This document shows, piece by piece, positions 1 through 64,000 of a stretch of DNA of 64,000 nucleotides. The notes under the pieces were generated by a model. That model was given only the letters and a program-made list of their open reading frames with translations, was not told where the DNA came from and did no database searches. Source of the DNA: Pseudovibrio exalbescens (lineage in GTDB: Bacteria; Pseudomonadota; Alphaproteobacteria; Rhizobiales; Stappiaceae); NCBI RefSeq assembly GCF_028737195.1, contig NZ_JAQZAJ010000001.1, forward strand, positions 1-64,000, in the 5' to 3' direction. A program made the translations under genes and the position numbers. Numbering within the stretch: position 1 is the stretch's first letter; each line of letters begins with the position of its first letter.

Positions 1-10
1 ACAATCACAA

Positions 11-43
11 AAGCCCCCGACGCATCATGCGCGGGGGCTTTTT
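11..43 (+). terminator. Rho-independent terminator (copy 1)
   Basis: A GC-rich hairpin (arms 11-23 and 29-40, loop 24-28, one bulged A) runs into a T tract. It presumably ends a gene lying left of the window. The hairpin and the A-rich DNA after it recur almost unchanged at 688-741. Confidence 0.85.
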
Positions 44-64
44 GCATTCCAAAACAAAAACAAA
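11..64 (+). repeat. Terminator-containing direct repeat, copy 1
   Basis: The hairpin, the T tract and the following A-rich tail (to about 64) match 688-741 except for the loop bases. The two copies flank the VOC gene at 161-568, so the gene sits between duplicated terminator DNA. Confidence 0.8.
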
Positions 65-160
65 GACAATCAGCTTGAACGCGAAACCACGATGTGCGAG
101 CGTTGCAACTCGACTTCCATCGATTTTAAAGCACTCTTTTCTATTTCCACGATCTGACAA

Positions 161-568
161 ATGATTATGCAAGCGCCCTTCAGACTTCGGCTAGACACAC
201 TCGAAATCCCTGTCAGCAATCTGGACCGGTCCCGCGACTGGTACGCCTCCGTTTTTGACCTGACGCCCACTTGGGCTGATGATCTCCATTGCCAGCTTTC
301 TTCAAAAAATGATCTCGGGCTCCGGTTCCTACTGGTTGCAGCGGGGTGTGAAGACAGGCTTGCGTTCCAGAACGTTGCAACCGGTGTCGTTCACAGCTTT
401 GCGGATCTGGAAGTTGATGATCTTGAAGGGTTCCACGCGGCTTTGCGGGCGAAGGGCATAACTGTGCCAGACCTCAGGGATCCAGAGTACGACTGGGCAC
501 CGAAGGGGTTTGCGCTGCAGGATCCTGATGGCAACCGTTTCGGCATCTTTTCATTGAAAAGCGATTGA
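161..568 (+). CDS. VOC (glyoxalase/bleomycin-resistance fold) family protein
   Basis: This 135-residue protein has the vicinal oxygen chelate pattern: an N-terminal strand pairing substrate and metal (LDTLEIPVSNLDRSRDWY, about residues 11-28), a middle acidic turn, and the C-terminal signature with ALQDPDGNRFGIF near residues 117-129. Proteins of this family are glyoxalases, dioxygenases or drug-binding resistance proteins, and the sequence does not say which. ATG at 161 is followed by a second ATG two codons later. It stands alone between two copies of the same terminator, so it is probably a single-gene unit. Family call is firm, substrate unknown. Confidence 0.85.
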   Translation: MIMQAPFRLRLDTLEIPVSNLDRSRDWYASVFDLTPTWADDLHCQLSSKNDLGLRFLLVAAGCEDRLAFQNVATGVVHSFADLEVDDLEGFHAALRAKGITVPDLRDPEYDWAPKGFALQDPDGNRFGIFSLKSD

Positions 569-687
569 GACCATAGGCAGCAGCTTTGGTTGCAAACCGA
601 CCGTGAGGCAGGAGCGTTTATGATGTGTTGGTGGGCATGCTAGCAACAATTAAAGTCTCCAGCATCAAGCAGAACAAACAGACACAA

Positions 688-720
688 AAGCCCCCGACGC
701 TTCCAGCGCGGGGGCTTTTT
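688..720 (+). terminator. Rho-independent terminator (copy 2)
   Basis: Hairpin arms 688-700 and 706-717 with a five-base loop and a T run to 720. It lies about 120 bases after the VOC stop codon and probably ends that transcript. Only the loop differs from the copy at 11-43. Confidence 0.85.
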
Positions 721-741
721 GCATTCCAAAACAAAAACAAA
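688..741 (+). repeat. Terminator-containing direct repeat, copy 2
   Basis: Second copy of the block at 11-64, including the A-rich tail after the T tract. Identity beyond the hairpin argues for duplication rather than independent terminators. Confidence 0.8.
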
Positions 742-1343
742 CACCCAACAAAACATGCATGATATGCGCATTACATGAGCAGTCCAGCCATCAGGCTTGT
801 GGGGCGGCTTTGGGCGCGCGCCGTGGTAGCCTTATCGCCGGGCCTAATCAGGCTGGCTGGGGCTTGTGCGGCCCGCGTGGGAGGATTTTGCTGGTAGCGG
901 TTTGGTTCGTGTTGTTGTCCTTTCGACGAGCCGGCGGCCTACGTGGAAAGCGAACATTGCAAAGTCATTCGTCGTTTTATCTTGCAGCCTAACAACCAAG
1001 CTGGCGGGCAGGCCTAACCGAACTGGCACAAGATCTGATGGCGATTGCGTCGGATTTTTTTCGCCTCAACTACTGCTTCATGGAGGGGCTTGCCAAGTGG
1101 AAACAGGGTTCTCTCCATTGGAAGCTCGAGATGGTTTTGGCACTATTTTCTGTGCTGTGGCAGGGACCAGGTTCGAGCCCATCCTGTTGGTATTTAAGGG
1201 GGTAGGGCGCTTTGCTCACTGAAACAACTGTATGAGCGCCGAGTTCAGACCAGTTTGACGTGTTGAGATTCCTCATTCGCCATCGTCTGTCATCGCTTCT
1301 TCACAGGCTAATTGGCGTTTCCACAATGATTGCAAATATTCGC
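742..1343. other. Intergenic stretch without a recognisable gene
   Basis: Several short open frames of 60-118 codons lie on both strands and overlap one another. None shows a family motif, a good ribosome site or a signal peptide, so I call no gene here. Confidence 0.6.
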
Positions 1344-1344
1344 C

Positions 1345-1373
1345 TTGAAATCCGGCGCTTAGGTGGGTATCTA
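1345..1373 (+). promoter_or_regulatory. Sigma-70-type promoter for tRNA-Ser
   Basis: TTGAAA at 1345-1350 and TATCTA at 1368-1373 are separated by 17 bases. The tRNA begins 10 bases after the -10 box, as expected for a stable RNA promoter with a very short leader. Confidence 0.65.
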
Positions 1374-1382
1374 CGCGGTCAA

Positions 1383-1472
1383 GGACACGTGGCCGAGTGG
1401 TCGAAGGCGCTCCCCTGCTAAGGGAGTAGGCCCGGAAGGGTCTCGAGGGTTCGAATCCCTCCGTGTCCGCCA
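1383..1472 (+). tRNA. tRNA-Ser (anticodon GCT)
   Basis: The acceptor arms 1383-1389 and 1462-1468 pair perfectly, with discriminator G and an encoded CCA at 1470-1472. The anticodon loop holds GCT at 1417-1419, reading AGC and AGU serine codons. The long variable arm and the T loop (GGTTCGAATCC) are class II tRNA-Ser features. The RM operon follows on the other strand, but I found no exact copy of the tRNA 3' end further along that would mark an island attachment site. Confidence 0.97.
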
Positions 1473-1498
1473 CTTGCCCCCGCGAAAGCGTTCTCCCG

Positions 1499-1520
1499 AT
1501 CCGGCTGCGGCCGGATTTTT
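1499..1520 (+). terminator. Terminator after tRNA-Ser
   Basis: A 7-bp perfect stem (1499-1505 with 1510-1516), loop TGCG, then five T residues. It lies 26 bases after the tRNA CCA. The next 220 bases up to the metalloprotease gene hold nothing recognisable. Confidence 0.8.
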
Positions 1521-1738
1521 CAGTTGTATTCGGGGGTTATGCGGGAGGGGCTGAGCACTGGCCCCGGAGCCAGAAGCCTCGGAAGCGGTCTCTCCGGGCC
1601 GATATTCTCTGGACCTGATGACTGCGCCGATTTGGTGAATTTCTTATAAGTCCTTGTAAGAGAGAAAGAAAATCCAGCGTCGGAAATTGCTTGGATTGGG
1701 GTCGCGTTAGCGTCTGTTACGACCGGTTTCGGAATTTC

Positions 1739-2455
1739 TCAGGCCATGGCCCGTTCGAGCCTTTGCTTCCGACGCTCCCAATCGGGCATCACCTTGTCGA
1801 GAAGGTCAAAGAACGCCGCCCCGTGATGAGGCTCGGCCACATGGCAGAGTTCATGGGTGATCACGTAGTCAATGGCGTCGACAGGGGCCTGAACCAGACG
1901 ACGATTGAGTAGCAAACGTCCGGCCGGTGACATGGACCCCCATCGCTGCCGGGTCTGGCGTACGATGAGACCCATCGGCCTGAATGCCTCGGGATCCGGG
2001 AACAGACCGAGACAGAGTTCGATCCGTTCCGGAAACTTGATGTGGGCCCGGTCCCGGTACCATGCCTCGACCAGTTCGCGTGTCACCTCCGGCCTGGTCG
2101 GTCGGTGAGTCTGCACGACGATGAAGCCGCGGATCAGCTTCACGCTTTCCTGAACATGCGGGACGACCTTCAGCCGGTATTGGCGCCCGAGGTAGAGATG
2201 AGTCTCCCCTGCGACGAACCTGCGCTCCGGCGTGCGCGGCAGGAACTGGGAGAAGTACCGCTGCTGCCTTGTCACCCATGCCGCGCGCTTCCGCAGCTTG
2301 GCTTCGATGGCGTCTAGTGTCGCGTCCTCCGGGGCCGCGATCACCACCGACGCATCCGGCTCGACGGCGATTTCCAGTGTCTTCCTCCTGCGCCGGACAA
2401 TCTCGTACTGGATCTCCTGTTCGCCGTACCGCAGGCAGTGCAACTCCCGTGTCAT
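1739..2455 (-). CDS. YgjP-like (DUF45) zinc metalloprotease domain protein
   Basis: This 238-residue protein ends in the zinc metalloprotease signature HELCH (residues 201-205), with the third ligand His at 210 or 211 and the family motif QRWGS near 170-174. YgjP/DUF45 proteins are predicted cytoplasmic SprT/WLM-like peptidases often found next to type I restriction genes; their substrate is not established. The start ATG (2453-2455) overlaps the stop of hsdR (2452-2454) in an ATGA junction, so it is the last gene of the restriction operon and probably co-translated. All metal ligands are intact. Confidence 0.88.
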   Translation of the reverse strand: MTRELHCLRYGEQEIQYEIVRRRRKTLEIAVEPDASVVIAAPEDATLDAIEAKLRKRAAWVTRQQRYFSQFLPRTPERRFVAGETHLYLGRQYRLKVVPHVQESVKLIRGFIVVQTHRPTRPEVTRELVEAWYRDRAHIKFPERIELCLGLFPDPEAFRPMGLIVRQTRQRWGSMSPAGRLLLNRRLVQAPVDAIDYVITHELCHVAEPHHGAAFFDLLDKVMPDWERRKQRLERAMA

Positions 2456-5400
2456 GCCGCGAACCGGGCCCGCGCAAGATCCATAATCTTGAGTTCGAGA
2501 TCGTCGAGCACTTCTACGGGCAGGTCGATGTCCTTCTCGTCGCGCAGGACATCGAAGAAGTAGTCATCAATGGCGTTGCGCAGATTGTTCTGGGCCACCT
2601 CATTCGACCAGATATCCACGATCAGGTGCGATTTGATGATGTCGATGATCTGTTGAGCGATCGCTGCGACCTCGACGCCGGTCACTGAATCATCGCCCTT
2701 GGTCTTGAGCTGACCATCTAGGACGCCGAAGAAGGCCTGCGCATCCTCATCGCCCCTAATGCTCTCCGGAACATCCCGCCCCCGATCCTTGCGGGCCACC
2801 TTGCTCGCGAGATCCACGACACTGTTGAGGTATTCGCGCTCGGAGAGCCGCTTTTCGCGGTAGGCCCGGATGGTCTCTTCGAGCAGCTCGGAGAACTGTT
2901 TGTAGAACGTCGGGTCCTCATCCATCTTCTCGGTGATTGCCCGCCGGGTCGCACTGGCGATGCGATCGGCCTTTGAGGCCTCGGAAACCCCCGTTTCCTC
3001 GATGACAGCCTTAAGCGCGTCGGGATCGTTGATGTTAACCACCTCGATGATGGTCTCCGCCGGCATTGCCACGACGTGGTCATCAAGGAGCTTCTGGATC
3101 TTCGGCTCGAACTCGCGGACATCGACCGTCTCCTGGTAGCGGAGCTGGACCGAGCGCTTGAGTTCGGAGAACTGTTTCCAGTCGCGTTTCAGGGAATCGA
3201 TCTTGGCCTCGTCAAAGACGTCGAAGAGCTTGTCGGACGAGAGCAAGATGTGCAGGCACCGGCTGAAGGCTTTGAGGCGCGCGTAGAACTCGTGCCGTAG
3301 CGCCTCATCGGCGAGGTGCTGTTCGAACTGCTCCATGTCCTTCTTGTTCCGGACAGGCTTGAACAGGTCCCAGAGCTGGTCGTGCAGCTGGGGCAGCTTG
3401 CGGATTTCCTCGCGGACGTCATGAACCGTTCCGGCGAGGTCGGCCGCCTCGTAGCCTTCGAAGGCGCTGTATGTCGTCAGCGCACTGTCCAGCTCGCCCA
3501 GCAGCCCCTCATAGTCGACGATGAAGCCGAACTGCTTCTCAGTGCCGCCGTCTTCATACAGCCTGTTCACACGCGCAATTGCTTGCAGGAGGTTGTGCTC
3601 CTTCAAGGACTTGCAGACGTAAAGCACCGTGTTCCGAGGTGCGTCGAAGCCGGTGAGGAGCTTTGAGACGACGATCAGGATCTCCGGATCGCCGGAGCCC
3701 TTGAAGGCATCGATGATCTGTCGGTTGTACTCGTCCTCGGTCTTGTACCGCGCCATCATCTTTGACCAAAATTTCCGCACGAGATCCTTCGATTCTTGAT
3801 CGACCTCCTCGTTGCCCTCGTTCTCGTCCGGCGGGGAGATGACAATGGCACTCGAGACGTGGCCGATCTCGTCGAGAACCTCCTTGAAGCGGACCGCCGC
3901 CGCCTTAGACGGGGCAACGAGCTGCGCCTTGAAGCCGGTCCCTTGCCAGTGCTGGCGATAGTGCTCGGAGATGTCGAAGGCCTTTGCTTGGATGGCCTGG
4001 TCGGTCTTGGCCAACGCGTCCATCCGAGAGAACTTGCGCTTCAGATCGCGCTTCTGGTTTTCGGTCAGCCCCTCGTTGATCTTGTCGAACCATCGGTCGA
4101 TGACGGCACCCGAGACCTGCTGCTCGACAAGCCGCCCTTCGTAGAGCAGCGGCACGATGGCGCCGTCGGCGATCGCCTCGTCGATGGCGTAGCGGTGGAT
4201 TAGCCGCCCGAAGGTCGACAGCGTGTTCTTCTCCTTCTTCAGCAGGGGCGTGCCGGTGAAGCCAAGGTAGCAGGCCTTAGGCAGAAGGCGTCGCATCTTG
4301 GCGGCGAACTGGCTGTGGCCGCCGTAGCGACCCGTCTGCGTCCTGTGGCTCTCGTCGATCAGCACGAAGATGTTCGGATCGCCGTCCGCCAGCTTGCTAT
4401 GCTTCAGCGCAGTGTCGAACTTGTTGATGATCGTGGTGACCAGCGGAGCCTTGTTCTGGACAAGCTCCAGTAGGTGAGACCCGCTCGTAGCACGGACTGG
4501 CTCCAGATCGCAGGACTTGAAGGTGTCCTTGATCTGCTTGTCGAGATCGTCACGGTCCGTGACGATGATGATCCGCGGGTTTTCGATGCTGCGTTCGAGG
4601 GCGAGCGATCTCCCCAGCATGACCATTGTCAGCGACTTGCCTGAACCTTGGGTGTGCCAGATCACGCCGCCCTTGCGCGCGCCGCTGATATCGTGCTGCT
4701 TGACCGTCTCGACCGCGCGGCGGATTCCGAAGAACTGCTGGTGGCGCGCGACCTTGCGAATGCCGCCATCGAACACGGTGAAGCGGCGGATGAGATCGAG
4801 CAGCCGCGCGGGTCGGCACAGCGCGTACACCGTCCGATCTTGAACCGTGACCGCGCGGTCTCCTTCTGCCTCCATTGAGTCGAAGTAGACGCGCGCGCCG
4901 ACGAAGTCGCCAGAAAAGATCGAGTCTTTTTCGGCCGCCGCAAGGACGCGGTTGGCGAAGGGCGCAATGGCCTCGTCGGTGTCTTCCTCGTCGCGCCATT
5001 CGGCCCAGAATTTAGACTTGGTCCCGACCGTCGCATAGCGCGCGCTGTTGCGGTTCATAGAGACCAGCAGCTGGGCGAAGTGGAAAAGCTGCGGGATGTT
5101 GTCTTCGTTCTGGTAGCCAATCAGCTGGCTGTCCGCCTTCTTCAGGCTTTCGGTCGGCCGCTTATTTTCGATCACCAGGATTGGAATACCATTCACGAAG
5201 GCAACGATGTCGCAGCGCTTGGTCTGGCTGGACGCGGTCCTCTCCACCGAAAACTCGGCAGTCACGTGGAAGACGTTGTTCTCAGGCTGGTCCCAGTCGA
5301 TGTAGCGGAATGAGTAGCTCTTTGAGTCGCCGTCGATGGACTTCGTGATCGTCGTCCCGAGTACGAGCGTGTCGTAGATGTCCTGGTTCGTCCCACGGAG

Positions 5401-5667
5401 CCCCTTCAAACGGTCCGGCGTGGGTTTGAGCCGCCGCATCGCCTCGTGCGCGTCCTCAAGGTCAAAGCTGTATTCTCTTCCCCGATGCGTGAAGCGGTTG
5501 ATGCGCATCAGCTGGTCGGCGAGCACGTCATCCAGCACCACGTTCCGCAGGCGCCCGCCGCGCAGGCGAAGCGCCTCCTCCTGCGACAGTGGGGTGAATC
5601 CAAGCGCAACCAGCAACTGAAGTGCTGGGACTTGAGATTGGTGTTTTTCGGCGGCGTTGAAGGTCAT
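2452..5667 (-). CDS. hsdR: Type I restriction endonuclease subunit R
   Basis: This 1071-residue motor-nuclease has the expected order: an N-terminal nuclease domain with Asp153 and the ENK motif (Glu167, Lys169), a Walker A (HTQGSGKS, about 338-345), DESHR (438-442) and TGTP (471-474) of the superfamily 2 translocase, then a helical C-terminus. It would cut unmodified DNA after ATP-driven translocation once bound to an M2S core. I chose the ATG at 5667 because it overlaps the kinase stop in an ATGA junction and begins the conserved part; the frame stays open 63 codons further upstream inside the kinase gene. The gene looks intact, but its HsdM partner is truncated. Confidence 0.95.
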   Translation of the reverse strand: MTFNAAEKHQSQVPALQLLVALGFTPLSQEEALRLRGGRLRNVVLDDVLADQLMRINRFTHRGREYSFDLEDAHEAMRRLKPTPDRLKGLRGTNQDIYDTLVLGTTITKSIDGDSKSYSFRYIDWDQPENNVFHVTAEFSVERTASSQTKRCDIVAFVNGIPILVIENKRPTESLKKADSQLIGYQNEDNIPQLFHFAQLLVSMNRNSARYATVGTKSKFWAEWRDEEDTDEAIAPFANRVLAAAEKDSIFSGDFVGARVYFDSMEAEGDRAVTVQDRTVYALCRPARLLDLIRRFTVFDGGIRKVARHQQFFGIRRAVETVKQHDISGARKGGVIWHTQGSGKSLTMVMLGRSLALERSIENPRIIIVTDRDDLDKQIKDTFKSCDLEPVRATSGSHLLELVQNKAPLVTTIINKFDTALKHSKLADGDPNIFVLIDESHRTQTGRYGGHSQFAAKMRRLLPKACYLGFTGTPLLKKEKNTLSTFGRLIHRYAIDEAIADGAIVPLLYEGRLVEQQVSGAVIDRWFDKINEGLTENQKRDLKRKFSRMDALAKTDQAIQAKAFDISEHYRQHWQGTGFKAQLVAPSKAAAVRFKEVLDEIGHVSSAIVISPPDENEGNEEVDQESKDLVRKFWSKMMARYKTEDEYNRQIIDAFKGSGDPEILIVVSKLLTGFDAPRNTVLYVCKSLKEHNLLQAIARVNRLYEDGGTEKQFGFIVDYEGLLGELDSALTTYSAFEGYEAADLAGTVHDVREEIRKLPQLHDQLWDLFKPVRNKKDMEQFEQHLADEALRHEFYARLKAFSRCLHILLSSDKLFDVFDEAKIDSLKRDWKQFSELKRSVQLRYQETVDVREFEPKIQKLLDDHVVAMPAETIIEVVNINDPDALKAVIEETGVSEASKADRIASATRRAITEKMDEDPTFYKQFSELLEETIRAYREKRLSEREYLNSVVDLASKVARKDRGRDVPESIRGDEDAQAFFGVLDGQLKTKGDDSVTGVEVAAIAQQIIDIIKSHLIVDIWSNEVAQNNLRNAIDDYFFDVLRDEKDIDLPVEVLDDLELKIMDLARARFAA

Positions 5668-6740
5668 TTTCCGGTCACCACGAATTGCTTGAAGCCCGAG
5701 ACGAGCTTTTCCGCCTGCTTCTGGGTGAGACCCCGTTTGCAGAACTGAGTGACACGCTGGGTATTGCCTGAGACCACATTGCGCTTGCTGCAGGTCACAT
5801 CGAACTTCCCGCCTGCCACTGGCAAGATTGAGTGCGAGAATTCGTATGTCCCGCATTTGCCGACTTCGTTGCTGGATGCATCGACGGTCCAGTGCCCAGG
5901 GTAATCCAGCTTTTCGAGCGCGCGCCGCATCTCAAGAGCGCTGGTGTGCCGCTTGGCCGGATCGGGATGGACGGCCTTGAGGATGACGCGACGAACGGCT
6001 GCCGGGATGTGGCACCCGAAGTCCTTTGCCTGAAGCAGCTTCCCCGATGCGATGTCCTGTTCGTACTGCGTCGATCCGATGCTGGCGCGGACTGCTCGCA
6101 GGTGGTCCAGATGGATCAACAGCCTCGCCAGGGTCATCCCGACTTGGAAAATTTCCGAGCTGACGCCGATATTTCCTGTGGCCACGACCTCTGGTGCACG
6201 GTGAAGGACATAGGCGTTCGGGGCCGCAACCGGTGCGCCGTTGGACGAAACGCCAGTGATCCCGTAGTCGGACAGCATTGCCTGTTGCTGGGGCCCCAGC
6301 AGGATGTTCCCGGGCTTGATGTCGTTGTGATAGAAACTGCGGGCGTGGAGATACTCCAGCCCCTGCAGGATATCCCGCGCGATCCGCAGGACGGCAGGGA
6401 GAGGCAGATAACCAGACGGGTTCGCCAAGGTCTCGACCGAACCGTTAGGTTGGTAGTCCATGGCGAGGATAACGGCATGATCCCCGGCCACGGGAACAAC
6501 ATCGGCCTGGTGGATGTACACGAGGTTGTTGTGTTCAAGGCGGTTGCCGATCTGGGCTTCGCGCAGCCGCTCGTCGACCGACACCCCCGGCTGGAGGACT
6601 TTCACGGCATACTCACGCTGCACAGCGACGTCATGCGCGAGCCAGACCTCTCCGAAGCTGCCTGCACCGATCTTGCTGACCAGATGGTACTTGTAGAGGT
6701 TCATGCCGGGGCTGAGGGTTACGGGAACAAGCTGGTTCAT
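5664..6740 (-). CDS. Serine/threonine protein kinase embedded in the restriction operon
   Basis: This 358-residue soluble kinase has the glycine loop GAGSFGEV (25-32), catalytic Lys47, helix-C Glu61, catalytic loop HNDIKPGN with Asp140, and DYG (158-160) in place of DFG. HND instead of HRD marks a non-RD kinase, a class usually not dependent on activation-loop phosphorylation. A cysteine-bearing extension of about 85 residues follows the kinase fold. No membrane segment is visible. The start at 6740 overlaps the upstream stop (ATGA) and its own stop overlaps the hsdR start, so it is translationally coupled on both sides. A role in phosphorylating a restriction subunit is inference. Confidence 0.9.
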   Translation of the reverse strand: MNQLVPVTLSPGMNLYKYHLVSKIGAGSFGEVWLAHDVAVQREYAVKVLQPGVSVDERLREAQIGNRLEHNNLVYIHQADVVPVAGDHAVILAMDYQPNGSVETLANPSGYLPLPAVLRIARDILQGLEYLHARSFYHNDIKPGNILLGPQQQAMLSDYGITGVSSNGAPVAAPNAYVLHRAPEVVATGNIGVSSEIFQVGMTLARLLIHLDHLRAVRASIGSTQYEQDIASGKLLQAKDFGCHIPAAVRRVILKAVHPDPAKRHTSALEMRRALEKLDYPGHWTVDASSNEVGKCGTYEFSHSILPVAGGKFDVTCSKRNVVSGNTQRVTQFCKRGLTQKQAEKLVSGFKQFVVTGK

Positions 6741-7204
6741 GGGTGACGCAGCCCCCACCATGCTGCATTCACAGCGTCAGCCATCTTGGTGTCCCAATAC
6801 TTTTCGGTCTTGCCGACACGGCTTTCTGCGTGCCGCTTGGTGTCTTTGCTGGTCGTCCCCATCGAGCCATAAATCTTGATTTCGACCGGGATGTCGCGAT
6901 GGGCGCAGGCGAGGACGACAGCCGCGTCATTGTAGGCCGAACGGCGCTTTGCCTTCGTGTCCTGGCGAGTGAATTCGTTTTGCTTGATCATCACCTTGTT
7001 GATGCCCGGGTGCGCATCAAAGACCGCCAGAAGCTCGCGGTACATCCAGTCCAGCCGCTCGGCATCCGCATCCTCGGTGATTGATGCGGGGACAGATAGC
7101 TTGTTGTCGCTGGTGGCGTTCTCCAACACATAGGCCCCGCCAACCTCCGACACGACTGCGTACCGAGGGGCTTTAGGGTCGCCGCGAAATCCAAGAACCT
7201 TCAT
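6737..7204 (-). CDS. RuvC/RNase H-like protein (DUF3010-like)
   Basis: This 155-residue protein starts with a short strand (MKVLGFRG), has a central VMIKQNEF segment (about 71-78) and a late KMADAVNAAWWGL helix (140-152). That pattern resembles the RNase H-fold RuvC-like DUF3010 family, in which acidic residues bind metal. Glu77 and Asp143 sit at plausible positions, but the first-strand acid usual for resolvases is missing, so nuclease activity is uncertain. ATGA overlaps with hsdS before it and the kinase after it show it belongs to the restriction operon. Function unknown; the fold assignment is moderate. Confidence 0.6.
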   Translation of the reverse strand: MKVLGFRGDPKAPRYAVVSEVGGAYVLENATSDNKLSVPASITEDADAERLDWMYRELLAVFDAHPGINKVMIKQNEFTRQDTKAKRRSAYNDAAVVLACAHRDIPVEIKIYGSMGTTSKDTKRHAESRVGKTEKYWDTKMADAVNAAWWGLRHP

Positions 7205-8433
7205 GCCAATTCCTTTTCTGAATTCACCCGCCACTCGCCCGTCAGCAGCTTTTGCATGAGGCCGCGTTTTTGCAGGGTGACCGCTTCAATCTCGCGCTCG
7301 GTCGCGGCGAGGTCGTCGCGTGCAGTGTTCAGGACGGCGGCGATGGCTTTCTGCTCGTCCAGCTCCGGCAATGGTAATTTCAGCGCGGCTAGGTCGTCGT
7401 AGTAGGTCCGTTGGCGCACGCTGCCGGAACCGCCGCTGTTGATGTAATGGGCCCACCAGGATGTTTTACGCAGGTGGTCGAGGTAATCGGGGTCGAGGCC
7501 ATCGGCATTGCAGGCGAAGACGACATAGTCGGGGCTTACCAGCACCTCTTCATCGCGCTCGTTCATCGCGATGGAACCAACATTGATACGCATCGGATTG
7601 TAGGCGAAGGCGCGCGGGGGAAGGCGCTTGTAGCGGCTGATGTCACCGGCAATCGTCTGTTCGCGCATGGGTATGACGCCTTGGGCCTTGGTGACCCCCA
7701 TTACGTAGTCGCGGCCGAGCCCCTTTGCCCCGTTTCGGGTGATCAGTTCATGTGTGACAGCGGCAAGGCGTGTCGGCACCCAATTGCGGCGCTGGTCGTC
7801 GAGGCGCAACACGCCGAAGAGCATCGCGTAGCGAAGTGCACCCAAGCGCTTGTCCTTCGCCGCGCGGAGAGTGGCGAGCTTTTCAAGCGCCTCGTCCCAT
7901 GTCTTCAAGATTGCGGCAATCATGCGCTGTTCGGGCAGTGAAGGCAAAAGAACTTCCACATCTGAAAGGTCAGGCGCATGAATATGGACGACGGAATGAC
8001 CTTTCCCGAAGCGAGCCTTTTGCCTGCATGCATGTTCAGAGTTTAGCGCGTGGGCGAGAAAAATTGGATCTTGGCCATGTTCGCGAAGAACTACAGTGTC
8101 ACCACCTACGTAAGCTGGTTCCGGCCCAGTGTATGCAACAGCCTTGCCTATCTCGTGGAGTGTTTCCCCAGAAGCCGCAAAAACAATGTCTCCAGTTCTC
8201 AGGACCTGCGCTGCCGATGCGGCTTCGTGCAAAACCCGTGATTTGAGGCAGGCTGTCGTGTTGCCGTAAGTTGAGTAGATTTCTCCATAGCGCAGACACG
8301 GATAGCCATCTTCCGACAAGTCAGAACGGGAAATCCCCTTGCCTTTTAGGAATCTGCCAATCTGGCCGAGTCGAACCAACATCGTATTATCTGCCAATTG
8401 ATCGTTGCCGTCATTGACGTCGTCGTCATGCAT
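7201..8433 (-). CDS. hsdS: Type I restriction-modification specificity subunit S
   Basis: This 410-residue protein has two target-recognition halves, each followed by a conserved helical spacer: PEQRMIAAILKTWDEALEKL in the middle and a similar DEQKAIAAVLNTARDDL near the end. Each half reads one part of a bipartite DNA site, and the spacers set the gap. I chose ATG at 8433; a GTG at 8439 is possible. It overlaps the hsdM stop by 8 bases, and its stop overlaps the RuvC-like start (ATGA). Two full halves mean it is not a half-S protein. It looks intact. Confidence 0.9.
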   Translation of the reverse strand: MHDDDVNDGNDQLADNTMLVRLGQIGRFLKGKGISRSDLSEDGYPCLRYGEIYSTYGNTTACLKSRVLHEAASAAQVLRTGDIVFAASGETLHEIGKAVAYTGPEPAYVGGDTVVLREHGQDPIFLAHALNSEHACRQKARFGKGHSVVHIHAPDLSDVEVLLPSLPEQRMIAAILKTWDEALEKLATLRAAKDKRLGALRYAMLFGVLRLDDQRRNWVPTRLAAVTHELITRNGAKGLGRDYVMGVTKAQGVIPMREQTIAGDISRYKRLPPRAFAYNPMRINVGSIAMNERDEEVLVSPDYVVFACNADGLDPDYLDHLRKTSWWAHYINSGGSGSVRQRTYYDDLAALKLPLPELDEQKAIAAVLNTARDDLAATEREIEAVTLQKRGLMQKLLTGEWRVNSEKELA

Positions 8434-9223
8434 CAACACCGAGCTCCTTCAGGTATCCGGCCATTTTCACCCGGACGTCCGCCAGGTCGGCTTCGATCCG
8501 CAGGATGTCTTTCTGCACAGCCGCGACGTCGATTTCTTCCTCCGGCTCGAAGGTGTCGACGTAGCGGGGGATGTTGAGGTTGTAGCCGTTCTCGGCGATC
8601 TCCTCAGGTGCCGCCAGATGCGAATACCGCTCGACCTCGGCACGGGCGCCGTAGGTCTCCAGCACCTTGGCCACGTGTGCCTCGTCCATAACGTTCTGGG
8701 TCTTGCCCGGCGTGAACTCCTTGCTGGCGTCGATGAACAGCACATCGCGCCGCTCCGCGTTCGCACCGCCTTCTTCGCGGGAACGGTCGAAGATCAGGAT
8801 GGCGACCGGGATCCCGGTGGTGGTGAACAGGTTGGCCGGCAATCCGACGACGGCGTCGAGCAGGTTCTCCTCGATCAACTGCTGACGGATGCGCCCCTCG
8901 GCCCCGGCCCGGAACAGCACGCCATGCGGCACGATCACCGCGACGCGGCCGGACTGGCGCTTGGCTATCTCGATCATGTGGGTGATGAAGGCGTAATCGC
9001 CCTTGGACTTGGGCGGCACACCGCGCCAGAAGCGGTTGTACTGGTCGCCGGCTGCGTCCTCCGCGCCCCATTTGTCGAGCGAGAACGGCGGATTGGCGAG
9101 CACTACGTCGAAGCGTTGGAGGTGGTCGGCCTCAACAAGCGCCGGGCTGTTGAGCGTGTCACACCATTCAATGCGGGCCGCGTCCGTTGCATGCAGGAAC
9201 ATGTTCATCCGGGCCAGCGCCAG
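8426..9223 (-). pseudogene. hsdM: Type I methyltransferase subunit M, 5' half missing
   Basis: The 260 readable residues from ATG 9208 to the stop at 8426 match the C-terminal half of HsdM: the catalytic NPPF (residues 39-42), the VPHGVLF segment and the C-terminal helix. Full HsdM is about 500 residues; the N-terminal helical domain and the SAM-binding motif are absent. Upstream of the ATG, HsdM-like codons (reading LALAR) continue only to about 9223, where an in-frame stop appears and phage methylase sequence on the other strand begins. The fragment probably cannot bind SAM, so modification should be lost unless an intact copy exists elsewhere. The operon promoter is also missing. Confidence 0.88.
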
Positions 9224-9518
9224 TCAGCTGTGGATGACGCCGACGGCGCGCGATCACAAGGACGGGGCGACGACATTGGCGAACACGCCTGTGAACGGCC
9301 TGCTTGGCCGCCAGGTCCTGGCAACGCCGACGGTTGGGAGCGATATCTCCGAGCCGCGCCGGACGCTGAACCCAGCATTCGTCGAGGCTCTGATGGGCTG
9401 GCCCACCGGGTGGACCGCCTTCGGCTCTGCGGCAACGGCGTGGTCCCATTGGTTGCCGCGCATGCGCTCCGAACTCTCGCGGCTCAATTGCTGGCCGATG
9501 GATGAGGTGGCGACATGA
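9222..9518 (+). pseudogene. Phage DNA (cytosine-5) methyltransferase, C-terminal fragment
   Basis: Read in the frame ending at 9518, this segment contains LWMTPTARDHKDG and LNPAFVEALMGWPTGWT, a pattern typical of the C-terminal end of phage DNA-cytosine methylases. The catalytic part and the start are missing: to the left, the sequence becomes the reverse strand of hsdM. The open frame running across the junction is accidental. Its stop overlaps the start of the DUF7220 gene (ATGA), the normal phage arrangement. The fragment is probably not expressed as a working enzyme. Confidence 0.75.
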
Positions 9519-9739
9519 AGCAATCGCGCCTCATGTCGCTGATCGAGTCCATCGCCAACGTTGCCGTCGGCTACGGCGTCGCGGTCATCACGCAGATCCT
9601 GATCTTCCCGGTGTTCGGGTTACAAACGACGCTCGCGCAGAACCTGAAAATGGGCGCGATCTTCACCGTCATATCGATAGCGCGGTCCTTCGCCCTGCGG
9701 CGGGTGTTCGAGGCGATACGAATGCGATGCGCCAAATGA
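9515..9739 (+). CDS. Phage DUF7220 family small membrane protein
   Basis: This 74-residue protein has two hydrophobic segments (about residues 10-32 and 45-60) separated by a short polar turn, ending in a basic tail. It matches the DUF7220 pattern (RLMSLIESIANVAVGYGVAV) common in Rhodobacterales prophages next to methylases. Role unknown; it probably sits in the inner membrane. ATG overlaps the stop of the methylase remnant. Confidence 0.75.
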   Translation: MKQSRLMSLIESIANVAVGYGVAVITQILIFPVFGLQTTLAQNLKMGAIFTVISIARSFALRRVFEAIRMRCAK

Positions 9740-9791
9740 GCAACCGCCGCCCCGGTGGGACGACGGTCATCTGTGTGTTGGACCGTGTGCG

Positions 9792-10310
9792 TCAGTCGCG
9801 GATAGCGTAGACGCGGCCTCGTCCGTCAACCTTTTCCGAGGTGATCGTCAGGCCGAGCTTCTTTTTCAGCGCGCCGGACATTGCCCCTCTCGCAGTGTGA
9901 GCTTGCCAATCGAGTGCCGCCATGATCTCTGCGATGGTTGCGCCGTTCGGCGCGCGCAGCATGGCGACGAGGGTGGCCTGCTTGGTGCCCTCGCGCGGCG
10001 TGCGGGTCTTGGGTGCTGTGTCCTCGGTCGGTTTGACCTGCGCGCTGTCAGTCTCGATGCCGATGGCGGCGAGGCCTGTGTCGGTGGCGATCAGCGTGAT
10101 GCCGTGGCCGTCGCCGGTCTCGCGCCAGACATGCTCGCCTTTGCGCATGTTGGCATCGACCTCTTCGAGGAAGCCTTTTGCAAGCATCGCGCCGACCACC
10201 TTGGTGGCGGCCCCGCCGCGCAGGCTGTCGGGCAGCGGCAAGGCGATATGGCCGTCGCGTTGAGATGCGGCGCTGAGAATGATGGCTTGGGTGTCGGTGA
10301 GTTTGGTCAT
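9792..10310 (-). CDS. DUF3489 domain protein
   Basis: This 172-residue protein has an N-terminal winged-helix-like segment, a Lys/Thr/Pro-rich linker near 90-107, and the C-terminal DUF3489 domain from about 107 (TPREGTKQATLVAMLR, then GAMSGALKKKLGLTI and GRGRVYAI). DUF3489 looks like a winged helix and is frequent in alphaproteobacterial phages and plasmids, so DNA binding is likely but untested. It is the last of three minus-strand genes that read away from the terminase operon. Confidence 0.8.
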   Translation of the reverse strand: MTKLTDTQAIILSAASQRDGHIALPLPDSLRGGAATKVVGAMLAKGFLEEVDANMRKGEHVWRETGDGHGITLIATDTGLAAIGIETDSAQVKPTEDTAPKTRTPREGTKQATLVAMLRAPNGATIAEIMAALDWQAHTARGAMSGALKKKLGLTITSEKVDGRGRVYAIRD

Positions 10311-10401
10311 GTTTGCCTCCGGGTCTAAGCCGCGCGGGATGCGGGACTCTTCTACCGAGGCGAGCCCGCCGGTTGGCGGGCCGTAGGCGGCGAGTGGCGG
10401 C

Positions 10402-10590
10402 TCAGTCGTCGCGCGCGATCAGGGCAAGGAGGACGGCCGCCATGCCGCCGAGGTATTCACTGCGGCGAAACACGATCTCGTCGATCTCGCTCGCGGTGTT
10501 GATGGTTGGGTCGACCTGAAGGTCGCTGCCGATGTGCGGCATCAGGCGGGTGGCTTCGCGGTTGTAGCGCTCTGCAAGCGTGCTGGTCAT
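10402..10590 (-). CDS. Small phage protein of unknown function
   Basis: A 62-residue protein from ATG 10590, five bases after the stop of the preceding gene. It has an acidic middle and a hydrophobic C-terminal helix (YLGGMAAVLLALIARDD). I do not recognise a family. The tight spacing and its position in a conserved-looking phage cluster support it as real; the function is open. Confidence 0.55.
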   Translation of the reverse strand: MTSTLAERYNREATRLMPHIGSDLQVDPTINTASEIDEIVFRRSEYLGGMAAVLLALIARDD

Positions 10591-10595
10591 CGGGT

Positions 10596-10865
10596 TCACT
10601 TCGCGAATTCGCCTTCGCCAAAGGCGCTGTCGGTGATGCGCTTCAAGAGGCTCGCGTAGTGCTCGAGGCTGCCAACGGTGGCCCAGCCGATCTCGTCGGG
10701 GTGGCAGTTGAAATGTTCGTCGCTGAAGCTCTGGAGCCGGGCGAGCATCTCGTCGATTTCGGTCTTCTTGCCGATGAAGGCATTCAAAGCCGCCTCTTTG
10801 TTGCGGCGTGCCTTCTCGGCGCGAAGCTGATGGCGGGGCGTTGTCTGCGGGTTCAGGCGGGTCAT
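10596..10865 (-). CDS. Phage protein of unknown function
   Basis: This 89-residue, charged, mostly helical protein starts at ATG 10865 with a basic N-terminus followed by an acidic segment (EIDEMLARLQSFSDEHFN). It has no signal peptide or membrane segment. It lies divergent from the terminase operon, with a shared 111-base control region. Similar small proteins occur beside phage terminases in Rhodobacterales, as I recall, but no function is known to me. Confidence 0.6.
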   Translation of the reverse strand: MTRLNPQTTPRHQLRAEKARRNKEAALNAFIGKKTEIDEMLARLQSFSDEHFNCHPDEIGWATVGSLEHYASLLKRITDSAFGEGEFAK

Positions 10866-10976
10866 CGTGGCGGCTCCGTGGTGAGTTGCATCGTTTTCGT
10901 AGGACCACGTTCGCTCTGGTGCGGAGGCTTATCAACTACATAAGCACATGATTTTGAATGATAATCGGAGCGCGAC

Positions 10977-11537
10977 ATGGAGGGTCTGAGCGAGCGCCAG
11001 TATGCCGCCCGCGTCGGTCTCTCACGCGGAGCCATCCAGAAGGCCAAGGCAACGGGACGCGTGGTTCTGCATTCCGATGGCAGCATCGACGCGGAGGCCA
11101 GCGATGCGTTGCGTGCGCAGGCGACCGACCCGTCGAAAACCCGAAAGGCGCCGAAGGCGAAGCTCAAACCCGTGTCGGAGGCCGCAGTCTCGGCCGTGGG
11201 CGAAACGCTACGCGAGCAGGGAATGGCCGCACCGCAAGTCGGCAGCGGCACCACGTTCCTGCAGGCAAAGACGGCCAATGAGGTTCTGAAAGCGCAGGAA
11301 CGCCGTCTGAGACTGCAGAAGTTGAAAGGCGAACTGATCGACCGGGCTCGCGCGCTGTCGCTGGTCTTCCGGCTGGCGCGGCAGGAGCGCGACGTTTGGG
11401 TCAACTGGCCCGCACGGGCGGCGGCTTTGATGGCGGCTGATCTGGGCGTCGAGCCCGCCGCGATGCAAAAGGTTCTGGAGAAACATGTCCGTGCCCAGCT
11501 CGACGATCTTGCCGAGGTCCAAGCCGATCTCCGGTGA
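10977..11537 (+). CDS. Terminase small subunit
   Basis: This 186-residue protein has an N-terminal helix-turn-helix (LSERQYAARVGLSRGAIQKA, residues 4-23) like lambda Nu1, a charged linker, a helical oligomerisation part, and a C-terminal helix that would contact TerL. It recognises the packaging site on phage DNA. GGAG lies about 7 bases before ATG 10977. The last 53 bases overlap the TerL gene in another frame, a usual arrangement that couples translation. Confidence 0.85.
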   Translation: MEGLSERQYAARVGLSRGAIQKAKATGRVVLHSDGSIDAEASDALRAQATDPSKTRKAPKAKLKPVSEAAVSAVGETLREQGMAAPQVGSGTTFLQAKTANEVLKAQERRLRLQKLKGELIDRARALSLVFRLARQERDVWVNWPARAAALMAADLGVEPAAMQKVLEKHVRAQLDDLAEVQADLR

Positions 11538-13470
11538 GGACGACTTCGATGGCGCGGCCGAAATCCTGCGTGCCTGGAGTGAAGGCCTCACGCCGGATCC
11601 GGACCTGACGGTTTCGCAATGGGCGGATCGGCACCGGATGCTCTCAGGACGGGCATCGGCCGAGCCGGGGCGGTATCGCACCGCCCGCACGCCCTACATG
11701 GGCGAGATCATGGACCGGCTGTCGCCCGGCGATCCGACACAGCGGATTGTCTTCATGAAGGCCGCTCAGGTCGGGGCGACCGAAGCGGGTAACAACTGGA
11801 TCGGCTTCGCGATCCACCAGGCACCAGGGCCGATGCTCGCCGTCCAGCCCACTGTGGAACTGGCGAAACGGAACTCGCGGCAGCGGATCGATCCGCTGAT
11901 CGACGAAAGCCCGGAGCTGCGGGAGCGGGTCAAACCGGCGCGCTCGCGGGACGCGGGCAATACGATGTTGTCGAAGGAATTCGCGGGCGGCATCCTGATC
12001 ATGACCGGGGCGAACTCGGCGGTAGGTCTCCGCTCGACCCCGGCGCGCTACATCTTTCTGGATGAGGTCGATGCCTATCCGGTCTCGGCCGACGAGGAAG
12101 GCGATCCGGTCACGCTGGCCGAAGCCCGGTCCCTGACTTTTGCCCACCGACGCAAGGTTTTCCTGGTTTCGACGCCAACCATTCGGGGACTGAGCCGGAT
12201 CGAACGGGACTTTGATGCCAGCGATCAACGCCGGTTCTTCGTGCCTTGTCCGCATTGCGGTGCGATGCAGTGGCTGAAATTTGAACGGCTGCGCTGGCAG
12301 AATGGGCAGCCGGAAACAGCGGAATATCACTGCGAGGGCTGCGACACGCCCATTGACGAACATCACAAGACGGCCATGCTAGAGGCTGGCGAATGGCGGG
12401 CGACCGCCACGGCAGCGGATCCCAATACCGTCGGCTACCACCTCTCGGCGCTCTATTCGCCAATCGGCTGGCTCAGCTGGGAGCGGTTCGTGCGGGCCTG
12501 GGACGCGGCTCAAGGGTCGGACGAGGCGATCAAAGCATTCCGCAATACGATCCTTGGCGAGACCTGGGTTGAGACCGGAGAAGCGCCGGACTGGCAGCGG
12601 CTCTACGACCAGCGTGAGCGCTGGACATCCGGGATGGTGCCTGCGGGCGGGCTGTTCCTTACCGCTGGGGCCGACGTGCAGAAGGATCGGATCGAGGTCG
12701 ATGTTTGGGCCTGGGGCCGTGGGCTCGAAAGCTGGATCGTCGATCACATCGTGATCGAGGGCGGGCCCGACCGGCATGAGGCCTGGGCCGACCTGACCGA
12801 TCTGCTCAGACGGACATGGCCGCATGAACGCGGCGCGCATCTGAAGATCGCGCGGCTCGCCATCGACACGGGCTACGAGGCCCCGGCGGTTTATGGCTGG
12901 TCGCGGGCTCAAGGATTTGCACAAGTCTCGCCGGTCAAGGGCGTGGAAGGGTTCAATCGGGCAAGCCCGGTGTCGGGGCCGACCTATGTGGATGCGACCG
13001 AGGGCGGCAAACGTCTGCGTCGGGGCGCGCGCCTCTGGACCGTGGCGGTGTCGACCTTCAAGGCCGAGACCTATCGCTTCCTGCGGCTCGAACGGCCGAC
13101 CGAGGAGGACATTGCCGCCGGGGCGGCGTTCTCGCCCGGCACGGTGCATCTGCCGCATTGGGTCGAAAACGAATGGCTGAAGCAGTTCGTGGCCGAGCAG
13201 CTGGTCACCGTGCGCACGAAGCGCGGCTTCGCAAGGCTTGAATGGCAGAAACTGCGCGAACGCAACGAGGCGCTGGACTGCCGCGTCTATGCCCGCGCCG
13301 CCGCCTGGATCGCGGGCGCGGATCGTTGGACCGACGAAAAATGGCGTGACCTCGAGGATCAGCTTGGGGTCGCCGACGTCTCTGCGGATCCCGCGGGACA
13401 GATCAACAGACAAGCACCGACATCGCAGGGCAAACGCAGATCTGACTGGCTCGGGCCGCGCGGAGGGTGA
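11485..13470 (+). CDS. Terminase large subunit (lambda GpA family)
   Basis: This 661-residue packaging motor has a Walker A-like segment KAAQVGATE (92-100), Walker B YIFLDEVDAYP (189-199), a zinc-finger-like CPHCG...CEGC pair, and a C-terminal nuclease domain with LAIDTGYEAPAVYGW. It pumps DNA into the prohead and cuts it at the ends. Length and motifs are as in GpA proteins, and no break is visible. ATG at 11485 follows TGGAGAAAC. It is the first intact gene of the rightward head operon. Confidence 0.95.
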   Translation: MSVPSSTILPRSKPISGEDDFDGAAEILRAWSEGLTPDPDLTVSQWADRHRMLSGRASAEPGRYRTARTPYMGEIMDRLSPGDPTQRIVFMKAAQVGATEAGNNWIGFAIHQAPGPMLAVQPTVELAKRNSRQRIDPLIDESPELRERVKPARSRDAGNTMLSKEFAGGILIMTGANSAVGLRSTPARYIFLDEVDAYPVSADEEGDPVTLAEARSLTFAHRRKVFLVSTPTIRGLSRIERDFDASDQRRFFVPCPHCGAMQWLKFERLRWQNGQPETAEYHCEGCDTPIDEHHKTAMLEAGEWRATATAADPNTVGYHLSALYSPIGWLSWERFVRAWDAAQGSDEAIKAFRNTILGETWVETGEAPDWQRLYDQRERWTSGMVPAGGLFLTAGADVQKDRIEVDVWAWGRGLESWIVDHIVIEGGPDRHEAWADLTDLLRRTWPHERGAHLKIARLAIDTGYEAPAVYGWSRAQGFAQVSPVKGVEGFNRASPVSGPTYVDATEGGKRLRRGARLWTVAVSTFKAETYRFLRLERPTEEDIAAGAAFSPGTVHLPHWVENEWLKQFVAEQLVTVRTKRGFARLEWQKLRERNEALDCRVYARAAAWIAGADRWTDEKWRDLEDQLGVADVSADPAGQINRQAPTSQGKRRSDWLGPRGG

Positions 13471-13478
13471 TTTTGAAC

Positions 13479-13688
13479 ATGACGGACTGGACGGAATCCG
13501 AGCTTTCGGCGCTGCGCCGTGCCTACGCCAGCGGCACGACTCGGGTCAGCTATGACGGGAAATCCGTGGATTACGGCTCGGCCGAAGATCTTCTGGCCCG
13601 GATTCGCACCATCGAACGCGCTATCGCCGGGACGGCAAGACCACTGCCGATCGCCGGCCTCGCGAGCTTCTCGCGTGGAGACCGCTGA
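13479..13688 (+). CDS. gpW-like head-tail joining protein
   Basis: This 69-residue protein reads TDWTESELSALRRAYASG, then VSYDGKSVDYGSAEDLLARI, the two-helix plus hairpin pattern of lambda gpW, which plugs the portal after packaging. I chose ATG 13479 because GGAGG at 13462-13466 is well spaced for it; a GTG at 13467 would have no room. It lies between terminase and portal, as in lambda. Confidence 0.8.
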   Translation: MTDWTESELSALRRAYASGTTRVSYDGKSVDYGSAEDLLARIRTIERAIAGTARPLPIAGLASFSRGDR

Positions 13689-15202
13689 TGTCGGCGAACT
13701 GGTTTGACCACGCCATAGCCTCGGTGGCACCGCGCACGGCGGCCCGTCGAGTCCTTGCCAGGCAGGCCTTCGAAACCCTTACGCGGGGATATGATGGCGC
13801 GGCCAAAGGGCGGCGGACCGAGGGCTGGCGCGCGCCGGGAACTTCCGCCGATACCGAGGTTGGCGTCGCCAAGGCGCTCTTGCGCGATCGCATGCGTGAT
13901 CTGGTGCGCAACAATCCGCAAGCGGCGAAGGCCGTGGCGGTGCTGGTCAACAACATTGTCGGCGCGGGCATCATGCCGCGCGCCGCCAGCGGCAATGACA
14001 AACTGGATCGAAAGGTCGATGCGCTCTTCGCGCAATGGTCGGACACGGCCGATGCCGACGGCCAGCTCGACTTCTATGGTCTGCAGACGTTGATCTGCCG
14101 CGAAATGGTCGAGGCGGGCGAAGTGTTGGTGCGCCGACGTTTGCGGCGGGCGAGCGATGGTCCGCCAGTGCCGCTGCAAGTGCAGGTGCTGGAGGCCGAC
14201 TTCCTTGACGCCACGAAATCCGGCGCGCTCGGCGCAGGACGGCTGGTGCAAGGGATTGAGTTCGACCCGGTCGGCAAGCGCCGGGCCTATTGGCTGCATG
14301 CCGAGCATCCCGGCGACGCCTATGGCGCATTGCAGAACGGGTTGAAGAGCCGTCCGGTCCCAGCGAGTGAGATCGCCCATGTGTATGAAAAGCAGCGCAC
14401 GCAGGCACGCGGCGTTCCCTGGGGCGCGCCGGTGATCCGCAGCTTGCGCGATCTTGACGACTACGAAGTGGCCGAACTGGTCCGCAAGAAGACTGAGGCC
14501 TGCGTGACCGCCATCGTCTTCGGCGACGAGGAGGCGCAGCAGGGCATCGCGCCCGCGGTGGTCGACGCCGACGGCAACCGGGTCGAGCAGTTCGAGCCCG
14601 GGCTCATCGCCTATGCCCGCGGCGGCAAGGACATCCGATTCAACCAGCCCGCCGCCACTGGCGGCTACGGCGAGTACAAGCGGGCCAGCCTGCACACGAT
14701 CTCGGCCGACTTCCGGGTGCCCTACGAGCTGCTGACCGGGGACCTGTCCCAGGTGAACTACTCCTCGATCCGCGCCGGGCTCGTGGAGTTCCGCCGAATG
14801 ATCGATGCGGTCCAGTGGCAGCTCTTCATCCCGATGTTCTGCGCGCCGGTATGGCGCTGGTTCACGGAAGCCGCATGGGCGGCGGGGCGCATCCCGACGC
14901 CCGACGTGCCGGTGGAATGGTCGCCGCCGAAGTTCGAGGCGGTCGATCCGCAGAAGGACGCGATGGCGGACCTGCTCGCCATCCGCTCCGGCACGATGAC
15001 GCTGGCCGAGGCCATTGCCCGGCAGGGCCGGAACCCCGACGCGGTGCTGGCCGAGATCGCGGCCACGAACGCCAAGCTCGACGAGCTTGGCCTCGTGCTC
15101 GACAGCGACCCGCGCCGCGTCACCAAGACCGGCAGTGCGCAAGCCAATGCGCCGGCGGACCCCGCGACCGGTCCGGACGACCAGGAAACGGACGCTGCCT
15201 GA
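13688..15202 (+). CDS. Phage portal protein (lambda gpB family)
   Basis: This 504-residue protein forms the dodecameric DNA gate of the head. The conserved central segment LLTGDLSQVNYSSIRAGL and the downstream FIPMFCAPVWRWF match lambda-type portals, and the N-terminal helical region with LVRNNPQAAKAV is also typical. ATG overlaps the preceding stop (TGATG). The gene appears intact, unlike the capsid gene that follows. Confidence 0.93.
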   Translation: MSANWFDHAIASVAPRTAARRVLARQAFETLTRGYDGAAKGRRTEGWRAPGTSADTEVGVAKALLRDRMRDLVRNNPQAAKAVAVLVNNIVGAGIMPRAASGNDKLDRKVDALFAQWSDTADADGQLDFYGLQTLICREMVEAGEVLVRRRLRRASDGPPVPLQVQVLEADFLDATKSGALGAGRLVQGIEFDPVGKRRAYWLHAEHPGDAYGALQNGLKSRPVPASEIAHVYEKQRTQARGVPWGAPVIRSLRDLDDYEVAELVRKKTEACVTAIVFGDEEAQQGIAPAVVDADGNRVEQFEPGLIAYARGGKDIRFNQPAATGGYGEYKRASLHTISADFRVPYELLTGDLSQVNYSSIRAGLVEFRRMIDAVQWQLFIPMFCAPVWRWFTEAAWAAGRIPTPDVPVEWSPPKFEAVDPQKDAMADLLAIRSGTMTLAEAIARQGRNPDAVLAEIAATNAKLDELGLVLDSDPRRVTKTGSAQANAPADPATGPDDQETDAA

Positions 15203-15215
15203 CGAGGATCCATCC

Positions 15216-15437
15216 ATGGAGCAGACGATCGAACTGCCGGCGTTCCGCCGGTCGGCGGAGCTTGCGCCGAACAGCATCGACCCGGAGACGCGCAGCGTCG
15301 AGGTGATTTGGTCGACCGGCGCCCGCGTGCGGCGCGCCGCGCTCTTCGGCGAGCCGCATGACGAGGAGCTGAGCATGGCGCCCGGGCATGTGCGGCTCGA
15401 GCGGCTGAACGCGGGCTCAGACATATCGAAGGATTGA
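15216..15437 (+). pseudogene. Prohead protease/capsid fusion, N-terminal fragment
   Basis: The first 66 codons after ATG 15216 match the start of the prohead protease part of alphaproteobacterial protease-capsid fusion genes (EVIWSTGARVRR, then HVRLERLNAG). Homology stops near 15414, and an unrelated tail of a few residues reaches the stop at 15435-15437. The catalytic residues of the protease are missing. The capsid end of the same gene resumes near 16415, so roughly 250 codons of the usual 650 have been replaced. Confidence 0.78.
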
Positions 15438-15489
15438 AACTCCGCTTTTTCGAACGTAGACTTCTTACAGCGCGAGAAAGGTGTTCAAT

Positions 15490-15693
15490 ATGGGTTTCCT
15501 CACGGATCACTGGCAGGTTATTTTCAGCGGAGTTGGAACTGCTTTTTTAGTTGCAATTGTTGGATACCTATTGAGACGAAGAAGACGTGACGAGCTGGCC
15601 GGCTCAAACCAAGATGCCAAAGCTGGCGCTGGCTCTCAAATCGTTCAGGCAGGCCGAGACGCCCAAGTCGGGGATTCTGGTAAAAAGGAGTAG
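15490..15693 (+). CDS. Small single-span membrane protein with IVQAGRDA motif
   Basis: This 67-residue protein has one membrane helix (about residues 8-28), an arginine stretch (LLRRRRRDEL) that should stay in the cytoplasm, and a C-terminal motif SQIVQAGRDAQVG. I chose ATG 15490 with GAAAGG upstream; a GTG at 15481 is also possible. The next gene, 4 bases on, carries the same motif near its N-terminus. The base composition is AT-richer than the flanking phage genes. I do not recognise a family; a membrane-anchored partner of the next protein is the natural guess. Confidence 0.65.
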   Translation: MGFLTDHWQVIFSGVGTAFLVAIVGYLLRRRRRDELAGSNQDAKAGAGSQIVQAGRDAQVGDSGKKE

Positions 15694-15697
15694 CTTG

Positions 15698-16366
15698 ATG
15701 TCGCAGTCAGCTAATGCCGGACATAGCAGCACAATCGTGCAGGCTGGCAGGGATGCAATTCTGGGTATCCCAAAGAGTCCTCCCAACATCCGACTAGTAA
15801 GGCTCGAGATCGATGATGATCAAACACACGGGACACTTCGGCAGAAACTAAATGTGATACTGAAGAACAATGGAGACTATTCTGCTTTCCTGCTTCGCGG
15901 GAGCCTGATCTGCTCTGGCAGCGCTACCATAAGGCTTTGTAACCAGATTGGAATGCAGTTCAGTTTGAGCAAGGCTGACTGGACATATGATGTTGACATA
16001 GATTCTGTTGATCCATCATTTGTAGGCCACCACTCCATAGAACCGAACGAAGTAGTGAATTTCAACGTAATGGTTGCTCGCGAGTCAGGTGGACATGAGC
16101 CAACCGTCTATCGAGCGCACCTAAAGTTTGATTTTGACGAGGGAGACAGCCTTGAGACGGATGATTTTCACCTAATGATATCTGGCCCTGTCGTCTGGCA
16201 GGGTGGCTTTCAGGCGAACGGACCATCGCCAGACGAGTGGGGAAATTGTCAAGCTGAAAATGTCCGCCGACTTCGTGAAATAGGTTTCGATTATCGCGAT
16301 CATATTCATCCCGAATCCAGAAAGTACGTCGAAGCGGTTGCTCCGGGGATATTTGACGACGAATAG
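15698..16366 (+). CDS. Unknown protein with N-terminal IVQAGRDA motif
   Basis: This 222-residue protein starts at ATG 15698 behind a strong AAAAAGGAG site. Residues 9-22 hold STIVQAGRDAILG, shared with the small membrane protein just upstream; the rest is strand-rich with no membrane segment (LNVILKNNGDYSAF, then NEVVNFNVMVARE), suggesting an immunoglobulin-like beta fold. The C-terminus is charged. Its composition and codon use differ from the phage head genes around it. The pair sits exactly where the protease-capsid gene is broken. Function unknown; a prophage-carried defence or exclusion pair is one possibility. Confidence 0.65.
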   Translation: MSQSANAGHSSTIVQAGRDAILGIPKSPPNIRLVRLEIDDDQTHGTLRQKLNVILKNNGDYSAFLLRGSLICSGSATIRLCNQIGMQFSLSKADWTYDVDIDSVDPSFVGHHSIEPNEVVNFNVMVARESGGHEPTVYRAHLKFDFDEGDSLETDDFHLMISGPVVWQGGFQANGPSPDEWGNCQAENVRRLREIGFDYRDHIHPESRKYVEAVAPGIFDDE

Positions 16367-16414
16367 TCGATACCTACAGATAGTCCTTTGGATTTACTTT
16401 GGCGGCCAAAAAAT

Positions 16415-17377
16415 CGCGCAAGCCCCCGCGGCCTCTCGCGCGACGAGGTGGCGACGCGGGCACTCCACTCGACCTCGGACTTCCCCGAGATCCTCGCCGC
16501 CGTCACCAACAAGACGCTGCGCCAGGGCGAGCCATTGTCCGCCATTGGTCCAAGGACAATGGCGAGCGAGGCCTATCCCCGGACCTTCATGCTGTTCTGC
16601 CGTCAGGTGCTTGCCACCGACTTCAAGGCGATGCACCGGGTCCAGCTTGGCGAGGCCCCGCAGCTGCTGGAGGTGAGCGAAAGCGGCGAGTTCAAGCGCG
16701 GGACGCTCGGCGAGAGCAGGGAGAGCTACAAGGTCAAGACCTATGGCCGGGTGGTCGCGATCACCCGTCAGACGCTGATCAACGACGACCTCGACGCCTT
16801 CACCCGGATCCCGGCGATGTACGGCAACTCCATCGCGCAGCTGGAGTCGGACGTTGTCTGGGGCATCATCACCGCAAACCCGGCAATGGCCGATGGCAAC
16901 GCGCTCTTCCACAACAGCCACAAGAACCTCGCGGGCACCGGCGCAGCGCTCGACGTAAGCAGCGTCGGTGCGGCCCGCGCGGCGATGGCCAAGCAGACGG
17001 GGCTGGACAAGAAAACCGTCCTGAACGTCCGTCCCGCCTTCCTGATCGTGCCCGCGTCGCTCGAACTGAAGGCCGAGCAGCTGGTCGCGCAGAACCTCGT
17101 GCCCGCCGCGACCTCCAGCGTCGTGCCGCAGTTGATCCGCACGCTCGCGCCCATCAGCGAACCGCGCCTCGACGCGGCCAGCGAGACCGCCTGGTATCTG
17201 GCGGCCAGCCCGAACCAGATCGACACCATCGAGTACGCCTATCTCGAGGGTCAGCAGGGTGCCTATATCGAGACGCGCAACGGCTTCGATGTCGACGGCG
17301 TCGAGATCAAGTGCCGCCTCGACTTCGGCGCCAAGGCCATCGACTGGTGCGGTCTTTACAAGAACCCCGGTGCGTAA
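16415..17377 (+). pseudogene. Major capsid protein part of protease-capsid fusion, 5' truncated
   Basis: From about 16415 the frame reads GLSRDEVATRALHSTSDF and continues through LESDVVWGIITANPAMADG and FGAKAIDWCGLYKNPGA to the stop at 17377, matching the capsid half of the protease-capsid fusion. The beginning of the domain and the whole protease centre are gone. In this frame the first possible start is a TTG at 16388, and an ATG near 16558 would lose more of the fold. The inserted cassette ends just upstream. A functional capsid from this copy is unlikely. Confidence 0.8.
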
Positions 17378-17453
17378 CCGGTTCCCATGCTGAACCCTAA
17401 CACGTTGGCGGTCCTGATGGGCCGCCCTTCGTCATTCCACGAGGGTCCCCATC

Positions 17454-17789
17454 ATGAAAAACTACGTCCAGCCCGGCAGTACGATCTCCCTGACCGCACC
17501 CTATGCTGTGACCTCCGGCGATGGCTTGCTCGTCGGCTCCATTTTCGGCATCGCCGCCGGAGACGCCGCCCTGAACGATCCTGTCGAAGCCGCCCTGACC
17601 GGCGTGTTCGACCTCACCAAGGTTGGCTCGCAGGCCTAGACCGTGGGCGCGAAAGTCTATTGGGACGACACCAATAAGCGCACCACAAGCGTGGCCACAT
17701 CGAACACATTGATCGGCGTTGCAACGGAGGCCGTGGCCGGCGGGGCCGGTGACACCATCGGCCGGGTGCGCCTGAACGCGAGCTTCTGA
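17454..17789 (+). pseudogene. DUF2190 capsid decoration protein with in-frame amber codon
   Basis: The frame from ATG 17454 to TGA 17787-17789 encodes a full 111-codon DUF2190 protein (MKNYVQPGSTISLTAPYAV, then VGAKVYWDD and LIGVATEAVAGG), a small capsid decoration or cement protein. A TAG at 17637-17639 interrupts it where related proteins have Trp, consistent with a TGG to TAG change. Nothing else is shifted, so suppression would restore the whole protein. The final stop overlaps the next start (ATGA). Confidence 0.8.
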
Positions 17790-18100
17790 TGACGGCGTTT
17801 TCCGCCATCGTTGATGCACTGTTCTCAGATCCCAACATCGGGCGTGAGGCGGTCTACACCTCCGATGGTGGTGCGCCCGTTCTGGTGCGCGTCGTCTCGC
17901 GGCAGGCTGATGCAATCACCGACTTCGGCGATGCGCGGCTCTGGTCCGAAACAACTCGGCTCGACCTAAGCGTGGCCGATGTCGCGAACCCGCGGCCCGG
18001 CGATCGGATCGAAATCGACGGTGATGCCTTCCTCATCCAAGGCGAGCCCGTTCGCGACCGCGAGCGGCTCGTCTGGACCGTGGACCTGCGCCCAGCATGA
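17789..18100 (+). CDS. Head-tail connector, gpFII-like
   Basis: This 103-residue protein matches the small head-tail attachment family like lambda gpFII: an N-terminal helix (FSAIVDALFSDPNIG) and a beta barrel with RPGDRIEIDGDAFLI. It would join the filled head to the tail. It starts within the DUF2190 stop and overlaps the next gene by 4 bases, so translation is coupled. No defect is visible. Confidence 0.75.
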   Translation: MTAFSAIVDALFSDPNIGREAVYTSDGGAPVLVRVVSRQADAITDFGDARLWSETTRLDLSVADVANPRPGDRIEIDGDAFLIQGEPVRDRERLVWTVDLRPA

Positions 18101-18732
18101 AGTTGAAACTCGACATCACGCCCGATCTCGTCGCTGCCATGGCAGCCGAGGTGAAGGCGGGCGAGAAAGCTGTCACCGCAGCGATGCGCGAGGCCGGGAC
18201 CGGGTTGAAGTCTTCGTGGCGGACCCAGGTCACTGGCGCAGGTCTCGGGCGACGGCTCGCCAACTCGATCCGCAACCAGACGTTCCCGCGCACAGGCGAA
18301 AGCCTTGATGCCGCCGCGCTGGTCTGGTCCCAAGCTCCGACCATTGTCGGGGCCCACGACACTGGTCCGCTGATCCGCTCGAAAGATGGGTTCTACCTCG
18401 CGATCCCGACCGAAGCAGCAGGTCGAGGCCTGCGCGGTCGCCGGATCACCCCTGGCGAATGGGAGCGGCGGCGCGGCTTGCGCCTGCGCTTTGTCTATCG
18501 CCGCCGAGGTCCGAGCCTGTTGGTGGCAGACCGCGCCCGGATCAACAAACGTGGTCAGGCGGTGGCCTCGCGCTCGAAAACCGGCCGCAACCAGGTCACC
18601 GCGCCGATCTTCCTGCTGGTGCCGCAGGTCAAGCTGCCCAAGCGGCTGGATCTCGACCGCGATGCCGACAGGGCGCTCGACAGCGTGCCGGGGCTGATCG
18701 CGGCGAATTGGGTGGAGCCGAAGATCGTTTGA
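18097..18732 (+). CDS. DUF6441 phage tail protein
   Basis: This 211-residue protein begins with a helical region like tail completion proteins, has a GLRGRRITPGEWERRRG segment in the middle and a basic tail. The pattern matches DUF6441 of alphaproteobacterial siphoviruses, placed between connector and tail terminator, so a role in tail completion is inferred. AGGAGGGC right after its stop looks like a ribosome site for the next tail gene, now separated from it by the LysE insertion. Confidence 0.75.
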   Translation: MKLKLDITPDLVAAMAAEVKAGEKAVTAAMREAGTGLKSSWRTQVTGAGLGRRLANSIRNQTFPRTGESLDAAALVWSQAPTIVGAHDTGPLIRSKDGFYLAIPTEAAGRGLRGRRITPGEWERRRGLRLRFVYRRRGPSLLVADRARINKRGQAVASRSKTGRNQVTAPIFLLVPQVKLPKRLDLDRDADRALDSVPGLIAANWVEPKIV

Positions 18733-18756
18733 AGGAGGGCATCTCGGTGTTTCACC

Positions 18757-19386
18757 TCATTGGCGGGAAATGGACTTCAGCCCAAGAAGCACCGCCGCAC
18801 CGATCATGAAGCTTCCGCCAATTCGCTCAATCCAGACCCGTGCACTGCCTTTGAACCGTCTGACGACCCATGTCGACCCGAGGCCATAGGCAGAAAGAAA
18901 TAGTCCGTCCATGACGATGTACGTCGCGGACAAGATCAAGAACTGAGGCCAGAAAGGAATATCTGATACAATGAACTGGGGAAAGAGGGCGGCAAAGAAG
19001 ACAACAGCTTTCGGATTTGCCGCAGAAGTGAGGAAGCCCTGAAGCCATAGGTTTTTGAGTGAAATCTCTTTCTGCGATCGCTGCGCGACAGTCTCATCTG
19101 GTTTAGCGCGTCGGATCATCCGCACACCCAACCAAATCAGATACGCAACCCCCGCCCATTTGATAACTGTGAGAGCTGTTGCGGATGCTGCAATAATCGC
19201 GGCAAGACCCAAGCCCGCCGCCAGCATCTGCAAGGCATTTGCCGAAAGATCACCTGTTGCCGTCGCAAGCGACCGGCGGAAGCCATGAACACCACTATTC
19301 GTTAGCATTAGCAGTTGACTTGGCCCCGGCGTGCTCATCAACGCGAGAACAGTGACCACGTATAATGTCCAAGTTTCAAATAGCAT
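18757..19386 (-). CDS. LysE/RhtB family amino-acid exporter (cargo)
   Basis: This 209-residue inner-membrane protein has about six membrane helices and the family features STPGP near the N-terminus and TSAANPKAVVFF in the middle. LysE/RhtB proteins export amino acids such as lysine, threonine or homoserine; the substrate cannot be told here. I chose ATG 19386, which begins the first helix. It lies antisense within the tail operon, in AT-richer DNA, between the DUF6441 gene and its expected partner, the tail terminator. It is a chromosomal-type gene carried as cargo. Confidence 0.88.
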   Translation of the reverse strand: MLFETWTLYVVTVLALMSTPGPSQLLMLTNSGVHGFRRSLATATGDLSANALQMLAAGLGLAAIIAASATALTVIKWAGVAYLIWLGVRMIRRAKPDETVAQRSQKEISLKNLWLQGFLTSAANPKAVVFFAALFPQFIVSDIPFWPQFLILSATYIVMDGLFLSAYGLGSTWVVRRFKGSARVWIERIGGSFMIGAAVLLGLKSISRQ

Positions 19387-19549
19387 AAATCGGCTTCCCT
19401 TTTTGTTTTTGACTATTGATCTGAACAGCCGCCATTTCAATTCGTAAGCACGCTGCGCAGGCATTGTAAAGCTTCGCTGCGTCGAGTCAGTCTGAAAGGT
19501 ATGGCCCACAGGCTGACGTCTTTCGTACCTGCAACATAGCGAAAGTCAA

Positions 19550-19969
19550 ATGCCCACCCCACGCGAAACCATCCTCGCCGCGCTGCACGCGCGGCTCTCA
19601 GCGCTGCCTGCCACGGTCCTGCGCGGCGAGGTGCTGCCCGAGCGCGTGCCGACTGATGGCCTGCTAATCCTGCGCGATGGCGAGCCGGGAGAACCCGAGG
19701 TGACGCTCTCGCCCCTGCGCTACCACTACCAGCACCGCGCAGAGATCGAGGCGGTCATTCAGGGCACCGTCCGTGACGCCGCCTTCGACGTGCTGACCGC
19801 CAGCATCGGCACGAACATCGCCGCCGACCGCACGTTGGGCGGGTTCTGCGACTGGGTCGAAGCCGAGGCTCCGCGCCCCGTGGACTTACCCGTCGAGGGC
19901 GCGGCCAGCCTGAAGGCCGCGGTCATTCCGGTGGTCTTGCATTACTCAACTGACGACCCGCTTGGGTGA
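19550..19969 (+). CDS. Phage tail terminator protein
   Basis: This 139-residue protein starts PTPRETILAALHARLSALPA and contains RYHYQHRAEIEAVIQG, a pattern of phage tail terminator (lambda gpU-like) proteins that cap the tail tube at the head end. It no longer has a clear ribosome site, because the LysE segment lies directly upstream. Its last about 60 bases are repeated imperfectly downstream to about 20084, where a palindrome has been inserted. Confidence 0.7.
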   Translation: MPTPRETILAALHARLSALPATVLRGEVLPERVPTDGLLILRDGEPGEPEVTLSPLRYHYQHRAEIEAVIQGTVRDAAFDVLTASIGTNIAADRTLGGFCDWVEAEAPRPVDLPVEGAASLKAAVIPVVLHYSTDDPLG

Positions 19970-20084
19970 ACCTGCGGCCAGCCTGAGGGCCGCGTTCGGC
20001 GGGACGACAGTCCACTGGACTGTCGTCTGATCCGCCTCACTCCCGGTGGTTCTGCACTATTCTACGGCTGACCCACTGGCCTGA
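19908..20084 (+). repeat. Partial duplication of the tail terminator 3' end with inserted palindrome
   Basis: The segment from GCGGCCAGCCTGAAGGCCGC to the stop at 19969 is echoed by GCGGCCAGCCTGAGGGCCGC at about 19974-19993 and, after an interruption, by a second gene end (CTCCCGGTGGTTCTGCACTA to 20084). The second copy looks like the older gene end. Confidence 0.6.
20003..20027. repeat. 25-bp perfect palindromic element
   Basis: Two perfect 12-base inverted arms (20003-20014 and 20016-20027) surround a single C. The core CAGTCCACTGGACTG resembles small intergenic palindromes of Rhodobacterales. It interrupts the second copy of the duplicated tail terminator end. Confidence 0.8.
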
Positions 20085-20108
20085 CCCAACCGATCAAAGG
20101 AGACGAAT

Positions 20109-21047
20109 ATGGCACGAGCCCAAGGGGCGCGGGCGCAGATGGCGCTTGCGTTCGAGACGACCTATGGAACACCGCCGGTGGGCGGTTTCACCAAGATGCC
20201 CTTTGCCAGCACCTCGCTGGGCGCAGAGCAACCGCTGCTGAACTCGGAGCTGTTGGGCTACGGCCGCGATCCGCTGGCGCCGATCAAGGACGCGGTGACG
20301 GCGGACGGCGATGTCGTCGTGCCGCTCGACGCCGAGGCCTTCGGGTTCTGGCTGAAAGCAGCCTTTGGCGATCCAACCACGTCCGGCACCGGCCCATGGA
20401 CACACGAGTTCCAATCAGGCGCGTGGACGCTGCCCAGCATGTCCATCGAGACTGGCATGCCCGAGGTGCCGCGCTATGCGATGTATTCCGGCTGCGTGCT
20501 CGATCAGATCAACTGGCAGATGCAGCGGTCGGGACTGTTGACCGCGACCGCGCGGCTGGTGGCGCAGGGCGAGACGGTTGGAACGACGACCAGTGCAGGC
20601 ACGCCTGCCGCTCTCGAATTGCAGCGCTTCGGCCATTTCAACGGGTCGATCACTCGGAACGGCTCCGCCCTCGGCAACGTCGTCTCGGCCGATATCACCT
20701 ATGCCAACAACCTCGACCGCATCGAGACCATCCGGTCCGATGGCCGCATTGATGGGGCAGACCCCTCTATCGCCGCGCTGACCGGCTCCAACGAGGTCCG
20801 ATTTGCCGATCAGACGCTGGTGACACAAGCGATCAATGGCGATCCCTGCGAGCTCGAGTTCGCCTATGTGCTGCCCTCTGGCGAGAGCTTTACCTTCACC
20901 GTCCACGCCGTCTACCTGCCGCGTCCGCGCATCGAGATTTCCGGGCCGCAGGGCGTGCAGGCGACCTTCGACTGGCAGGCCGCTCGCGACAGCGTTGTCG
21001 GCCGGATGTGCACGGCCACCCTCGTGAACGACGTGGAGACCTATTGA
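20109..21047 (+). CDS. Phage tail tube protein
   Basis: This 312-residue protein (MARAQGARAQMALAFETTYG) matches the long-tail tube family, with a tube fold in the first two thirds and an Ig-like C-terminal part. It polymerises around the tape measure to form the tail tube. A clear AGGAG site (20099-20103) precedes the ATG. Its stop overlaps the chaperone gene start by one base. It appears intact. Confidence 0.85.
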   Translation: MARAQGARAQMALAFETTYGTPPVGGFTKMPFASTSLGAEQPLLNSELLGYGRDPLAPIKDAVTADGDVVVPLDAEAFGFWLKAAFGDPTTSGTGPWTHEFQSGAWTLPSMSIETGMPEVPRYAMYSGCVLDQINWQMQRSGLLTATARLVAQGETVGTTTSAGTPAALELQRFGHFNGSITRNGSALGNVVSADITYANNLDRIETIRSDGRIDGADPSIAALTGSNEVRFADQTLVTQAINGDPCELEFAYVLPSGESFTFTVHAVYLPRPRIEISGPQGVQATFDWQAARDSVVGRMCTATLVNDVETY

Positions 21048-21484
21048 TGCTGACGCTTGATCTGACGAACGCACCGCGCTGGCATCACCTCGCGCCCGGC
21101 GTCCGGGTGCAGCTGCGCCCGCTGACAACCGCCCTGATGGTGGCGACGCGGAGCGATCCCGCCGTGGAGGCAGTTCCGGAGGATGCCTCCGACGAAGAGC
21201 GGGCGGTCGCATTCGCCAAGGCGCTTGCCCGCCGCGCGGTGCTCGCCTGGGAGGGCATCGGCGACGCCGACGGCGACGCGATCGATCCGGGCCCCGAGAC
21301 CATCGACGCGCTGCTCGACGTATGGCCGATCTTCGAGGCCTTCCAACTGACCTACGTCTCGAAGGGCCTGTTGCTGGAACAGGAAAAAAACGCCTCCGCG
21401 CTCTCGCCGAATGGTCCTTCGGCGGGGGCGAGCGATACTGCCAAGCCTGCGCGCAAGCGTGCGAAGACTGCCCGGCGCGGCTGA
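21047..21484 (+). CDS. Tail assembly chaperone, short form (gpG-like)
   Basis: This 145-residue protein starts MLTLDLTNAPRWHHL, has a helical centre, and ends in a Lys/Arg-rich tail in the zero frame. It corresponds to the short tail chaperone that holds the tape measure before tube assembly. Codons at 21386 and 21389 read AAA AAC after an A, forming the slippery heptamer A AAA AAC at 21385-21391, where a -1 shift would give a longer protein with the domain encoded to 21711. Confidence 0.8.
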   Translation: MLTLDLTNAPRWHHLAPGVRVQLRPLTTALMVATRSDPAVEAVPEDASDEERAVAFAKALARRAVLAWEGIGDADGDAIDPGPETIDALLDVWPIFEAFQLTYVSKGLLLEQEKNASALSPNGPSAGASDTAKPARKRAKTARRG

Positions 21485-21711
21485 ACCGGCCATTTACCCA
21501 TGACGGCTGGCAGGTCTGGGATCTGGTCGGGCGTCTAGGCGGACAACTCCGCGTGTTGCCCGGCGCCGTCGTCGGCTGGGACATGTCCGCCGCGCTCGCG
21601 CTCGGTAGCGCCCTCGGCGTGCCGCCGCTCGCAATGGCCGAACTGCTTCCCGTCATCGAAGCGGTGATGGTGGCCAAACTCAACGAACAGATGGAACGTC
21701 CCGATGGCTGA
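21382..21711 (+). CDS. Tail assembly chaperone, -1 frameshift extension (GT-like)
   Basis: In the -1 frame, sequence after the heptamer reads KRLRALAEWSFGGGERY, then FTHDGWQVWDLVGRLGG and LLPVIEAVMVAKLNEQM, the T-like domain expected after phage tail chaperones. The combined product would be about 221 residues. A hairpin just after the slip site (inner arms TCGCCGAA and TTCGGCGG) could act as a stimulator. The stop at 21711 overlaps the tape measure ATG at 21704, as is typical. Confidence 0.8.
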   Translation, partial: GKKRLRALAEWSFGGGERYCQACAQACEDCPARLNRPFTHDGWQVWDLVGRLGGQLRVLPGAVVGWDMSAALALGSALGVPPLAMAELLPVIEAVMVAKLNEQMERPDG

Positions 21712-23715
21712 AAAGCGTGTGTCCGTCCGCCTCGCCGCGGTCGGCGGGCGACAGGTGAGCGCCGAACTGGAAGGTGTCGGCGAGGCCGGCGCGCGCGGCT
21801 TCGGCCGTCTCAGTCGCGAGATGGAGGCGGCCAACGCCCGGCTCGCAGGTTTCGCACGGCGGGTGCGAGTTGCGGCAGCTGCTGCGGTGGCTGCGGCCAC
21901 GGCGGCCGGCGTTGCAATGGTCCGCTCTGGCCTGCAGACGGTGGATGCGCAGGCCAAACTCGCCCAGTCGCTCGGGACCACCGTCGCCTCGATCCAGACG
22001 CTCGAGCGGGCGGGCGAGTTGGCGGGCGAGTTGGCGGGCGTGTCGATGTCCGGCATCGAGCAGGCGACGAAGGATCTGACGCGACGGCTGAGCCAGGCTG
22101 CCGCCGGGACCGGTCCCGCCGCCGACGCGCTCGACCGGCTGGGGCTCTCGGCGTCCGACCTGCTGGCCCTGCCGCTGGACGAGCGCGTCGGCGCGATCAA
22201 CGCCGCAATCGAGGACTTCGTGCCCGCCGCCGAGCGTGCAGCCGTGGCAGGCCAGCTCTTCGGCGAGGAAGGCTCCATCGCCATCTCGCGGATCGACACG
22301 GCAACGTTGCGCCAGGCCACAGAGGACGTTCTCGCTTTCGGTGTCGTCGTGTCGGAGCAGGATGCCGACCAGATCGAGCGGAAGAACGATGCCATCTCAA
22401 GGTTGGGGCTGATCTGGCGGGGGCTGCGACCACGGCGATGTTCTTCGATTTGAAGGCCGATGCCGCCTCCGGCATGCAGAGCGCAATCGAGAGCGTGGTG
22501 GCTTTTGGCAACACGGCCGCGAACACTTTTGAGGGTGCCTATGAGGCAATCAAGGCGATCTGGGGAATGCTGCCCGCCGCCATCGGCGATCTCGCGTTTC
22601 AGGCGGCGAACAGCCTGATCGACGGTGTCGAAGCGATGCTGAACGGCGTTGTTTCTCGGATCAACGGCTTCATCGGCGGCATCAATCAGGGGCTGGAAGC
22701 GCTCGGGTCCGAACGACGGATCTCGATTATCCCGGATCTTGAGCTGGGCCAGATTGAGAACCGCTTCGAGGGTGCTGCGACTGCCGCGACAACTGCCGCG
22801 CAGACGGCGTTCGACCGGGCCTTCGAAGAGAACCCGCTCACAGCCCCCGATCTCGGGCTCACCGAGGTGGCCAATTCTGCACTGGCGACAGCCAACACGT
22901 ATCGCGGTGCAGCGCGGGATTTGGCAGAAGGTGCGCGTGCGCCACTCGTCAGCTGGCAGGCGCTGCGCGATGCGGTGCGGGGCAGCGATGACGATGGCGC
23001 CGATGCGCTGACCGAAGCCACCGACGCGGCGGCGCGGTTCGAGACAGCCCTTGGCGATGCCGGACAGGCGGCCAAGGGTGCGGGCGCAGCGGTCGGGGCT
23101 GCAGCGGCCGCCGCCGAACCCAATACCGAAGCCGCCGTCACCGGCTGGCAAGCGGTCACCGCTGCACTTTCCGACTATGCCAGCAAGGCGCGTGAGATCG
23201 GCGGAGATATCGGACAGAGCCTCGTCAGCGCGTTCCAGTCGGCCGAGAATGCTGTCGGTGAGCTCGTGAAGACCGGCAAGCTGGATTTCCGCGATCTGGT
23301 TACCTCGCTGCTGGCCGATCTCGCCAAGCTTGCGGCGCGTCGGTTCATCCTGGGGCCGATCGCCAATGCGCTTTCCGGCGCGCTTGGCGGCGCGGGTGGT
23401 ATCTTCGCGAACATCCTGCATGCGGGCGGCATGGTTGGATCGGGCGGGCCTTCGCGCATGGTCCCGGCCATGGCCTTCGCCGCCGCTCCTCGCATGCATT
23501 CAGGCGGCGTTGCCGGGCTGCGCCACGACGAGGTGCCCGCAATCCTGCAGCGTGGCGAACGCGTGCTGTCACGGCGTGAGGCGGAATCCTATGGCGGAGG
23601 CGGCGGTGTGAATGTCACGATCATGGCCCGTGACGCAGAGAGCTTCCGGCAATCGAGGACGCAGGTCGCGGCGGACATTGCCCGCGCCGTTTCCCTCGGG
23701 CGGAGGGGCATGTAA
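21704..23715 (+). pseudogene. Tail tape measure protein with internal deletion
   Basis: The first frame (21704-22453) starts MAEKRVSVRLAAVGGRQVSA and is homologous to tape measures up to RLGLIWRGL near 22422. Correct sequence then resumes in another frame (AATTAMFFDLKADAASG) and continues to the stop at 23715, including the usual late segments MHSGGVAGLRHDEVPAILQ and RGERVLSRREAESYG. Together about 660 residues remain, short of related proteins that I recall at around 800. The break fits a deletion with a frame change. The tape measure sets tail length, so tails would not form normally. Confidence 0.75.
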
Positions 23716-24341
23716 TGGCGTTTCATGAGGTCCGGTTTCCCGACAATATCAGCCGGGGCGCACGCGGCGGGCCGGAACGCCGCACCCAGATCGTCGAACT
23801 CGCCTCGGGCGACGAGGAGCGCAACGCCAGTTGGGCCAACTCGCGACGCCGCTACGATGTCGCCTACGGCATCCGCCGCGCCGACGATCTGGCCGCGGTC
23901 GTTGCCTTCTTCGAGGCGCGCAACGGTCGCCTGCACGGGTTTCGCTTCAAGGACTGGGGCGATCACAAGTCCTGTCTGCCTTCAGGAACGCCATCGCTGA
24001 CCGATCAGTCGATTGGCACCGGCGACGGCGCGACCACCGCCTTCCAGCTGGTGAAGCGCTACGCCTCGGGCAGCCAGATATGGACCAGAACGATCACCAA
24101 GCCCGTCGCTGGCACGGTGCGCGTCGCCCTCGATGGCGCCGAACAGTCGGGCGGCTGGTCCGTCGACACCAAGACCGGTGTTGTCACCTTCAGCGCCGCG
24201 CCGGGCTCCGGTGTCGCGATCACCGCAGGCTTCGCATTCGACGTGCCCGTCCGCTTCGACACCGACGCGCTCGATGTAACGCTGGATCTCGAGCGGCTCG
24301 GCTCGATCACCTCCATCCCGCTTCTGGAACTGCGCCGATGA
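23715..24341 (+). CDS. DUF2460 distal tail protein (GTA gp12-like)
   Basis: This 208-residue protein begins MAFHEVRFPDNISRGARGGP, the hallmark of DUF2460, the distal tail protein equivalent to gene 12 of the Rhodobacter gene transfer agent. It forms the ring linking the tube to the baseplate hub. The gene is intact; its start lies on the preceding stop and its end overlaps the DUF2163 start (ATGA). Confidence 0.88.
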   Translation: MAFHEVRFPDNISRGARGGPERRTQIVELASGDEERNASWANSRRRYDVAYGIRRADDLAAVVAFFEARNGRLHGFRFKDWGDHKSCLPSGTPSLTDQSIGTGDGATTAFQLVKRYASGSQIWTRTITKPVAGTVRVALDGAEQSGGWSVDTKTGVVTFSAAPGSGVAITAGFAFDVPVRFDTDALDVTLDLERLGSITSIPLLELRR

Positions 24342-25222
24342 AGACACTTGATCCCGCCCTGCAGGCCCATCTCGACGAGGGCACGACCACGCTCGCCTGG
24401 TGTTGGCGGATCAGTCGCGCCGATGGCGTCACCTTCGGCTTCACCGACCATGACCGGACGCTGACCTTCGATGGCACCGATTTCGAGCCCGAGAGCGGGC
24501 TGACGGCGTCCGAGGTGCGCTCGGGCTCCGACCTGTCGGTCGACGCGCAGGACGCCGAGGGCGTGCTGACCTCGGACCGGATCACCGAAACCGACATACT
24601 CGATGGCCGCTGGGACAACGCCGAGGTCGAAGTCTGGCGGGTAAACTGGGCCGACACCGGCCAGCGCGTATTGATGCGGCGCGGTGCCATTGGCCAGATC
24701 CGGCGTGGGCGGTTGGCCTTCGTCGCCGAGGTCCGCTCTCTCGCCCATGTGCTGGGCCAGACGGTCGGGCGGACCTTCCAGGCGACCTGCGATGCCGCGC
24801 TCGGCGATGCGCGCTGCGGCGTCGATCTCGAGGATCCGGCCTTCAAGGGGACGGGCGCCGTGATCGATCTCCTGCGCGACCGGGCCTTTACCGCGTCGGG
24901 GCTCGGCGTCTTCGAGGCCGGCTGGTTCACCTTCGGCACGGTCGAATGGACCGGCGGCGCAAACGCGGGACGGCGGTCTGAGATCATCGCACATGACCTG
25001 ACTGACGGTATTGCGCTGCTGACGCTTCTGGAAGCGCCGGTCCGGTCCATCGGGGCCGGTGATGCTTTCACCATTCGTGCAGGCTGCGACAAGCGTATCG
25101 AGACCTGCGGCGCGAAGTTCGCCAACACCGTCAATTTCCGGGGCTTCCCGCATATCCCCGGCCAAGATGCGGTGCTGCGCTACGCCACGAAGGACGGCGG
25201 CCACGAGGGGGCCGTACTGTGA
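24338..25222 (+). CDS. DUF2163 baseplate hub protein (GTA gp13-like)
   Basis: This 294-residue protein opens with MKTLDPALQAHLDEGTTTLA and has a late Cys-containing segment (RAGCDKRIETCGAKFANTVN, about residues 248-267), as in DUF2163/BR0599 phage proteins; the Cys pattern suggests an iron-sulfur or zinc site, known for gene transfer agent hub proteins. ATG 24338 overlaps the preceding stop. No defects visible. Confidence 0.88.
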   Translation: MKTLDPALQAHLDEGTTTLAWCWRISRADGVTFGFTDHDRTLTFDGTDFEPESGLTASEVRSGSDLSVDAQDAEGVLTSDRITETDILDGRWDNAEVEVWRVNWADTGQRVLMRRGAIGQIRRGRLAFVAEVRSLAHVLGQTVGRTFQATCDAALGDARCGVDLEDPAFKGTGAVIDLLRDRAFTASGLGVFEAGWFTFGTVEWTGGANAGRRSEIIAHDLTDGIALLTLLEAPVRSIGAGDAFTIRAGCDKRIETCGAKFANTVNFRGFPHIPGQDAVLRYATKDGGHEGAVL

Positions 25223-25650
25223 GCGCCGATTCCGAGCGCGTCATCGCCATCGCGCGCTCCTGGCTCGGCACGCCGTATCACGATCAGGCCAGCCTTCGGG
25301 GCGTGGGTTGTGACTGCCTCGGCCTCGCCCGGGGCGTCTGGCGCGAGGTGGTGGGGCCAGAGCCGTTCCCGATCCCGCCCTATAGCCGCGACTGGGGCGA
25401 AACCGGGCTGCGCGAGGTTCTGGCGGAAGGCGCGCGCTCCATGATGATCGAGGTGTCGCCCGCCGAGGCCGGTCCCGGCGCGCTGCTCCTGTTCCGGATG
25501 ACGCCCCGCGCCATCGCCAAGCATGTCGGGATCCTGACCGGGCCCGCCACCTTCCTTCACGCCTACGAGCGGCTCGGCGTGATCGAGGAACCGCTCACCC
25601 GATCCTGGCGGCGACGTATCGCCTTCGCTTTCTTGTTCCCGCAACGCTGA
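25219..25650 (+). CDS. NlpC/P60 family peptidase (GTA gp14-like)
   Basis: This 143-residue protein has the papain-like NlpC/P60 pattern: catalytic Cys in VGCDCLGLARG (near residue 31-33) and His in AKHVGILTG (near 101). In gene transfer agents the equivalent enzyme sits in the tail tip and cuts cell-wall peptides during DNA entry. It overlaps DUF2163 by 4 bases and looks intact. Confidence 0.9.
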   Translation: MSADSERVIAIARSWLGTPYHDQASLRGVGCDCLGLARGVWREVVGPEPFPIPPYSRDWGETGLREVLAEGARSMMIEVSPAEAGPGALLLFRMTPRAIAKHVGILTGPATFLHAYERLGVIEEPLTRSWRRRIAFAFLFPQR

Positions 25651-25659
25651 GACCCCGAC

Positions 25660-28600
25660 ATGGCCACCCTCGTTCTCGGTGCCGCTGGCGCCGCCATTGG
25701 CGGTTCGATCGGCGGTGCAATCCTTGGCGTCAGCGCCGCCACAATCGGTGGCTTCATCGGCTCCACCATTGGCTCGGTTGTCGACAGTTGGATCATCTCG
25801 TCTCTGGCGCCGACCCAGCGGATCGAAGGTGCGCGGATGGACAATCTGCGCATCACCTCTGCCACCGAAGGGGCGGCGATCCCGCGGCTCTATGGCCGGA
25901 TGCGGATCGGAGGCAACATCATCTGGGCGACGGCCTTTCGCGAGGAGACAAAGACCACCACACAGGGCGGCGGCAAGGGTGGTGGGGGTGGCGGCAAGGT
26001 CAAGACCACCGAATACTTCTACTATGCCTCGTTCGCCGTTGCGCTCTGCGAGGGGCCGATCACGGGCATTGGCCGCATCTGGGCCGACGGCAAGCTGCTG
26101 GACACCGCCGGGATCACCTGGCGCTGGTATCCGGGCGACGAAGGCCAGACGGCCGATCCGCTTATTTCGGCGAAGATGGGCGTGGACAACACGCCAGCAT
26201 ATCGCGGCATGGCCTATGTGGTCTTCGAGGAACTGCCGCTCGGCAACTACGGCAACCGCCTGCCGCAGCTCTCCTTTGAGGTTTTCCGCCCGCTCGCCGA
26301 TCCCGACACCGCCGACATGGTTGTGGCGCTGGACCGGCTGCAGGCCATGGCGCCTGCGGTCGAGAGCGTCAGTCTCGTCGTGGCCTGGTTCGGCGACGAC
26401 CTGCGCGCGGGATCCTGCAAGGTGCGGCCGGGCGTCGAGGTGTCGGCCAAATCTACCACACCGGTCAGTTGGTCGGTGAACGGCGTGAGCCGCGCCGGTG
26501 CCTTCCTCGTCAGCCGCGACGAGCAGGACCGCCCGGTCTATGGCGGCACGCCCGCCGACTTCGCTGTCGTGCAGGCGATCCAGGAGATGAAGGCGCGTGG
26601 CCTGCGCGTGACCTTCCATCCCTTCATCCTGATGGACGTGCCGCCGGGCAACACCCTGCCGAACCCGTATTCCGACAACGCCGCAGAGACCGGTCAGCCT
26701 GCGTTCCCCTGGCGGGGGCGGATCACCTGTTCGCCAGCGGCAGGGGAACGCAGGTCGCGGCGCTGTTCGGCGCGGCGACGCCTGCAAGCTTCAGCATCTC
26801 GGGTCAGTCGGTTTCGTGGATCGGGCCTGCGAGCGACTGGGGCCTGCGGCGCATGGTGCTGCACTACGCGCATCTCTGCGCGGCGGCGGGCGGGGTCGAT
26901 GCCTTCCTGATCGGCACCGAGATGCCGGGGCTGACGACGATCCGCTCGGGGGCCAGCACCTATCCGGCGGTGCAGGCCTATCGGGATCTGCTCGCCGATG
27001 TCCGCTCGATCCTCGGAGCCGGGACGAAGATCGGCTATGCCGCCGACTGGTCGGAATATTTCGGGCACCAGCCGGGCGACGGCAGCGGCGACGTGTTCTT
27101 CCATCTCGATCCGCTCTGGGCCGATCCGGAGATCGATTTCGTCGGGATCGACAACTACATGCCGCTCTCCGACTGGCGCGACGGGTTCGAGCATGCGGAC
27201 GCGGCGGAGGGCTGGCCCGCAATCTACGACCGGGCCTACCTGCAGGGGAATATCTCGGGCGGCGAGGGCTACGACTGGTTTTACGCCAGCGCGGCAGATC
27301 GGTCGGCGCAGGCCCGGACGCCGATCACCGATGGTGCGGCGGCCAAACCATGGGTCTTCCGCTACAAGGATCTCCGCGCCTGGTGGTCGAACGCGCATTA
27401 CGACCGCCCGGGCGGCGTGGAGAGCGGGACGCCGACGGCATGGGTGCCGCAATCCAAGCCGATCTGGTTCACCGAGCTCGGATGCCCGGCCATCGACCGC
27501 GGCACGAACCAACCCAACGTCTTCTTCGACCCGAAATCCTCCGAGAGTTTCACGCCGCATTTCTCGCGCGGCTGGCGGGACGACGCGATCCAGCGGGCTT
27601 ATCTTGAGGCGACCTATCTCTGGTGGGGCGATGCCGCGAACAACCCGCTGTCCTCGGTCTACGGCGGCCGCATGGTGCATGTGCCGGAATGCGCCGCCTG
27701 GACATGGGACGCGCGGCCCTATCCGTTCTTTCCGGCGCTGACCGATGTTTGGACCGACGGCGCGAATTGGCGGCTGGGCCACTGGCTGACGGGGCGGCTG
27801 GGCGCGGTGTCCCTCGCCGCACTCGTCCGACACCTCTGTCTGCGCGCCGGGCTGCCCGAGGCGCGGATCGATGTCTCCGGCCTCTGGGGCGCGGTCGAGG
27901 GCTACGCCATCGGCGCACTCGAGTCCCCGCGTGCGTCCATCACCACACTCGCGCGGCATTTCGGCTTCGATGCTGTGGAGACCGAGGGCGTGATCCGCTT
28001 CATCATGCGCGGTCGGGCCTCCGTCGCCACCCTCGCGCCAGACGATCTGGTGGCGGCCCGCGAGGCCGACGTGCTGGAACTTACCCGCGGCCAGGAGACC
28101 GAGCTGCCGCAGGCGCTGAAATGGCAGGTGGCGCGGGCGGATGAGGACTACGACGCCGCCCTCGTTGAGGCGCGCAGGATCACGGTGGATACGACGCGGA
28201 TTGCCTCGGAGAGCTTTCCGATGGCGGTCCCGCCCGAGGAAGCCGAACGGCGCTGCCGCCGCGCGCTGATGCAAGCCTGGACCGGGCGCGAGACAACTGC
28301 ATTCCGCCTGCCGCCCTCGCGGCTGGCATTGGATCCAGCAGACGTCGTGACGCTGGCACATGACGGGAGGCACATTCCGCTGCGGTTCGTCTCCATCGCC
28401 GACGCAGAGGCACGCGGGATCGAAGCGGTCCGCCAGGATCGCGAGGCCCACGACCTGCCGCCTGGATCGCCACGGCCCTCATCGCTTTCGCAAACCGTGG
28501 TGTTCGGCGCACCCGAGGTGGCGCTGCTGGACCTGCCGCAACTGACAGAGGATCAACCCGCGCATCGGCCCTTCGCCGCAGCGCACGCCGTTCCCTGGCC

Positions 28601-29290
28601 GGGCGAGATGGCGGTGTTCCGCAGTCCCTCTACCGATGGCTTCGAGCTGCTGACGACATTTGGCGTCCGTGCTCGGATCGGTACGCTGGTCTCGGATTTC
28701 TTCGCGGGCCCGACTTCGCGCTTCGATCTTGGCAATGCGCTGGTGATCGATCTGCACTCTGGCGCACTGGAAAGCGTTACCGACCTGACGCTGTTCGGCG
28801 GGGCCAATGCGCTGGCCATCGAGAGCGCACCCGGCACGTGGGAAATCGTGCAGGCCGGCGTGGCAGACCTGATTGCGCCGGGCCGTTATCGAATGATGCG
28901 CCTGCTTCGTGGCCAGCGCGGCACGGAAACGGCCATGGCTAATCCGGCTCTTGCAGGCGCTCGAGTGGTAGTGCTCGACGAGGCCCTTGCGTCCCTCCCG
29001 ATCGCCGAGGCCGATCTCGGGCTACCGTGGAACTGGCGCATCGGTCCTGCAAGCCGGTCTGTCAGCGACGAGACATATGTCGCGGCCTCCTTCAACCCGG
29101 TTGGCGTGGGTCTGCGGCCGTTTTCAGTCGCCCATGTCGAGCAGCCATGGCGCAAACCACGTGCGACGGGCGATCTGACCATCCGCTGGACGCGCCGCTC
29201 GGCCCTGGCGGCACGCTCGACATCCGCATCTACCAGCTCTCCGCTCTCGTCGGGCGGGGCGCACCAAGAACCGTCACCCTCACGTTCTGA
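25660..29290 (+). pseudogene. Baseplate megatron/host-specificity protein (GTA gp15-like), frameshifted twice
   Basis: The gene begins MATLVLGAAGAAIGGSIGGA with a glycine-rich hydrophobic region, includes the glycosidase-like TIM barrel (VDAFLIGTEMPGLTTI, later PIWFTELGCPAIDRGTNQPN) and ends TLDIRIYQLSALVGRGAPRT at stop 29288-29290. The first frame is lost between about 26738 and 26750, within a 14-base inverted repeat. A second break near 29190-29200 removes roughly 40 codons, so the frame runs on into the next gene. Intact homologues are about 1,250 to 1,300 residues. It would form the receptor-binding hub of the tail tip. Confidence 0.85.
26698..26754. repeat. Inverted repeat with 14-base perfect arms at the frame break
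   Basis: Arms 26698-26711 and 26741-26754 are perfectly complementary, with a 29-base loop. The megatron frame is lost inside or beside the right arm. Confidence 0.8.
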
Positions 29291-29300
29291 AAGCCATCCC

Positions 29301-30377
29301 ATGTCCGACGCCACGACCAATCTCCTGCTGCCCTACATCCTCGCGGCGCAGGCCCAAAAGCACGTCACCCACAACGAGGCGCTGCGGGTCCTCGACGGGC
29401 TCGTGCAGCTCTCCGTCCTAGACCGGGACCTGACCACGCCGCCCGCCAGCCCCGCAGATGGCGAACGCTACATCGTCGGCTCTGGCGCGACGGGCGATTG
29501 GGCGGGCTGGGACCTGAACGTCGCGCTCTGGACGGACGGGGCATGGCTACGTTTGCCGCCGCGAACCGGCTGGCGGGCATGGGTCGAGGACGAAGGCATG
29601 CTGCTGGTCTACGATGGGTCCGGCTGGGTCGGGACAACCCCGGCATCGCTGCAGAACCTTGCGTTGCTTGGGGTCGGCACTACGGCGGACGCGTCGAATC
29701 CGTTCTCGGCCAAGCTGAACGCCGCGCTCTGGACGGCGAAGACCGTGGCCGAGGGCGGCACCGGCGATCTGTTCTACACCATGAATAAGGAGTCGTTCGG
29801 CGACGATCTCGGCCTGACCCTGCAGACCGGCTTCGTGACCAAGGCGCTGATTGGCCTCTTCGGCTCCGACCGCTTGCGTCTTGCGGTCTCGGCCGACGGC
29901 AGCACCTTCTTCGACGGGCTCAGCGTCGACAACGCGAACGGCATCGTCGATCAGCCGCAATTGCCGCGCTTCAAGGCGTACACCAACTACGACAACTATG
30001 TCGGCGTCGGGAGCTGGACGAAGATCGGCCTCAACAACACCGACTATAACGATCAGGGTGCCTTTGATGCCGGGACCAACCTGTTCACAGCGCCCGTGGA
30101 CGGCACCTACCTCTTCGGCGCGACGCTGCTCTACAAGGTCAATTCCAGCACGGCGGCTCGGATGCGCGGGCGGCTCGTACTGAACGGCGCCACCGAAATC
30201 CGGGGCTCCTATGGTGAAATCAGCAGCGCGCATGTCTCGGAGGCCACGGTTCTACGGCTGCAGACGATGGTGCCGCTGACGGCGGGCGATAAGGTTGAGC
30301 TCCAGGGTTATTTTCGCGCACAGGATGGGTATTTCGCGTCGGAACACACATCATTCTGGGGAGCGAAAGTAGGCTAG
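29301..30377 (+). CDS. DUF2793 tail fibre with C1q-like tip
   Basis: This 358-residue protein starts at ATG 29301 with NLLLPYILAAQAQKHVTHNE, the DUF2793 signature of GTA-like tail fibres. From about residue 225 the C-terminus (LPRFKAYTNY, then GTNLFTAPVDGTYLFGATLL and TSFWGAKVG) has the jelly-roll pattern of C1q/TNF-like domains. Such a tip would bind a cell-surface receptor as a trimer. The reading frame is open upstream only because of the defect in the preceding gene. It is the last phage gene. Confidence 0.82.
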   Translation: MSDATTNLLLPYILAAQAQKHVTHNEALRVLDGLVQLSVLDRDLTTPPASPADGERYIVGSGATGDWAGWDLNVALWTDGAWLRLPPRTGWRAWVEDEGMLLVYDGSGWVGTTPASLQNLALLGVGTTADASNPFSAKLNAALWTAKTVAEGGTGDLFYTMNKESFGDDLGLTLQTGFVTKALIGLFGSDRLRLAVSADGSTFFDGLSVDNANGIVDQPQLPRFKAYTNYDNYVGVGSWTKIGLNNTDYNDQGAFDAGTNLFTAPVDGTYLFGATLLYKVNSSTAARMRGRLVLNGATEIRGSYGEISSAHVSEATVLRLQTMVPLTAGDKVELQGYFRAQDGYFASEHTSFWGAKVG

Positions 30378-30455
30378 GCGAAGGTTTGAGAAGACCGTCG
30401 CCGGAAAAGCCGTTGTCAGCCTTTTACATAAGGTTGCGTGCATAAAAGTGATTAG

Positions 30456-30474
30456 TATACTAGAAACTAGTGTA
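30456..30474. promoter_or_regulatory. Palindromic operator candidate upstream of the oxidoreductase
   Basis: TATACTAGAAACTAGTGTA is an imperfect inverted repeat with a perfect ACTAG/CTAGT core, 70 bases before the TTG start. The half-site ATACTAGA also occurs at 34689-34696, within the N-terminal codons of the MarR-family gene. This hints at shared MarR control, as inference only. Confidence 0.4.
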
Positions 30475-30544
30475 AAGTCCGTAGAGGGCAGCGGGTCTTT
30501 TGGGGCCAGGCGCAACTTTGCGGCGTTTAATGGGGTGATCAATC

Positions 30545-32701
30545 TTGGAGACCAAACGCGCACTTTGCTCCTCCTGTGACATCTACTGTCAGGTCGCGGT
30601 CGATGTGGAAGATGGTTCTGTCAAGCGGGTGCGCGCAACTGACCCGCGACCGCTCAAGGCCAACATCTGTATGAAGGGCGTGCACGCTCCCGCCGGTTTT
30701 CGCCATCCCGACCGGGTCTTGCATCCCTTGCGGCGGGTGGGCGCGCGTGGGTCTGGTCAATGGGAGCAGGTCACTTGGGACGCGGCGATGGACGACATCG
30801 CCGAGCGCCTCAAAGCCATAATCGACCATTATGGGCCCGAGGCGTTGGCCGTGTCCACCAGCCAATGGAACACCCAAACAGAAAGTGGCGCGGGACGCCG
30901 GTTCATGAACCTTTTGGGCACGCCCAATTGGATCTCAGGCGTGGCGTTGTGCGCAGGGAACACAGCCGCAATCAATCGCATGGTCTATGGCTGGTTTCCC
31001 TATCCGGACTATCCCAATACGCGCTGTATCGCATTGTTCGGGCATAATCCGCGCCAGCATTCCTGGACACCGGTTTACAACGCGATCCGGCGCGCGCAGC
31101 AAAAGGGGGCCAAGCTGATTGTGCTGGACCCCAGGCGATCCGAAAACGCCGAAGCCGCAGATATCTGGCTGCCCCTGCGCGCCGGGACAGACGCCGCGAT
31201 GGCCTTTGGTTGGCTGAAGGTCATTCTGGACGAAGGTCTGTATGATCAGGATTTTGTTCGGACCTGGACAGTGGGTTTTGAGGCGTTCCGCGACCGGGTC
31301 GACACGTTTCCCTTGGACCGGGTTGCCGAGATCACCGGGGTGGAGGCAGAGCGCATCGCAGAGGCGGCGCGGATGTTTGCCACCAACACACCCGGTGTCA
31401 TCCCTTGGACACCAATCACGGATCAACAGCGCAACTCCACCTCGGCCATTCGTCTGCACTGCGCGCTGCGCGCGCTGACGGGATCGCTCGACGTCCCCGG
31501 CGGCGAGGTCTTACACGGGTTTCACCCGCAGATCATCTCGGAAAGCGCGTTGGAACTGCATGAGGCACTGTCGCCCGAACAGAAAGCCAAACAGCTTGGG
31601 TCGCTCACCCATCCGGCCTTTACCTACCGGGGCACTGAGGCTTTGCGAGGGCCGACCAAACGTGTCTGGGGTCATGAATATGCGAACCTCGTGTCGGGCA
31701 GCTATATGGCCAACCCCACCGCTGTGTTTCGTGCGATGGAGGAAGGCGACCCGTATCCGGTCAAGGCGTTCATTACGCTGGGCAACAACACATTGATGAG
31801 CTTTGCCAACATGTCTCGGATCGCGCGGGCGCTGCAGAACCAAGACCTAATCGTCGCCGTAGAGCATATGAAAACACCGACAGCCGCGCTTGCTGACTAT
31901 ATTCTGCCGGGCGATGCCTGGACCGAACGTTCCTGCCTGTCAGATGGGTTTGGGTGGACCGCCATTCAGCGCCCAAGCCAAAAGTCGGTCGAGCCACCGG
32001 GCGAATGCCGATCGGTCTATGACTTCTGGCGCGAACTCGCGGTGCGGTTCGGGTTTGAGGCGCAGTTCCCATGGGCAACGAACGAAGCGATGCTGGATCA
32101 TCGGGTTGCCGGCCTTGGCATGTCATTTGACGAATTTGCCGAGCAGCACGCCTACCACATGGCGCCGCCACAATTCCGAAAATACGAGACAACAGGGTTT
32201 GCCACACCATCGGGCAAGGTCGAACTGTGGTCGAGCGTGCTCGAGGATTTGGGCTTTGACCCGTTGCCCTATTGGCGCGATCCCCCGGCCCGACCGCAGG
32301 GATATCCACTGGACTTGTTTTTCGGGATGCGGGACGATCCCTTTTTCCAAACTGGGCATCGGCATGTGGCCGCCTTGCGTGAACGCGTGCCAGAGCCGCA
32401 AGCCTTTGTGACACCAGAAGATGCCGCAAAAGCGGGGTTGGACGCGGGCGACTGGGCCTATGTTGAAACGCCAGAGGGCCGCGTGCGGTTGCAAATCGCG
32501 CTGCGCGATGACTTGCCAAATGGGTTGGTACGGGTGCCCCATGGCTGGTGGAAGCCAGAGCGCCTTCCAACGGACGCTCTCAGTGGCGCCTGGGATCATG
32601 CGGATGCGCAGATCTGTCCCGACGATGAAGACAACCTCGACCAAGAACAAGGCATCCCGCATCTGAAGGGGTTGCCATGTCGATTGAAGAAAGCCGAGTA
32701 G
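30545..32701 (+). CDS. Molybdopterin-dependent oxidoreductase (DMSO reductase family)
   Basis: This 718-residue catalytic subunit has an N-terminal 4Fe-4S motif (Cys8, 11, 15 and 42), a bis-MGD domain with LFGHNPRQHSWTP and LIVLDPRRSE, and the C-terminal cap with VPHGWWKPERLP. A Cys in ALCAGNTAA is the likely molybdenum ligand, as in formate dehydrogenase or thiosulfate/polysulfide-type members. It has no twin-arginine signal, so it acts in the cytoplasm. An in-frame TGA at 30536 forces the start after it; I use TTG 30545, which leaves the Cys cluster intact. No electron-transfer subunit is adjacent. Substrate unknown. Confidence 0.85.
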   Translation: METKRALCSSCDIYCQVAVDVEDGSVKRVRATDPRPLKANICMKGVHAPAGFRHPDRVLHPLRRVGARGSGQWEQVTWDAAMDDIAERLKAIIDHYGPEALAVSTSQWNTQTESGAGRRFMNLLGTPNWISGVALCAGNTAAINRMVYGWFPYPDYPNTRCIALFGHNPRQHSWTPVYNAIRRAQQKGAKLIVLDPRRSENAEAADIWLPLRAGTDAAMAFGWLKVILDEGLYDQDFVRTWTVGFEAFRDRVDTFPLDRVAEITGVEAERIAEAARMFATNTPGVIPWTPITDQQRNSTSAIRLHCALRALTGSLDVPGGEVLHGFHPQIISESALELHEALSPEQKAKQLGSLTHPAFTYRGTEALRGPTKRVWGHEYANLVSGSYMANPTAVFRAMEEGDPYPVKAFITLGNNTLMSFANMSRIARALQNQDLIVAVEHMKTPTAALADYILPGDAWTERSCLSDGFGWTAIQRPSQKSVEPPGECRSVYDFWRELAVRFGFEAQFPWATNEAMLDHRVAGLGMSFDEFAEQHAYHMAPPQFRKYETTGFATPSGKVELWSSVLEDLGFDPLPYWRDPPARPQGYPLDLFFGMRDDPFFQTGHRHVAALRERVPEPQAFVTPEDAAKAGLDAGDWAYVETPEGRVRLQIALRDDLPNGLVRVPHGWWKPERLPTDALSGAWDHADAQICPDDEDNLDQEQGIPHLKGLPCRLKKAE

Positions 32702-32705
32702 CAAC

Positions 32706-33389
32706 ATGCCAGTGACACATGCAGATCTGCACCATGCCATCATAAACACCATCATCGAAAGGGGGTGGGCACCCTCGATAGATGAGTTGTCGACGCTGCT
32801 CGATGCCGACCGACAAGCCGTCGTCGTCGGGCTTCGCGCCCTGCAAGATTACCATGGTGTTGTCCTGCATCCCCACAACGACGAGGTATGGGTCGCACAC
32901 CCATTCTCCACGGTTCCGACAGGTTTTCTGGTTCGCGCAAGGGGCAAGGAATGGTGGGGGAATTGTGCATGGTGCTCGCTCGGAGCGGCCGCACTGACCG
33001 GTCCGGACGTGACGATCACAACTGTACCGGGATTTGATCGGTCACAAGTTTCCCTGCGGATCGAAGGCAATACTCTGTTGGACACCAACTATGTCGTCCA
33101 CTTTCCAACCCCGATGGTGCGGGCATGGGACAATGTGGTGTCGACATGCACGATGATGCTGCTTTTCGATGACGAACCCGCTGTCGACACGTGGTGCGCA
33201 AAGCACGGGAAACAGAAAGGCGACGTTCGACCGATCAACCAGATCTGGGAGTTTGCCCGCGAATGGTACGGACGGCACAACGACCCTGACTGGAAGAAGT
33301 GGACCCCCACAGAGGCTGCGGACATCTTTGCCCGCCATGGATTGGATGGTCCGATCTGGGAGCTTCCCCTGGAAGGCGAGCGGTTTTAG
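32706..33389 (+). CDS. MerB-like (alkylmercury lyase fold) protein
   Basis: This 227-residue protein resembles MerB: an N-terminal winged-helix-like domain, then GNCAWCSLGAAAL (84-96) and VVSTCTMMLLF (144-154). MerB uses Cys96, Asp99 and Cys159. Here Cys90 and Cys148 correspond to the two cysteines, but the Asp position is Gly93, so canonical carbon-mercury bond cleavage is doubtful. It starts 4 bases after the oxidoreductase and is co-transcribed. No merA or mercury regulator is nearby. It could bind another soft metal or sulfur compound; this is inference. Confidence 0.7.
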   Translation: MPVTHADLHHAIINTIIERGWAPSIDELSTLLDADRQAVVVGLRALQDYHGVVLHPHNDEVWVAHPFSTVPTGFLVRARGKEWWGNCAWCSLGAAALTGPDVTITTVPGFDRSQVSLRIEGNTLLDTNYVVHFPTPMVRAWDNVVSTCTMMLLFDDEPAVDTWCAKHGKQKGDVRPINQIWEFAREWYGRHNDPDWKKWTPTEAADIFARHGLDGPIWELPLEGERF

Positions 33390-33399
33390 GCAGACGCCG

Positions 33400-33840
33400 T
33401 CATGTGAGAAGCATTCGCCATTTTTGCACGACAAGAGGCGCTTTTGAGTCCGCGTCGACTGTTTTGATGCTCATCAGCGCAAAACGCTTTCCACTCTTGG
33501 TCGTGATGACCTGATCGGTCGTTGCGATCGCTTGCAGTTTGGTGCCTGGCTTGATGGGTTCGAGTATGCGGATGTTTTCCAGCTCTGCACCGATCAGGGG
33601 GCGATCACCGAGTGGTTTGGCGTCAACCACGAGCCGCATGGTGAGGCTGAGCACCTGCCACCCGCTTGCGACAAGTGTTCCGAAAAAGCTCTCTTGTGCT
33701 GCTTTGGCATCCAGATGCATCGGCTGAGGGTCGTAGAGTTCAGCGAAGGTAACACAATCCTCGAAGGATAGTGTCGCAGTTGCTGTCCAGATCGGCTCTC
33801 CTACGGGGAAATCCTCGGCGGTCGCATTCACCTCAGCCAT
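33400..33840 (-). CDS. MaoC-like hot-dog hydratase domain protein
   Basis: This 146-residue protein has the MaoC hydratase pattern: ELYDPQPMHLD (catalytic Asp and His near residues 36 and 41) and a C-terminal hot-dog strand. MaoC domains hydrate enoyl-CoA thioesters. ATG 33840 overlaps the DUF2000 stop by 8 bases, so it is the last gene of the MarR-DUF2000-MaoC operon. Its 3' end converges with the MerB-like gene, 10 bases away. Substrate unknown. Confidence 0.75.
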   Translation of the reverse strand: MAEVNATAEDFPVGEPIWTATATLSFEDCVTFAELYDPQPMHLDAKAAQESFFGTLVASGWQVLSLTMRLVVDAKPLGDRPLIGAELENIRILEPIKPGTKLQAIATTDQVITTKSGKRFALMSIKTVDADSKAPLVVQKWRMLLT

Positions 33841-34240
33841 GCATCTTTGCTCCTTTTGTGATCTTGTCCACGATCTTCTTGTCGGCGCGCAGGGCGACGC
33901 CGACGGTATTGCTTTCTGAGGCGCCATGCTCGGAGAAAACGGCCCGATTTGCGTCGTCATGCCCAGTGGTAAACATCTCTTCTATGTACACAGCAGTCGG
34001 CACATCTCGATCATTTGCTCGGTTGCGGATGTTTGTGAGGACATTGGCAGCACCAGTCAAAACAATCACTGGCTGGATCGACAGCGCAAGATGGTCGCGT
34101 TGATCAGCATCGGTATACTTCTGCCCAATGATATCTGGATTTGCCCCTGCGATGCCGCTCGCAAGAAATGCAGTCACGTTGAGTTTTTGCCATGTTTGCA
34201 AATCATCACGGACGATAATGGCGATTTTTGTGTCGAACAT
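33833..34240 (-). CDS. DUF2000 family protein
   Basis: This 135-residue protein starts MFDTKIAIIVRDDLQTWQKL and contains ALSIQPVIVLTGAA, matching DUF2000, a small peptidyl-tRNA hydrolase-like fold of unknown role. I chose ATG 34240, with GAAAG upstream; a TTG five codons earlier is possible. It lies between the MarR regulator and the MaoC gene, with short gaps or overlaps. No function can be read from the sequence. Confidence 0.7.
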   Translation of the reverse strand: MFDTKIAIIVRDDLQTWQKLNVTAFLASGIAGANPDIIGQKYTDADQRDHLALSIQPVIVLTGAANVLTNIRNRANDRDVPTAVYIEEMFTTGHDDANRAVFSEHGASESNTVGVALRADKKIVDKITKGAKMHG

Positions 34241-34251
34241 TTGTGTTTCTT

Positions 34252-34740
34252 TCAAAGATTAACTCTGGAGATTTCGGACAGGCTGCCTCTCACGGTTTCT
34301 GCGGAGTCCCCAAGTGCCGCGTCCATCTCTTCATTCAGCTCGTCCATCGCCTGCTGAAGCTGCGGCAACAGGATTGTGCCAGCTTCACCGAGGTGGAGAA
34401 GATAGACCCGACGGTCTTCCGTTGATCGTTCCCGACGCACCAGGTCTAGCTTTTCCAAGCGATCAAGGACGCCGACGATTGTCGCGCTGTCGATCATCAA
34501 GGCTTCGCCGATATCTCTGGATGTGCTCTCGCTGCGCTCAAAGATTGCCTGCAGTACGGCAAACTGGATCGGCGTCACGCCAAAGGGGGCAAGTTTCTCA
34601 CGAGTGTATTTGGCGATGGTTTTCGCCGCGGAGCTCGCGAGGAAGCTTATGCATGTTTGGATCATGTCCATATCATCACTTTGCTTGCATACTAGACATT
34701 TGCCAATTTGCCAGCAAGGTACTATTGGTTCTTTTGACAT
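34252..34740 (-). CDS. MarR family transcriptional regulator
   Basis: This 162-residue protein has the MarR winged helix-turn-helix (STSRDIGEALMIDSATIVGV, about 72-91, then wing RERSTEDRRVYLLHL). From ATG 34740 it carries an unusual N-terminal extension with three cysteines (PCWQIGKCLVC, residues 8-18); a shorter start near 34671 would remove it and leave a normal-sized protein and a roomier promoter. If the long form is real, the cysteines could sense oxidants or metals. It heads the DUF2000-MaoC operon and is divergent from the hydrolase gene. Confidence 0.85.
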   Translation of the reverse strand: MSKEPIVPCWQIGKCLVCKQSDDMDMIQTCISFLASSAAKTIAKYTREKLAPFGVTPIQFAVLQAIFERSESTSRDIGEALMIDSATIVGVLDRLEKLDLVRRERSTEDRRVYLLHLGEAGTILLPQLQQAMDELNEEMDAALGDSAETVRGSLSEISRVNL

Positions 34741-34770
34741 GCAAGACGCCCCTCTCGCGAACCAAGGAAA

Positions 34771-35535
34771 GTGACTGTTGTGGTGAAACTTCCGAACGAA
34801 CAGACTACCAGATCGCTTTCTGATGACCCTCGGCCGGGCATCCTGATGATCGCCGGGTTTGGTGATAATTCATCCATGTATGATGCGCTGCACGGTACCG
34901 AGTTGGCGAAGGCGTACTGCCTGGTCCCATTTGACATGCCTGGTTTTGGAGCGCCGGCCTTGAGGGGCCGCACATCGCTGCACGCTCTGTCAGAATGTGT
35001 ACTGATTGAGGCTCGGCGCAACCGCGCGCACATCATAATGGCGCATTCGGTTGCATCGGTTGTGGCTGCAAAGGCGGCGGCAGCGTCAAACGGAGACATA
35101 AGCTGCATATTGTCACTCGAAGGCAACCTCACGGCCGACGACGCCTATTTTTCGGGGACCGCCGCAGATTATGACGGCCCGGAAAAGTTTCGGTCTGCCT
35201 TTCTGTCACGGCTTGAGCTTATGGCAAAAGAGGACGCAATTCTTGCGAGGTACCGGCGCGAGGTCGAAAGCGCTGATCCGGTCGCTCTGTGGGAGCTCGG
35301 CTGTGATGCGCGCCGCTATTCTGAAGCGTGTGTTCCAGGTGAAGAGCTTCAATCGGCGGCGCTAGTACATTACTTCTACAACCCAGTTAACTGCCCCCAA
35401 ACATCCATATCATGGTTGGAAAACAACGGGATGCCGCGATCCATACTGGCGGATGCATCGCATTGGGCCCCTATAGACCAGCCAGATCCTCTTGCGCGAC
35501 AAGTGACCAATTCCTTGGAGCGGCTTCTCCATTGA
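34771..35535 (+). CDS. Alpha/beta hydrolase
   Basis: This 254-residue soluble protein has the hydrolase fold: an oxyanion strand (GILMIAGFGD), nucleophile elbow AHSVAS (Ser in place in the usual GxSxG, with Ala first), and a C-terminal catalytic His in DASHWAPID. The substrate is unknown. The start is a GTG at 34771, right after AAGGA; GTG 34780 is better spaced. It is divergent from the MarR gene with only about 30 bases between them, so the two are probably regulated together. Confidence 0.75.
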   Translation: MTVVVKLPNEQTTRSLSDDPRPGILMIAGFGDNSSMYDALHGTELAKAYCLVPFDMPGFGAPALRGRTSLHALSECVLIEARRNRAHIIMAHSVASVVAAKAAAASNGDISCILSLEGNLTADDAYFSGTAADYDGPEKFRSAFLSRLELMAKEDAILARYRREVESADPVALWELGCDARRYSEACVPGEELQSAALVHYFYNPVNCPQTSISWLENNGMPRSILADASHWAPIDQPDPLARQVTNSLERLLH

Positions 35536-35541
35536 TGCGGG

Positions 35542-36144
35542 TCAGTAGGCCTGCGGCTCGCGCCACATGATCCAATATGTGCGACCTAGAAGCGGCTCAT
35601 AGCACTCTGTGGCGTGATTGAACCCCATACGGCGATAGAACGGCAAGCTCTTGCTGTTGAAGGTCTCCAGGTAACATAGCCTGTTCTGCTGATCCGCGCT
35701 GGCAAGTGTCGGCTGCAAAAGCCGCGCAGCCATCCCTCGACCTTGAGCCTCCGGCTTCACCGCTAGGATCGACAGATACCAAGCCCGACTGAGCGTCGCG
35801 GGGACGCGCTCGTACATGGCTTTTGAGATCGCAGTGTATGTCGCTGCGCCATCGTTCCCCAAGGTGGCGTACAAATTCTTCTGGAAAGCTTCCTTTACGT
35901 GTGTAGTTCCTTCAAAGAGGGCCGGTTTTTTCCAAATCGCAGCGCCATTGCTTCCCTCGACGACGCACAGTGTCTCAGGATCCTTGGACGAGAGAGGGAT
36001 GGTGAAGTAATTCGATAGTATCGCCGTGCGTTCGGCCTCATCCTTTGCCGATCGAACTATAGCGCAATAAAATGGGTCGTGCATGAAGGCACGTGCTAGC
36101 GCGGATGCAAGGTCACTTGTGTACACGAAGGTGGCTTTCTGCAT
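35542..36144 (-). CDS. GNAT family N-acetyltransferase
   Basis: This 200-residue protein shows the GNAT core: WYLSILAVKPEAQGRGMAARL (acetyl-CoA binding loop QGRGMA, about residues 139-144) and the C-terminal CYLETFNSKSLPFYRRMGF. It would move an acetyl group to an amine, perhaps on a small molecule. I use ATG 36144 (MQKATFVYT); the longer frame to 36207 lacks a good start. It converges with the hydrolase gene, 6 bases apart. Confidence 0.78.
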   Translation of the reverse strand: MQKATFVYTSDLASALARAFMHDPFYCAIVRSAKDEAERTAILSNYFTIPLSSKDPETLCVVEGSNGAAIWKKPALFEGTTHVKEAFQKNLYATLGNDGAATYTAISKAMYERVPATLSRAWYLSILAVKPEAQGRGMAARLLQPTLASADQQNRLCYLETFNSKSLPFYRRMGFNHATECYEPLLGRTYWIMWREPQAY

Positions 36145-36369
36145 TATGGTTTTGATGTCACTGGCGTACCAAGCACCGATTGGGAGCGCCACTGAACTTG
36201 GAGGCAATTGATCACGCCGGTATTGGACTGCCGTGGCAGGGCCAATCGCTCAAACGGCCACATATTTATTGGACCGAACGACTGCTCACAACAGAATAAT
36301 CCTGCGCGACGTTTGACCTACTGAAATTGGGCTGTGCACCCGCGAAGCTTCGTCTGCACAGCCCGAAGA

Positions 36370-37137
36370 TCAGATGAGCGGTAGACCAACGGCCTTGCGA
36401 CCTTCGGCGTTCTTCAAGGAAAAGTCCCCGCCATCTTGCGCGCGCGCGGCATCCGTTGTCAGCCAGGCGACGGCTTGTCCGACCCATTCCGCAGGAATAT
36501 GCGCCTCCCAATCGAGTTGGCTTACGGGGTTGATGCCCGAGGATTTGATGGACCGCTGCATGTCCGTCGCAACTGTTCCGGGGCTCAGGCCCACGACATT
36601 GACTCCCTTGGGCGACAATTCCTTGTGTGCCGTCCGCGTCAGACTCAAGAGCGCCGCCTTGGTGGAACAGTAGTGGGACCAACCCTCCAGTGCCGAGGTG
36701 GCTGCACCGGACGAGATGTTGATCACAAGGCCCGAGCCCTTTTCCACCATGCCGGGCACCACAGCACGCAACATGTGGAAGGCGCCCTTCACGTTGACAT
36801 CCACCACCTTGCCCCAGGCAAGCGGGTCTGCGTCTTCGATCCGGGCAATCGGGTCAATCAGCCCTGCGTTGTTCAGCAGAATGTCGACGCCGCCAAATGC
36901 CTCCTTTGTGCGCGTCACAGCGGCAATGGCCTGGTGCCAGTCTGCAACATCGCAGGCTATCCCGATGGCCTGAGGTCCGATTTCGCCTGCAATACGGTCC
37001 ACGGCGCCGCCTGAGCGGGCAGCCAATGCAACATTGGCTCCAAGGGATGCAAGGTGACGCGCGGTCGCCTCGCCAATGCCACGGCTTGCCCCGGTGATCA
37101 GGGCGGTTTTTCCTGTCAAGTCGATGTCTTGATTCAT
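36370..37137 (-). CDS. Short-chain dehydrogenase/reductase
   Basis: This 255-residue Rossmann enzyme has GASRGIG (cofactor loop), NNAG, catalytic Ser, and YCSTK (YxxxK). It would oxidise or reduce an alcohol, ketone or sugar using NAD(P)H. AGGAACAGAAG precedes the ATG at 37137. It is the last gene of the minus-strand YceI/b561/azoreductase operon, 24 bases after the upstream stop. Confidence 0.88.
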   Translation of the reverse strand: MNQDIDLTGKTALITGASRGIGEATARHLASLGANVALAARSGGAVDRIAGEIGPQAIGIACDVADWHQAIAAVTRTKEAFGGVDILLNNAGLIDPIARIEDADPLAWGKVVDVNVKGAFHMLRAVVPGMVEKGSGLVINISSGAATSALEGWSHYCSTKAALLSLTRTAHKELSPKGVNVVGLSPGTVATDMQRSIKSSGINPVSQLDWEAHIPAEWVGQAVAWLTTDAARAQDGGDFSLKNAEGRKAVGLPLI

Positions 37138-37160
37138 TTTCTTCTGTTCCTTTGCTTGTT

Positions 37161-37718
37161 TCAATCTTCTGCTGCCGCGACCACACGTGCCCTCAGCAGC
37201 ACTTCGGCACCTACGGCATCCTGTCCGATGCCAACGTCATGGGTCAGCCGCAGGATCACCCCGGTGATGTCTGCCTCGCCGCGCCCGTCCGCGATGTTCA
37301 AGGTGCCGCTGAGGACAAGCGGCGCCGCTATGTCGCGCAGTGTCAGGGTGCCGTTCACGTCCAAGGCGCCGGTGTCGGGCGACCAGTCGAAACCGGTAGC
37401 CGCAAACACGGCTGTGGGATGATCCTCGACTGACAACCAGGTGGTATCGCCCAGGGCTTGTGCACGCGGGTCATCGACTGACACGCTCTGCATGTTGATC
37501 TCGACCCGCAGGCTGGCATTGCCCGGTATTGCAGGATCAAAATCGATCTCGGCGGTCCAATCGGCGAAGGCGCCGACAATTTCGGACCCGCCCAGGTCGA
37601 TCACGAATTCAAGGGCGCTTTCATCCCGTTCCATGATCCAGAGCGGATCGGCTGCCGCCCCCGACAGGGTAGCGGCCGCGGCAAGGATCCCGATCAGCGT
37701 TTTGCGAATGCGCGTCAT
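37161..37718 (-). CDS. YceI family periplasmic protein
   Basis: This 185-residue protein has an N-terminal signal peptide (MTRIRKTLIGILAAAATL, cleavage after about residue 22) and the lipocalin-like YceI barrel: IDFDPAIPGNASLRVEINM and DITGVILRLTHDVG. YceI-type proteins bind polyisoprenoid or quinone-like lipids in the periplasm. Its start overlaps the cytochrome b561 stop (ATGA). YceI plus b561 is a known association, suggesting transfer of electrons to a bound quinone; substrate uncertain. Confidence 0.85.
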   Translation of the reverse strand: MTRIRKTLIGILAAAATLSGAAADPLWIMERDESALEFVIDLGGSEIVGAFADWTAEIDFDPAIPGNASLRVEINMQSVSVDDPRAQALGDTTWLSVEDHPTAVFAATGFDWSPDTGALDVNGTLTLRDIAAPLVLSGTLNIADGRGEADITGVILRLTHDVGIGQDAVGAEVLLRARVVAAAED

Positions 37719-38326
37719 TGTCGTGTCTCCGGGTTTGGAAGGATGGGCAGCATCGCGTGCAGCGTGCCGTCACGATCCAGGAGGTGATGTTTCAGGGCGG
37801 CCAGCGCATGGAGCCCTGCAAGGCCAAGCAGTGCGTAGCCGCCCAGCCTGTGCAGGGTTGCCAACACCGCCTCCCGCTCCGCGCTCGGGCCGACCGGGTG
37901 GGGAATATTAACCAACCCGAACCACAAGGTCGGCAAGCCAAGCGGAGACGATGCCGCCAGCAGCCAACCTGTGATCGGCATCGACAACATCAGTACGTAA
38001 AGCACGACCTGCGCCGCACCTGCCGCCAGCTGAATGGGCAAGGGATGGTCGTGATCGGGGCCGGATACCCGCAGCGCAATCCGGAGCCCCAACCGCATCA
38101 GAATCAACGCGAACAACGTGATCCCGATCGACTTGTGAAGCTGATAGGCCTGATAAAGCGGCACGCCCAGCACCTTCACGGTGTAGTCGCCGGTTGCGGC
38201 GGCATGTTCTTCCGCCGCAACCATGAGCAAACCAGCCCCGACCATGACCACAAGCGCAAATGCGATCCCCCAATGCAGCGCAATCAGCCAGACCGGCCAG
38301 TTGTCATTTGCGGGGCGGCGGGTCAT
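37715..38326 (-). CDS. Cytochrome b561 family membrane protein
   Basis: This 203-residue protein has four membrane helices with heme-ligand candidates His18 (LIALHWG) and His64 (YQLHKSIGI), plus later histidines in LHRLGGYALL and LAGLHALAALKHH. b561 proteins carry electrons between the quinone pool and periplasmic partners. It overlaps both neighbouring YceI genes by 4 bases (ATGA on each side), so the three proteins are probably made together. Confidence 0.88.
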   Translation of the reverse strand: MTRRPANDNWPVWLIALHWGIAFALVVMVGAGLLMVAAEEHAAATGDYTVKVLGVPLYQAYQLHKSIGITLFALILMRLGLRIALRVSGPDHDHPLPIQLAAGAAQVVLYVLMLSMPITGWLLAASSPLGLPTLWFGLVNIPHPVGPSAEREAVLATLHRLGGYALLGLAGLHALAALKHHLLDRDGTLHAMLPILPNPETRQ

Positions 38327-38991
38327 TCGCTTGGCCCTGTGAAGCCTTCGACGCGGCCCCAGTTGCAGGGGATGTTCGTGTCAGGTGCACCGTCGCATTG
38401 CACGAGGTCGAACCGCGCATCCAGCGTCACGACAAAGCCCGTGGGTGAGCCGAGAAACGCGATGAAATCCATCCCATGGTCCAGGCGCATGATCTCACCG
38501 GTGGCGTGAAAACCAACGACTTCGATCTCGTCGTAGTTGGGGATGAATTCAGGGTAATTGCGCCGGTTGACCATCTCGAAGTCCAGCTCAACAGGCGCTG
38601 TAACTCCAAGCATCTCAAGCTCGCCCTCAAGAATGCCGGTCGTGGGTGTCAGCATTTGAACTGCGCTGGAGGTGAAGGTGATCTCGGGATGTACGTCCAC
38701 ATTCAGGTAATCCTGATTGCGGATGTGATTGTCCCGGCCGATATGGTTACTGTCGACGGAGGCCGCATTGATGGTGAAGGTGATCTGCGAATTCGCTGGG
38801 TCGGCCTCATCAATCAAGAAGGTGCCGTCAAATTCGTTGAACCGTCCAACAGTGTTGGCCATGTTCATGTGATCGATTTCCCACCCGATGTAGGCGTGGC
38901 CAAGGTCGAGGGTCCAAGCGACGGGTTCGGCGTACGCAGTTGAAGCAAGCATTGCAGCGGCAGCTGCCGTAAGAGCAGTTTTGCGGATCAT
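38323..38991 (-). CDS. YceI family periplasmic protein
   Basis: This 222-residue protein has a signal peptide (MIRKTALTAAAAAMLASTAYA) and the YceI barrel with GRFNEFDGTFLIDE and FTINAASVDSNHIGRDNHIR. Compared with the first YceI protein, it ends in a Cys-containing tail (QCDGAPDTNIPCNWGRVEG). It lies just upstream of the b561 gene in an overlapping block and probably binds a lipid or quinone in the periplasm. Confidence 0.88.
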   Translation of the reverse strand: MIRKTALTAAAAAMLASTAYAEPVAWTLDLGHAYIGWEIDHMNMANTVGRFNEFDGTFLIDEADPANSQITFTINAASVDSNHIGRDNHIRNQDYLNVDVHPEITFTSSAVQMLTPTTGILEGELEMLGVTAPVELDFEMVNRRNYPEFIPNYDEIEVVGFHATGEIMRLDHGMDFIAFLGSPTGFVVTLDARFDLVQCDGAPDTNIPCNWGRVEGFTGPSE

Positions 38992-39014
38992 GTGATGTTC
39001 CTTTATATATGGGG

Positions 39015-39587
39015 TTATGCGGCGCGATCGGCCGGGTGGGTCCAGGCCAGAGGTTTGACCGGATCGTCGAGCTCGGTATGAGCGAGCGCGTTGGTGAAAT
39101 TGCTCAGGAGTTTGGTGGCGAGACCTGTCAAGACTTCAAGCGCCTGCCGCTTGTCGAAACCGGCATCGAGGAAGACCTGAAGACGCTCGTCACCGATATG
39201 TCCGCGGCTTTCAATAAGCTCACGGGCGAAGGTGCGCAGGGCTTCCAGCTTTGTGTCGGAGATTGGCGTGCCCTCGCGCAGGGCTTCGATTACATCATCG
39301 GGCATCTTTGACATTTGCATCAGCATTGAGTGACCGGCGGTACAGTAGTGACAGCGGTTCTCGAAATTCGCCGTTTGCATCACCACCTGTTGTTCTAAGG
39401 GGCTAAGCGTCGTTTCTTCGGCAAAGATGCGAAAGGTTTCGAGATACGCGCGATAGGTGGCGGGGGCTTCTGCCATCACCTGATGGAGCTTCGGAAAGAA
39501 GCCGTAGGCCGCCATTGAGGCGTCGATGAGCGCCTGGCTTTCCGCAGGAGCAGTATCTTTGGAGTGATAGGTGAATTCGGTCGTCAT
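39015..39587 (-). CDS. Carboxymuconolactone decarboxylase/AhpD-like protein
   Basis: This 190-residue helical protein has the AhpD-type redox motif CHYCTAGH (Cys79, Cys82, His86). AhpD-like proteins reduce peroxides by thiol chemistry, while the CMD name comes from related enzymes; the CxxC and His here favour the peroxidase type. It is in the redox operon, 4 bases after the GST stop. No membrane or signal segment. Confidence 0.8.
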   Translation of the reverse strand: MTTEFTYHSKDTAPAESQALIDASMAAYGFFPKLHQVMAEAPATYRAYLETFRIFAEETTLSPLEQQVVMQTANFENRCHYCTAGHSMLMQMSKMPDDVIEALREGTPISDTKLEALRTFARELIESRGHIGDERLQVFLDAGFDKRQALEVLTGLATKLLSNFTNALAHTELDDPVKPLAWTHPADRAA

Positions 39588-39591
39588 GTTT

Positions 39592-40233
39592 TTATCTCCA
39601 GTGAGGGGGGTAGGTTTCTGCGACGCCAGGAAGGGCGCTCATGCGTTTCATCCAGGCCTTTAGCGATGGCCGGTCTTCAGAAAGCCGCGCAACGGGTTCT
39701 GGTGGCGAGGCGGATTTCACGACGCCGCGCGCGATCCAGTGGAGGGCCGGATAGAGCCAGATGTCATTGGCCATCGGTGCGTCTCCCCCAAGAAAATCGG
39801 TGCTCTCCAGGGTCTCTGCGATGTCATCTGCCGCCGACAGAAGCGCGTCGCGGTCCGCGTCGGGCAGCGGGCGATTGCGCAACAGCGATTGTGCGGTGCT
39901 CGTCACTGCCGGTCGGAGATCCACTTCCATCAGCATGACATCTTGCCAGACCCGTGCTGCGCTCTTGGTATCGTCGCCCCAGATCGGGCGGTCCGGAAAG
40001 GCGCGGTCCAGCCAGGCCAGGATGGCGAGGCTTTCCCGCAGCGCCACGTCACCCATGACCAGCGTCGGGACCTGTCCTTTCGGGTTCAGCGCAAGGTATT
40101 CAGGTGCCCGGTTCTCGCCATTTTGAACGTCCAGCAGGCGATGATCGAAAGGCACTCCTTTCAGCACCAGGGCCAGCATCACCCGCCAGGCAGGCGGGCT
40201 GCCCGAGATCCAGTAGAGCGTGAGGCGGCTCAT
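39592..40233 (-). CDS. Glutathione S-transferase family protein
   Basis: This 213-residue protein has the thioredoxin-like N-terminal domain (LTLYWISGSPPAWRVMLAL) with the usual Pro in GQVPTL and a helical C-terminal domain. It would conjugate or reduce electrophiles with glutathione. The start lies 3 bases after the azoreductase stop. Typical catalytic Ser/Tyr of the GST active site could be the Ser in the SGSP loop. Substrate unknown. Confidence 0.8.
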   Translation of the reverse strand: MSRLTLYWISGSPPAWRVMLALVLKGVPFDHRLLDVQNGENRAPEYLALNPKGQVPTLVMGDVALRESLAILAWLDRAFPDRPIWGDDTKSAARVWQDVMLMEVDLRPAVTSTAQSLLRNRPLPDADRDALLSAADDIAETLESTDFLGGDAPMANDIWLYPALHWIARGVVKSASPPEPVARLSEDRPSLKAWMKRMSALPGVAETYPPHWR

Positions 40234-40236
40234 CGT

Positions 40237-40863
40237 TCAGGCCGCGAATTGAGCGTCAACTTGGGCCAGTGCTTCGACCGCACTCGCGGATACGGCCGCG
40301 TCATCCGCAGTCGTGCCCTCAACAGAGAAACTGGTGACCGACGTCAGGCCAATGAAGTTCAGCAACAGTGTGAGGTAGGGGCGCATGAAGTCATAGCTTT
40401 CCAGCGGCCCGCCCTTGGCATAGCCCACCGCACCATAGGCATAGGCGACATAGACCGGCCGGTCGGCCACAAGCCCGCCGAACTGCCCATCTTCATAGGA
40501 AAAGGTCTGGTTGATCCGCACCACGTGATCCACCCAGGCCTTCAGCGCCGAGGGGACGGAGAAATTGTAGATGGGTGCCGAAATCACGATGGTATCGGCG
40601 GACTTGAGCTCTGAGATCAATTCATCCGAGAGGCTCAATGCAGCGCGCAGGTCGTCGGTCAGCTGTTCAGGCGGTGTATAGAACCCGGCAATGGTCTCGT
40701 TCGAGATATGCGGAAGGGGCGCGATGGCCAGATCGCGGATGACCACCTCGGCGTCCGGTTCCTGAGCTTTCAGGTTCTTGACGATCTGGTCGGCCAATTC
40801 GCGGCTGCGAGAGCCCCCATTGCCGGGCCGTGCAGAGCTGTCGATGCGAAGAATTCGGGTCAT
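40237..40863 (-). CDS. FMN-dependent NADH-azoreductase
   Basis: This 208-residue flavodoxin-like enzyme starts with RILRIDSSARPGNGGSRS (FMN phosphate loop) and has SAPIYNFSVPSALKAWVDHV. Azoreductases reduce azo dyes and quinones with NADH. I use ATG 40863. It is the first gene of the seven-gene minus-strand redox operon and divergent from a LysR gene 108 bases away, which fits quinone or electrophile-responsive control. Confidence 0.85.
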   Translation of the reverse strand: MTRILRIDSSARPGNGGSRSRELADQIVKNLKAQEPDAEVVIRDLAIAPLPHISNETIAGFYTPPEQLTDDLRAALSLSDELISELKSADTIVISAPIYNFSVPSALKAWVDHVVRINQTFSYEDGQFGGLVADRPVYVAYAYGAVGYAKGGPLESYDFMRPYLTLLLNFIGLTSVTSFSVEGTTADDAAVSASAVEALAQVDAQFAA

Positions 40864-40971
40864 GTCGATGTCCTTTTTGACGTGTTGAGGCCGATATGGC
40901 CCATGCGCGACTTGCGAAAAACATGCCGAAGCGCCAATCTGTCGTGCGAGATCTGCATGAATGGTGACCTC

Positions 40972-41898
40972 ATGGACGACCAACTTCTCCGGATAACCCT
41001 TCTGGTTGCGCGCACCGGTTCTTTCGCCGCGGCTGCGCGGGAGACGGGTGTCGATCCGTCCTCTGTCTCCCGCCAGGTTGCCGCGCTGGAGCAGGTACTT
41101 GGCATCCGGATTTTTGACCGCACCACGCGCCGTCTGGACTTGACCGAGGCCGGGAGCATCTACCTGGATCGCGCTTCGCCCGCCCTTGAGGCGATGGACG
41201 AGGCCGCCGACGCGGCACGCGATGTCATGTCGGAACCATCCGGGCTCTTGCGGGTTACGACCTCGGTCGCCTTTGGCGAGCGCTGGCTGTTGCCGCGGGT
41301 GGCCAGCTTTCGCACGGAATATCCGCGCATCGATCTGGACTTGGTCCTAACGGACGCTGTCACGGATCTTGCGCGCGAGGGGATCGACCTCGCGCTTCGT
41401 TTGGGCCGTCGCCCCGATACTGGCTCCATGGTTGCCGCCAAACTATTTGATACACGCTACCGCGTGGTAGCATCCCCGGACTACCTCGTTCGTGCTGGAC
41501 ATCCCGATACGCCTGAGGAGCTCGTCGGACATGATGGATTGCTGTTTCGTCTGCCAAGCTTTCGTACCGTGTGGCACTTCCGGAGCAGAACGCGTGATAA
41601 CTCATATGATGCGTTGCCGCGCCCGACGCTCACAATATCGAACGCCCTGGCGCTGCGCAGGGCGGCGCAGGCAGGGTTGGGCGTGACATTGCTCGCGGAC
41701 TGGACAATCGATGAAGACCTGAAACGAGGTCTCCTTGTCGATCTCTTTCCAGATTACGAGGTAAGTGCCGTCGGGTTCGATACCGCGGCTTGGCTTGTAT
41801 ACCTCTCGCGAGAGTATGTACCGGCCCGCCTACGGGTGTTCATTGACCATATCAAAAACAGTTCTGCGGTCGGGCAGGTCAACAACACCTCAGCCTGA
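40972..41898 (+). CDS. LysR family regulator (azoreductase operon)
   Basis: This 308-residue protein has the LysR helix-turn-helix (GSFAAAARETGVDPSSVSRQ) and a two-part effector-binding domain. I chose ATG 40972, which starts at the conserved DNA-binding part; ATG 40957 is also possible. Divergence from the azoreductase operon suggests it controls that operon. The C-terminal tail is polar and not conserved. Effector unknown. Confidence 0.88.
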   Translation: MDDQLLRITLLVARTGSFAAAARETGVDPSSVSRQVAALEQVLGIRIFDRTTRRLDLTEAGSIYLDRASPALEAMDEAADAARDVMSEPSGLLRVTTSVAFGERWLLPRVASFRTEYPRIDLDLVLTDAVTDLAREGIDLALRLGRRPDTGSMVAAKLFDTRYRVVASPDYLVRAGHPDTPEELVGHDGLLFRLPSFRTVWHFRSRTRDNSYDALPRPTLTISNALALRRAAQAGLGVTLLADWTIDEDLKRGLLVDLFPDYEVSAVGFDTAAWLVYLSREYVPARLRVFIDHIKNSSAVGQVNNTSA

Positions 41899-41922
41899 AG
41901 TGTGCGAGGCGGAGCAGCCCGG

Positions 41923-42780
41923 CTAAGAAAACCGGGAAAACGCCTCTGCAATAGCGGACATGGTTGATTTGATCCGTGGCACGTTGCGAAGCTCTTCATG
42001 AGTCAACACCCAGGCTTGTTCGCTTGGCATGTTCCCGAGATTTCGAAGAGCCGACAGATCACCGCGCTGTTCGACATAGGCACAAGGTAGCCGCGCCACC
42101 CCCATACCCTCTGCAACGAATTTTGCCTGAGTGATCATGCTGTCCACGCGAGCGACAACACGGCCCTTGGGGTCGAAGTCGTCAATAATCCCGTCATTCG
42201 CCGTAAGACCTTTGGGCAGGTTCCAAGAAAGCCAGTCAAAACCGCTGGTTTGTTGCGCCCATTTTCCCGTGCCGTATACCGCCGTTCGAATGGGGCCCAA
42301 CCGGCGCCCCACCAGCCCTTCGTTGGGCGCATCCACAAGCCGGACGGCGATGTCGGTCTCCCGTTTTTCGAGACTGAGATATGTGTTGCCTGGTCGCATA
42401 TCGAGCTGCACTTTCGGCAACTCCGACAACATACCGGTCAGTTCCGGAGCAATGAGCTCAAAGGTGAAGTCGGTCGCTGACACCTTCACGACGCCGGAGA
42501 TTTCGTCTTCTTCCGCCGCCCCTGCGAGAGCCTGGTTCACACCACCTTCCAACCGTCGCGCAAGGTCGACCAGATCGTCGGCCACCGGGGCCAGGACGAC
42601 ACCACCCTTGATGCGCTCGACCAGTTTGATCCCAAGCGTCTCCTCGAGCTTGCGTATGCGCCTTGGAACGGTGGTCGCATCCATCTTTAGCCGTTCGGCA
42701 GACTGATTGACGTAGCCGGTCTCGGCCAAGGCAAGGACCAGTTTCAGGTCGTCCCAGTTCAAAACATCGCTTGGTCTCAT
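41923..42780 (-). CDS. LysR family regulator (tautomerase operon)
   Basis: This 285-residue regulator begins RPSDVLNWDDLKLVLALAET and has the LysR helix-turn-helix up to about residue 50 (MDATTVPRRIRKLEETLGIK). It converges with the other LysR gene, 24 bases apart, and diverges from the tautomerase operon, whose first start lies 125 bases away; it probably controls that operon. Confidence 0.88.
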   Translation of the reverse strand: MRPSDVLNWDDLKLVLALAETGYVNQSAERLKMDATTVPRRIRKLEETLGIKLVERIKGGVVLAPVADDLVDLARRLEGGVNQALAGAAEEDEISGVVKVSATDFTFELIAPELTGMLSELPKVQLDMRPGNTYLSLEKRETDIAVRLVDAPNEGLVGRRLGPIRTAVYGTGKWAQQTSGFDWLSWNLPKGLTANDGIIDDFDPKGRVVARVDSMITQAKFVAEGMGVARLPCAYVEQRGDLSALRNLGNMPSEQAWVLTHEELRNVPRIKSTMSAIAEAFSRFS

Positions 42781-42905
42781 GCACTTAGTTCCATGCTGCG
42801 TAGATGCAGGTGAGCCTGCAGTATAGTGCGTTGCTGCATCTTTGGCTAGGTGAGAAGTTGATCACAGGCCAAGGACGGCCAGCAAGCAATCGAAAGGAAA
42901 TCACC

Positions 42906-43103
42906 ATGCCTGTCATTCGTGTCACCGTTCCAGGAAACGCCTGGAGCAAGGAAGAGAAAGCCGAAATCGCGTCGAAGCTGACCGATGGCCTCGCCAACGT
43001 GGCCGAGACCTCTGGCAAAGGCGACATCAAGCAATTCATCACCGTCCACATCCTGGAAGCCTCCGAAGGTGGCTACGCGATGGGCGGAAACGTTATCGGC
43101 TAA
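42906..43103 (+). CDS. 4-oxalocrotonate tautomerase family protein
   Basis: This 65-residue protein starts MPVIRVTVPGNAWSKEEKAE: the Pro after Met is the catalytic base in tautomerases once Met is removed. It forms a small hexameric or dimeric enzyme acting on enol acids. GAAAGGAA precedes the ATG at 42906. It leads an operon with two SRPBCC proteins and a YceI protein. Confidence 0.82.
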   Translation: MPVIRVTVPGNAWSKEEKAEIASKLTDGLANVAETSGKGDIKQFITVHILEASEGGYAMGGNVIG

Positions 43104-43118
43104 GCGGAAGCTCGGTTC

Positions 43119-43640
43119 ATGAAAATCGCAAAAACCGTAACTGTGAACGCCTCGGCCGACCGTTTGTGGGAGATTCTCGGGACCGAGTACCTCCATGCAG
43201 GACGCTGGGCGAGTGCCGTTTATCACTCATCTGGCAAGGGTGACGCCCGCATCGAGGGCGCGCCCGCCGAAGGCCGCGTTTGCCAAACGAGCCTTGGTCC
43301 GTTCACCGAAACCATCGAAGAGTTCGATCCAGAGCAGCGTTTCGTCGCTTACTCGGCGACAGGCGACAAGATGCCTGGCTTCGTCAAAAACCTAACGAAC
43401 TACTGGCGTGTGAATCCGCTGGGGCCAAATAAGTCCAGCGTTCAGATGGAGTTGACTGCGGACATCGCGTTCCCTTTCAACATCCTGATGGGGCCAATGA
43501 TGAAGATGCAGTTCGGCTCGGTCGTCAAACATATCATCTCAGAACTTAAGCACTACGCCGAAACCGGAAAACCACACGCTCGTAAAGTTAAAGCCGACGG
43601 CTCCAAGAAAGCACGCCAAGCGCGCGCTGCGATGGCCTGA
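43119..43640 (+). CDS. SRPBCC (START-like) family protein
   Basis: This 173-residue protein has the SRPBCC helix-grip pattern (TVTVNASADRLWEILGTEY, then WRVNPLGPNKSSVQMELTAD), a hydrophobic ligand cavity fold used by polyketide cyclases and lipid transfer proteins. The C-terminal 30 residues are Lys/Ala-rich. No signal peptide, so it is cytoplasmic. It follows the tautomerase by 15 bases. Confidence 0.78.
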   Translation: MKIAKTVTVNASADRLWEILGTEYLHAGRWASAVYHSSGKGDARIEGAPAEGRVCQTSLGPFTETIEEFDPEQRFVAYSATGDKMPGFVKNLTNYWRVNPLGPNKSSVQMELTADIAFPFNILMGPMMKMQFGSVVKHIISELKHYAETGKPHARKVKADGSKKARQARAAMA

Positions 43641-43661
43641 AGCCAGAAAGGAAGAACGACA

Positions 43662-44324
43662 ATGACACTGTTCTCAAAAGAACTGATCCTGGCTCTCGCA
43701 ATCAGTGCCGGTGCCGTCCTGAGTGCGCAAGCGCAGCAGATGCCGACCGTGGAAGCCGAGCGTATGGCGACCTTTGGCGCGTTGGCGGAGTTTACATCCT
43801 CGGATGCCGTGACCCATTACATGTATGACACGGGCTATGTGGGCGGCTTCGTCAATGCTCCCCTGCAGACCGTGCAGATGCTCCACTTCGAGGCTCCGGT
43901 CGACGACGTCTGGGAATGGGTCGTCAGCGGAAACGACGAATGGGCGATGGCCATCGAGACCCTGACCTGGGATCACAGCGGCTCGGCCTTGCCCGGGGAA
44001 CTCGGCGTCGGCTCTGAACGCGTCTGTGAATTTGTCGGTGGCCAGGGCACCGCTTATGAGCGCGTCTTCGCGGTCGAAGAGAACCGCCTGTTCGCCTATG
44101 ATCTCGATGCCGAACGCTCCACGGTCCCGCTTCCGATCCGCGACTTTTTCGTGATCTGGACCCTCGAGGAACAGGACGCAGGCGGCGTGCTCGTGACCTC
44201 GCGCATTTACTACCACGAGGCGCAGGATATGGGCGGAAACGCCGCTGCCGCGGTGGTCGGCGCGCTAACCAACGACTTCAAGAACTTCGCCAACATCTAC
44301 GGTGGTACGTACATCACGATGTGA
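43662..44324 (+). CDS. Secreted SRPBCC family protein
   Basis: This 220-residue protein has a signal peptide (MTLFSKELILALAISAGAVL, cleavage after about residue 25) and an SRPBCC-like domain (APVDDVWEWVVSGNDEWAM, then GAFNKNFANIYGG-like end). It would act in the periplasm, unlike its cytoplasmic neighbour. The ligand is unknown. It lies 21 bases after the preceding gene and before the YceI gene. Confidence 0.72.
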   Translation: MTLFSKELILALAISAGAVLSAQAQQMPTVEAERMATFGALAEFTSSDAVTHYMYDTGYVGGFVNAPLQTVQMLHFEAPVDDVWEWVVSGNDEWAMAIETLTWDHSGSALPGELGVGSERVCEFVGGQGTAYERVFAVEENRLFAYDLDAERSTVPLPIRDFFVIWTLEEQDAGGVLVTSRIYYHEAQDMGGNAAAAVVGALTNDFKNFANIYGGTYITM

Positions 44325-44379
44325 GGCACAAACGGCGCGGCGAAAACATCGCCGCGCCTCGCTCTTCGGGAGGTTCAGC

Positions 44380-44928
44380 ATGCTCAAACTAGCCACAATT
44401 ACGCTCTTGGTTGCGGTTCCGAATGCCGCTTTGGCCGAGAATTGGGTGATCGATTATTCCTCTTCGTCGATCGAGTTTTCGATAGAAACGAGCAGCGGTC
44501 TCGTGACTGGAGACGTACAAAACTGGACGGCCGACATCGAAGCAAGCGGCATGGAATTCGCATCCGCTCAGATCGACGCAGAACTTGACCTGACATCCAT
44601 TCAGACGGACTTTCCGCTCGCTGACCCGATCTTGCGCTCTGAACCTTGGTTGAACTCGGAGGCATTCCCGAATGCGCGGTTCGTTTCGTTGTCCTTCACC
44701 GTTGGGAATGCTCCGACCGCAGGTCTTTTAACCGGAGAATTGACGATCAAAGGCGAGACCAGACCGTTTTCAGTGCACGTAAACTGGACGCTGGAGGGGC
44801 GGATGGTTGTGGCTGAATTGTCCGGCGAGTTGAATAGGCTGGCTTTTGGCATCGGGGACGAGGCAAGCGTTGCCCTTGCGGAGTCAGTTGTTTGGATCGA
44901 GGGGCACTTAGAAGCGGAGCGCCAGTGA
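44380..44928 (+). CDS. YceI family periplasmic protein
   Basis: This 182-residue protein has a signal peptide (MLKLATITLLVAVPNAALAE) and the YceI barrel (NWVIDYSSSSIEFSIETSSG, then GELTIKGETRPFSVHVN). I chose ATG 44380 behind GGGAGG; a more upstream start would place the signal inside the protein. It is the third YceI copy in the island and the last gene of the tautomerase operon. It probably binds a lipid or quinone-like ligand. Confidence 0.85.
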   Translation: MLKLATITLLVAVPNAALAENWVIDYSSSSIEFSIETSSGLVTGDVQNWTADIEASGMEFASAQIDAELDLTSIQTDFPLADPILRSEPWLNSEAFPNARFVSLSFTVGNAPTAGLLTGELTIKGETRPFSVHVNWTLEGRMVVAELSGELNRLAFGIGDEASVALAESVVWIEGHLEAERQ

Positions 44929-45370
44929 CAAAACCCATGCATACAAGCAATTAGTTGTATTAGATTTGGTTTCCCCAACCCTTTCCTGACGCCGAGTTCA
45001 GTTACCGCCCAAAATACATCGAGACATGCCAAACGGACTTTGGGCAATGCGCGTGCCCAAAGGGAATGAAAGCTCCAATCATCGGTACGGGGAAGGTCGC
45101 CTTTTGCCCGTTTTGATTAGCAATCGCTTGTTGCGCAATCGGCCAGCCGTAACCCCCATTATTTCAATGAAAGCAATGATTTAAAGTGGAGAGAAGGTTC
45201 GACACCAGTCCCTCTCTCTCCGCCATTTCCCAAACATCGATAGTCTTTTCGCAGCAGTGGTCCAACGCTAGCGCGTTTGGATGTTTATGGTGCCATTCCA
45301 ACTGGTCGTGCAGCACCATTGACCCCCTTAGTTTTTCATAGTCTGACGACGCTGGCAGATTTTTTGATCG
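44929..45370. other. Intergenic stretch, AT-richer, without gene
   Basis: Nothing codes here with a recognisable motif. It contains the tRNA-like fragment at 45188-45225 described separately. The AT-richer composition and this fragment make it a likely edge of the accessory region. Confidence 0.5.
45188..45225 (+). other. tRNA-Ser-like 3' end remnant
   Basis: The segment ends ...CCCTCTCTCTCCGCCA, like the 3' end of a tRNA-Ser whose acceptor is GGAGAGA, and has a T-loop-like GGTTCGA. A GGAGAGA sits only 26 bases upstream. No anticodon arm or full tRNA can be folded. It may be an attachment-site scar or a random match. Confidence 0.3.
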
Positions 45371-45595
45371 CTATGAGCTGCTCATGGCTGTTATGACCGC
45401 ATGTTTGCTTGGACGGTTGGATACCCGTTTACGCCATTTTCGAAAACTTGATGGTTTCAAGCTTCGGCGCATGAGGACGATCACCTCTTTTTCGCTGAGG
45501 CCATGGGCGCGTTTGATGGCGTCAAATGGCACATCATCTTGCCATGCCATCTCGATGATTTCCGAATGGTAGGCGTCTTGATCCGCTTTTCTCAT
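45371..45595 (-). CDS. TIGR03643/DUF2805 family small protein
   Basis: This 74-residue protein reads EIIEMAWQDDVPFDAIKRAHGLSEKEVI and ends with LKPSSFRKWRKRVSNRPSKH, the signature of DUF2805. This small helical family is widespread but of unknown function. ATG at 45595 is clear. It stands alone between two intergenic regions, next to the transition into host DNA. Confidence 0.78.
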   Translation of the reverse strand: MRKADQDAYHSEIIEMAWQDDVPFDAIKRAHGLSEKEVIVLMRRSLKPSSFRKWRKRVSNRPSKHAVITAMSSS

Positions 45596-45746
45596 TGCGA
45601 CTCCGTGTTCCTGCAGTTTCCCGTTGAGAAATAGGGGAGCGCGGCTGAGATTCCAGTCTTTCCTCTAATTTGCTGGTCACAGTGTATTTCTACGTCAAGG
45701 ATAAAGAAAAGCGGGGCGCCAATCTCAATAGCCTGCTAAATTTGCA

Positions 45747-45760
45747 TTACGTTAACGTAA
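45747..45760. promoter_or_regulatory. Perfect 14-bp palindrome, operator candidate
   Basis: TTACGTTAACGTAA is a perfect palindrome about 150 bases before the solute-binding protein. Its shape suits a dimeric regulator such as a MerR, TetR or LacI family protein, but none is adjacent. Confidence 0.45.
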
Positions 45761-45897
45761 CTTAGAAAGCTTATTCTTGTAATATATTCATCGGTTCGCT
45801 ACCATCATTTTGCCTTACTCAACGGTAATTTTGCCGCGCCGGTCAATCTTGGACTTGGTTGAGGTAAGACTTGGCTAAAAGGTGGGAAATCACGCAA

Positions 45898-47466
45898 ATG
45901 GCGAGGGTGCCTTTGTCGAAGCAGTGGATACTGAGCCTACCAAGCTGCGCTCTGGCGCGGATACTTCATGGCTTTGGCATGCTCAATTGTTTCCAGCGCC
46001 ATGTTGTGCTGTCGCGTGCCCTCTTGGTGGTGTGCTGCGCCTTGTTGGCAGGCTATGGGGCACCAACGCTCGCACAAACCGATGATAAGCCGCTACGGAT
46101 CGTTACGCGCAACGGACCCAGCCTTGAAGGCCCTGCCATTCGGCATGGAGAAGTTTTTGAACGGGATACCGGAATGGCGACTCAGGTCGAGGGCATTCCG
46201 TTTCGTGAACTCTACAATGAAATCATGATGGGGTTCATCTCCGGCGTGAACGAGGCCGATGTCATGTTGGTTCCCGCGCCTTGGGTGCCCGATTTCGCGC
46301 CGTTTCTTGCAGATGTGCCCATGGACCTTATTGCGAGTAACGCCGTTCGCAGCATTCACCCTGCCTATCGCGAGGGCCTGATGCGCTGGAACCGGCGTTG
46401 GCTTGCCGTGACCATCGATGGCGACCTGCACATGGGGATTTATCGGCGCGATCTGTTTGAGGATCCAGAACATCGATTGGCTTTTCAGGGAGTACATGGG
46501 CGGCCACTGTCGCCGCCGGAAACCTGGACGGAGTATCTTGAAATCGCGCGGTTCTTTCATGGCAGAAAGGACCAGCAGGGCAACACGCTTGCCGGGTCTC
46601 TGGAGGCTTACTTGCAAGGTGGACAGCGTATTTGGTTCGTCATCAGCCACGCTGCGGCCTATGCCAGTCATCCGTCCTATTCGGGAACGCTGTTTTTCAA
46701 TCCTCGCACGATGGAGCCAGCGATCAACTCGCCCGCATGGCAACGAGCGGTCTCGGAGTATGCCGAGTTGATGAGCCTTGGTCCGCCAGATCTGGCTTGG
46801 CTCGGGAGCGGGGATGTGCGCAAGCGGTTTTCTGAGGGTAAGGCGGCAATGGCTGTAGATTGGGCAGACATTGGCGTGATGGCGGCCACGCTAGAGGGCG
46901 GTGTTGGGTCTGAGAACATAGGTTTTTTTGAGCTGCCTGGGTCAACATCTGCATGGAACCCCATAACGGAACGGTGGGACACGCTGGCCTATCCCCGACA
47001 GGTGCCGTATCTCGCGTTCGGTGGCTGGGTTGCCGTCGTCCCAGAGACCTCCCAGAACAAGGAGGCGGCTTGGGATTATATCAGCCATTTCAACTCACAA
47101 GAAAACAGCATGAAGGACATGCTCGTTGGCGATTCCGGAATAAACCCATACAGGCGTGAACACATCGCGGATGAAACGGTCTGGTTCGATCTCATGGGAG
47201 AGCAGGCGGCTGAAGACTATCTGGATGTGCTGCGTTCGTCTCTGGACGCGCCACAGCTTGCGTTGGAGCTGCGCATTCCGGGATACCGTGCCTATATGCA
47301 GGCACTTGATCTGCAGATTGAGCGGGTGTTGCGCAGCGAAGCGACTGTTCAGGAGGCGTTGGATTTGGCTGCTGCGCAGTGGGATCAGATTACGGATCGC
47401 CTTGGCCGTGACAGTCAACGTCGTCACTACATATCAGCCATGGGGCTGACGGGGAGTTTTCCGTGA
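45898..47466 (+). CDS. Extracellular solute-binding protein (family 1)
   Basis: This 522-residue protein is a periplasmic solute-binding protein of the sugar type: the signal peptide region ends near LLAGYGAPTLAQ, followed by RIVTRNGPSLEGPAI and a late GGWVAVVPETSQNKEAAWDY. ATG 45898 has AGGTGG upstream; ATG 45979 would give a tighter signal peptide. No permease or ATPase gene follows; its stop overlaps the GTG of the hybrid kinase, so it probably hands its ligand to the sensor. Confidence 0.82.
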   Translation: MARVPLSKQWILSLPSCALARILHGFGMLNCFQRHVVLSRALLVVCCALLAGYGAPTLAQTDDKPLRIVTRNGPSLEGPAIRHGEVFERDTGMATQVEGIPFRELYNEIMMGFISGVNEADVMLVPAPWVPDFAPFLADVPMDLIASNAVRSIHPAYREGLMRWNRRWLAVTIDGDLHMGIYRRDLFEDPEHRLAFQGVHGRPLSPPETWTEYLEIARFFHGRKDQQGNTLAGSLEAYLQGGQRIWFVISHAAAYASHPSYSGTLFFNPRTMEPAINSPAWQRAVSEYAELMSLGPPDLAWLGSGDVRKRFSEGKAAMAVDWADIGVMAATLEGGVGSENIGFFELPGSTSAWNPITERWDTLAYPRQVPYLAFGGWVAVVPETSQNKEAAWDYISHFNSQENSMKDMLVGDSGINPYRREHIADETVWFDLMGEQAAEDYLDVLRSSLDAPQLALELRIPGYRAYMQALDLQIERVLRSEATVQEALDLAAAQWDQITDRLGRDSQRRHYISAMGLTGSFP

Positions 47467-50153
47467 ACCTCACCGGTATAAAAGCGCGACTTACCCTCAT
47501 CATTGCCATTGCCAGCCTCGCGGTGCTGATCGCAAGTGGCACGGCGCTATGGACCATCGGTGACATTCAGGGTGAAGTCAGCGAGATTACCGAGAAAGAG
47601 TTTCCCCGTACCGCCAGCGCATTGACACTGGCACGCATTGGCGAGCGCCTTCAGCGCCACGGCGAAAGCCTCATGACAGCGGCTGGCTCTGATGACCGTG
47701 ACACCATTCAAAACTTGATCGGCGCGGACCTTTCTGCCATGCGCAGCCAGCTTGTCTTGCTGCGGCAGTTGCTGCCGGATTTGCGAGGTGCGGAGGAGCA
47801 ATTGGTTCTTCTGTCCTCTGACCTGGCATTCAACTTGACTTCCATGCGGCAGAACCTGGAGACACAGACTGAGCTGGAACTGAGTGTGCTTTACAAGCGC
47901 GCCCAATTGATGGACCAGAAGGAGGGGATCCTTCAAGTGCTGGGGCCCTCCGTTCTGGCGATCAATGCAATCGTGACTGCAACCGACGCGCAGAGCGCCG
48001 AGGTCCTGACAAAGGCGATTTCCAGTCAAGACGCGCTTTTGACTTCCGAGCGCCTTATCAACTCGCTGATGGTGCAGGTTCTGCTCGCCGAGCGGGCCAC
48101 CAACGCTGAAGAGGTGCGCCAGCGCAGTTTGTCCTACCAGCGTACGCTTCAGCAGTTTCTGAATTCTGTTGGTAACCTGCCCAAGGGGCTGAAAGACCGG
48201 GTGCAGAGGCATCTTGGTGTGTTGGAGAGCCAAACCACTGACGGCAGTATCTTCGACATCAAGACACAGTTGCTCAGCACAGTGGCGCTCCTGCAGGCCA
48301 CCATCGATCAAACGCGAGGCCTTGCCACCGCTTTGGACCAGGAGGTGGACATCCTTCTTGCCAATGATCAGCGGTCCATCATGGAAACATCGGGACGTAT
48401 TTCGGATCTGTTTGTCACGCACACGGTTCAGTTTCTCATCAGCAGCCTGCTCATTGTGCTTTTGCTGGTTGTCTTGGCGTATTCCTTGATCGCCCGCCCG
48501 ATCGTAAAGAACGCCATGGCACTGACCAGAGCGATGACACGCATTGCCAGTGGGGAGCCTGATGTAACCATCCCCGGTCTACAGCGCAAAGATGAGATGG
48601 GTGACATTGCGCGCGCTCTTTCGGTGATGAAAGACACGATCGCGCGCATACATGGGCTGGACAAGGAGCTGGCCGAGCAAAGCCAGCTTCTCATCACTAC
48701 GCTCGACACCATGACGGATGGGTTCACCGTTTATGATGCCAATGCGGAGCTGGTGGCATGGAACCCGCGTTTTCTCTCGCTCTACAATCTGCAAAGCAAC
48801 ATGATTTCCGCCGGCACGCCCATTCGTCAGGTCCATGCCTCACTGGCACGGCAGGGAATACGGGTTTTCGAGCTGCACGGACCGGAGACGGACTATCCAA
48901 CTGTTGCGCGTTCCCGCATGTTGGTGCCAAAGCAGTTTGAGCTTCGGGCCCCCAGCGGACGGATTATCGAAATGCGCAGCACCCCCATTCCCGATGGGGG
49001 GCATGTGACCATTCATTTGGATGTAACCGAGCAAAGGTCTGCAGAGGAGCGGGTGCGTCAGGCCCAGAAGATGGAAACCGTTGGCGAGTTGACCAGCGGT
49101 CTGGCCCATGAGTTCAACAATATCCTTGCGGTCATTGCAGGCAACCTGAACATCATTGAACGCGGGTTGAGTGATGATCCGCGCCTCAAAGAGCGGGCAC
49201 ACAAGGCCATGGGGGCCGTTGAGCGTGCAACCATGCAAGTTGAGCGCTTGGTGATGTTTTCCCGCCGGCAGAAGCTGTCTCCGGAGGATGTAGAGATCAA
49301 TGAACTCATATCCGGACTGGTGCAGCTGTTCCAATACTCCTTGGGGCCAGACATTGAGGTGGAGACCGAGCTGGAAGCGGATCTTCCAATGATCAGGGTC
49401 GATCCTGTCCAGTTGGAAAACGCGCTGATGAGCCTTGCCGTCAACGCCAAGGATGCCATGGAGAAGGGGGGCACGCTCACCATTTCCACCGCCACGGGAC
49501 CGGATAACTCGATTGAGATCACCGTCGCAGATACCGGAATCGGCATTTCTGAGGAAGCCCTTCAAAAAGTGATCAACCCGTTCTTTACCACCAAGCCCGC
49601 AGGCAAGGGCACGGGCCTTGGGTTGAGTATGGTCCATGGGTTCGTGAGCCAGTCTGGCGGCTCCATTGACATTACAAGCGAGCAGGGCAAGGGCACCAAG
49701 GTTCTGATGCGGTTTGGGGCCTCTCTTGAGCATGTGAGCCAGCCCGGCATTGATGTCCGCACACCACGCGGTCAGGGGGAACTGGTGCTCGTGGTCGACA
49801 ATGATCTGGGCGTTCTGGATGTGACGGCAGCTCAGCTTGAAGCGCTTGGCTACAACGTGGATACCGCAACGGCTGGCGAAGAAGCATTGGCAAAGCTCAA
49901 GGCAAATCCGGAGTTTAAGCTGCTTTACAGCGAAGCCATGCTGCCGCGGCCATGGGATGGCGAAGCGCTGGCAAAGGGGGCAAAGGGCCTCAATTCTGAT
50001 CTCGCCATCCTTCTGACCAGTGCAGAACTAGGGGCACTGGACCACGTTCCCCATGAGTGTTTGCAAAAGCCCGTTCCAGAGCGCGTGCTGGCCCGTGCGG
50101 TTCATGACCAAATCCGCAGGAAGGCGTCCCAGTCTTCTGCCCATCAGACCTGA
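47463..50153 (+). CDS. Hybrid sensor histidine kinase, TorS-like
   Basis: This 896-residue membrane protein has TM1 (about 7-30), a long periplasmic helical domain, TM2 (about 322-345), HAMP, PAS (about 406-520), HisKA with His549 (SGLAHEFNN), HATPase (NAKDAM, GTGLGLSM) and a C-terminal receiver (about 774-885). In the receiver, Asp779/Asp781, Thr/Ser852-853 and Lys869 are kept, but the phospho-Asp is replaced by Glu824 (LYSEAML). GTG 47463 overlaps the solute-binding protein stop. It would sense via that protein, with a receiver perhaps locked in an active-like state. Confidence 0.87.
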   Translation: MNLTGIKARLTLIIAIASLAVLIASGTALWTIGDIQGEVSEITEKEFPRTASALTLARIGERLQRHGESLMTAAGSDDRDTIQNLIGADLSAMRSQLVLLRQLLPDLRGAEEQLVLLSSDLAFNLTSMRQNLETQTELELSVLYKRAQLMDQKEGILQVLGPSVLAINAIVTATDAQSAEVLTKAISSQDALLTSERLINSLMVQVLLAERATNAEEVRQRSLSYQRTLQQFLNSVGNLPKGLKDRVQRHLGVLESQTTDGSIFDIKTQLLSTVALLQATIDQTRGLATALDQEVDILLANDQRSIMETSGRISDLFVTHTVQFLISSLLIVLLLVVLAYSLIARPIVKNAMALTRAMTRIASGEPDVTIPGLQRKDEMGDIARALSVMKDTIARIHGLDKELAEQSQLLITTLDTMTDGFTVYDANAELVAWNPRFLSLYNLQSNMISAGTPIRQVHASLARQGIRVFELHGPETDYPTVARSRMLVPKQFELRAPSGRIIEMRSTPIPDGGHVTIHLDVTEQRSAEERVRQAQKMETVGELTSGLAHEFNNILAVIAGNLNIIERGLSDDPRLKERAHKAMGAVERATMQVERLVMFSRRQKLSPEDVEINELISGLVQLFQYSLGPDIEVETELEADLPMIRVDPVQLENALMSLAVNAKDAMEKGGTLTISTATGPDNSIEITVADTGIGISEEALQKVINPFFTTKPAGKGTGLGLSMVHGFVSQSGGSIDITSEQGKGTKVLMRFGASLEHVSQPGIDVRTPRGQGELVLVVDNDLGVLDVTAAQLEALGYNVDTATAGEEALAKLKANPEFKLLYSEAMLPRPWDGEALAKGAKGLNSDLAILLTSAELGALDHVPHECLQKPVPERVLARAVHDQIRRKASQSSAHQT

Positions 50154-50531
50154 AGCCGTTTTCCTTTAACGTTCCAGAGGTCATGGTCGTTTGTCTTGTT
50201 TTGGGACAGAATGGCCGCGTTCTGAGCCAACCGCCGTCTGGCTCCAGTCTCCTCTGCTGAATCGCGCGTGTGTTGTTGAAAAGGCCTTGATAACGCGAGG
50301 TCAGACCGCTTTAGTCCACTCTTCCTATGCGTGCAAAAACAGCGTTTGAAGACGGGTGCTTACTGGAAATTAAGGGGATTTGGTTATCTGGCAAAACGAC
50401 AGCGCTCTCAGGCCATTAAAATTTTACTCGATTCAGAAAAACGCCGTTGGGCTCATGGTTTATGAGAAATTCTCCCTGTCATCGAAATGAAATTTTTCTC
50501 GATAAGTGCTTGTACGTGAGGGGCATATGGG
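50154..50531. other. Intergenic region before the phosphonate operon
   Basis: AT-richer DNA after the kinase stop. No coding frame is convincing. The 3' end, from 50532, holds Pho-box-like repeats. Confidence 0.5.
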
Positions 50532-50549
50532 ATGACACAAATCTTACAC
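50532..50549 (+). promoter_or_regulatory. Pho-box-like repeat 1
   Basis: ATGACAC-AAAT-CTTACAC: two half-sites at an 11-base period with an AT-rich spacer, each 5 of 7 matched to CTGTCAY, 87 bases before phnC. Alphaproteobacterial PhoB sites have this layout. Confidence 0.5.
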
Positions 50550-50566
50550 GGCAAAATAGAAAAAAC

Positions 50567-50595
50567 TCGTCATGAACCTGTAATAAATCTATGGC
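50567..50595 (+). promoter_or_regulatory. Pho-box-like repeat 2
   Basis: TCGTCAT-GAAC-CTGTAAT-AAAT-CTATGGC gives three half-sites in 11-base phase, matching CTGTCAY at 5, 6 and 4 of 7 positions. Together with the box at 50532 it supports phosphate-starvation control of phnC. Confidence 0.55.
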
Positions 50596-50635
50596 TTCTC
50601 GTGGCCTCAAGTTAATCACCGGTTAGGAAATTGTT

Positions 50636-51433
50636 GTGATCAAGTTTGAGGCCGTAAGAAAAGAATTCGGGAACCACGTTGCCGTACAGGGTGCGTCTTT
50701 TACTGTCGATAAGCCTCAGATGATAGGGATTATTGGACGCTCCGGTGCTGGCAAGTCTACGCTTCTGCGTATGATCAACCGCTTGACACCGGCCACATCC
50801 GGCCATGTCTACGTTGATGGTCGCGATGTTCTGGCTCTCAAAGGCAAAGAAAAACGCCGCTGGCAGCGCGATTGCGCCATGATCTTCCAGCAGTTCAACC
50901 TGGTGCCTCGTCTGGATGTTCTTACCAACGTGATGCTGGGTCGCCTCAACGACCACGGCACGATCGCAAGCTGTCTGAAGCTGTTCACCAAGGAAGAGCG
51001 CATGCAGGCACTGCTCAAGCTGGAGCGTCTGGGCATTGCGGAAACGGCCCTGAAACGCGCCGAGCACCTGTCCGGTGGTCAGCAGCAGCGTGTGGCCATT
51101 GCCCGTGCGTTGATGCAGAACCCGCAAATGCTTCTGGCCGATGAGCCGATCGCCTCCCTCGACCCGATGAATGCACAGGTCGTCATGGATGCGCTCAAGG
51201 CCATCAATACGGAAGACAAGCTGACGGTTATTTGCAACCTGCATACCCTCGATACCGCTCGGAAATACTGTGATCGCGTCATTGGGATGCTGCATGGCGA
51301 AATCGTCTTTGACGGCACGCCTGATGGCCTGACAACAGAAGTTGCACGGGAAATCTACGGCGCTGATGAGAGCTTTTCCGAAGCAACCACTTCTACTGCG
51401 CTGAATGTCGGTCCGACATCAGCCGTCGCCTGA
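50636..51433 (+). CDS. phnC: Phosphonate/phosphate ABC transporter ATP-binding protein
   Basis: This 265-residue ATPase has Walker A GRSGAGKS, signature LSGGQQQR and Walker B LLADEP. It matches PhnC. It starts with GTG 50636 behind AGGAA, after Pho-box-like repeats, and begins the phnC-phnD-phnE-phnE2 operon. It energises import of phosphonates such as 2-aminoethylphosphonate or of phosphite; the exact substrate is unknown. Confidence 0.92.
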
Positions 51434-51528
51434 GAATTGCCAGCCCGCAGGATCACTGCTTGCGGGTAGGGCACGCCTTTGCAGAGGCGTTACTGAACTC
51501 ATATCGAGTAAACTTGGAGAGCTGTTCA

Positions 51529-52455
51529 ATGAAATTCGCTGTTAAACTTGCTGCAGTTGCTGCTGTCAGCATCGCCGCTCTTGGTTCCACCGGTGCAATC
51601 GCCGCTGAGCCAATCACAGAATTCCGCATCGGTCTTCTGGGTGGTGAGAACGAAGCAGACCGTCTGCGCAACAACCAGTGTCTGGTTGACCGTTTTGAAG
51701 AGCTGCTGGGCGTTCCAGTCAAGCTGTTCCCAGCAGCGGACTACGCTGGCACCATCGAAGGCCTGAAGGGCGGCAACCTGGACTATGCTGAGCTGGGCGC
51801 ATCCGGTTACGCAGCTATTTACCTGGCTGATCCGAAGGCTGTTGAGCCAGTTCTGACCACCCAGCAGGTTGATGGCGCAACTGGTTACCACTCCATCATG
51901 GTTTCCCGCGCAGACTCCGGCATCGAAACCCTGGAAGACATGAAGGGCAAGCGTCTGGGTTACGCTGATCCTAACTCCACTTCCGGTTATCTGGTTCCTT
52001 CCGTCGCTTTCGACCAGATGGGCCTGAACGCTGATGAGTACTTCGCGTCCGCTACGTTCTCTGGTGGTCACGAGCAGAACGTTCTGGCTGTTGTAAACGG
52101 CGACGTTGATGGCGGCGTTACCTGGTCTTCCGGCGTTGGCGAGTGGGAAGAAGGTCACACCTCCGGTAACCTGCGCAAGATGGTTGACAAGGGCATGATC
52201 GACATGACCGAGCTCAACGAAGTATGGCGCTCTCCGCTGATCCCTAATGGCCCGCTGGTTCTGCGCAGCTCCCTGCCACAGGACGTTAAGGACAAGGTCG
52301 TTGCTTCTTTGAAGGCAATGGTTCAGGACGACCCAGAGTGCTTCTACTCCGCACAGTCTGGTGAGTTCGCTGACTACGTAGAAGTTGACCACTCCTTCTA
52401 CGAGACCATTGTTGAAGCACGTCGCCGCAAGATCGAAGCTGCGAAGGCTAACTAA
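51529..52455 (+). CDS. phnD: Phosphonate-binding periplasmic protein
   Basis: This 308-residue protein has a signal peptide (KLAAVAAVSIAALGSTGAIA) and the PhnD features FRIGLLGGENEADRLRNNQC and LEDMKGKRLGYADPNSTSGY. It delivers phosphonate to the PhnE permeases. ATG 51529 follows TTGGAGAGC. Its codon choice is unusually rich in GTT and TCC, suggesting high expression. A strong terminator follows the stop. Confidence 0.93.
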   Translation: MKFAVKLAAVAAVSIAALGSTGAIAAEPITEFRIGLLGGENEADRLRNNQCLVDRFEELLGVPVKLFPAADYAGTIEGLKGGNLDYAELGASGYAAIYLADPKAVEPVLTTQQVDGATGYHSIMVSRADSGIETLEDMKGKRLGYADPNSTSGYLVPSVAFDQMGLNADEYFASATFSGGHEQNVLAVVNGDVDGGVTWSSGVGEWEEGHTSGNLRKMVDKGMIDMTELNEVWRSPLIPNGPLVLRSSLPQDVKDKVVASLKAMVQDDPECFYSAQSGEFADYVEVDHSFYETIVEARRRKIEAAKAN

Positions 52456-52468
52456 TCACAGTTTGGAG

Positions 52469-52499
52469 GGAGCGCCGCGTTTCTCGCGGCGCTCCTTTT
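52469..52499 (+). terminator. Intra-operon terminator/attenuator
   Basis: An 11-bp perfect GC stem (52469-52479 with 52485-52495), five-base loop and four T residues lie between phnD and phnE. It probably lets phnD, the abundant binding protein, be made in excess over the permeases. Confidence 0.85.
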
Positions 52500-52544
52500 G
52501 TATCTGGCCTTCGGGCCATTTTCTTTGTTCTCAGGAGGTTTCCG

Positions 52545-53417
52545 GTGGCTCTAGTCAATGCGTTCAACGCATCGCCCCACCTTGCCGAAATTGAAAAGGC
52601 CTACGAGCAGGTTGCTCGTCAGCGCACCACCTATACATTCCTGCTCTTGCTGGTTTGTCTCGTGTCAATCGTTGGTGGTTTTTACGTTGCAGAGGAGGCG
52701 AACTCCGGCAGCTTCTGGGGAGGGATTAGCAGTTTCGGGGATTATCCCTATGACATCCTCGCAGGTGCCTATGAGCGCGGCTGGGGTCTGTTTTCTCTCG
52801 TTGTAAAGTACTTCCCATTTCTGGTTGAAACGCTGAACATTGCGCTGGTCTCAACGCTGGTCGGCTTTTTCTTCAGCTCCATCCTGAGCTTCTTTGCAAG
52901 CCGCAATCTGATGACCAACAGGGGCGTCGTTTTTGTCGTACGCCGTGCACTCGACATTACCCGTGCGTTTCCTGAGCTGGTCATTGCATTGATGCTGGTT
53001 CTGATCTTCGGCCCATCTCCCATTGCTGCGATCATGGCTGTGACCTTCCACACCATTGGTGCGCTCGGCAAACTGTTTTCTGAAACCAATGAAAACGCGG
53101 ATATGAAGGCCGTGGAGGGCTTGAAGTCTGTGGGCGCGAACTGGGTGCAGCAGATGCGCCTTGGTATCTTGCCACAGGTTCTGCCGAACTTTCTTTCCTA
53201 TGCACTCCTTCGCCTTGAGATCAACGTTCGCGCCTCAGCCATTCTTGGCTTCGTAGGCGCTGGTGGTCTGGGTGCTGAGCTGAAAATGGTGGTGGACTGG
53301 AACTACGGCGCCGACATTTTCGTGATCATCGTCATGCTGGTCTGCGCGATTACCGCCATCGATTACTTCTCTGGCTGGTTGCGTCGCAAGCTTATCGGCA
53401 CATCAGGTACGCTTTAA
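52545..53417 (+). CDS. phnE: Phosphonate ABC transporter permease
   Basis: This 290-residue inner-membrane permease has about six helices and the EAA-like loop ETNENADMKAVEGLKSVGAN. It pairs with PhnC and PhnD. GTG 52545 follows a strong AGGAGG. It lies downstream of the attenuator and 13 bases before phnE2. Function as phosphonate importer is by family and context. Confidence 0.9.
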   Translation: MALVNAFNASPHLAEIEKAYEQVARQRTTYTFLLLLVCLVSIVGGFYVAEEANSGSFWGGISSFGDYPYDILAGAYERGWGLFSLVVKYFPFLVETLNIALVSTLVGFFFSSILSFFASRNLMTNRGVVFVVRRALDITRAFPELVIALMLVLIFGPSPIAAIMAVTFHTIGALGKLFSETNENADMKAVEGLKSVGANWVQQMRLGILPQVLPNFLSYALLRLEINVRASAILGFVGAGGLGAELKMVVDWNYGADIFVIIVMLVCAITAIDYFSGWLRRKLIGTSGTL

Positions 53418-53430
53418 GGGCTTTTGAAAA

Positions 53431-54786
53431 ATGACAACTGTATCTGGTTTCGAACAGGCCCGACTTGAAGAACAGTACCCGGGCGTAATTGAAAAGCCAT
53501 GGTCCAAGCGCATCTTGGGGCCGGCCATCACCGTTGGCATCCTCGGCTATCTGGTCATTTGCTTCTTCGCGTTTGACGTGATGGGCGTCATGCAGAAGGC
53601 GCGCATGGACATGGCGCAGCTTTATGCGCTGGACTCCTATGCCCACAAGGACCATGCCAAGTTCACTTTCCGCAAGCCTGAAGAAGGCTTCGAGTTGTCT
53701 TTGGAGGGCACGCGCCGGGCACGTTATGAAACGCCGCCTGCGTGGTTCCAGTCAAACGGTGCGGAAAGCACCATTGATCTGGCAGAGGATGGTACCGTTT
53801 CTTTCGATGGTTCGTCCATTTTGACCTATTATCATCCAGAGTACGCCGAGCCATTCCGCTTCAAGGTTGGCAATAACGAATATCCGGTCTATCTGGGCAG
53901 TGAGGCTCCTGAGTGGCTCAAGGACAGCGGCAAACAGATTGACGCCCGTCCGAGCCTGCACAGCCGCATCTGGATTACGCGCAGCAAGCTGGAAATCCAC
54001 CGCTATGAAGCAGGCTGGGAAGACTTCTGGTTCGGGTTTCATTCACCGCTCAAGGGAATGAGCCTCGGGCAGATTGTCTCCTTGTCCGTGTCTGGTGATC
54101 GCATTGATCCGGACATGTCGAACCTGAGCTTCATTGCCTCGGAATTCTGGTACAATCCGGACTGGCAGCACGGTGACATTTTCTACGCTCTGCTCCAGAC
54201 CCTTGTCATGGCTGTGGTTGGCACCTTGGTCGCTGGCATCATTGCACTGCCTTTGGCTTTTGCAGCGGCGAACAACGTGAATCCGTTTGGGTCCATTCGC
54301 TTTGGGTTGCGGCGCATCTTCGACTTCTTGCGCGGTGTGGATACACTCATCTGGTCTTTGATCTTCATCCGCGCCTTTGGGCTTGGCCCTCTGTCCGGTA
54401 CTTTTGCGATCATCTTTACGGACACCGGGACCTTCGGAAAGCTGTTCTCTGAAGCCATCGAGAACGCAGACCGTCGTCAGGCGGAGGGTATTCAAGCAAC
54501 GGGTGCTTCGCCAGTTCAGAAGTATCGCTTTGGTGTCTTCCCGCAGATCCTGCCTCTCTTTGTTTCGCAGATGCTGTATTTCCTGGAGTCCAACACGCGT
54601 TCAGCAACCGTAATTGGTGCCTTGGGCGCTGGTGGTATTGGCCTCAAGTTGCTTGAGACCATGCGTACCCGCCAGGACTGGGAAAACACCGCCTACATCA
54701 TTGTGCTGGTGATCGCACTGGTGATCTTGATGGACAACATGTCCGGCTGGCTGCGTCGCAAGCTTATCGGCGGCGCCGAGGGATAA
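53431..54786 (+). CDS. phnE2: Phosphonate ABC transporter permease 2
   Basis: This 451-residue permease has one N-terminal helix (about 30-50), then a large hydrophilic domain (about 60-240), and C-terminal membrane helices with the EAA-like SEAIENADRRQAEGIQATGA. This long PhnE2 form is known in alphaproteobacteria. It pairs with PhnE as a heterodimer. The operon ends with a terminator at 54812-54845. Confidence 0.88.
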   Translation: MTTVSGFEQARLEEQYPGVIEKPWSKRILGPAITVGILGYLVICFFAFDVMGVMQKARMDMAQLYALDSYAHKDHAKFTFRKPEEGFELSLEGTRRARYETPPAWFQSNGAESTIDLAEDGTVSFDGSSILTYYHPEYAEPFRFKVGNNEYPVYLGSEAPEWLKDSGKQIDARPSLHSRIWITRSKLEIHRYEAGWEDFWFGFHSPLKGMSLGQIVSLSVSGDRIDPDMSNLSFIASEFWYNPDWQHGDIFYALLQTLVMAVVGTLVAGIIALPLAFAAANNVNPFGSIRFGLRRIFDFLRGVDTLIWSLIFIRAFGLGPLSGTFAIIFTDTGTFGKLFSEAIENADRRQAEGIQATGASPVQKYRFGVFPQILPLFVSQMLYFLESNTRSATVIGALGAGGIGLKLLETMRTRQDWENTAYIIVLVIALVILMDNMSGWLRRKLIGGAEG

Positions 54787-54811
54787 TCGTCTCAAACCAA
54801 CCCTTTACGCA

Positions 54812-54845
54812 AAGCCCGCGGAAGTTCTCTTCTGCGGGCCTTTTG
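54812..54845 (+). terminator. Terminator after the phosphonate operon
   Basis: Stem arms around 54814-54819 (GCCCGC) and 54834-54839 (GCGGGC) with an inner pairing of GAAG and CTTC, then TTTT. It ends the phn transcript. Confidence 0.75.
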
Positions 54846-54974
54846 CATTTTAGGGAAGGGTTTAGGAGTTCGCCAACCAAGTTTCTATCGGAGTTGTTAA
54901 GGGGATCGTTGTTACGTTGCGTCAACGCGCAATCAGACCAGAAAAAGAGCGCGGTTCACAGGTGCCGCTCCAAT

Positions 54975-57900
54975 ATGGCTACAGACTGCTGTCCTCCAGA
55001 TATTGAAAGCAAGAAACGCTTCAAGAAAAACGGCCTACTGCTGGGTATCGGCTTGGCCGTATTTGCAGCTGTCGTTCTTTTGCAAATAACAATGGTGGCT
55101 CTTGTCCAGGTCTATGCGCATGAACGGGCCTACAGAGCTTTGCTTGATACACTGCGCTCGGAGCTGGTCGTGGCTCTTCGTGTTGTTTCTGGAGAGGGGC
55201 GTCTCCAGTCTTTTCTGACCAGGCTGGATGAGCCCGGTGGCCTTTCGGTCAATGCACTGGATGGAGCTGTAACGATCAGGTCCTTCCCCTTAAGCTGGGA
55301 AGAACTCAGGGCAGGTGACAGCTTCGAGATCAACGGTTTGCTGTTCTCGCCATTCAATGAGTTTCACATGCACTCGTCATTGGATATCGAAACGTGGTTA
55401 GGGCATCACCATGAGGAAGACCCTTTTCACCACAGTGTTAGCGCAGGTTTTCTCCCGCCAGCCATGACGCCATCTGAAGTACTGCAGCGTCAGTTGGCAG
55501 AGCGGATTACAACCAGCCTACGCTTTGTTCAAAACGTCCAAACATTTGATGGCAATGCCCAACTCCTGGTCGCGGCCATTTTGCCTCTTGAAGAGCCCGT
55601 GGCAATCACAATCGAGGACAGTCTGGAGGCGGGGTTTATCTGGAATGAAGAGTTGCAGACGCTCTACATTCTTTTTGGCTTGTCCTATTTCCTTCTGTTC
55701 GTGTGTTGTCTGGTTTTGTTTAAGGCAAGGCTCACTCAGGAACAGATGGCCTTGGTCGATTTGAGTGCCGAGTGTGACACGAAAGGTGCCATGTTGCTCC
55801 AGCAAGCGGAGGATGCTCGGCTTCATGCATCCCAAGTGAACTCGGTGCTGAGCAGCGTTAGTGACGCAATCCTGACATTGGATCTTGAGGGCCGCATTGT
55901 CATGGCTAACCGGGCGGCTCTCCTGTTGTTTGAAACTGACAAGAATGAGATCGCCGGAACACAGATTGGTCAATGGATCAGCCCGAATAAGGTTGACCTC
56001 AGCGACCTGTTTGCCAATCGTTTGACAGAGGAGCAGGAGAAAGACCTGTTCGTTCATCCGCAGCAGATTGATCTGGAACAGTCGGACGGCGGCTTGAAAC
56101 ACATCGAAATGATCGTCAGTGACTTTTTCCAGCGAGACGGGCGCCACTTCTCATGCGTGCTGCGCGACGTCACTGAACGAGTGGAGGCTGAGCAAGAAGC
56201 CGCTGAGGCGCAAAACCGGCTATATCAGGCGATCAATCACCTTCCGGATGCCTTTGTGCTCTTCGATCAAGAAGATCGTCTCTTGATTTGCAATGATCGC
56301 TATAAGGAAATTTACCGCAGCAGCGCAGACCTTTTCGTCGCGGGTAATACCTTCGAACACATTGTGCGAACGGGGGCTGAACGGGGCCAATATGATCTGG
56401 ATGGCATGAGCGTGGATCAGTGGGTCGAACAGCGCATGAAGGACCATCAACATGCAAAAAACGAGGTCATTCAGCGCTTGAATGACGGCTCTTGGGTGCG
56501 GGTCAGCGAGCGGAAAACGCCAGATGGGCTAACGGTCGGGTTCCGAAGCGACATCACGGAACTCAAGCGTCATGAGGAAGCTGTCCTTGCGCGTGAAGCA
56601 GAGTTGCGGTCCATTTTTACGTCGGCGCTTGATGCGATCATCGGCATCGATGAAAACGACCAGATCATCGAGTTCAACAAGGCTGCCGAGGTGTTGCTGG
56701 GCCACAAGCGGGAGGATGTTCTCGGGCTGGAGGCACATCGGCTGTTGTTTCCTCGTCAGGAGTGGCAGAACTACCTCATGGTGGTTAGTGCGCTGAAGCG
56801 TTTGCAGGGTGATATGACCTCTGGCAACAGGCGTGAAGCGACCGTTCTTGACCGTGATGGAAATGAAATTGCAGTAGAGCTTTCCATGAACGTGGCGCAG
56901 GTGCCATCTGGAAAGCGTTTTTACGCTTTTCTTCATGATGTGCGGGCACGAATACGCGCCATCGAGGAGCTCCAGCAAGCGAAAGAGGTTGCTGAGAATG
57001 CTACTCAGGCTAAAACTGCATTTTTGGCCATGATGAGCCACGAGATCCGGACACCGCTTAGCGCTGTCATTGGCTTCCTTCAGTTGTTGCAGGCGGACAA
57101 GCTTAGCGCGAAGCAAGCGGACTACGTAAACACCTGTGTGGAGTCTGCCGAAGCCCTGCTGAAAATTCTCAATGATATTTTGGACCTATCGAAGCTTGAA
57201 GCTGGGAAGCTGGAGTTCAAGGCAGAGCCTGTCGACATTGGTGAAGTGGTGGAGCAGGTGCAGGACTTGTTGCTGCCCCGTGCCCAAGAGCTTGGTTTGC
57301 AGCTGAATGTGGATGTGTCTGATGACGTGCCGCAGTTGGTTCTGACGGATCAGGGCAGGGTGCGCCAGCTCTTGATCAACCTCACGAATAACGCATTGAA
57401 GTTCACCCCGCAGGGGCATGTCACCATTCGCGCAGAAAGCCATCGACAGCCAAGCGATCCGAAGAACTGTTCCATACGGCTGTCAGTCATTGATACGGGC
57501 ATTGGTATTCCCCGTGAGAAGCAGCAGAGCATCTTTCACCAGTTTGCGACCATCGATAGCGAGCAAGCCCGCAAGACGGATGGCGTCGGCTTGGGCCTTG
57601 CCATTTGCCGGGAGCTGGTGGAGGGCCTTGGTGGGCGCATCGGTTTGCAGTCGGTTCCGGATAAAGGGAGCGTTTTTTGGGTTGAACTTGACGTGCCGCT
57701 GTATGAAGGGGAAGCCGACCCGGTTTCGCCTCCGGCTGCTGAGCCCGCGTTGATCCCGCCGCCCCGACACACGGCGGAGCAGCTCATCCAGGGAAAGCAC
57801 TTCTTGATCGCTGAGGACAGCGAACCAAATCGCATCGTGCTGGCCAAGCTGATTGAAGCCTTGGGAGCCCGCGTTGAGCAGGTCGAAAACGGCCAGCAGG

Positions 57901-58685
57901 CCATCGATGCGTTGGAGAACTCAATTGAAGATCCTTTCGATGCCGTTTTCATGGATGTTTCAATGCCGGTCCTTGATGGGATCGCGGCAACACGGGCCAT
58001 TAGAGGGCGGCCGGATTTGTTGTCGTCCATACCTATCGTTGGGCTGACAGCCCACGCGGGGCAGGATGACCACAAGCTCATGTATGCAGCAGGTTTCACG
58101 ACTGTCTTGACCAAGCCAATCAAGAAACAGGCCATTGAAGAGGCGCTACAGAAGCTGTTCATCAGCCAGATGGAAAGGGCGCGAGAACGGAAGCCCGGCC
58201 CGCCGCAACCCGTTACAGCGTTCAGTCTTCCGCAGCCGTTGCGCCGACCCACGACGCGGGGCGCAGACGATCCTGCGTTGCTGACGCCCGTGCAAACCAA
58301 GGAGGAATTGTCCCTCAGGTCGTTTGAGCGGCTCCTCAACTCCTTTGATGAGAGCATTCGCTTCAGTCGCAGTCTGCTGAACTCACCGCGGATCGACGTG
58401 GCAGAGGTGGAAACCCTGTGTGATAGCGTGGAGCAGCTTTCCGAAGCGACGCAGGCTGAAGGGCTCCATTTGCTGGCCAGCAAGCTCCACGAGCAGACGA
58501 CTCAGGCCGCTTCCGGGGAACAGGAAGCTCTTTCGTCCGCAACGATGGATATCTGTCGCAATTCACTGTTTGCGCTCTCCATGGCCCTTGAGCAGGCGCG
58601 CAGCCGGCTCATCGGCAAAACCACCGAGCACCCGCCCACTGAAGAAAAGTTCAACGGTCCTCAGCAATCCATTGGCGAGCGCTAG
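54975..58685 (+). CDS. Hybrid sensor kinase with His-rich periplasmic loop
   Basis: This 1236-residue membrane kinase starts at ATG 54975, has TM1 (about 21-46), a periplasmic domain, TM2 (about 229-250), three PAS domains (about 290-400, 410-530, 540-660), HisKA with His689 (MMSHEIRTPL), HATPase and an intact receiver with Asp994 (FMDVSMP). The periplasmic part has eight His between 131 and 153 (HMH, GHHHEEDPFHH), suggesting metal sensing. A helical C-terminal tail could be a degenerate HPt; I see no HPt His motif. No response regulator adjoins it. Confidence 0.88.
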   Translation: MATDCCPPDIESKKRFKKNGLLLGIGLAVFAAVVLLQITMVALVQVYAHERAYRALLDTLRSELVVALRVVSGEGRLQSFLTRLDEPGGLSVNALDGAVTIRSFPLSWEELRAGDSFEINGLLFSPFNEFHMHSSLDIETWLGHHHEEDPFHHSVSAGFLPPAMTPSEVLQRQLAERITTSLRFVQNVQTFDGNAQLLVAAILPLEEPVAITIEDSLEAGFIWNEELQTLYILFGLSYFLLFVCCLVLFKARLTQEQMALVDLSAECDTKGAMLLQQAEDARLHASQVNSVLSSVSDAILTLDLEGRIVMANRAALLLFETDKNEIAGTQIGQWISPNKVDLSDLFANRLTEEQEKDLFVHPQQIDLEQSDGGLKHIEMIVSDFFQRDGRHFSCVLRDVTERVEAEQEAAEAQNRLYQAINHLPDAFVLFDQEDRLLICNDRYKEIYRSSADLFVAGNTFEHIVRTGAERGQYDLDGMSVDQWVEQRMKDHQHAKNEVIQRLNDGSWVRVSERKTPDGLTVGFRSDITELKRHEEAVLAREAELRSIFTSALDAIIGIDENDQIIEFNKAAEVLLGHKREDVLGLEAHRLLFPRQEWQNYLMVVSALKRLQGDMTSGNRREATVLDRDGNEIAVELSMNVAQVPSGKRFYAFLHDVRARIRAIEELQQAKEVAENATQAKTAFLAMMSHEIRTPLSAVIGFLQLLQADKLSAKQADYVNTCVESAEALLKILNDILDLSKLEAGKLEFKAEPVDIGEVVEQVQDLLLPRAQELGLQLNVDVSDDVPQLVLTDQGRVRQLLINLTNNALKFTPQGHVTIRAESHRQPSDPKNCSIRLSVIDTGIGIPREKQQSIFHQFATIDSEQARKTDGVGLGLAICRELVEGLGGRIGLQSVPDKGSVFWVELDVPLYEGEADPVSPPAAEPALIPPPRHTAEQLIQGKHFLIAEDSEPNRIVLAKLIEALGARVEQVENGQQAIDALENSIEDPFDAVFMDVSMPVLDGIAATRAIRGRPDLLSSIPIVGLTAHAGQDDHKLMYAAGFTTVLTKPIKKQAIEEALQKLFISQMERARERKPGPPQPVTAFSLPQPLRRPTTRGADDPALLTPVQTKEELSLRSFERLLNSFDESIRFSRSLLNSPRIDVAEVETLCDSVEQLSEATQAEGLHLLASKLHEQTTQAASGEQEALSSATMDICRNSLFALSMALEQARSRLIGKTTEHPPTEEKFNGPQQSIGER

Positions 58686-59348
58686 GCTCTCTTTTCGTTA
58701 ATCGACATTCGATCCAGGCTCTCATTGGAGTGGCCTTTCTGCTCTATAGACCTCCTGCAGACCCTGAGGCTTTCGAGCTTGTGGATCTTTACGATTTGGA
58801 CAGGGTTGCGCTGGGGGAGTATTGCGCCCTCGGCGGGCAAGTCAAAATGGTTAATAGATGAAACAAATTTCTTTAACTTGTGGCCGCTGCACCCTCTGTG
58901 TTGTTTTGAGAGTGAAAGCACACTGCGGTTATTAGCCTCTCTGTTTTATCAGTGTAATTTAAACTCCCTCGGTTTATGAGCGGCTGTACCTTTGGCGAAA
59001 ACTTCGGGTTTTCACAGGTGCCCCAGACAATACTTCAATTCACTTCAATAAAACTGAGTGGGTCAAACACCCTTCCAAACGCCTATGCGTGGTGGTCATG
59101 CAACCTGTGTCTTTCGCGCCACTCTTAAAATCCAGTTGCAAAAACTGCTGGTTCCGGTTCTTCCATTTCTCCATGACCGTCACTACACATAGGCTTGCAA
59201 GACGACCAGCGCATCCTTTGGTTGCGTCGGTGAAGAGGTGGGGACCTCGGAACTTAATGGGCAACTTGCACATCGAAAATCAAGACAAGCACATGCGCCT
59301 CATGGGCCATTGCATTGTCCTGCCTATTTGAAAGTTTGGAAGGTCGAT
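58686..59348. other. Intergenic region upstream of porin 1
   Basis: About 660 bases with a few short open frames but no family motif. It should contain the promoter for the first porin and the end of the kinase transcript; no clear terminator was found. Confidence 0.5.
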
Positions 59349-60494
59349 ATGAACTTCAAGGCACTTGCTCTTGCAACAGCCTCTGCTGCTGTTGTTACCT
59401 CCGCTTCTGCTGCGGATCTGCCAGTTGTGGCTGAGCCAGTAGACTACGTACAGGTTTGTGACGCATACGGCTCTGGCTTCTTCAAGCTGCCAGGCAAAGA
59501 CACCTGCATCCGCGTTGGCGGTCGTGTTCGTGCGCAGTTTATCTCTGATAACCTGAACAATGACGCAAACTACGAAGACAACGATTCCTACGTTCGTGGT
59601 TACGTTCGTCTGACTTCCATGACCGACACCGAAATCGGTCTGATCAAGACCTACACAGAGATCTACTCTCAGTGGGATGAGGCAGGCGAAGGCGAACTGA
59701 AGACCGACGACGCTTACATCCAGTTCGGCACCCAGTACGGTGACCTTCTGATCGGTTACGCAGTTTCCAACTTCGACACCTTCACCGGTTCTACCGATAT
59801 CGGCATTGTTGACCGCAACATTTCCGATACGGACACGCTGCAGATGACTTACACCAAGTCTCTCGGCAACGGTCTGACCGCTTCCCTCTCTCTGGAAGAT
59901 TCTTCCTACCGTGAAGGTGGTGAGAACGAGTACGATGTTGTTGGTGGTCTGAAGATTTCTCAGGGTTGGGGCTTCGCACGTCTGGTTGGTGCATACCACC
60001 AGGTAAACGACGACATTGAAAACAACGGCGTTGGCGCTGTCGGCATCGTTGGTAACGAAAAAGACGGTTTCGCTATTGCGGGTACCGTTGGCATCAACCT
60101 GAACATGCTGGCTGAAGGCGATCAGCTCGTGTTTGCGGTTAGCTACGCAGATGCAGCTGGTCACTATGTCAACATCGACAGCGACTACCTGGACGGCACC
60201 AAGGATTCTTGGGATGCGAAGGGCTACGATGCGTTTTCTGTAGCGGCTGGTTTCACCCACTACTTCACACCTGAAGTTGCTGGTTCCATCGATGCGTCTT
60301 ACCTGATGGTTGACGACGCTGATGATTACGAGCGCATTGCAACAACTGCTGCACTCGGTTGGTACCCAACCTCCGGTCTCGTGATCGCGGGTGAAGTTGG
60401 CTACGTCAATCAGGATGACGACAAGAACTCCTTCGATGCGAATGGCAACGACCACGACTACCGCGTTGGTACTCGCATCCAGTACACCTTCTAA
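59349..60494 (+). CDS. Outer-membrane porin (Hyphomicrobiales type)
   Basis: This 381-residue protein has a signal peptide (MNFKALALATASAAVVTSAS) and a mature start DLPVVAEPVDYVQVCDAYG with the conserved Cys pair VCDAYG...DTC. The rest is beta-strand rich and ends with IQYTF, as for a 16-stranded porin. It forms general diffusion channels in the outer membrane. T-rich codons (GTT, TCT) suggest strong expression. It has a clear terminator downstream and shows the family's Tyr-rich strands. Confidence 0.93.
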   Translation: MNFKALALATASAAVVTSASAADLPVVAEPVDYVQVCDAYGSGFFKLPGKDTCIRVGGRVRAQFISDNLNNDANYEDNDSYVRGYVRLTSMTDTEIGLIKTYTEIYSQWDEAGEGELKTDDAYIQFGTQYGDLLIGYAVSNFDTFTGSTDIGIVDRNISDTDTLQMTYTKSLGNGLTASLSLEDSSYREGGENEYDVVGGLKISQGWGFARLVGAYHQVNDDIENNGVGAVGIVGNEKDGFAIAGTVGINLNMLAEGDQLVFAVSYADAAGHYVNIDSDYLDGTKDSWDAKGYDAFSVAAGFTHYFTPEVAGSIDASYLMVDDADDYERIATTAALGWYPTSGLVIAGEVGYVNQDDDKNSFDANGNDHDYRVGTRIQYTF

Positions 60495-60516
60495 TCAGAT
60501 CCTCAGATCCGATGAG

Positions 60517-60546
60517 AAAAAGGCGGCCTTCGGGTCGCCTTTTTTG
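60517..60546 (+). terminator. Terminator after porin 1
   Basis: A GC-rich hairpin (AAGGCGGCC with GGTCGCCTT, tetraloop TTCG) followed by six T residues, 23 bases after the stop. Confidence 0.85.
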
Positions 60547-61165
60547 TTGCGCTGTTGAGATGCAGGGAAGGGGAGCTATGAGGGCGAAGTGTGTGAACGC
60601 TTGCTCTGCGGGTTTTGGAGGCGGAGGCGGCGGTGCTTAGGCGCTGTATGGTGGCATTTCTACCAGTTGGAGATCATCATTGCTCGTAAGGCGCAGTAAA
60701 AGATGATTCAAATTCATTCGATGAAATGCGCATATCATTGGAGTTACCCAGCGGTGATTCCATCAAACTTCCCCGTAATATAAATCTAGAGTGTATTTAT
60801 ATAGTTGTGCTTTAATCGAATATTGTAATCTGAAGTTGAAAATCAAGTTGTTGTTCTTGTCAGTAATTATCGTGGGTTGAGCTTATCGGTTATCCATCAA
60901 TTAACTATGTTGTTACTCTGCAACACTCATATCTGGCGTGCCAAATCTGCCTATAAATATTGAAGTGAGTGGTTGCCCTCAAAATGTGTGTGAGGCATCA
61001 ATGTGTCTGCGAGGTGAAAATATCTAATCAATTGTGTGGGGGAAGGTTACTCACTCATTGATCTTTTTCGGGGACTCGCAGGGGCCATTCGGGGACACGC
61101 TCTTTTTAAATAGCGATGCGAAATGCGCCCTCTATTTGCAAACGGACTTATAGAGGTCAGGAATT
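60547..61165. other. AT-rich intergenic region before porin 2
   Basis: No gene is visible. The 3' end has the same leader core ATAGAGGTCAGGA, 4 bases before the start, as at porin 3, which points to shared translational control or duplication. Confidence 0.5.
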
Positions 61166-62245
61166 ATGAAATTGAAAGCTCTTCTGCTTGCGACTGCTGG
61201 TGTAGCTGTTGCAGGTTCCGCATCTGCTGCTGATCTGCCAGTCGTGGCTGAGCCAGTAGACTACGTACAGGTTTGTGACGCATACGGCGCAGGCTTCTTC
61301 AAGATCCCAGGTAAGGACACCTGCCTGAAGATCGGTGGTCGTGTTCGCGCTCAGTTCGTGACAGACAACCTGAACTCTGATGTCGATTACACAGACAACA
61401 GCTCCTACGTTCGCGGTTACCTGTACCTGACATCCATGACCGACACTGAAATCGGTCTGATCAAGACTGTGACCGAATTCCAGAGCGAGTGGGAACAGGA
61501 TGCAAACGGCAACAGCAAGGTTGACGACGCTTACATCCAGTTCGCAACTCACTACGGTGACTTCCTGATCGGTCGCACGACCTCTCAGTTCGACACCTTC
61601 ACTGGCGCAACTGATCTGGGCATCGTTACCCGTAACTTCTCTGATGCAAGCGTGCTTCAGGTTGCTTACAACAAGTCTCTGGGTAACGGTCTGACCGCTT
61701 CTCTGTCTCTGGAAGACTCTTCCTACCGTGCTGGTGGCGCCAACGAATATGACGTTGTTGGTGGTCTGAAGCTGTCTCAGGGCTGGGGCTTTGCTCGCGT
61801 TGTTGGTGCATACCACCAGATCGACGACATCGCTCCGACTGACGAGCAGGACGGCTACGCTGTTGCTGGTACTCTGGGCATCAACCTGGACATGCTGGCT
61901 GCAGGTGACAAGATCGTATTCGCTGCGACCTACGCAGACGCTGCTTCTTCCTACGTGAACGCGGAAAACGTCACTTGGGATCGTCTGGGTTACGACGCTT
62001 ACTCTGTAGGTGCAGGTTTCACTCACTACTTCACGCCTGAGCTGGCTGCTTCTGTAGACGGTTCTTACCTCTCTGTAGAAGACGCAAGTGATTACACCCG
62101 CGCGGCTGTGACCACCTCTCTTGGTTGGTACCCAGTTTCTGGTCTCGTAATCGCTGGTGAATTCGGTTGGGCATCTGAAGATGATGACGTTGCAACCTAC
62201 GATGACGAATACCTCCTCGGTACTCGCATTCAGTACACCTTCTAA
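61166..62245 (+). CDS. Outer-membrane porin (Hyphomicrobiales type)
   Basis: This 359-residue protein has the signal peptide MKLKALLLATAGVAVAGSAS and a mature start DLPVVAEPVDYVQVCDAYG, as in porin 1, with Cys pair and IQYTF end. It is shorter than its two neighbours, mainly by loops. Leader ATAGAGGTCAGGA precedes the ATG. It has a strong terminator at 62271-62303. Confidence 0.93.
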   Translation: MKLKALLLATAGVAVAGSASAADLPVVAEPVDYVQVCDAYGAGFFKIPGKDTCLKIGGRVRAQFVTDNLNSDVDYTDNSSYVRGYLYLTSMTDTEIGLIKTVTEFQSEWEQDANGNSKVDDAYIQFATHYGDFLIGRTTSQFDTFTGATDLGIVTRNFSDASVLQVAYNKSLGNGLTASLSLEDSSYRAGGANEYDVVGGLKLSQGWGFARVVGAYHQIDDIAPTDEQDGYAVAGTLGINLDMLAAGDKIVFAATYADAASSYVNAENVTWDRLGYDAYSVGAGFTHYFTPELAASVDGSYLSVEDASDYTRAAVTTSLGWYPVSGLVIAGEFGWASEDDDVATYDDEYLLGTRIQYTF

Positions 62246-62270
62246 TCTGATCTTTCAGATTTGATTTGAG

Positions 62271-62303
62271 ATGGGCGAGTCGGCTGACTCGCCCATTTTT
62301 TTG
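62271..62303 (+). terminator. Terminator after porin 2
   Basis: Perfect 11-base stem (62271-62281 with 62286-62296), GGCT loop and a T run. Confidence 0.9.
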
Positions 62304-62788
62304 TTTTTTGTCCGCCAGCCCTTCTCTGTGCCTGTGGAACAATACCTTGGCTCGAACTCTTTTGATCGGGCCTCACGATTTCTCTTTCTAAAGAGCAGTA
62401 GACCCCTAAAAATACGTAGCTACACTTAACAATTGCTGCTTGGAGAGCTTATTGTGTGATATGGATCACACTTTATTATGGATTATCGATTATTTCTCCT
62501 TAAGTCTTTGAGAATAAACGATAAAATTGTGTGCTTCTTTCGCCACACTCCCCTTTGATAGTGTGGCTTCAGTGCCGCTCAAACGTGGAGGCGCGTTGCT
62601 CAGCGACGCGGATGGGAGCATTAAGAGTGCCACAAGCTGATTGCATGTATCTGCCCTATGGCCGCGAAGGTTGTGGCGGGCAGGTCGGGGGCGACGGCTT
62701 GAAGTAGGGCACTTGGGGAAACGCTCGTCCACACAGCGCATTCACCGGCCCTCTATCAGTAATTTGAGACTCATAGAGGTCAGGACAC
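62304..62788. other. Intergenic region before porin 3
   Basis: No convincing gene. The shared leader core lies immediately upstream of the porin start. Confidence 0.5.
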
Positions 62789-64000
62789 ATGAAACTTAAA
62801 GCAATTTTGCTTGCAACTGCTGGTTTTGCTGTTGCAGGTTCCGCATCCGCTGCTGATCTGCCAGTAGTAGCTGAGCCAGTTGATTACGTACAGGTTTGCG
62901 ACGCATACGGCGCAGGCTTCTTCAAGATCCCAGGTAAGGACACTTGCATTAAGATCGGTGGTCGTATCCGTACTCAGATCATCTCTGACAACCTGGACGA
63001 CAACAACGATGAAACCAAGTACGAAGACTACGAAGCGCTTGCTCGTGGTTACCTGTACCTGACTTCCATGACCGACACTGAAATCGGCCTCATCAAGACT
63101 TTCACTGAACTTTATAGCCAGTGGGATGAAAACGGTGGTGAGCGCGCACGTGTTGGTGATGCTTACATTCAGATCGGTACTGACTTTGCAAACGTCTTCA
63201 TCGGTCGTGATGCATCTCAGTTCGATGGTTTCACCGGTGCAGTAGATATCGGCGTTATCGATCGTAACTTCTCTGACCAGTCTACCCTACAGTTTGCTCT
63301 GACCAAGTCTCTGGGCAACGGCGTATCCGCAACTGTAGCAGTGGAAGATTCTTCTTACCGCAATGGTAGCGACAACTCTATCGACTTCGTTGGTAAGGTT
63401 GGCATCTCTCAGGGTTGGGGTTCTTTCGAAGTTGCTGGTGCAACCCACGCAATTGCTGACGAAGCATCCTTCAACGACAGTGATGGCGATGCTGTTGCGA
63501 CTCTTCGCAAAGACGACAGCACTGGTTACGCAGTTCGCGGTACGGTGACCTTTAACCTGGACATGATTGCACCAGGCGATGCATTCGTATTCCAGGCAGC
63601 TTATGCTGATTCCGCTGCAAGCTATCTCAATGCTTCTCTGTCAGATGAAGCATTCGACAGAGCTGGCGCTATTCGTTCTGCCGATGCTGCTATGCTCGAC
63701 GTACTCGGCGCAAAGGGCTACTCTCTGGTAGCGGCGTTCAGCCACTACTGGACTCCAGAAATTGCGACCACCATTGATGGTTCCTGGATGAGCCTCGAAG
63801 CTGACTACAACAACAACGGTTTTGACTTCGACGCTGACATGGATCGCTGGGCAATTGATGCTTCCATCGGTTGGTACCCAGTATCTGGCATGGTTGTAGC
63901 GCTGGACGCAGGTTTTGCGAGCACTGACTACGACGTCGAAGGCGAAGATCGTGACTTCGACGAAGCCAAGATCGGTGCACGTGTACAGTACACCTTCTAA
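62789..64000 (+). CDS. Outer-membrane porin (Hyphomicrobiales type)
   Basis: This 403-residue protein starts MKLKAILLATAGFAVAGSAS, has the same mature start and Cys pair, and ends VQYTF with its TAA at 63998-64000, the last bases of the window. It is longer than porin 2 because of loops with runs of Asp and Asn. Leader ATAGAGGTCAGGA precedes the ATG. It completes a tandem array of three. Confidence 0.93.
   Translation: MKLKAILLATAGFAVAGSASAADLPVVAEPVDYVQVCDAYGAGFFKIPGKDTCIKIGGRIRTQIISDNLDDNNDETKYEDYEALARGYLYLTSMTDTEIGLIKTFTELYSQWDENGGERARVGDAYIQIGTDFANVFIGRDASQFDGFTGAVDIGVIDRNFSDQSTLQFALTKSLGNGVSATVAVEDSSYRNGSDNSIDFVGKVGISQGWGSFEVAGATHAIADEASFNDSDGDAVATLRKDDSTGYAVRGTVTFNLDMIAPGDAFVFQAAYADSAASYLNASLSDEAFDRAGAIRSADAAMLDVLGAKGYSLVAAFSHYWTPEIATTIDGSWMSLEADYNNNGFDFDADMDRWAIDASIGWYPVSGMVVALDAGFASTDYDVEGEDRDFDEAKIGARVQYTF

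Follow-up and report, generated by a model that had tools for sequence, protein, structure and literature searches.

What might two short genes do that share a motif and stand where the middle of a capsid gene should be? The locus lies in a 64,000-nucleotide stretch of the Pseudovibrio exalbescens genome (contig NZ_JAQZAJ010000001.1, positions 1 to 64,000; hereafter the window), in which a preliminary description had placed a two-gene cassette between protease and capsid fragments. Both open reading frames, each with an ATG start, proved to be real, and their surroundings form a prophage-like block with a terminase and a portal gene (Table 1). The gene expected next after the portal is a prohead protease-capsid fusion, which is intact in relatives and broken in the window. 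In a DNA comparison with four intact genes from the same bacterial family (genomes G028, G012, G008 and G086; loci L043-L046), homology ended at 15416 and restarted at 16416-16427, and the foreign stretch was therefore put at 15417-~16424; the cassette had been located in the right place, but its limits (15414-16415) needed revision. The 5' remnant of the fusion gene, ~70 codons long, is collinear with L044 and L046 as far as 15416, and the 3' remnant is 97% identical to G012 and G028 and matches positions 340-644 of the fusion-family profile phrog_4523. From the profile coordinates (6-72 and 340-644) and the DNA comparison, the loss amounts to ~930 bp or ~310 codons, instead of the ~250 codons first estimated. 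The insert is foreign DNA, and its GC content of 48.5% against 65% in the flanks bears out the AT-richness first reported.

Table 1. Features of the cassette and its surroundings (window coordinates).
Feature	Position	Strand	Remarks
Terminase GpA	11485-13470		Prophage-like block
Lambda-type portal	13688-15202		Prophage-like block
5' remnant, prohead protease-capsid fusion gene	15216..15416	+	NF045541 1-49/634; phrog_4523 6-72/644
Foreign cassette	15417..~16424	+	Takes the place of ~930 bp of the fusion gene
Promoter-like site 5' of the pair	15434..15462	+	TTGAAA-17-TAGACT, 9/12 matches
67-aa one-helix membrane protein, proposed effector	15490..15693	+	ATG start; hydropathy 2.23
C-terminal motif copy, NQDAKAGAGSQIVQAGRDAQVG	15610..15675	+	Residues 41-62 of the 67-aa protein
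222-aa partner, proposed cytosolic sensor	15698..16366	+	ATG start; full-length homologues 49% and 50% identical
N-terminal motif copy, SQSANAGHSSTIVQAGRDAILG	15701..15766	+	Head of the 222-aa protein
3' remnant with the major capsid domain	16425..17377	+	NF045541 325-634, E=1.4e-137

The insert was checked for flanking repeats and for a surrounding transposon, and neither was found. A structural RNA (intron) was considered and rejected, with no match in Rfam and with a simple intron excluded because capsid codons have been lost. In the small gene 3' of the capsid gene, an in-frame TAG (17638-17640) replaces a codon that is W in relatives; with the capsid gene cut as well, the prophage has decayed. 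The same protease-capsid interval is deleted in a second genome of the family (L047, G082:C1, ~2262494-2264900; window equivalent 15171-16435), where the cargo is a ParA-like ATPase gene (AAA_31) in reverse orientation that is unrelated to the window pair. With this unrelated cargo in the same place, the interval seems prone to replacement. Within an in-frame insertion of the window's capsid gene that has no counterpart in relatives, we also noted a 31-bp stretch (16532-16562) with 9-bp inverted ends (CCATTGTCC...GGACAATGG), present as a single copy in the window and perhaps a small palindromic repeat element.

The 67-aa protein consists of a helix at residues 10-28 (VIFSGVG...), a basic RRRRR run and then the C-terminal motif. 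The charge distribution (positive-inside rule) favors a cytosolic C-terminal tail in eight of nine small proteins, so that the partner's motif can be expected to reach the tail. The 4-bp gap originally noted between the genes holds from stop to start, with a ribosome-site-like AAGGAG 5' of the second start. The promoter-like site upstream of the pair counts as weak because the scanned region contained two such sites against a mean of 0.8 (sd 0.9) in shuffles. For the 222-aa protein, sequence searches of Pfam, NCBIfam, PHROGs, PADLOC and PDB returned no family. An AlphaFold2 model built on no more than two sequences had a mean pLDDT of 59.6 (70-85 in its best parts); in it the head is disordered, with a short strand where the motif lies, and is followed by an Ig-like beta sandwich at ~28-163 and two C-terminal helices. 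Searched against known folds, the model resembled ApaG and the adaptin ear, a generic Ig-like sandwich (best Z 9.2 across 103 residues, rmsd 3.0), and from such generic matches to a predicted fold no function was assigned.

The sharing of IVQAGRDA between the C-terminal end of the first protein and the N-terminus of the second, noticed at the outset, is exact, and the octamer forms the core of a longer match, 22 residues without gaps, between the 67-aa tail (NQDAKAGAGSQIVQAGRDAQVG) and the 222-aa head (SQSANAGHSSTIVQAGRDAILG). In 2000 shuffles of the tail the observed score was never reached (p=0.0005), and the tail scored 63 at the head of the 222-aa protein against at best 18 elsewhere in it. 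The motif match exceeded that of shuffles in all eight pairs tested (p<=0.001). Cognate motifs matched each other better than those of permuted partners (p=0.0018), and swapping within partner families only gave p=0.018, a modest result since related pairs are not independent. The general pattern is a C-terminal G-N-S-T-N-I-Q-x-G motif on a one-helix protein, with the same motif starting the next gene and conserved glutamines ~12 residues apart.

A first relative, annotated as hypothetical and 49% identical to the 222-aa protein over its full length, is encoded on the Azospirillum argentinense plasmid NZ_CP007795.1. Directly upstream, a gene missing from the gene table encodes a 56-aa one-helix protein with the C-terminus NSTNIQSGNDTKI, making a pair of 56 and 230 aa. 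The second relative (50% identity) is from Desulfovibrio sp. A2, where the preceding gene encodes a one-helix protein of 63 aa, its tail being NSINIQAGKDVII, and overlaps the gene of the 233-aa partner. The small proteins have little more in common than IFSG[IV]G at the helix start and the tail motif. No phage genes were seen around the Azospirillum and Desulfovibrio pairs, which argues for a pair that is independent of this capsid gene and, as far as the sequences tell, moves between phyla. Relatives of the 222-aa protein are rare, with a carrier in 1 of 87 genomes from the bacterial family and in 1 of 385 from the class, and a housekeeping role was rejected for this rarity. No relatives of the 222-aa protein were found in the viral contigs searched, tblastn of phages and plasmids with the small proteins gave no matches, as far as such a search can reach with short queries, and a DNA pattern for WIFSGIG had no hits in 190 alphaproteobacterial genomes.

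A DNA pattern for [DE]WIFSGIG, run over IMG/VR, led to the prophage contig L009, which encodes a 65-aa protein with the tail NSGNNSTNIQGGKNV and an overlapping next gene whose product begins NGQTIDSGDNSTNIQGKKV. Apart from the motif, this partner is unrelated to the 222-aa protein. The partners in L009 and in L022, both viral contigs, belong to the LPO_1073/Vpar_1526 family (NF045477; E=2e-83 and 2e-94), a 257-position domain with no match to the window partner and its homologues or in the window's own genome. Searches with the family in sampled genomes and with its protein in plasmids added four further loci, in genomes G505, G685 and G909 and in E. coli. A small one-helix gene with the tail motif lies just 5' of all six independent LPO_1073 genes (L009, L022, L040, L041, L042 and L058), and the partner begins with the motif; the E. 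coli small protein possibly has two helices, unlike the rest. A structure model of LPO_1073 reached a pLDDT of 34, and no reading is based on it.

The layout also occurs within single genes. At L015:368-1285, a membrane helix, a SQNIQAGRD motif (SQNIQAGRDVNI) and a ~240-aa domain are fused, the domain being a third kind of partner. At L016:3992-5659, the same helix heads PDC-M43A, a PADLOC phage-defence candidate combining the helix with a receiver-like domain, beside the histidine kinase PDC-M43B; this candidate defence pair lies on a viral contig just after tail genes. The N-terminal helix module of PDC-M43A, of the W-I-F-S-G-I-G type, weakly matches the window's 67-aa protein (E=0.016), and more closely its homologues (E=6.5e-6 and 3.4e-5) and other small proteins (E down to 1.2e-8). 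The window has neither a receiver-like domain nor an adjacent kinase, its 67-aa protein ending after the motif and its neighbor having no kinase match.

The genomic contexts of the pairs were then compared. Near-full matches to the E. coli pair, WP_000687980 and WP_000490525, were found in six records, and in all five inspected the pair stands between the replication endonuclease and portal genes of P2-like prophages. This gpA-gpQ interval of P2 is a hotspot of antiviral systems, with old and tin there in P2 itself (PMC9122126). In four of the five, the neighbors are full-length matches to PADLOC Hp1, Hp2 and Hp3 or the same accessions (profile check made in L042). In E. coli PEC422 other neighbors flank the pair, so it moves as a unit; one of these (L056:2917-3570) shows weak similarity (E=1.1e-5) to the HEPN protein that belongs to a defence reverse-transcriptase system. 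The G685 pair (L059, G685:C1:2606000-2620000) is found in an array of single genes separated by ~100-bp repeats, with a tyrosine integrase facing away, and for these features we read the array, from its sequence, as probably a chromosomal integron with the LPO_1073 pair as a cassette. The G909 pair is flanked by a tmRNA and a tyrosine integrase, and the G505 pair lies at most ~450 bp from a tRNA-Met gene. Outside L009 and L022, the copies of the pair have a higher AT content than the DNA around them. The pair thus recurs on the Azospirillum plasmid and in Desulfovibrio, and the same design in prophages, the P2 hotspot, an integron-like array and an island; homologues that stand separately, lack the motif or serve housekeeping were not found. 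The layout first suggested, a membrane effector and a sensor or partner coupled by a shared motif, is strongly supported by this recurrence, with the motif on both sides and an unrelated partner family using it too, and the finding is sound and wider than the preliminary description could show.

BASS pairs consist of a Bell effector, whose domain is a helical bundle with a hydrophobic helix, and an NLR encoded by adjacent genes (Dyrka et al. 2020, as summarized in PMC7889193 and PMC8086366), with the motif at the C-terminus of the membrane-targeting effector and at the N-terminus of the receptor encoded next to it. Amyloid signalling runs from receptor to effector: the motif at the receptor's N-terminus serves as template for the one at the effector's C-terminus, as in fungal NWD2/HET-S and as proposed for BASS (PMC7889193). 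Gene adjacency, motif placement on membrane protein and partner, Q/G/N-richness and a motif length of ~20 residues are common to BASS and the pairs described here. However, the window partner is no NLR (NACHT/NB-ARC with repeats) but a 222-aa protein matching nothing in Pfam or NCBIfam, the effector of the pairs is a bare transmembrane helix of ~65 aa (one helix and 67 aa in the window), and the pairs were found in Pseudomonadota, Desulfobacterota and phages. An [IV]-Q-x-G core followed by x-[DN] is shared with RHIM and fungal PP motifs, whereas most pair members carry an additional G-[DNS]-N-S-T stretch upstream. The fungal PP core NxGxQxGxN is kept only in its right half (Q-x-G-x-[DN]), the left half being absent, and the glutamines are ~12 residues apart against 7 in BASS3 (Q113/Q120; PMC9815663). 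Because of the half PP/RHIM core and the upstream stretch in most members the motif was not filed as BASS3, and as a family the pair would be placed outside BASS, as its partner sequence is not that of an NLR.

By analogy, we propose, with about even confidence, that the pair is a minimal NLR-free counterpart of BASS pairs: the partner would act as a sensor in the cytosol and hand on a cross-beta template to the effector in the membrane. It looks like a stripped-down antiviral self-destruct switch with an amyloid-like motif, and its BASS-like role would probably be abortive infection. The 67-aa protein would be held in the inner membrane by its one helix with the C-terminal motif in the cytosol, where the 222-aa protein, beginning with the same motif, would reside. 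On sensing an infection cue through the Ig-like domain, copies of the 222-aa protein would come together by their motifs, which would switch to a cross-beta form (RHIM/BASS-like) and act as a template for the motif of the membrane protein. The helices of the membrane protein would then cluster and perturb the membrane, and the cell would stop or die ahead of phage release. The missing NLR, the lack of a Bell-sized helical bundle, the half PP core and the glutamine spacing of ~12 speak against this reading at the sequence level. A literature search found no anti-phage assay of any member.

The main rival to BASS-like signalling is static docking, in which the motif would be a short homotypic beta-pairing tag that permanently anchors a soluble protein, for example for superinfection exclusion, with no amyloid templating or cell death. 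The same anatomy would be expected, and the fusions within one gene, at L015 and, for PDC-M43A, at L016, show that fixing a partner domain to the membrane for good is tolerated; however, a plain anchor would not need the Q/G/N-rich motif twice, once on each protein, and the BASS precedent has exactly this layout, and we consider docking rather unlikely. Less plausible still is a toxin-antitoxin system in which the small membrane protein is a toxin checked by the second protein binding through the motif. While a small hydrophobic one-helix protein encoded first and coupled with a larger soluble one, in mobile contexts including an integron-like array, would suit such a system, the partners are mutually unrelated (an Ig-like sandwich in the model, the LPO_1073 domain) with only the motif in common and carry no recognized antitoxin domain. 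That the pair is a passenger, neutral or selfish, which an illegitimate replacement left behind as the prophage was dying and which has no defence role, would agree with the decay of the host prophage and with the ParA-like gene in the same interval of G082, but is very improbable given that the pair has been kept at ~50% identity with frames intact across phyla and at non-phage sites and that the motif is retained on both proteins. The window copy itself could be mere cargo.

Accounts of bacterial amyloid signalling deal mainly with NLR receptors in multicellular bacteria. The BASS-like idea would become testable in standard phage assays with a minimal pair, less than 300 residues in total, that unicellular bacteria, E. 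coli among them, have in their phages and mobile elements, and this reading would suggest a function for the uncharacterized LPO_1073/Vpar_1526 family and a role for the PDC-M43A helix module. More tentatively, and somewhat short of even confidence, we suggest a widespread NLR-free amyloid-signalling class in bacteria and phages, in which one interchangeable one-helix effector would be coupled through its C-terminal Q-x-G motif to sensors of unrelated folds and would travel as antiviral cargo in prophages, integrons and islands. Whether amyloid signalling operates outside NLR pathways in bacteria was posed as an open question (PMC7889193), which such a class, if true, would answer with yes.

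Elsewhere in the window, a type I restriction operon was found on the minus strand (1739-9208). Between its hsdR and hsdS genes is a Ser/Thr protein kinase gene (5664-6761) with best PADLOC matches to mad6 and PD-T4-6, and hsdM, at the edge of the prophage block, is without its N-terminal part.
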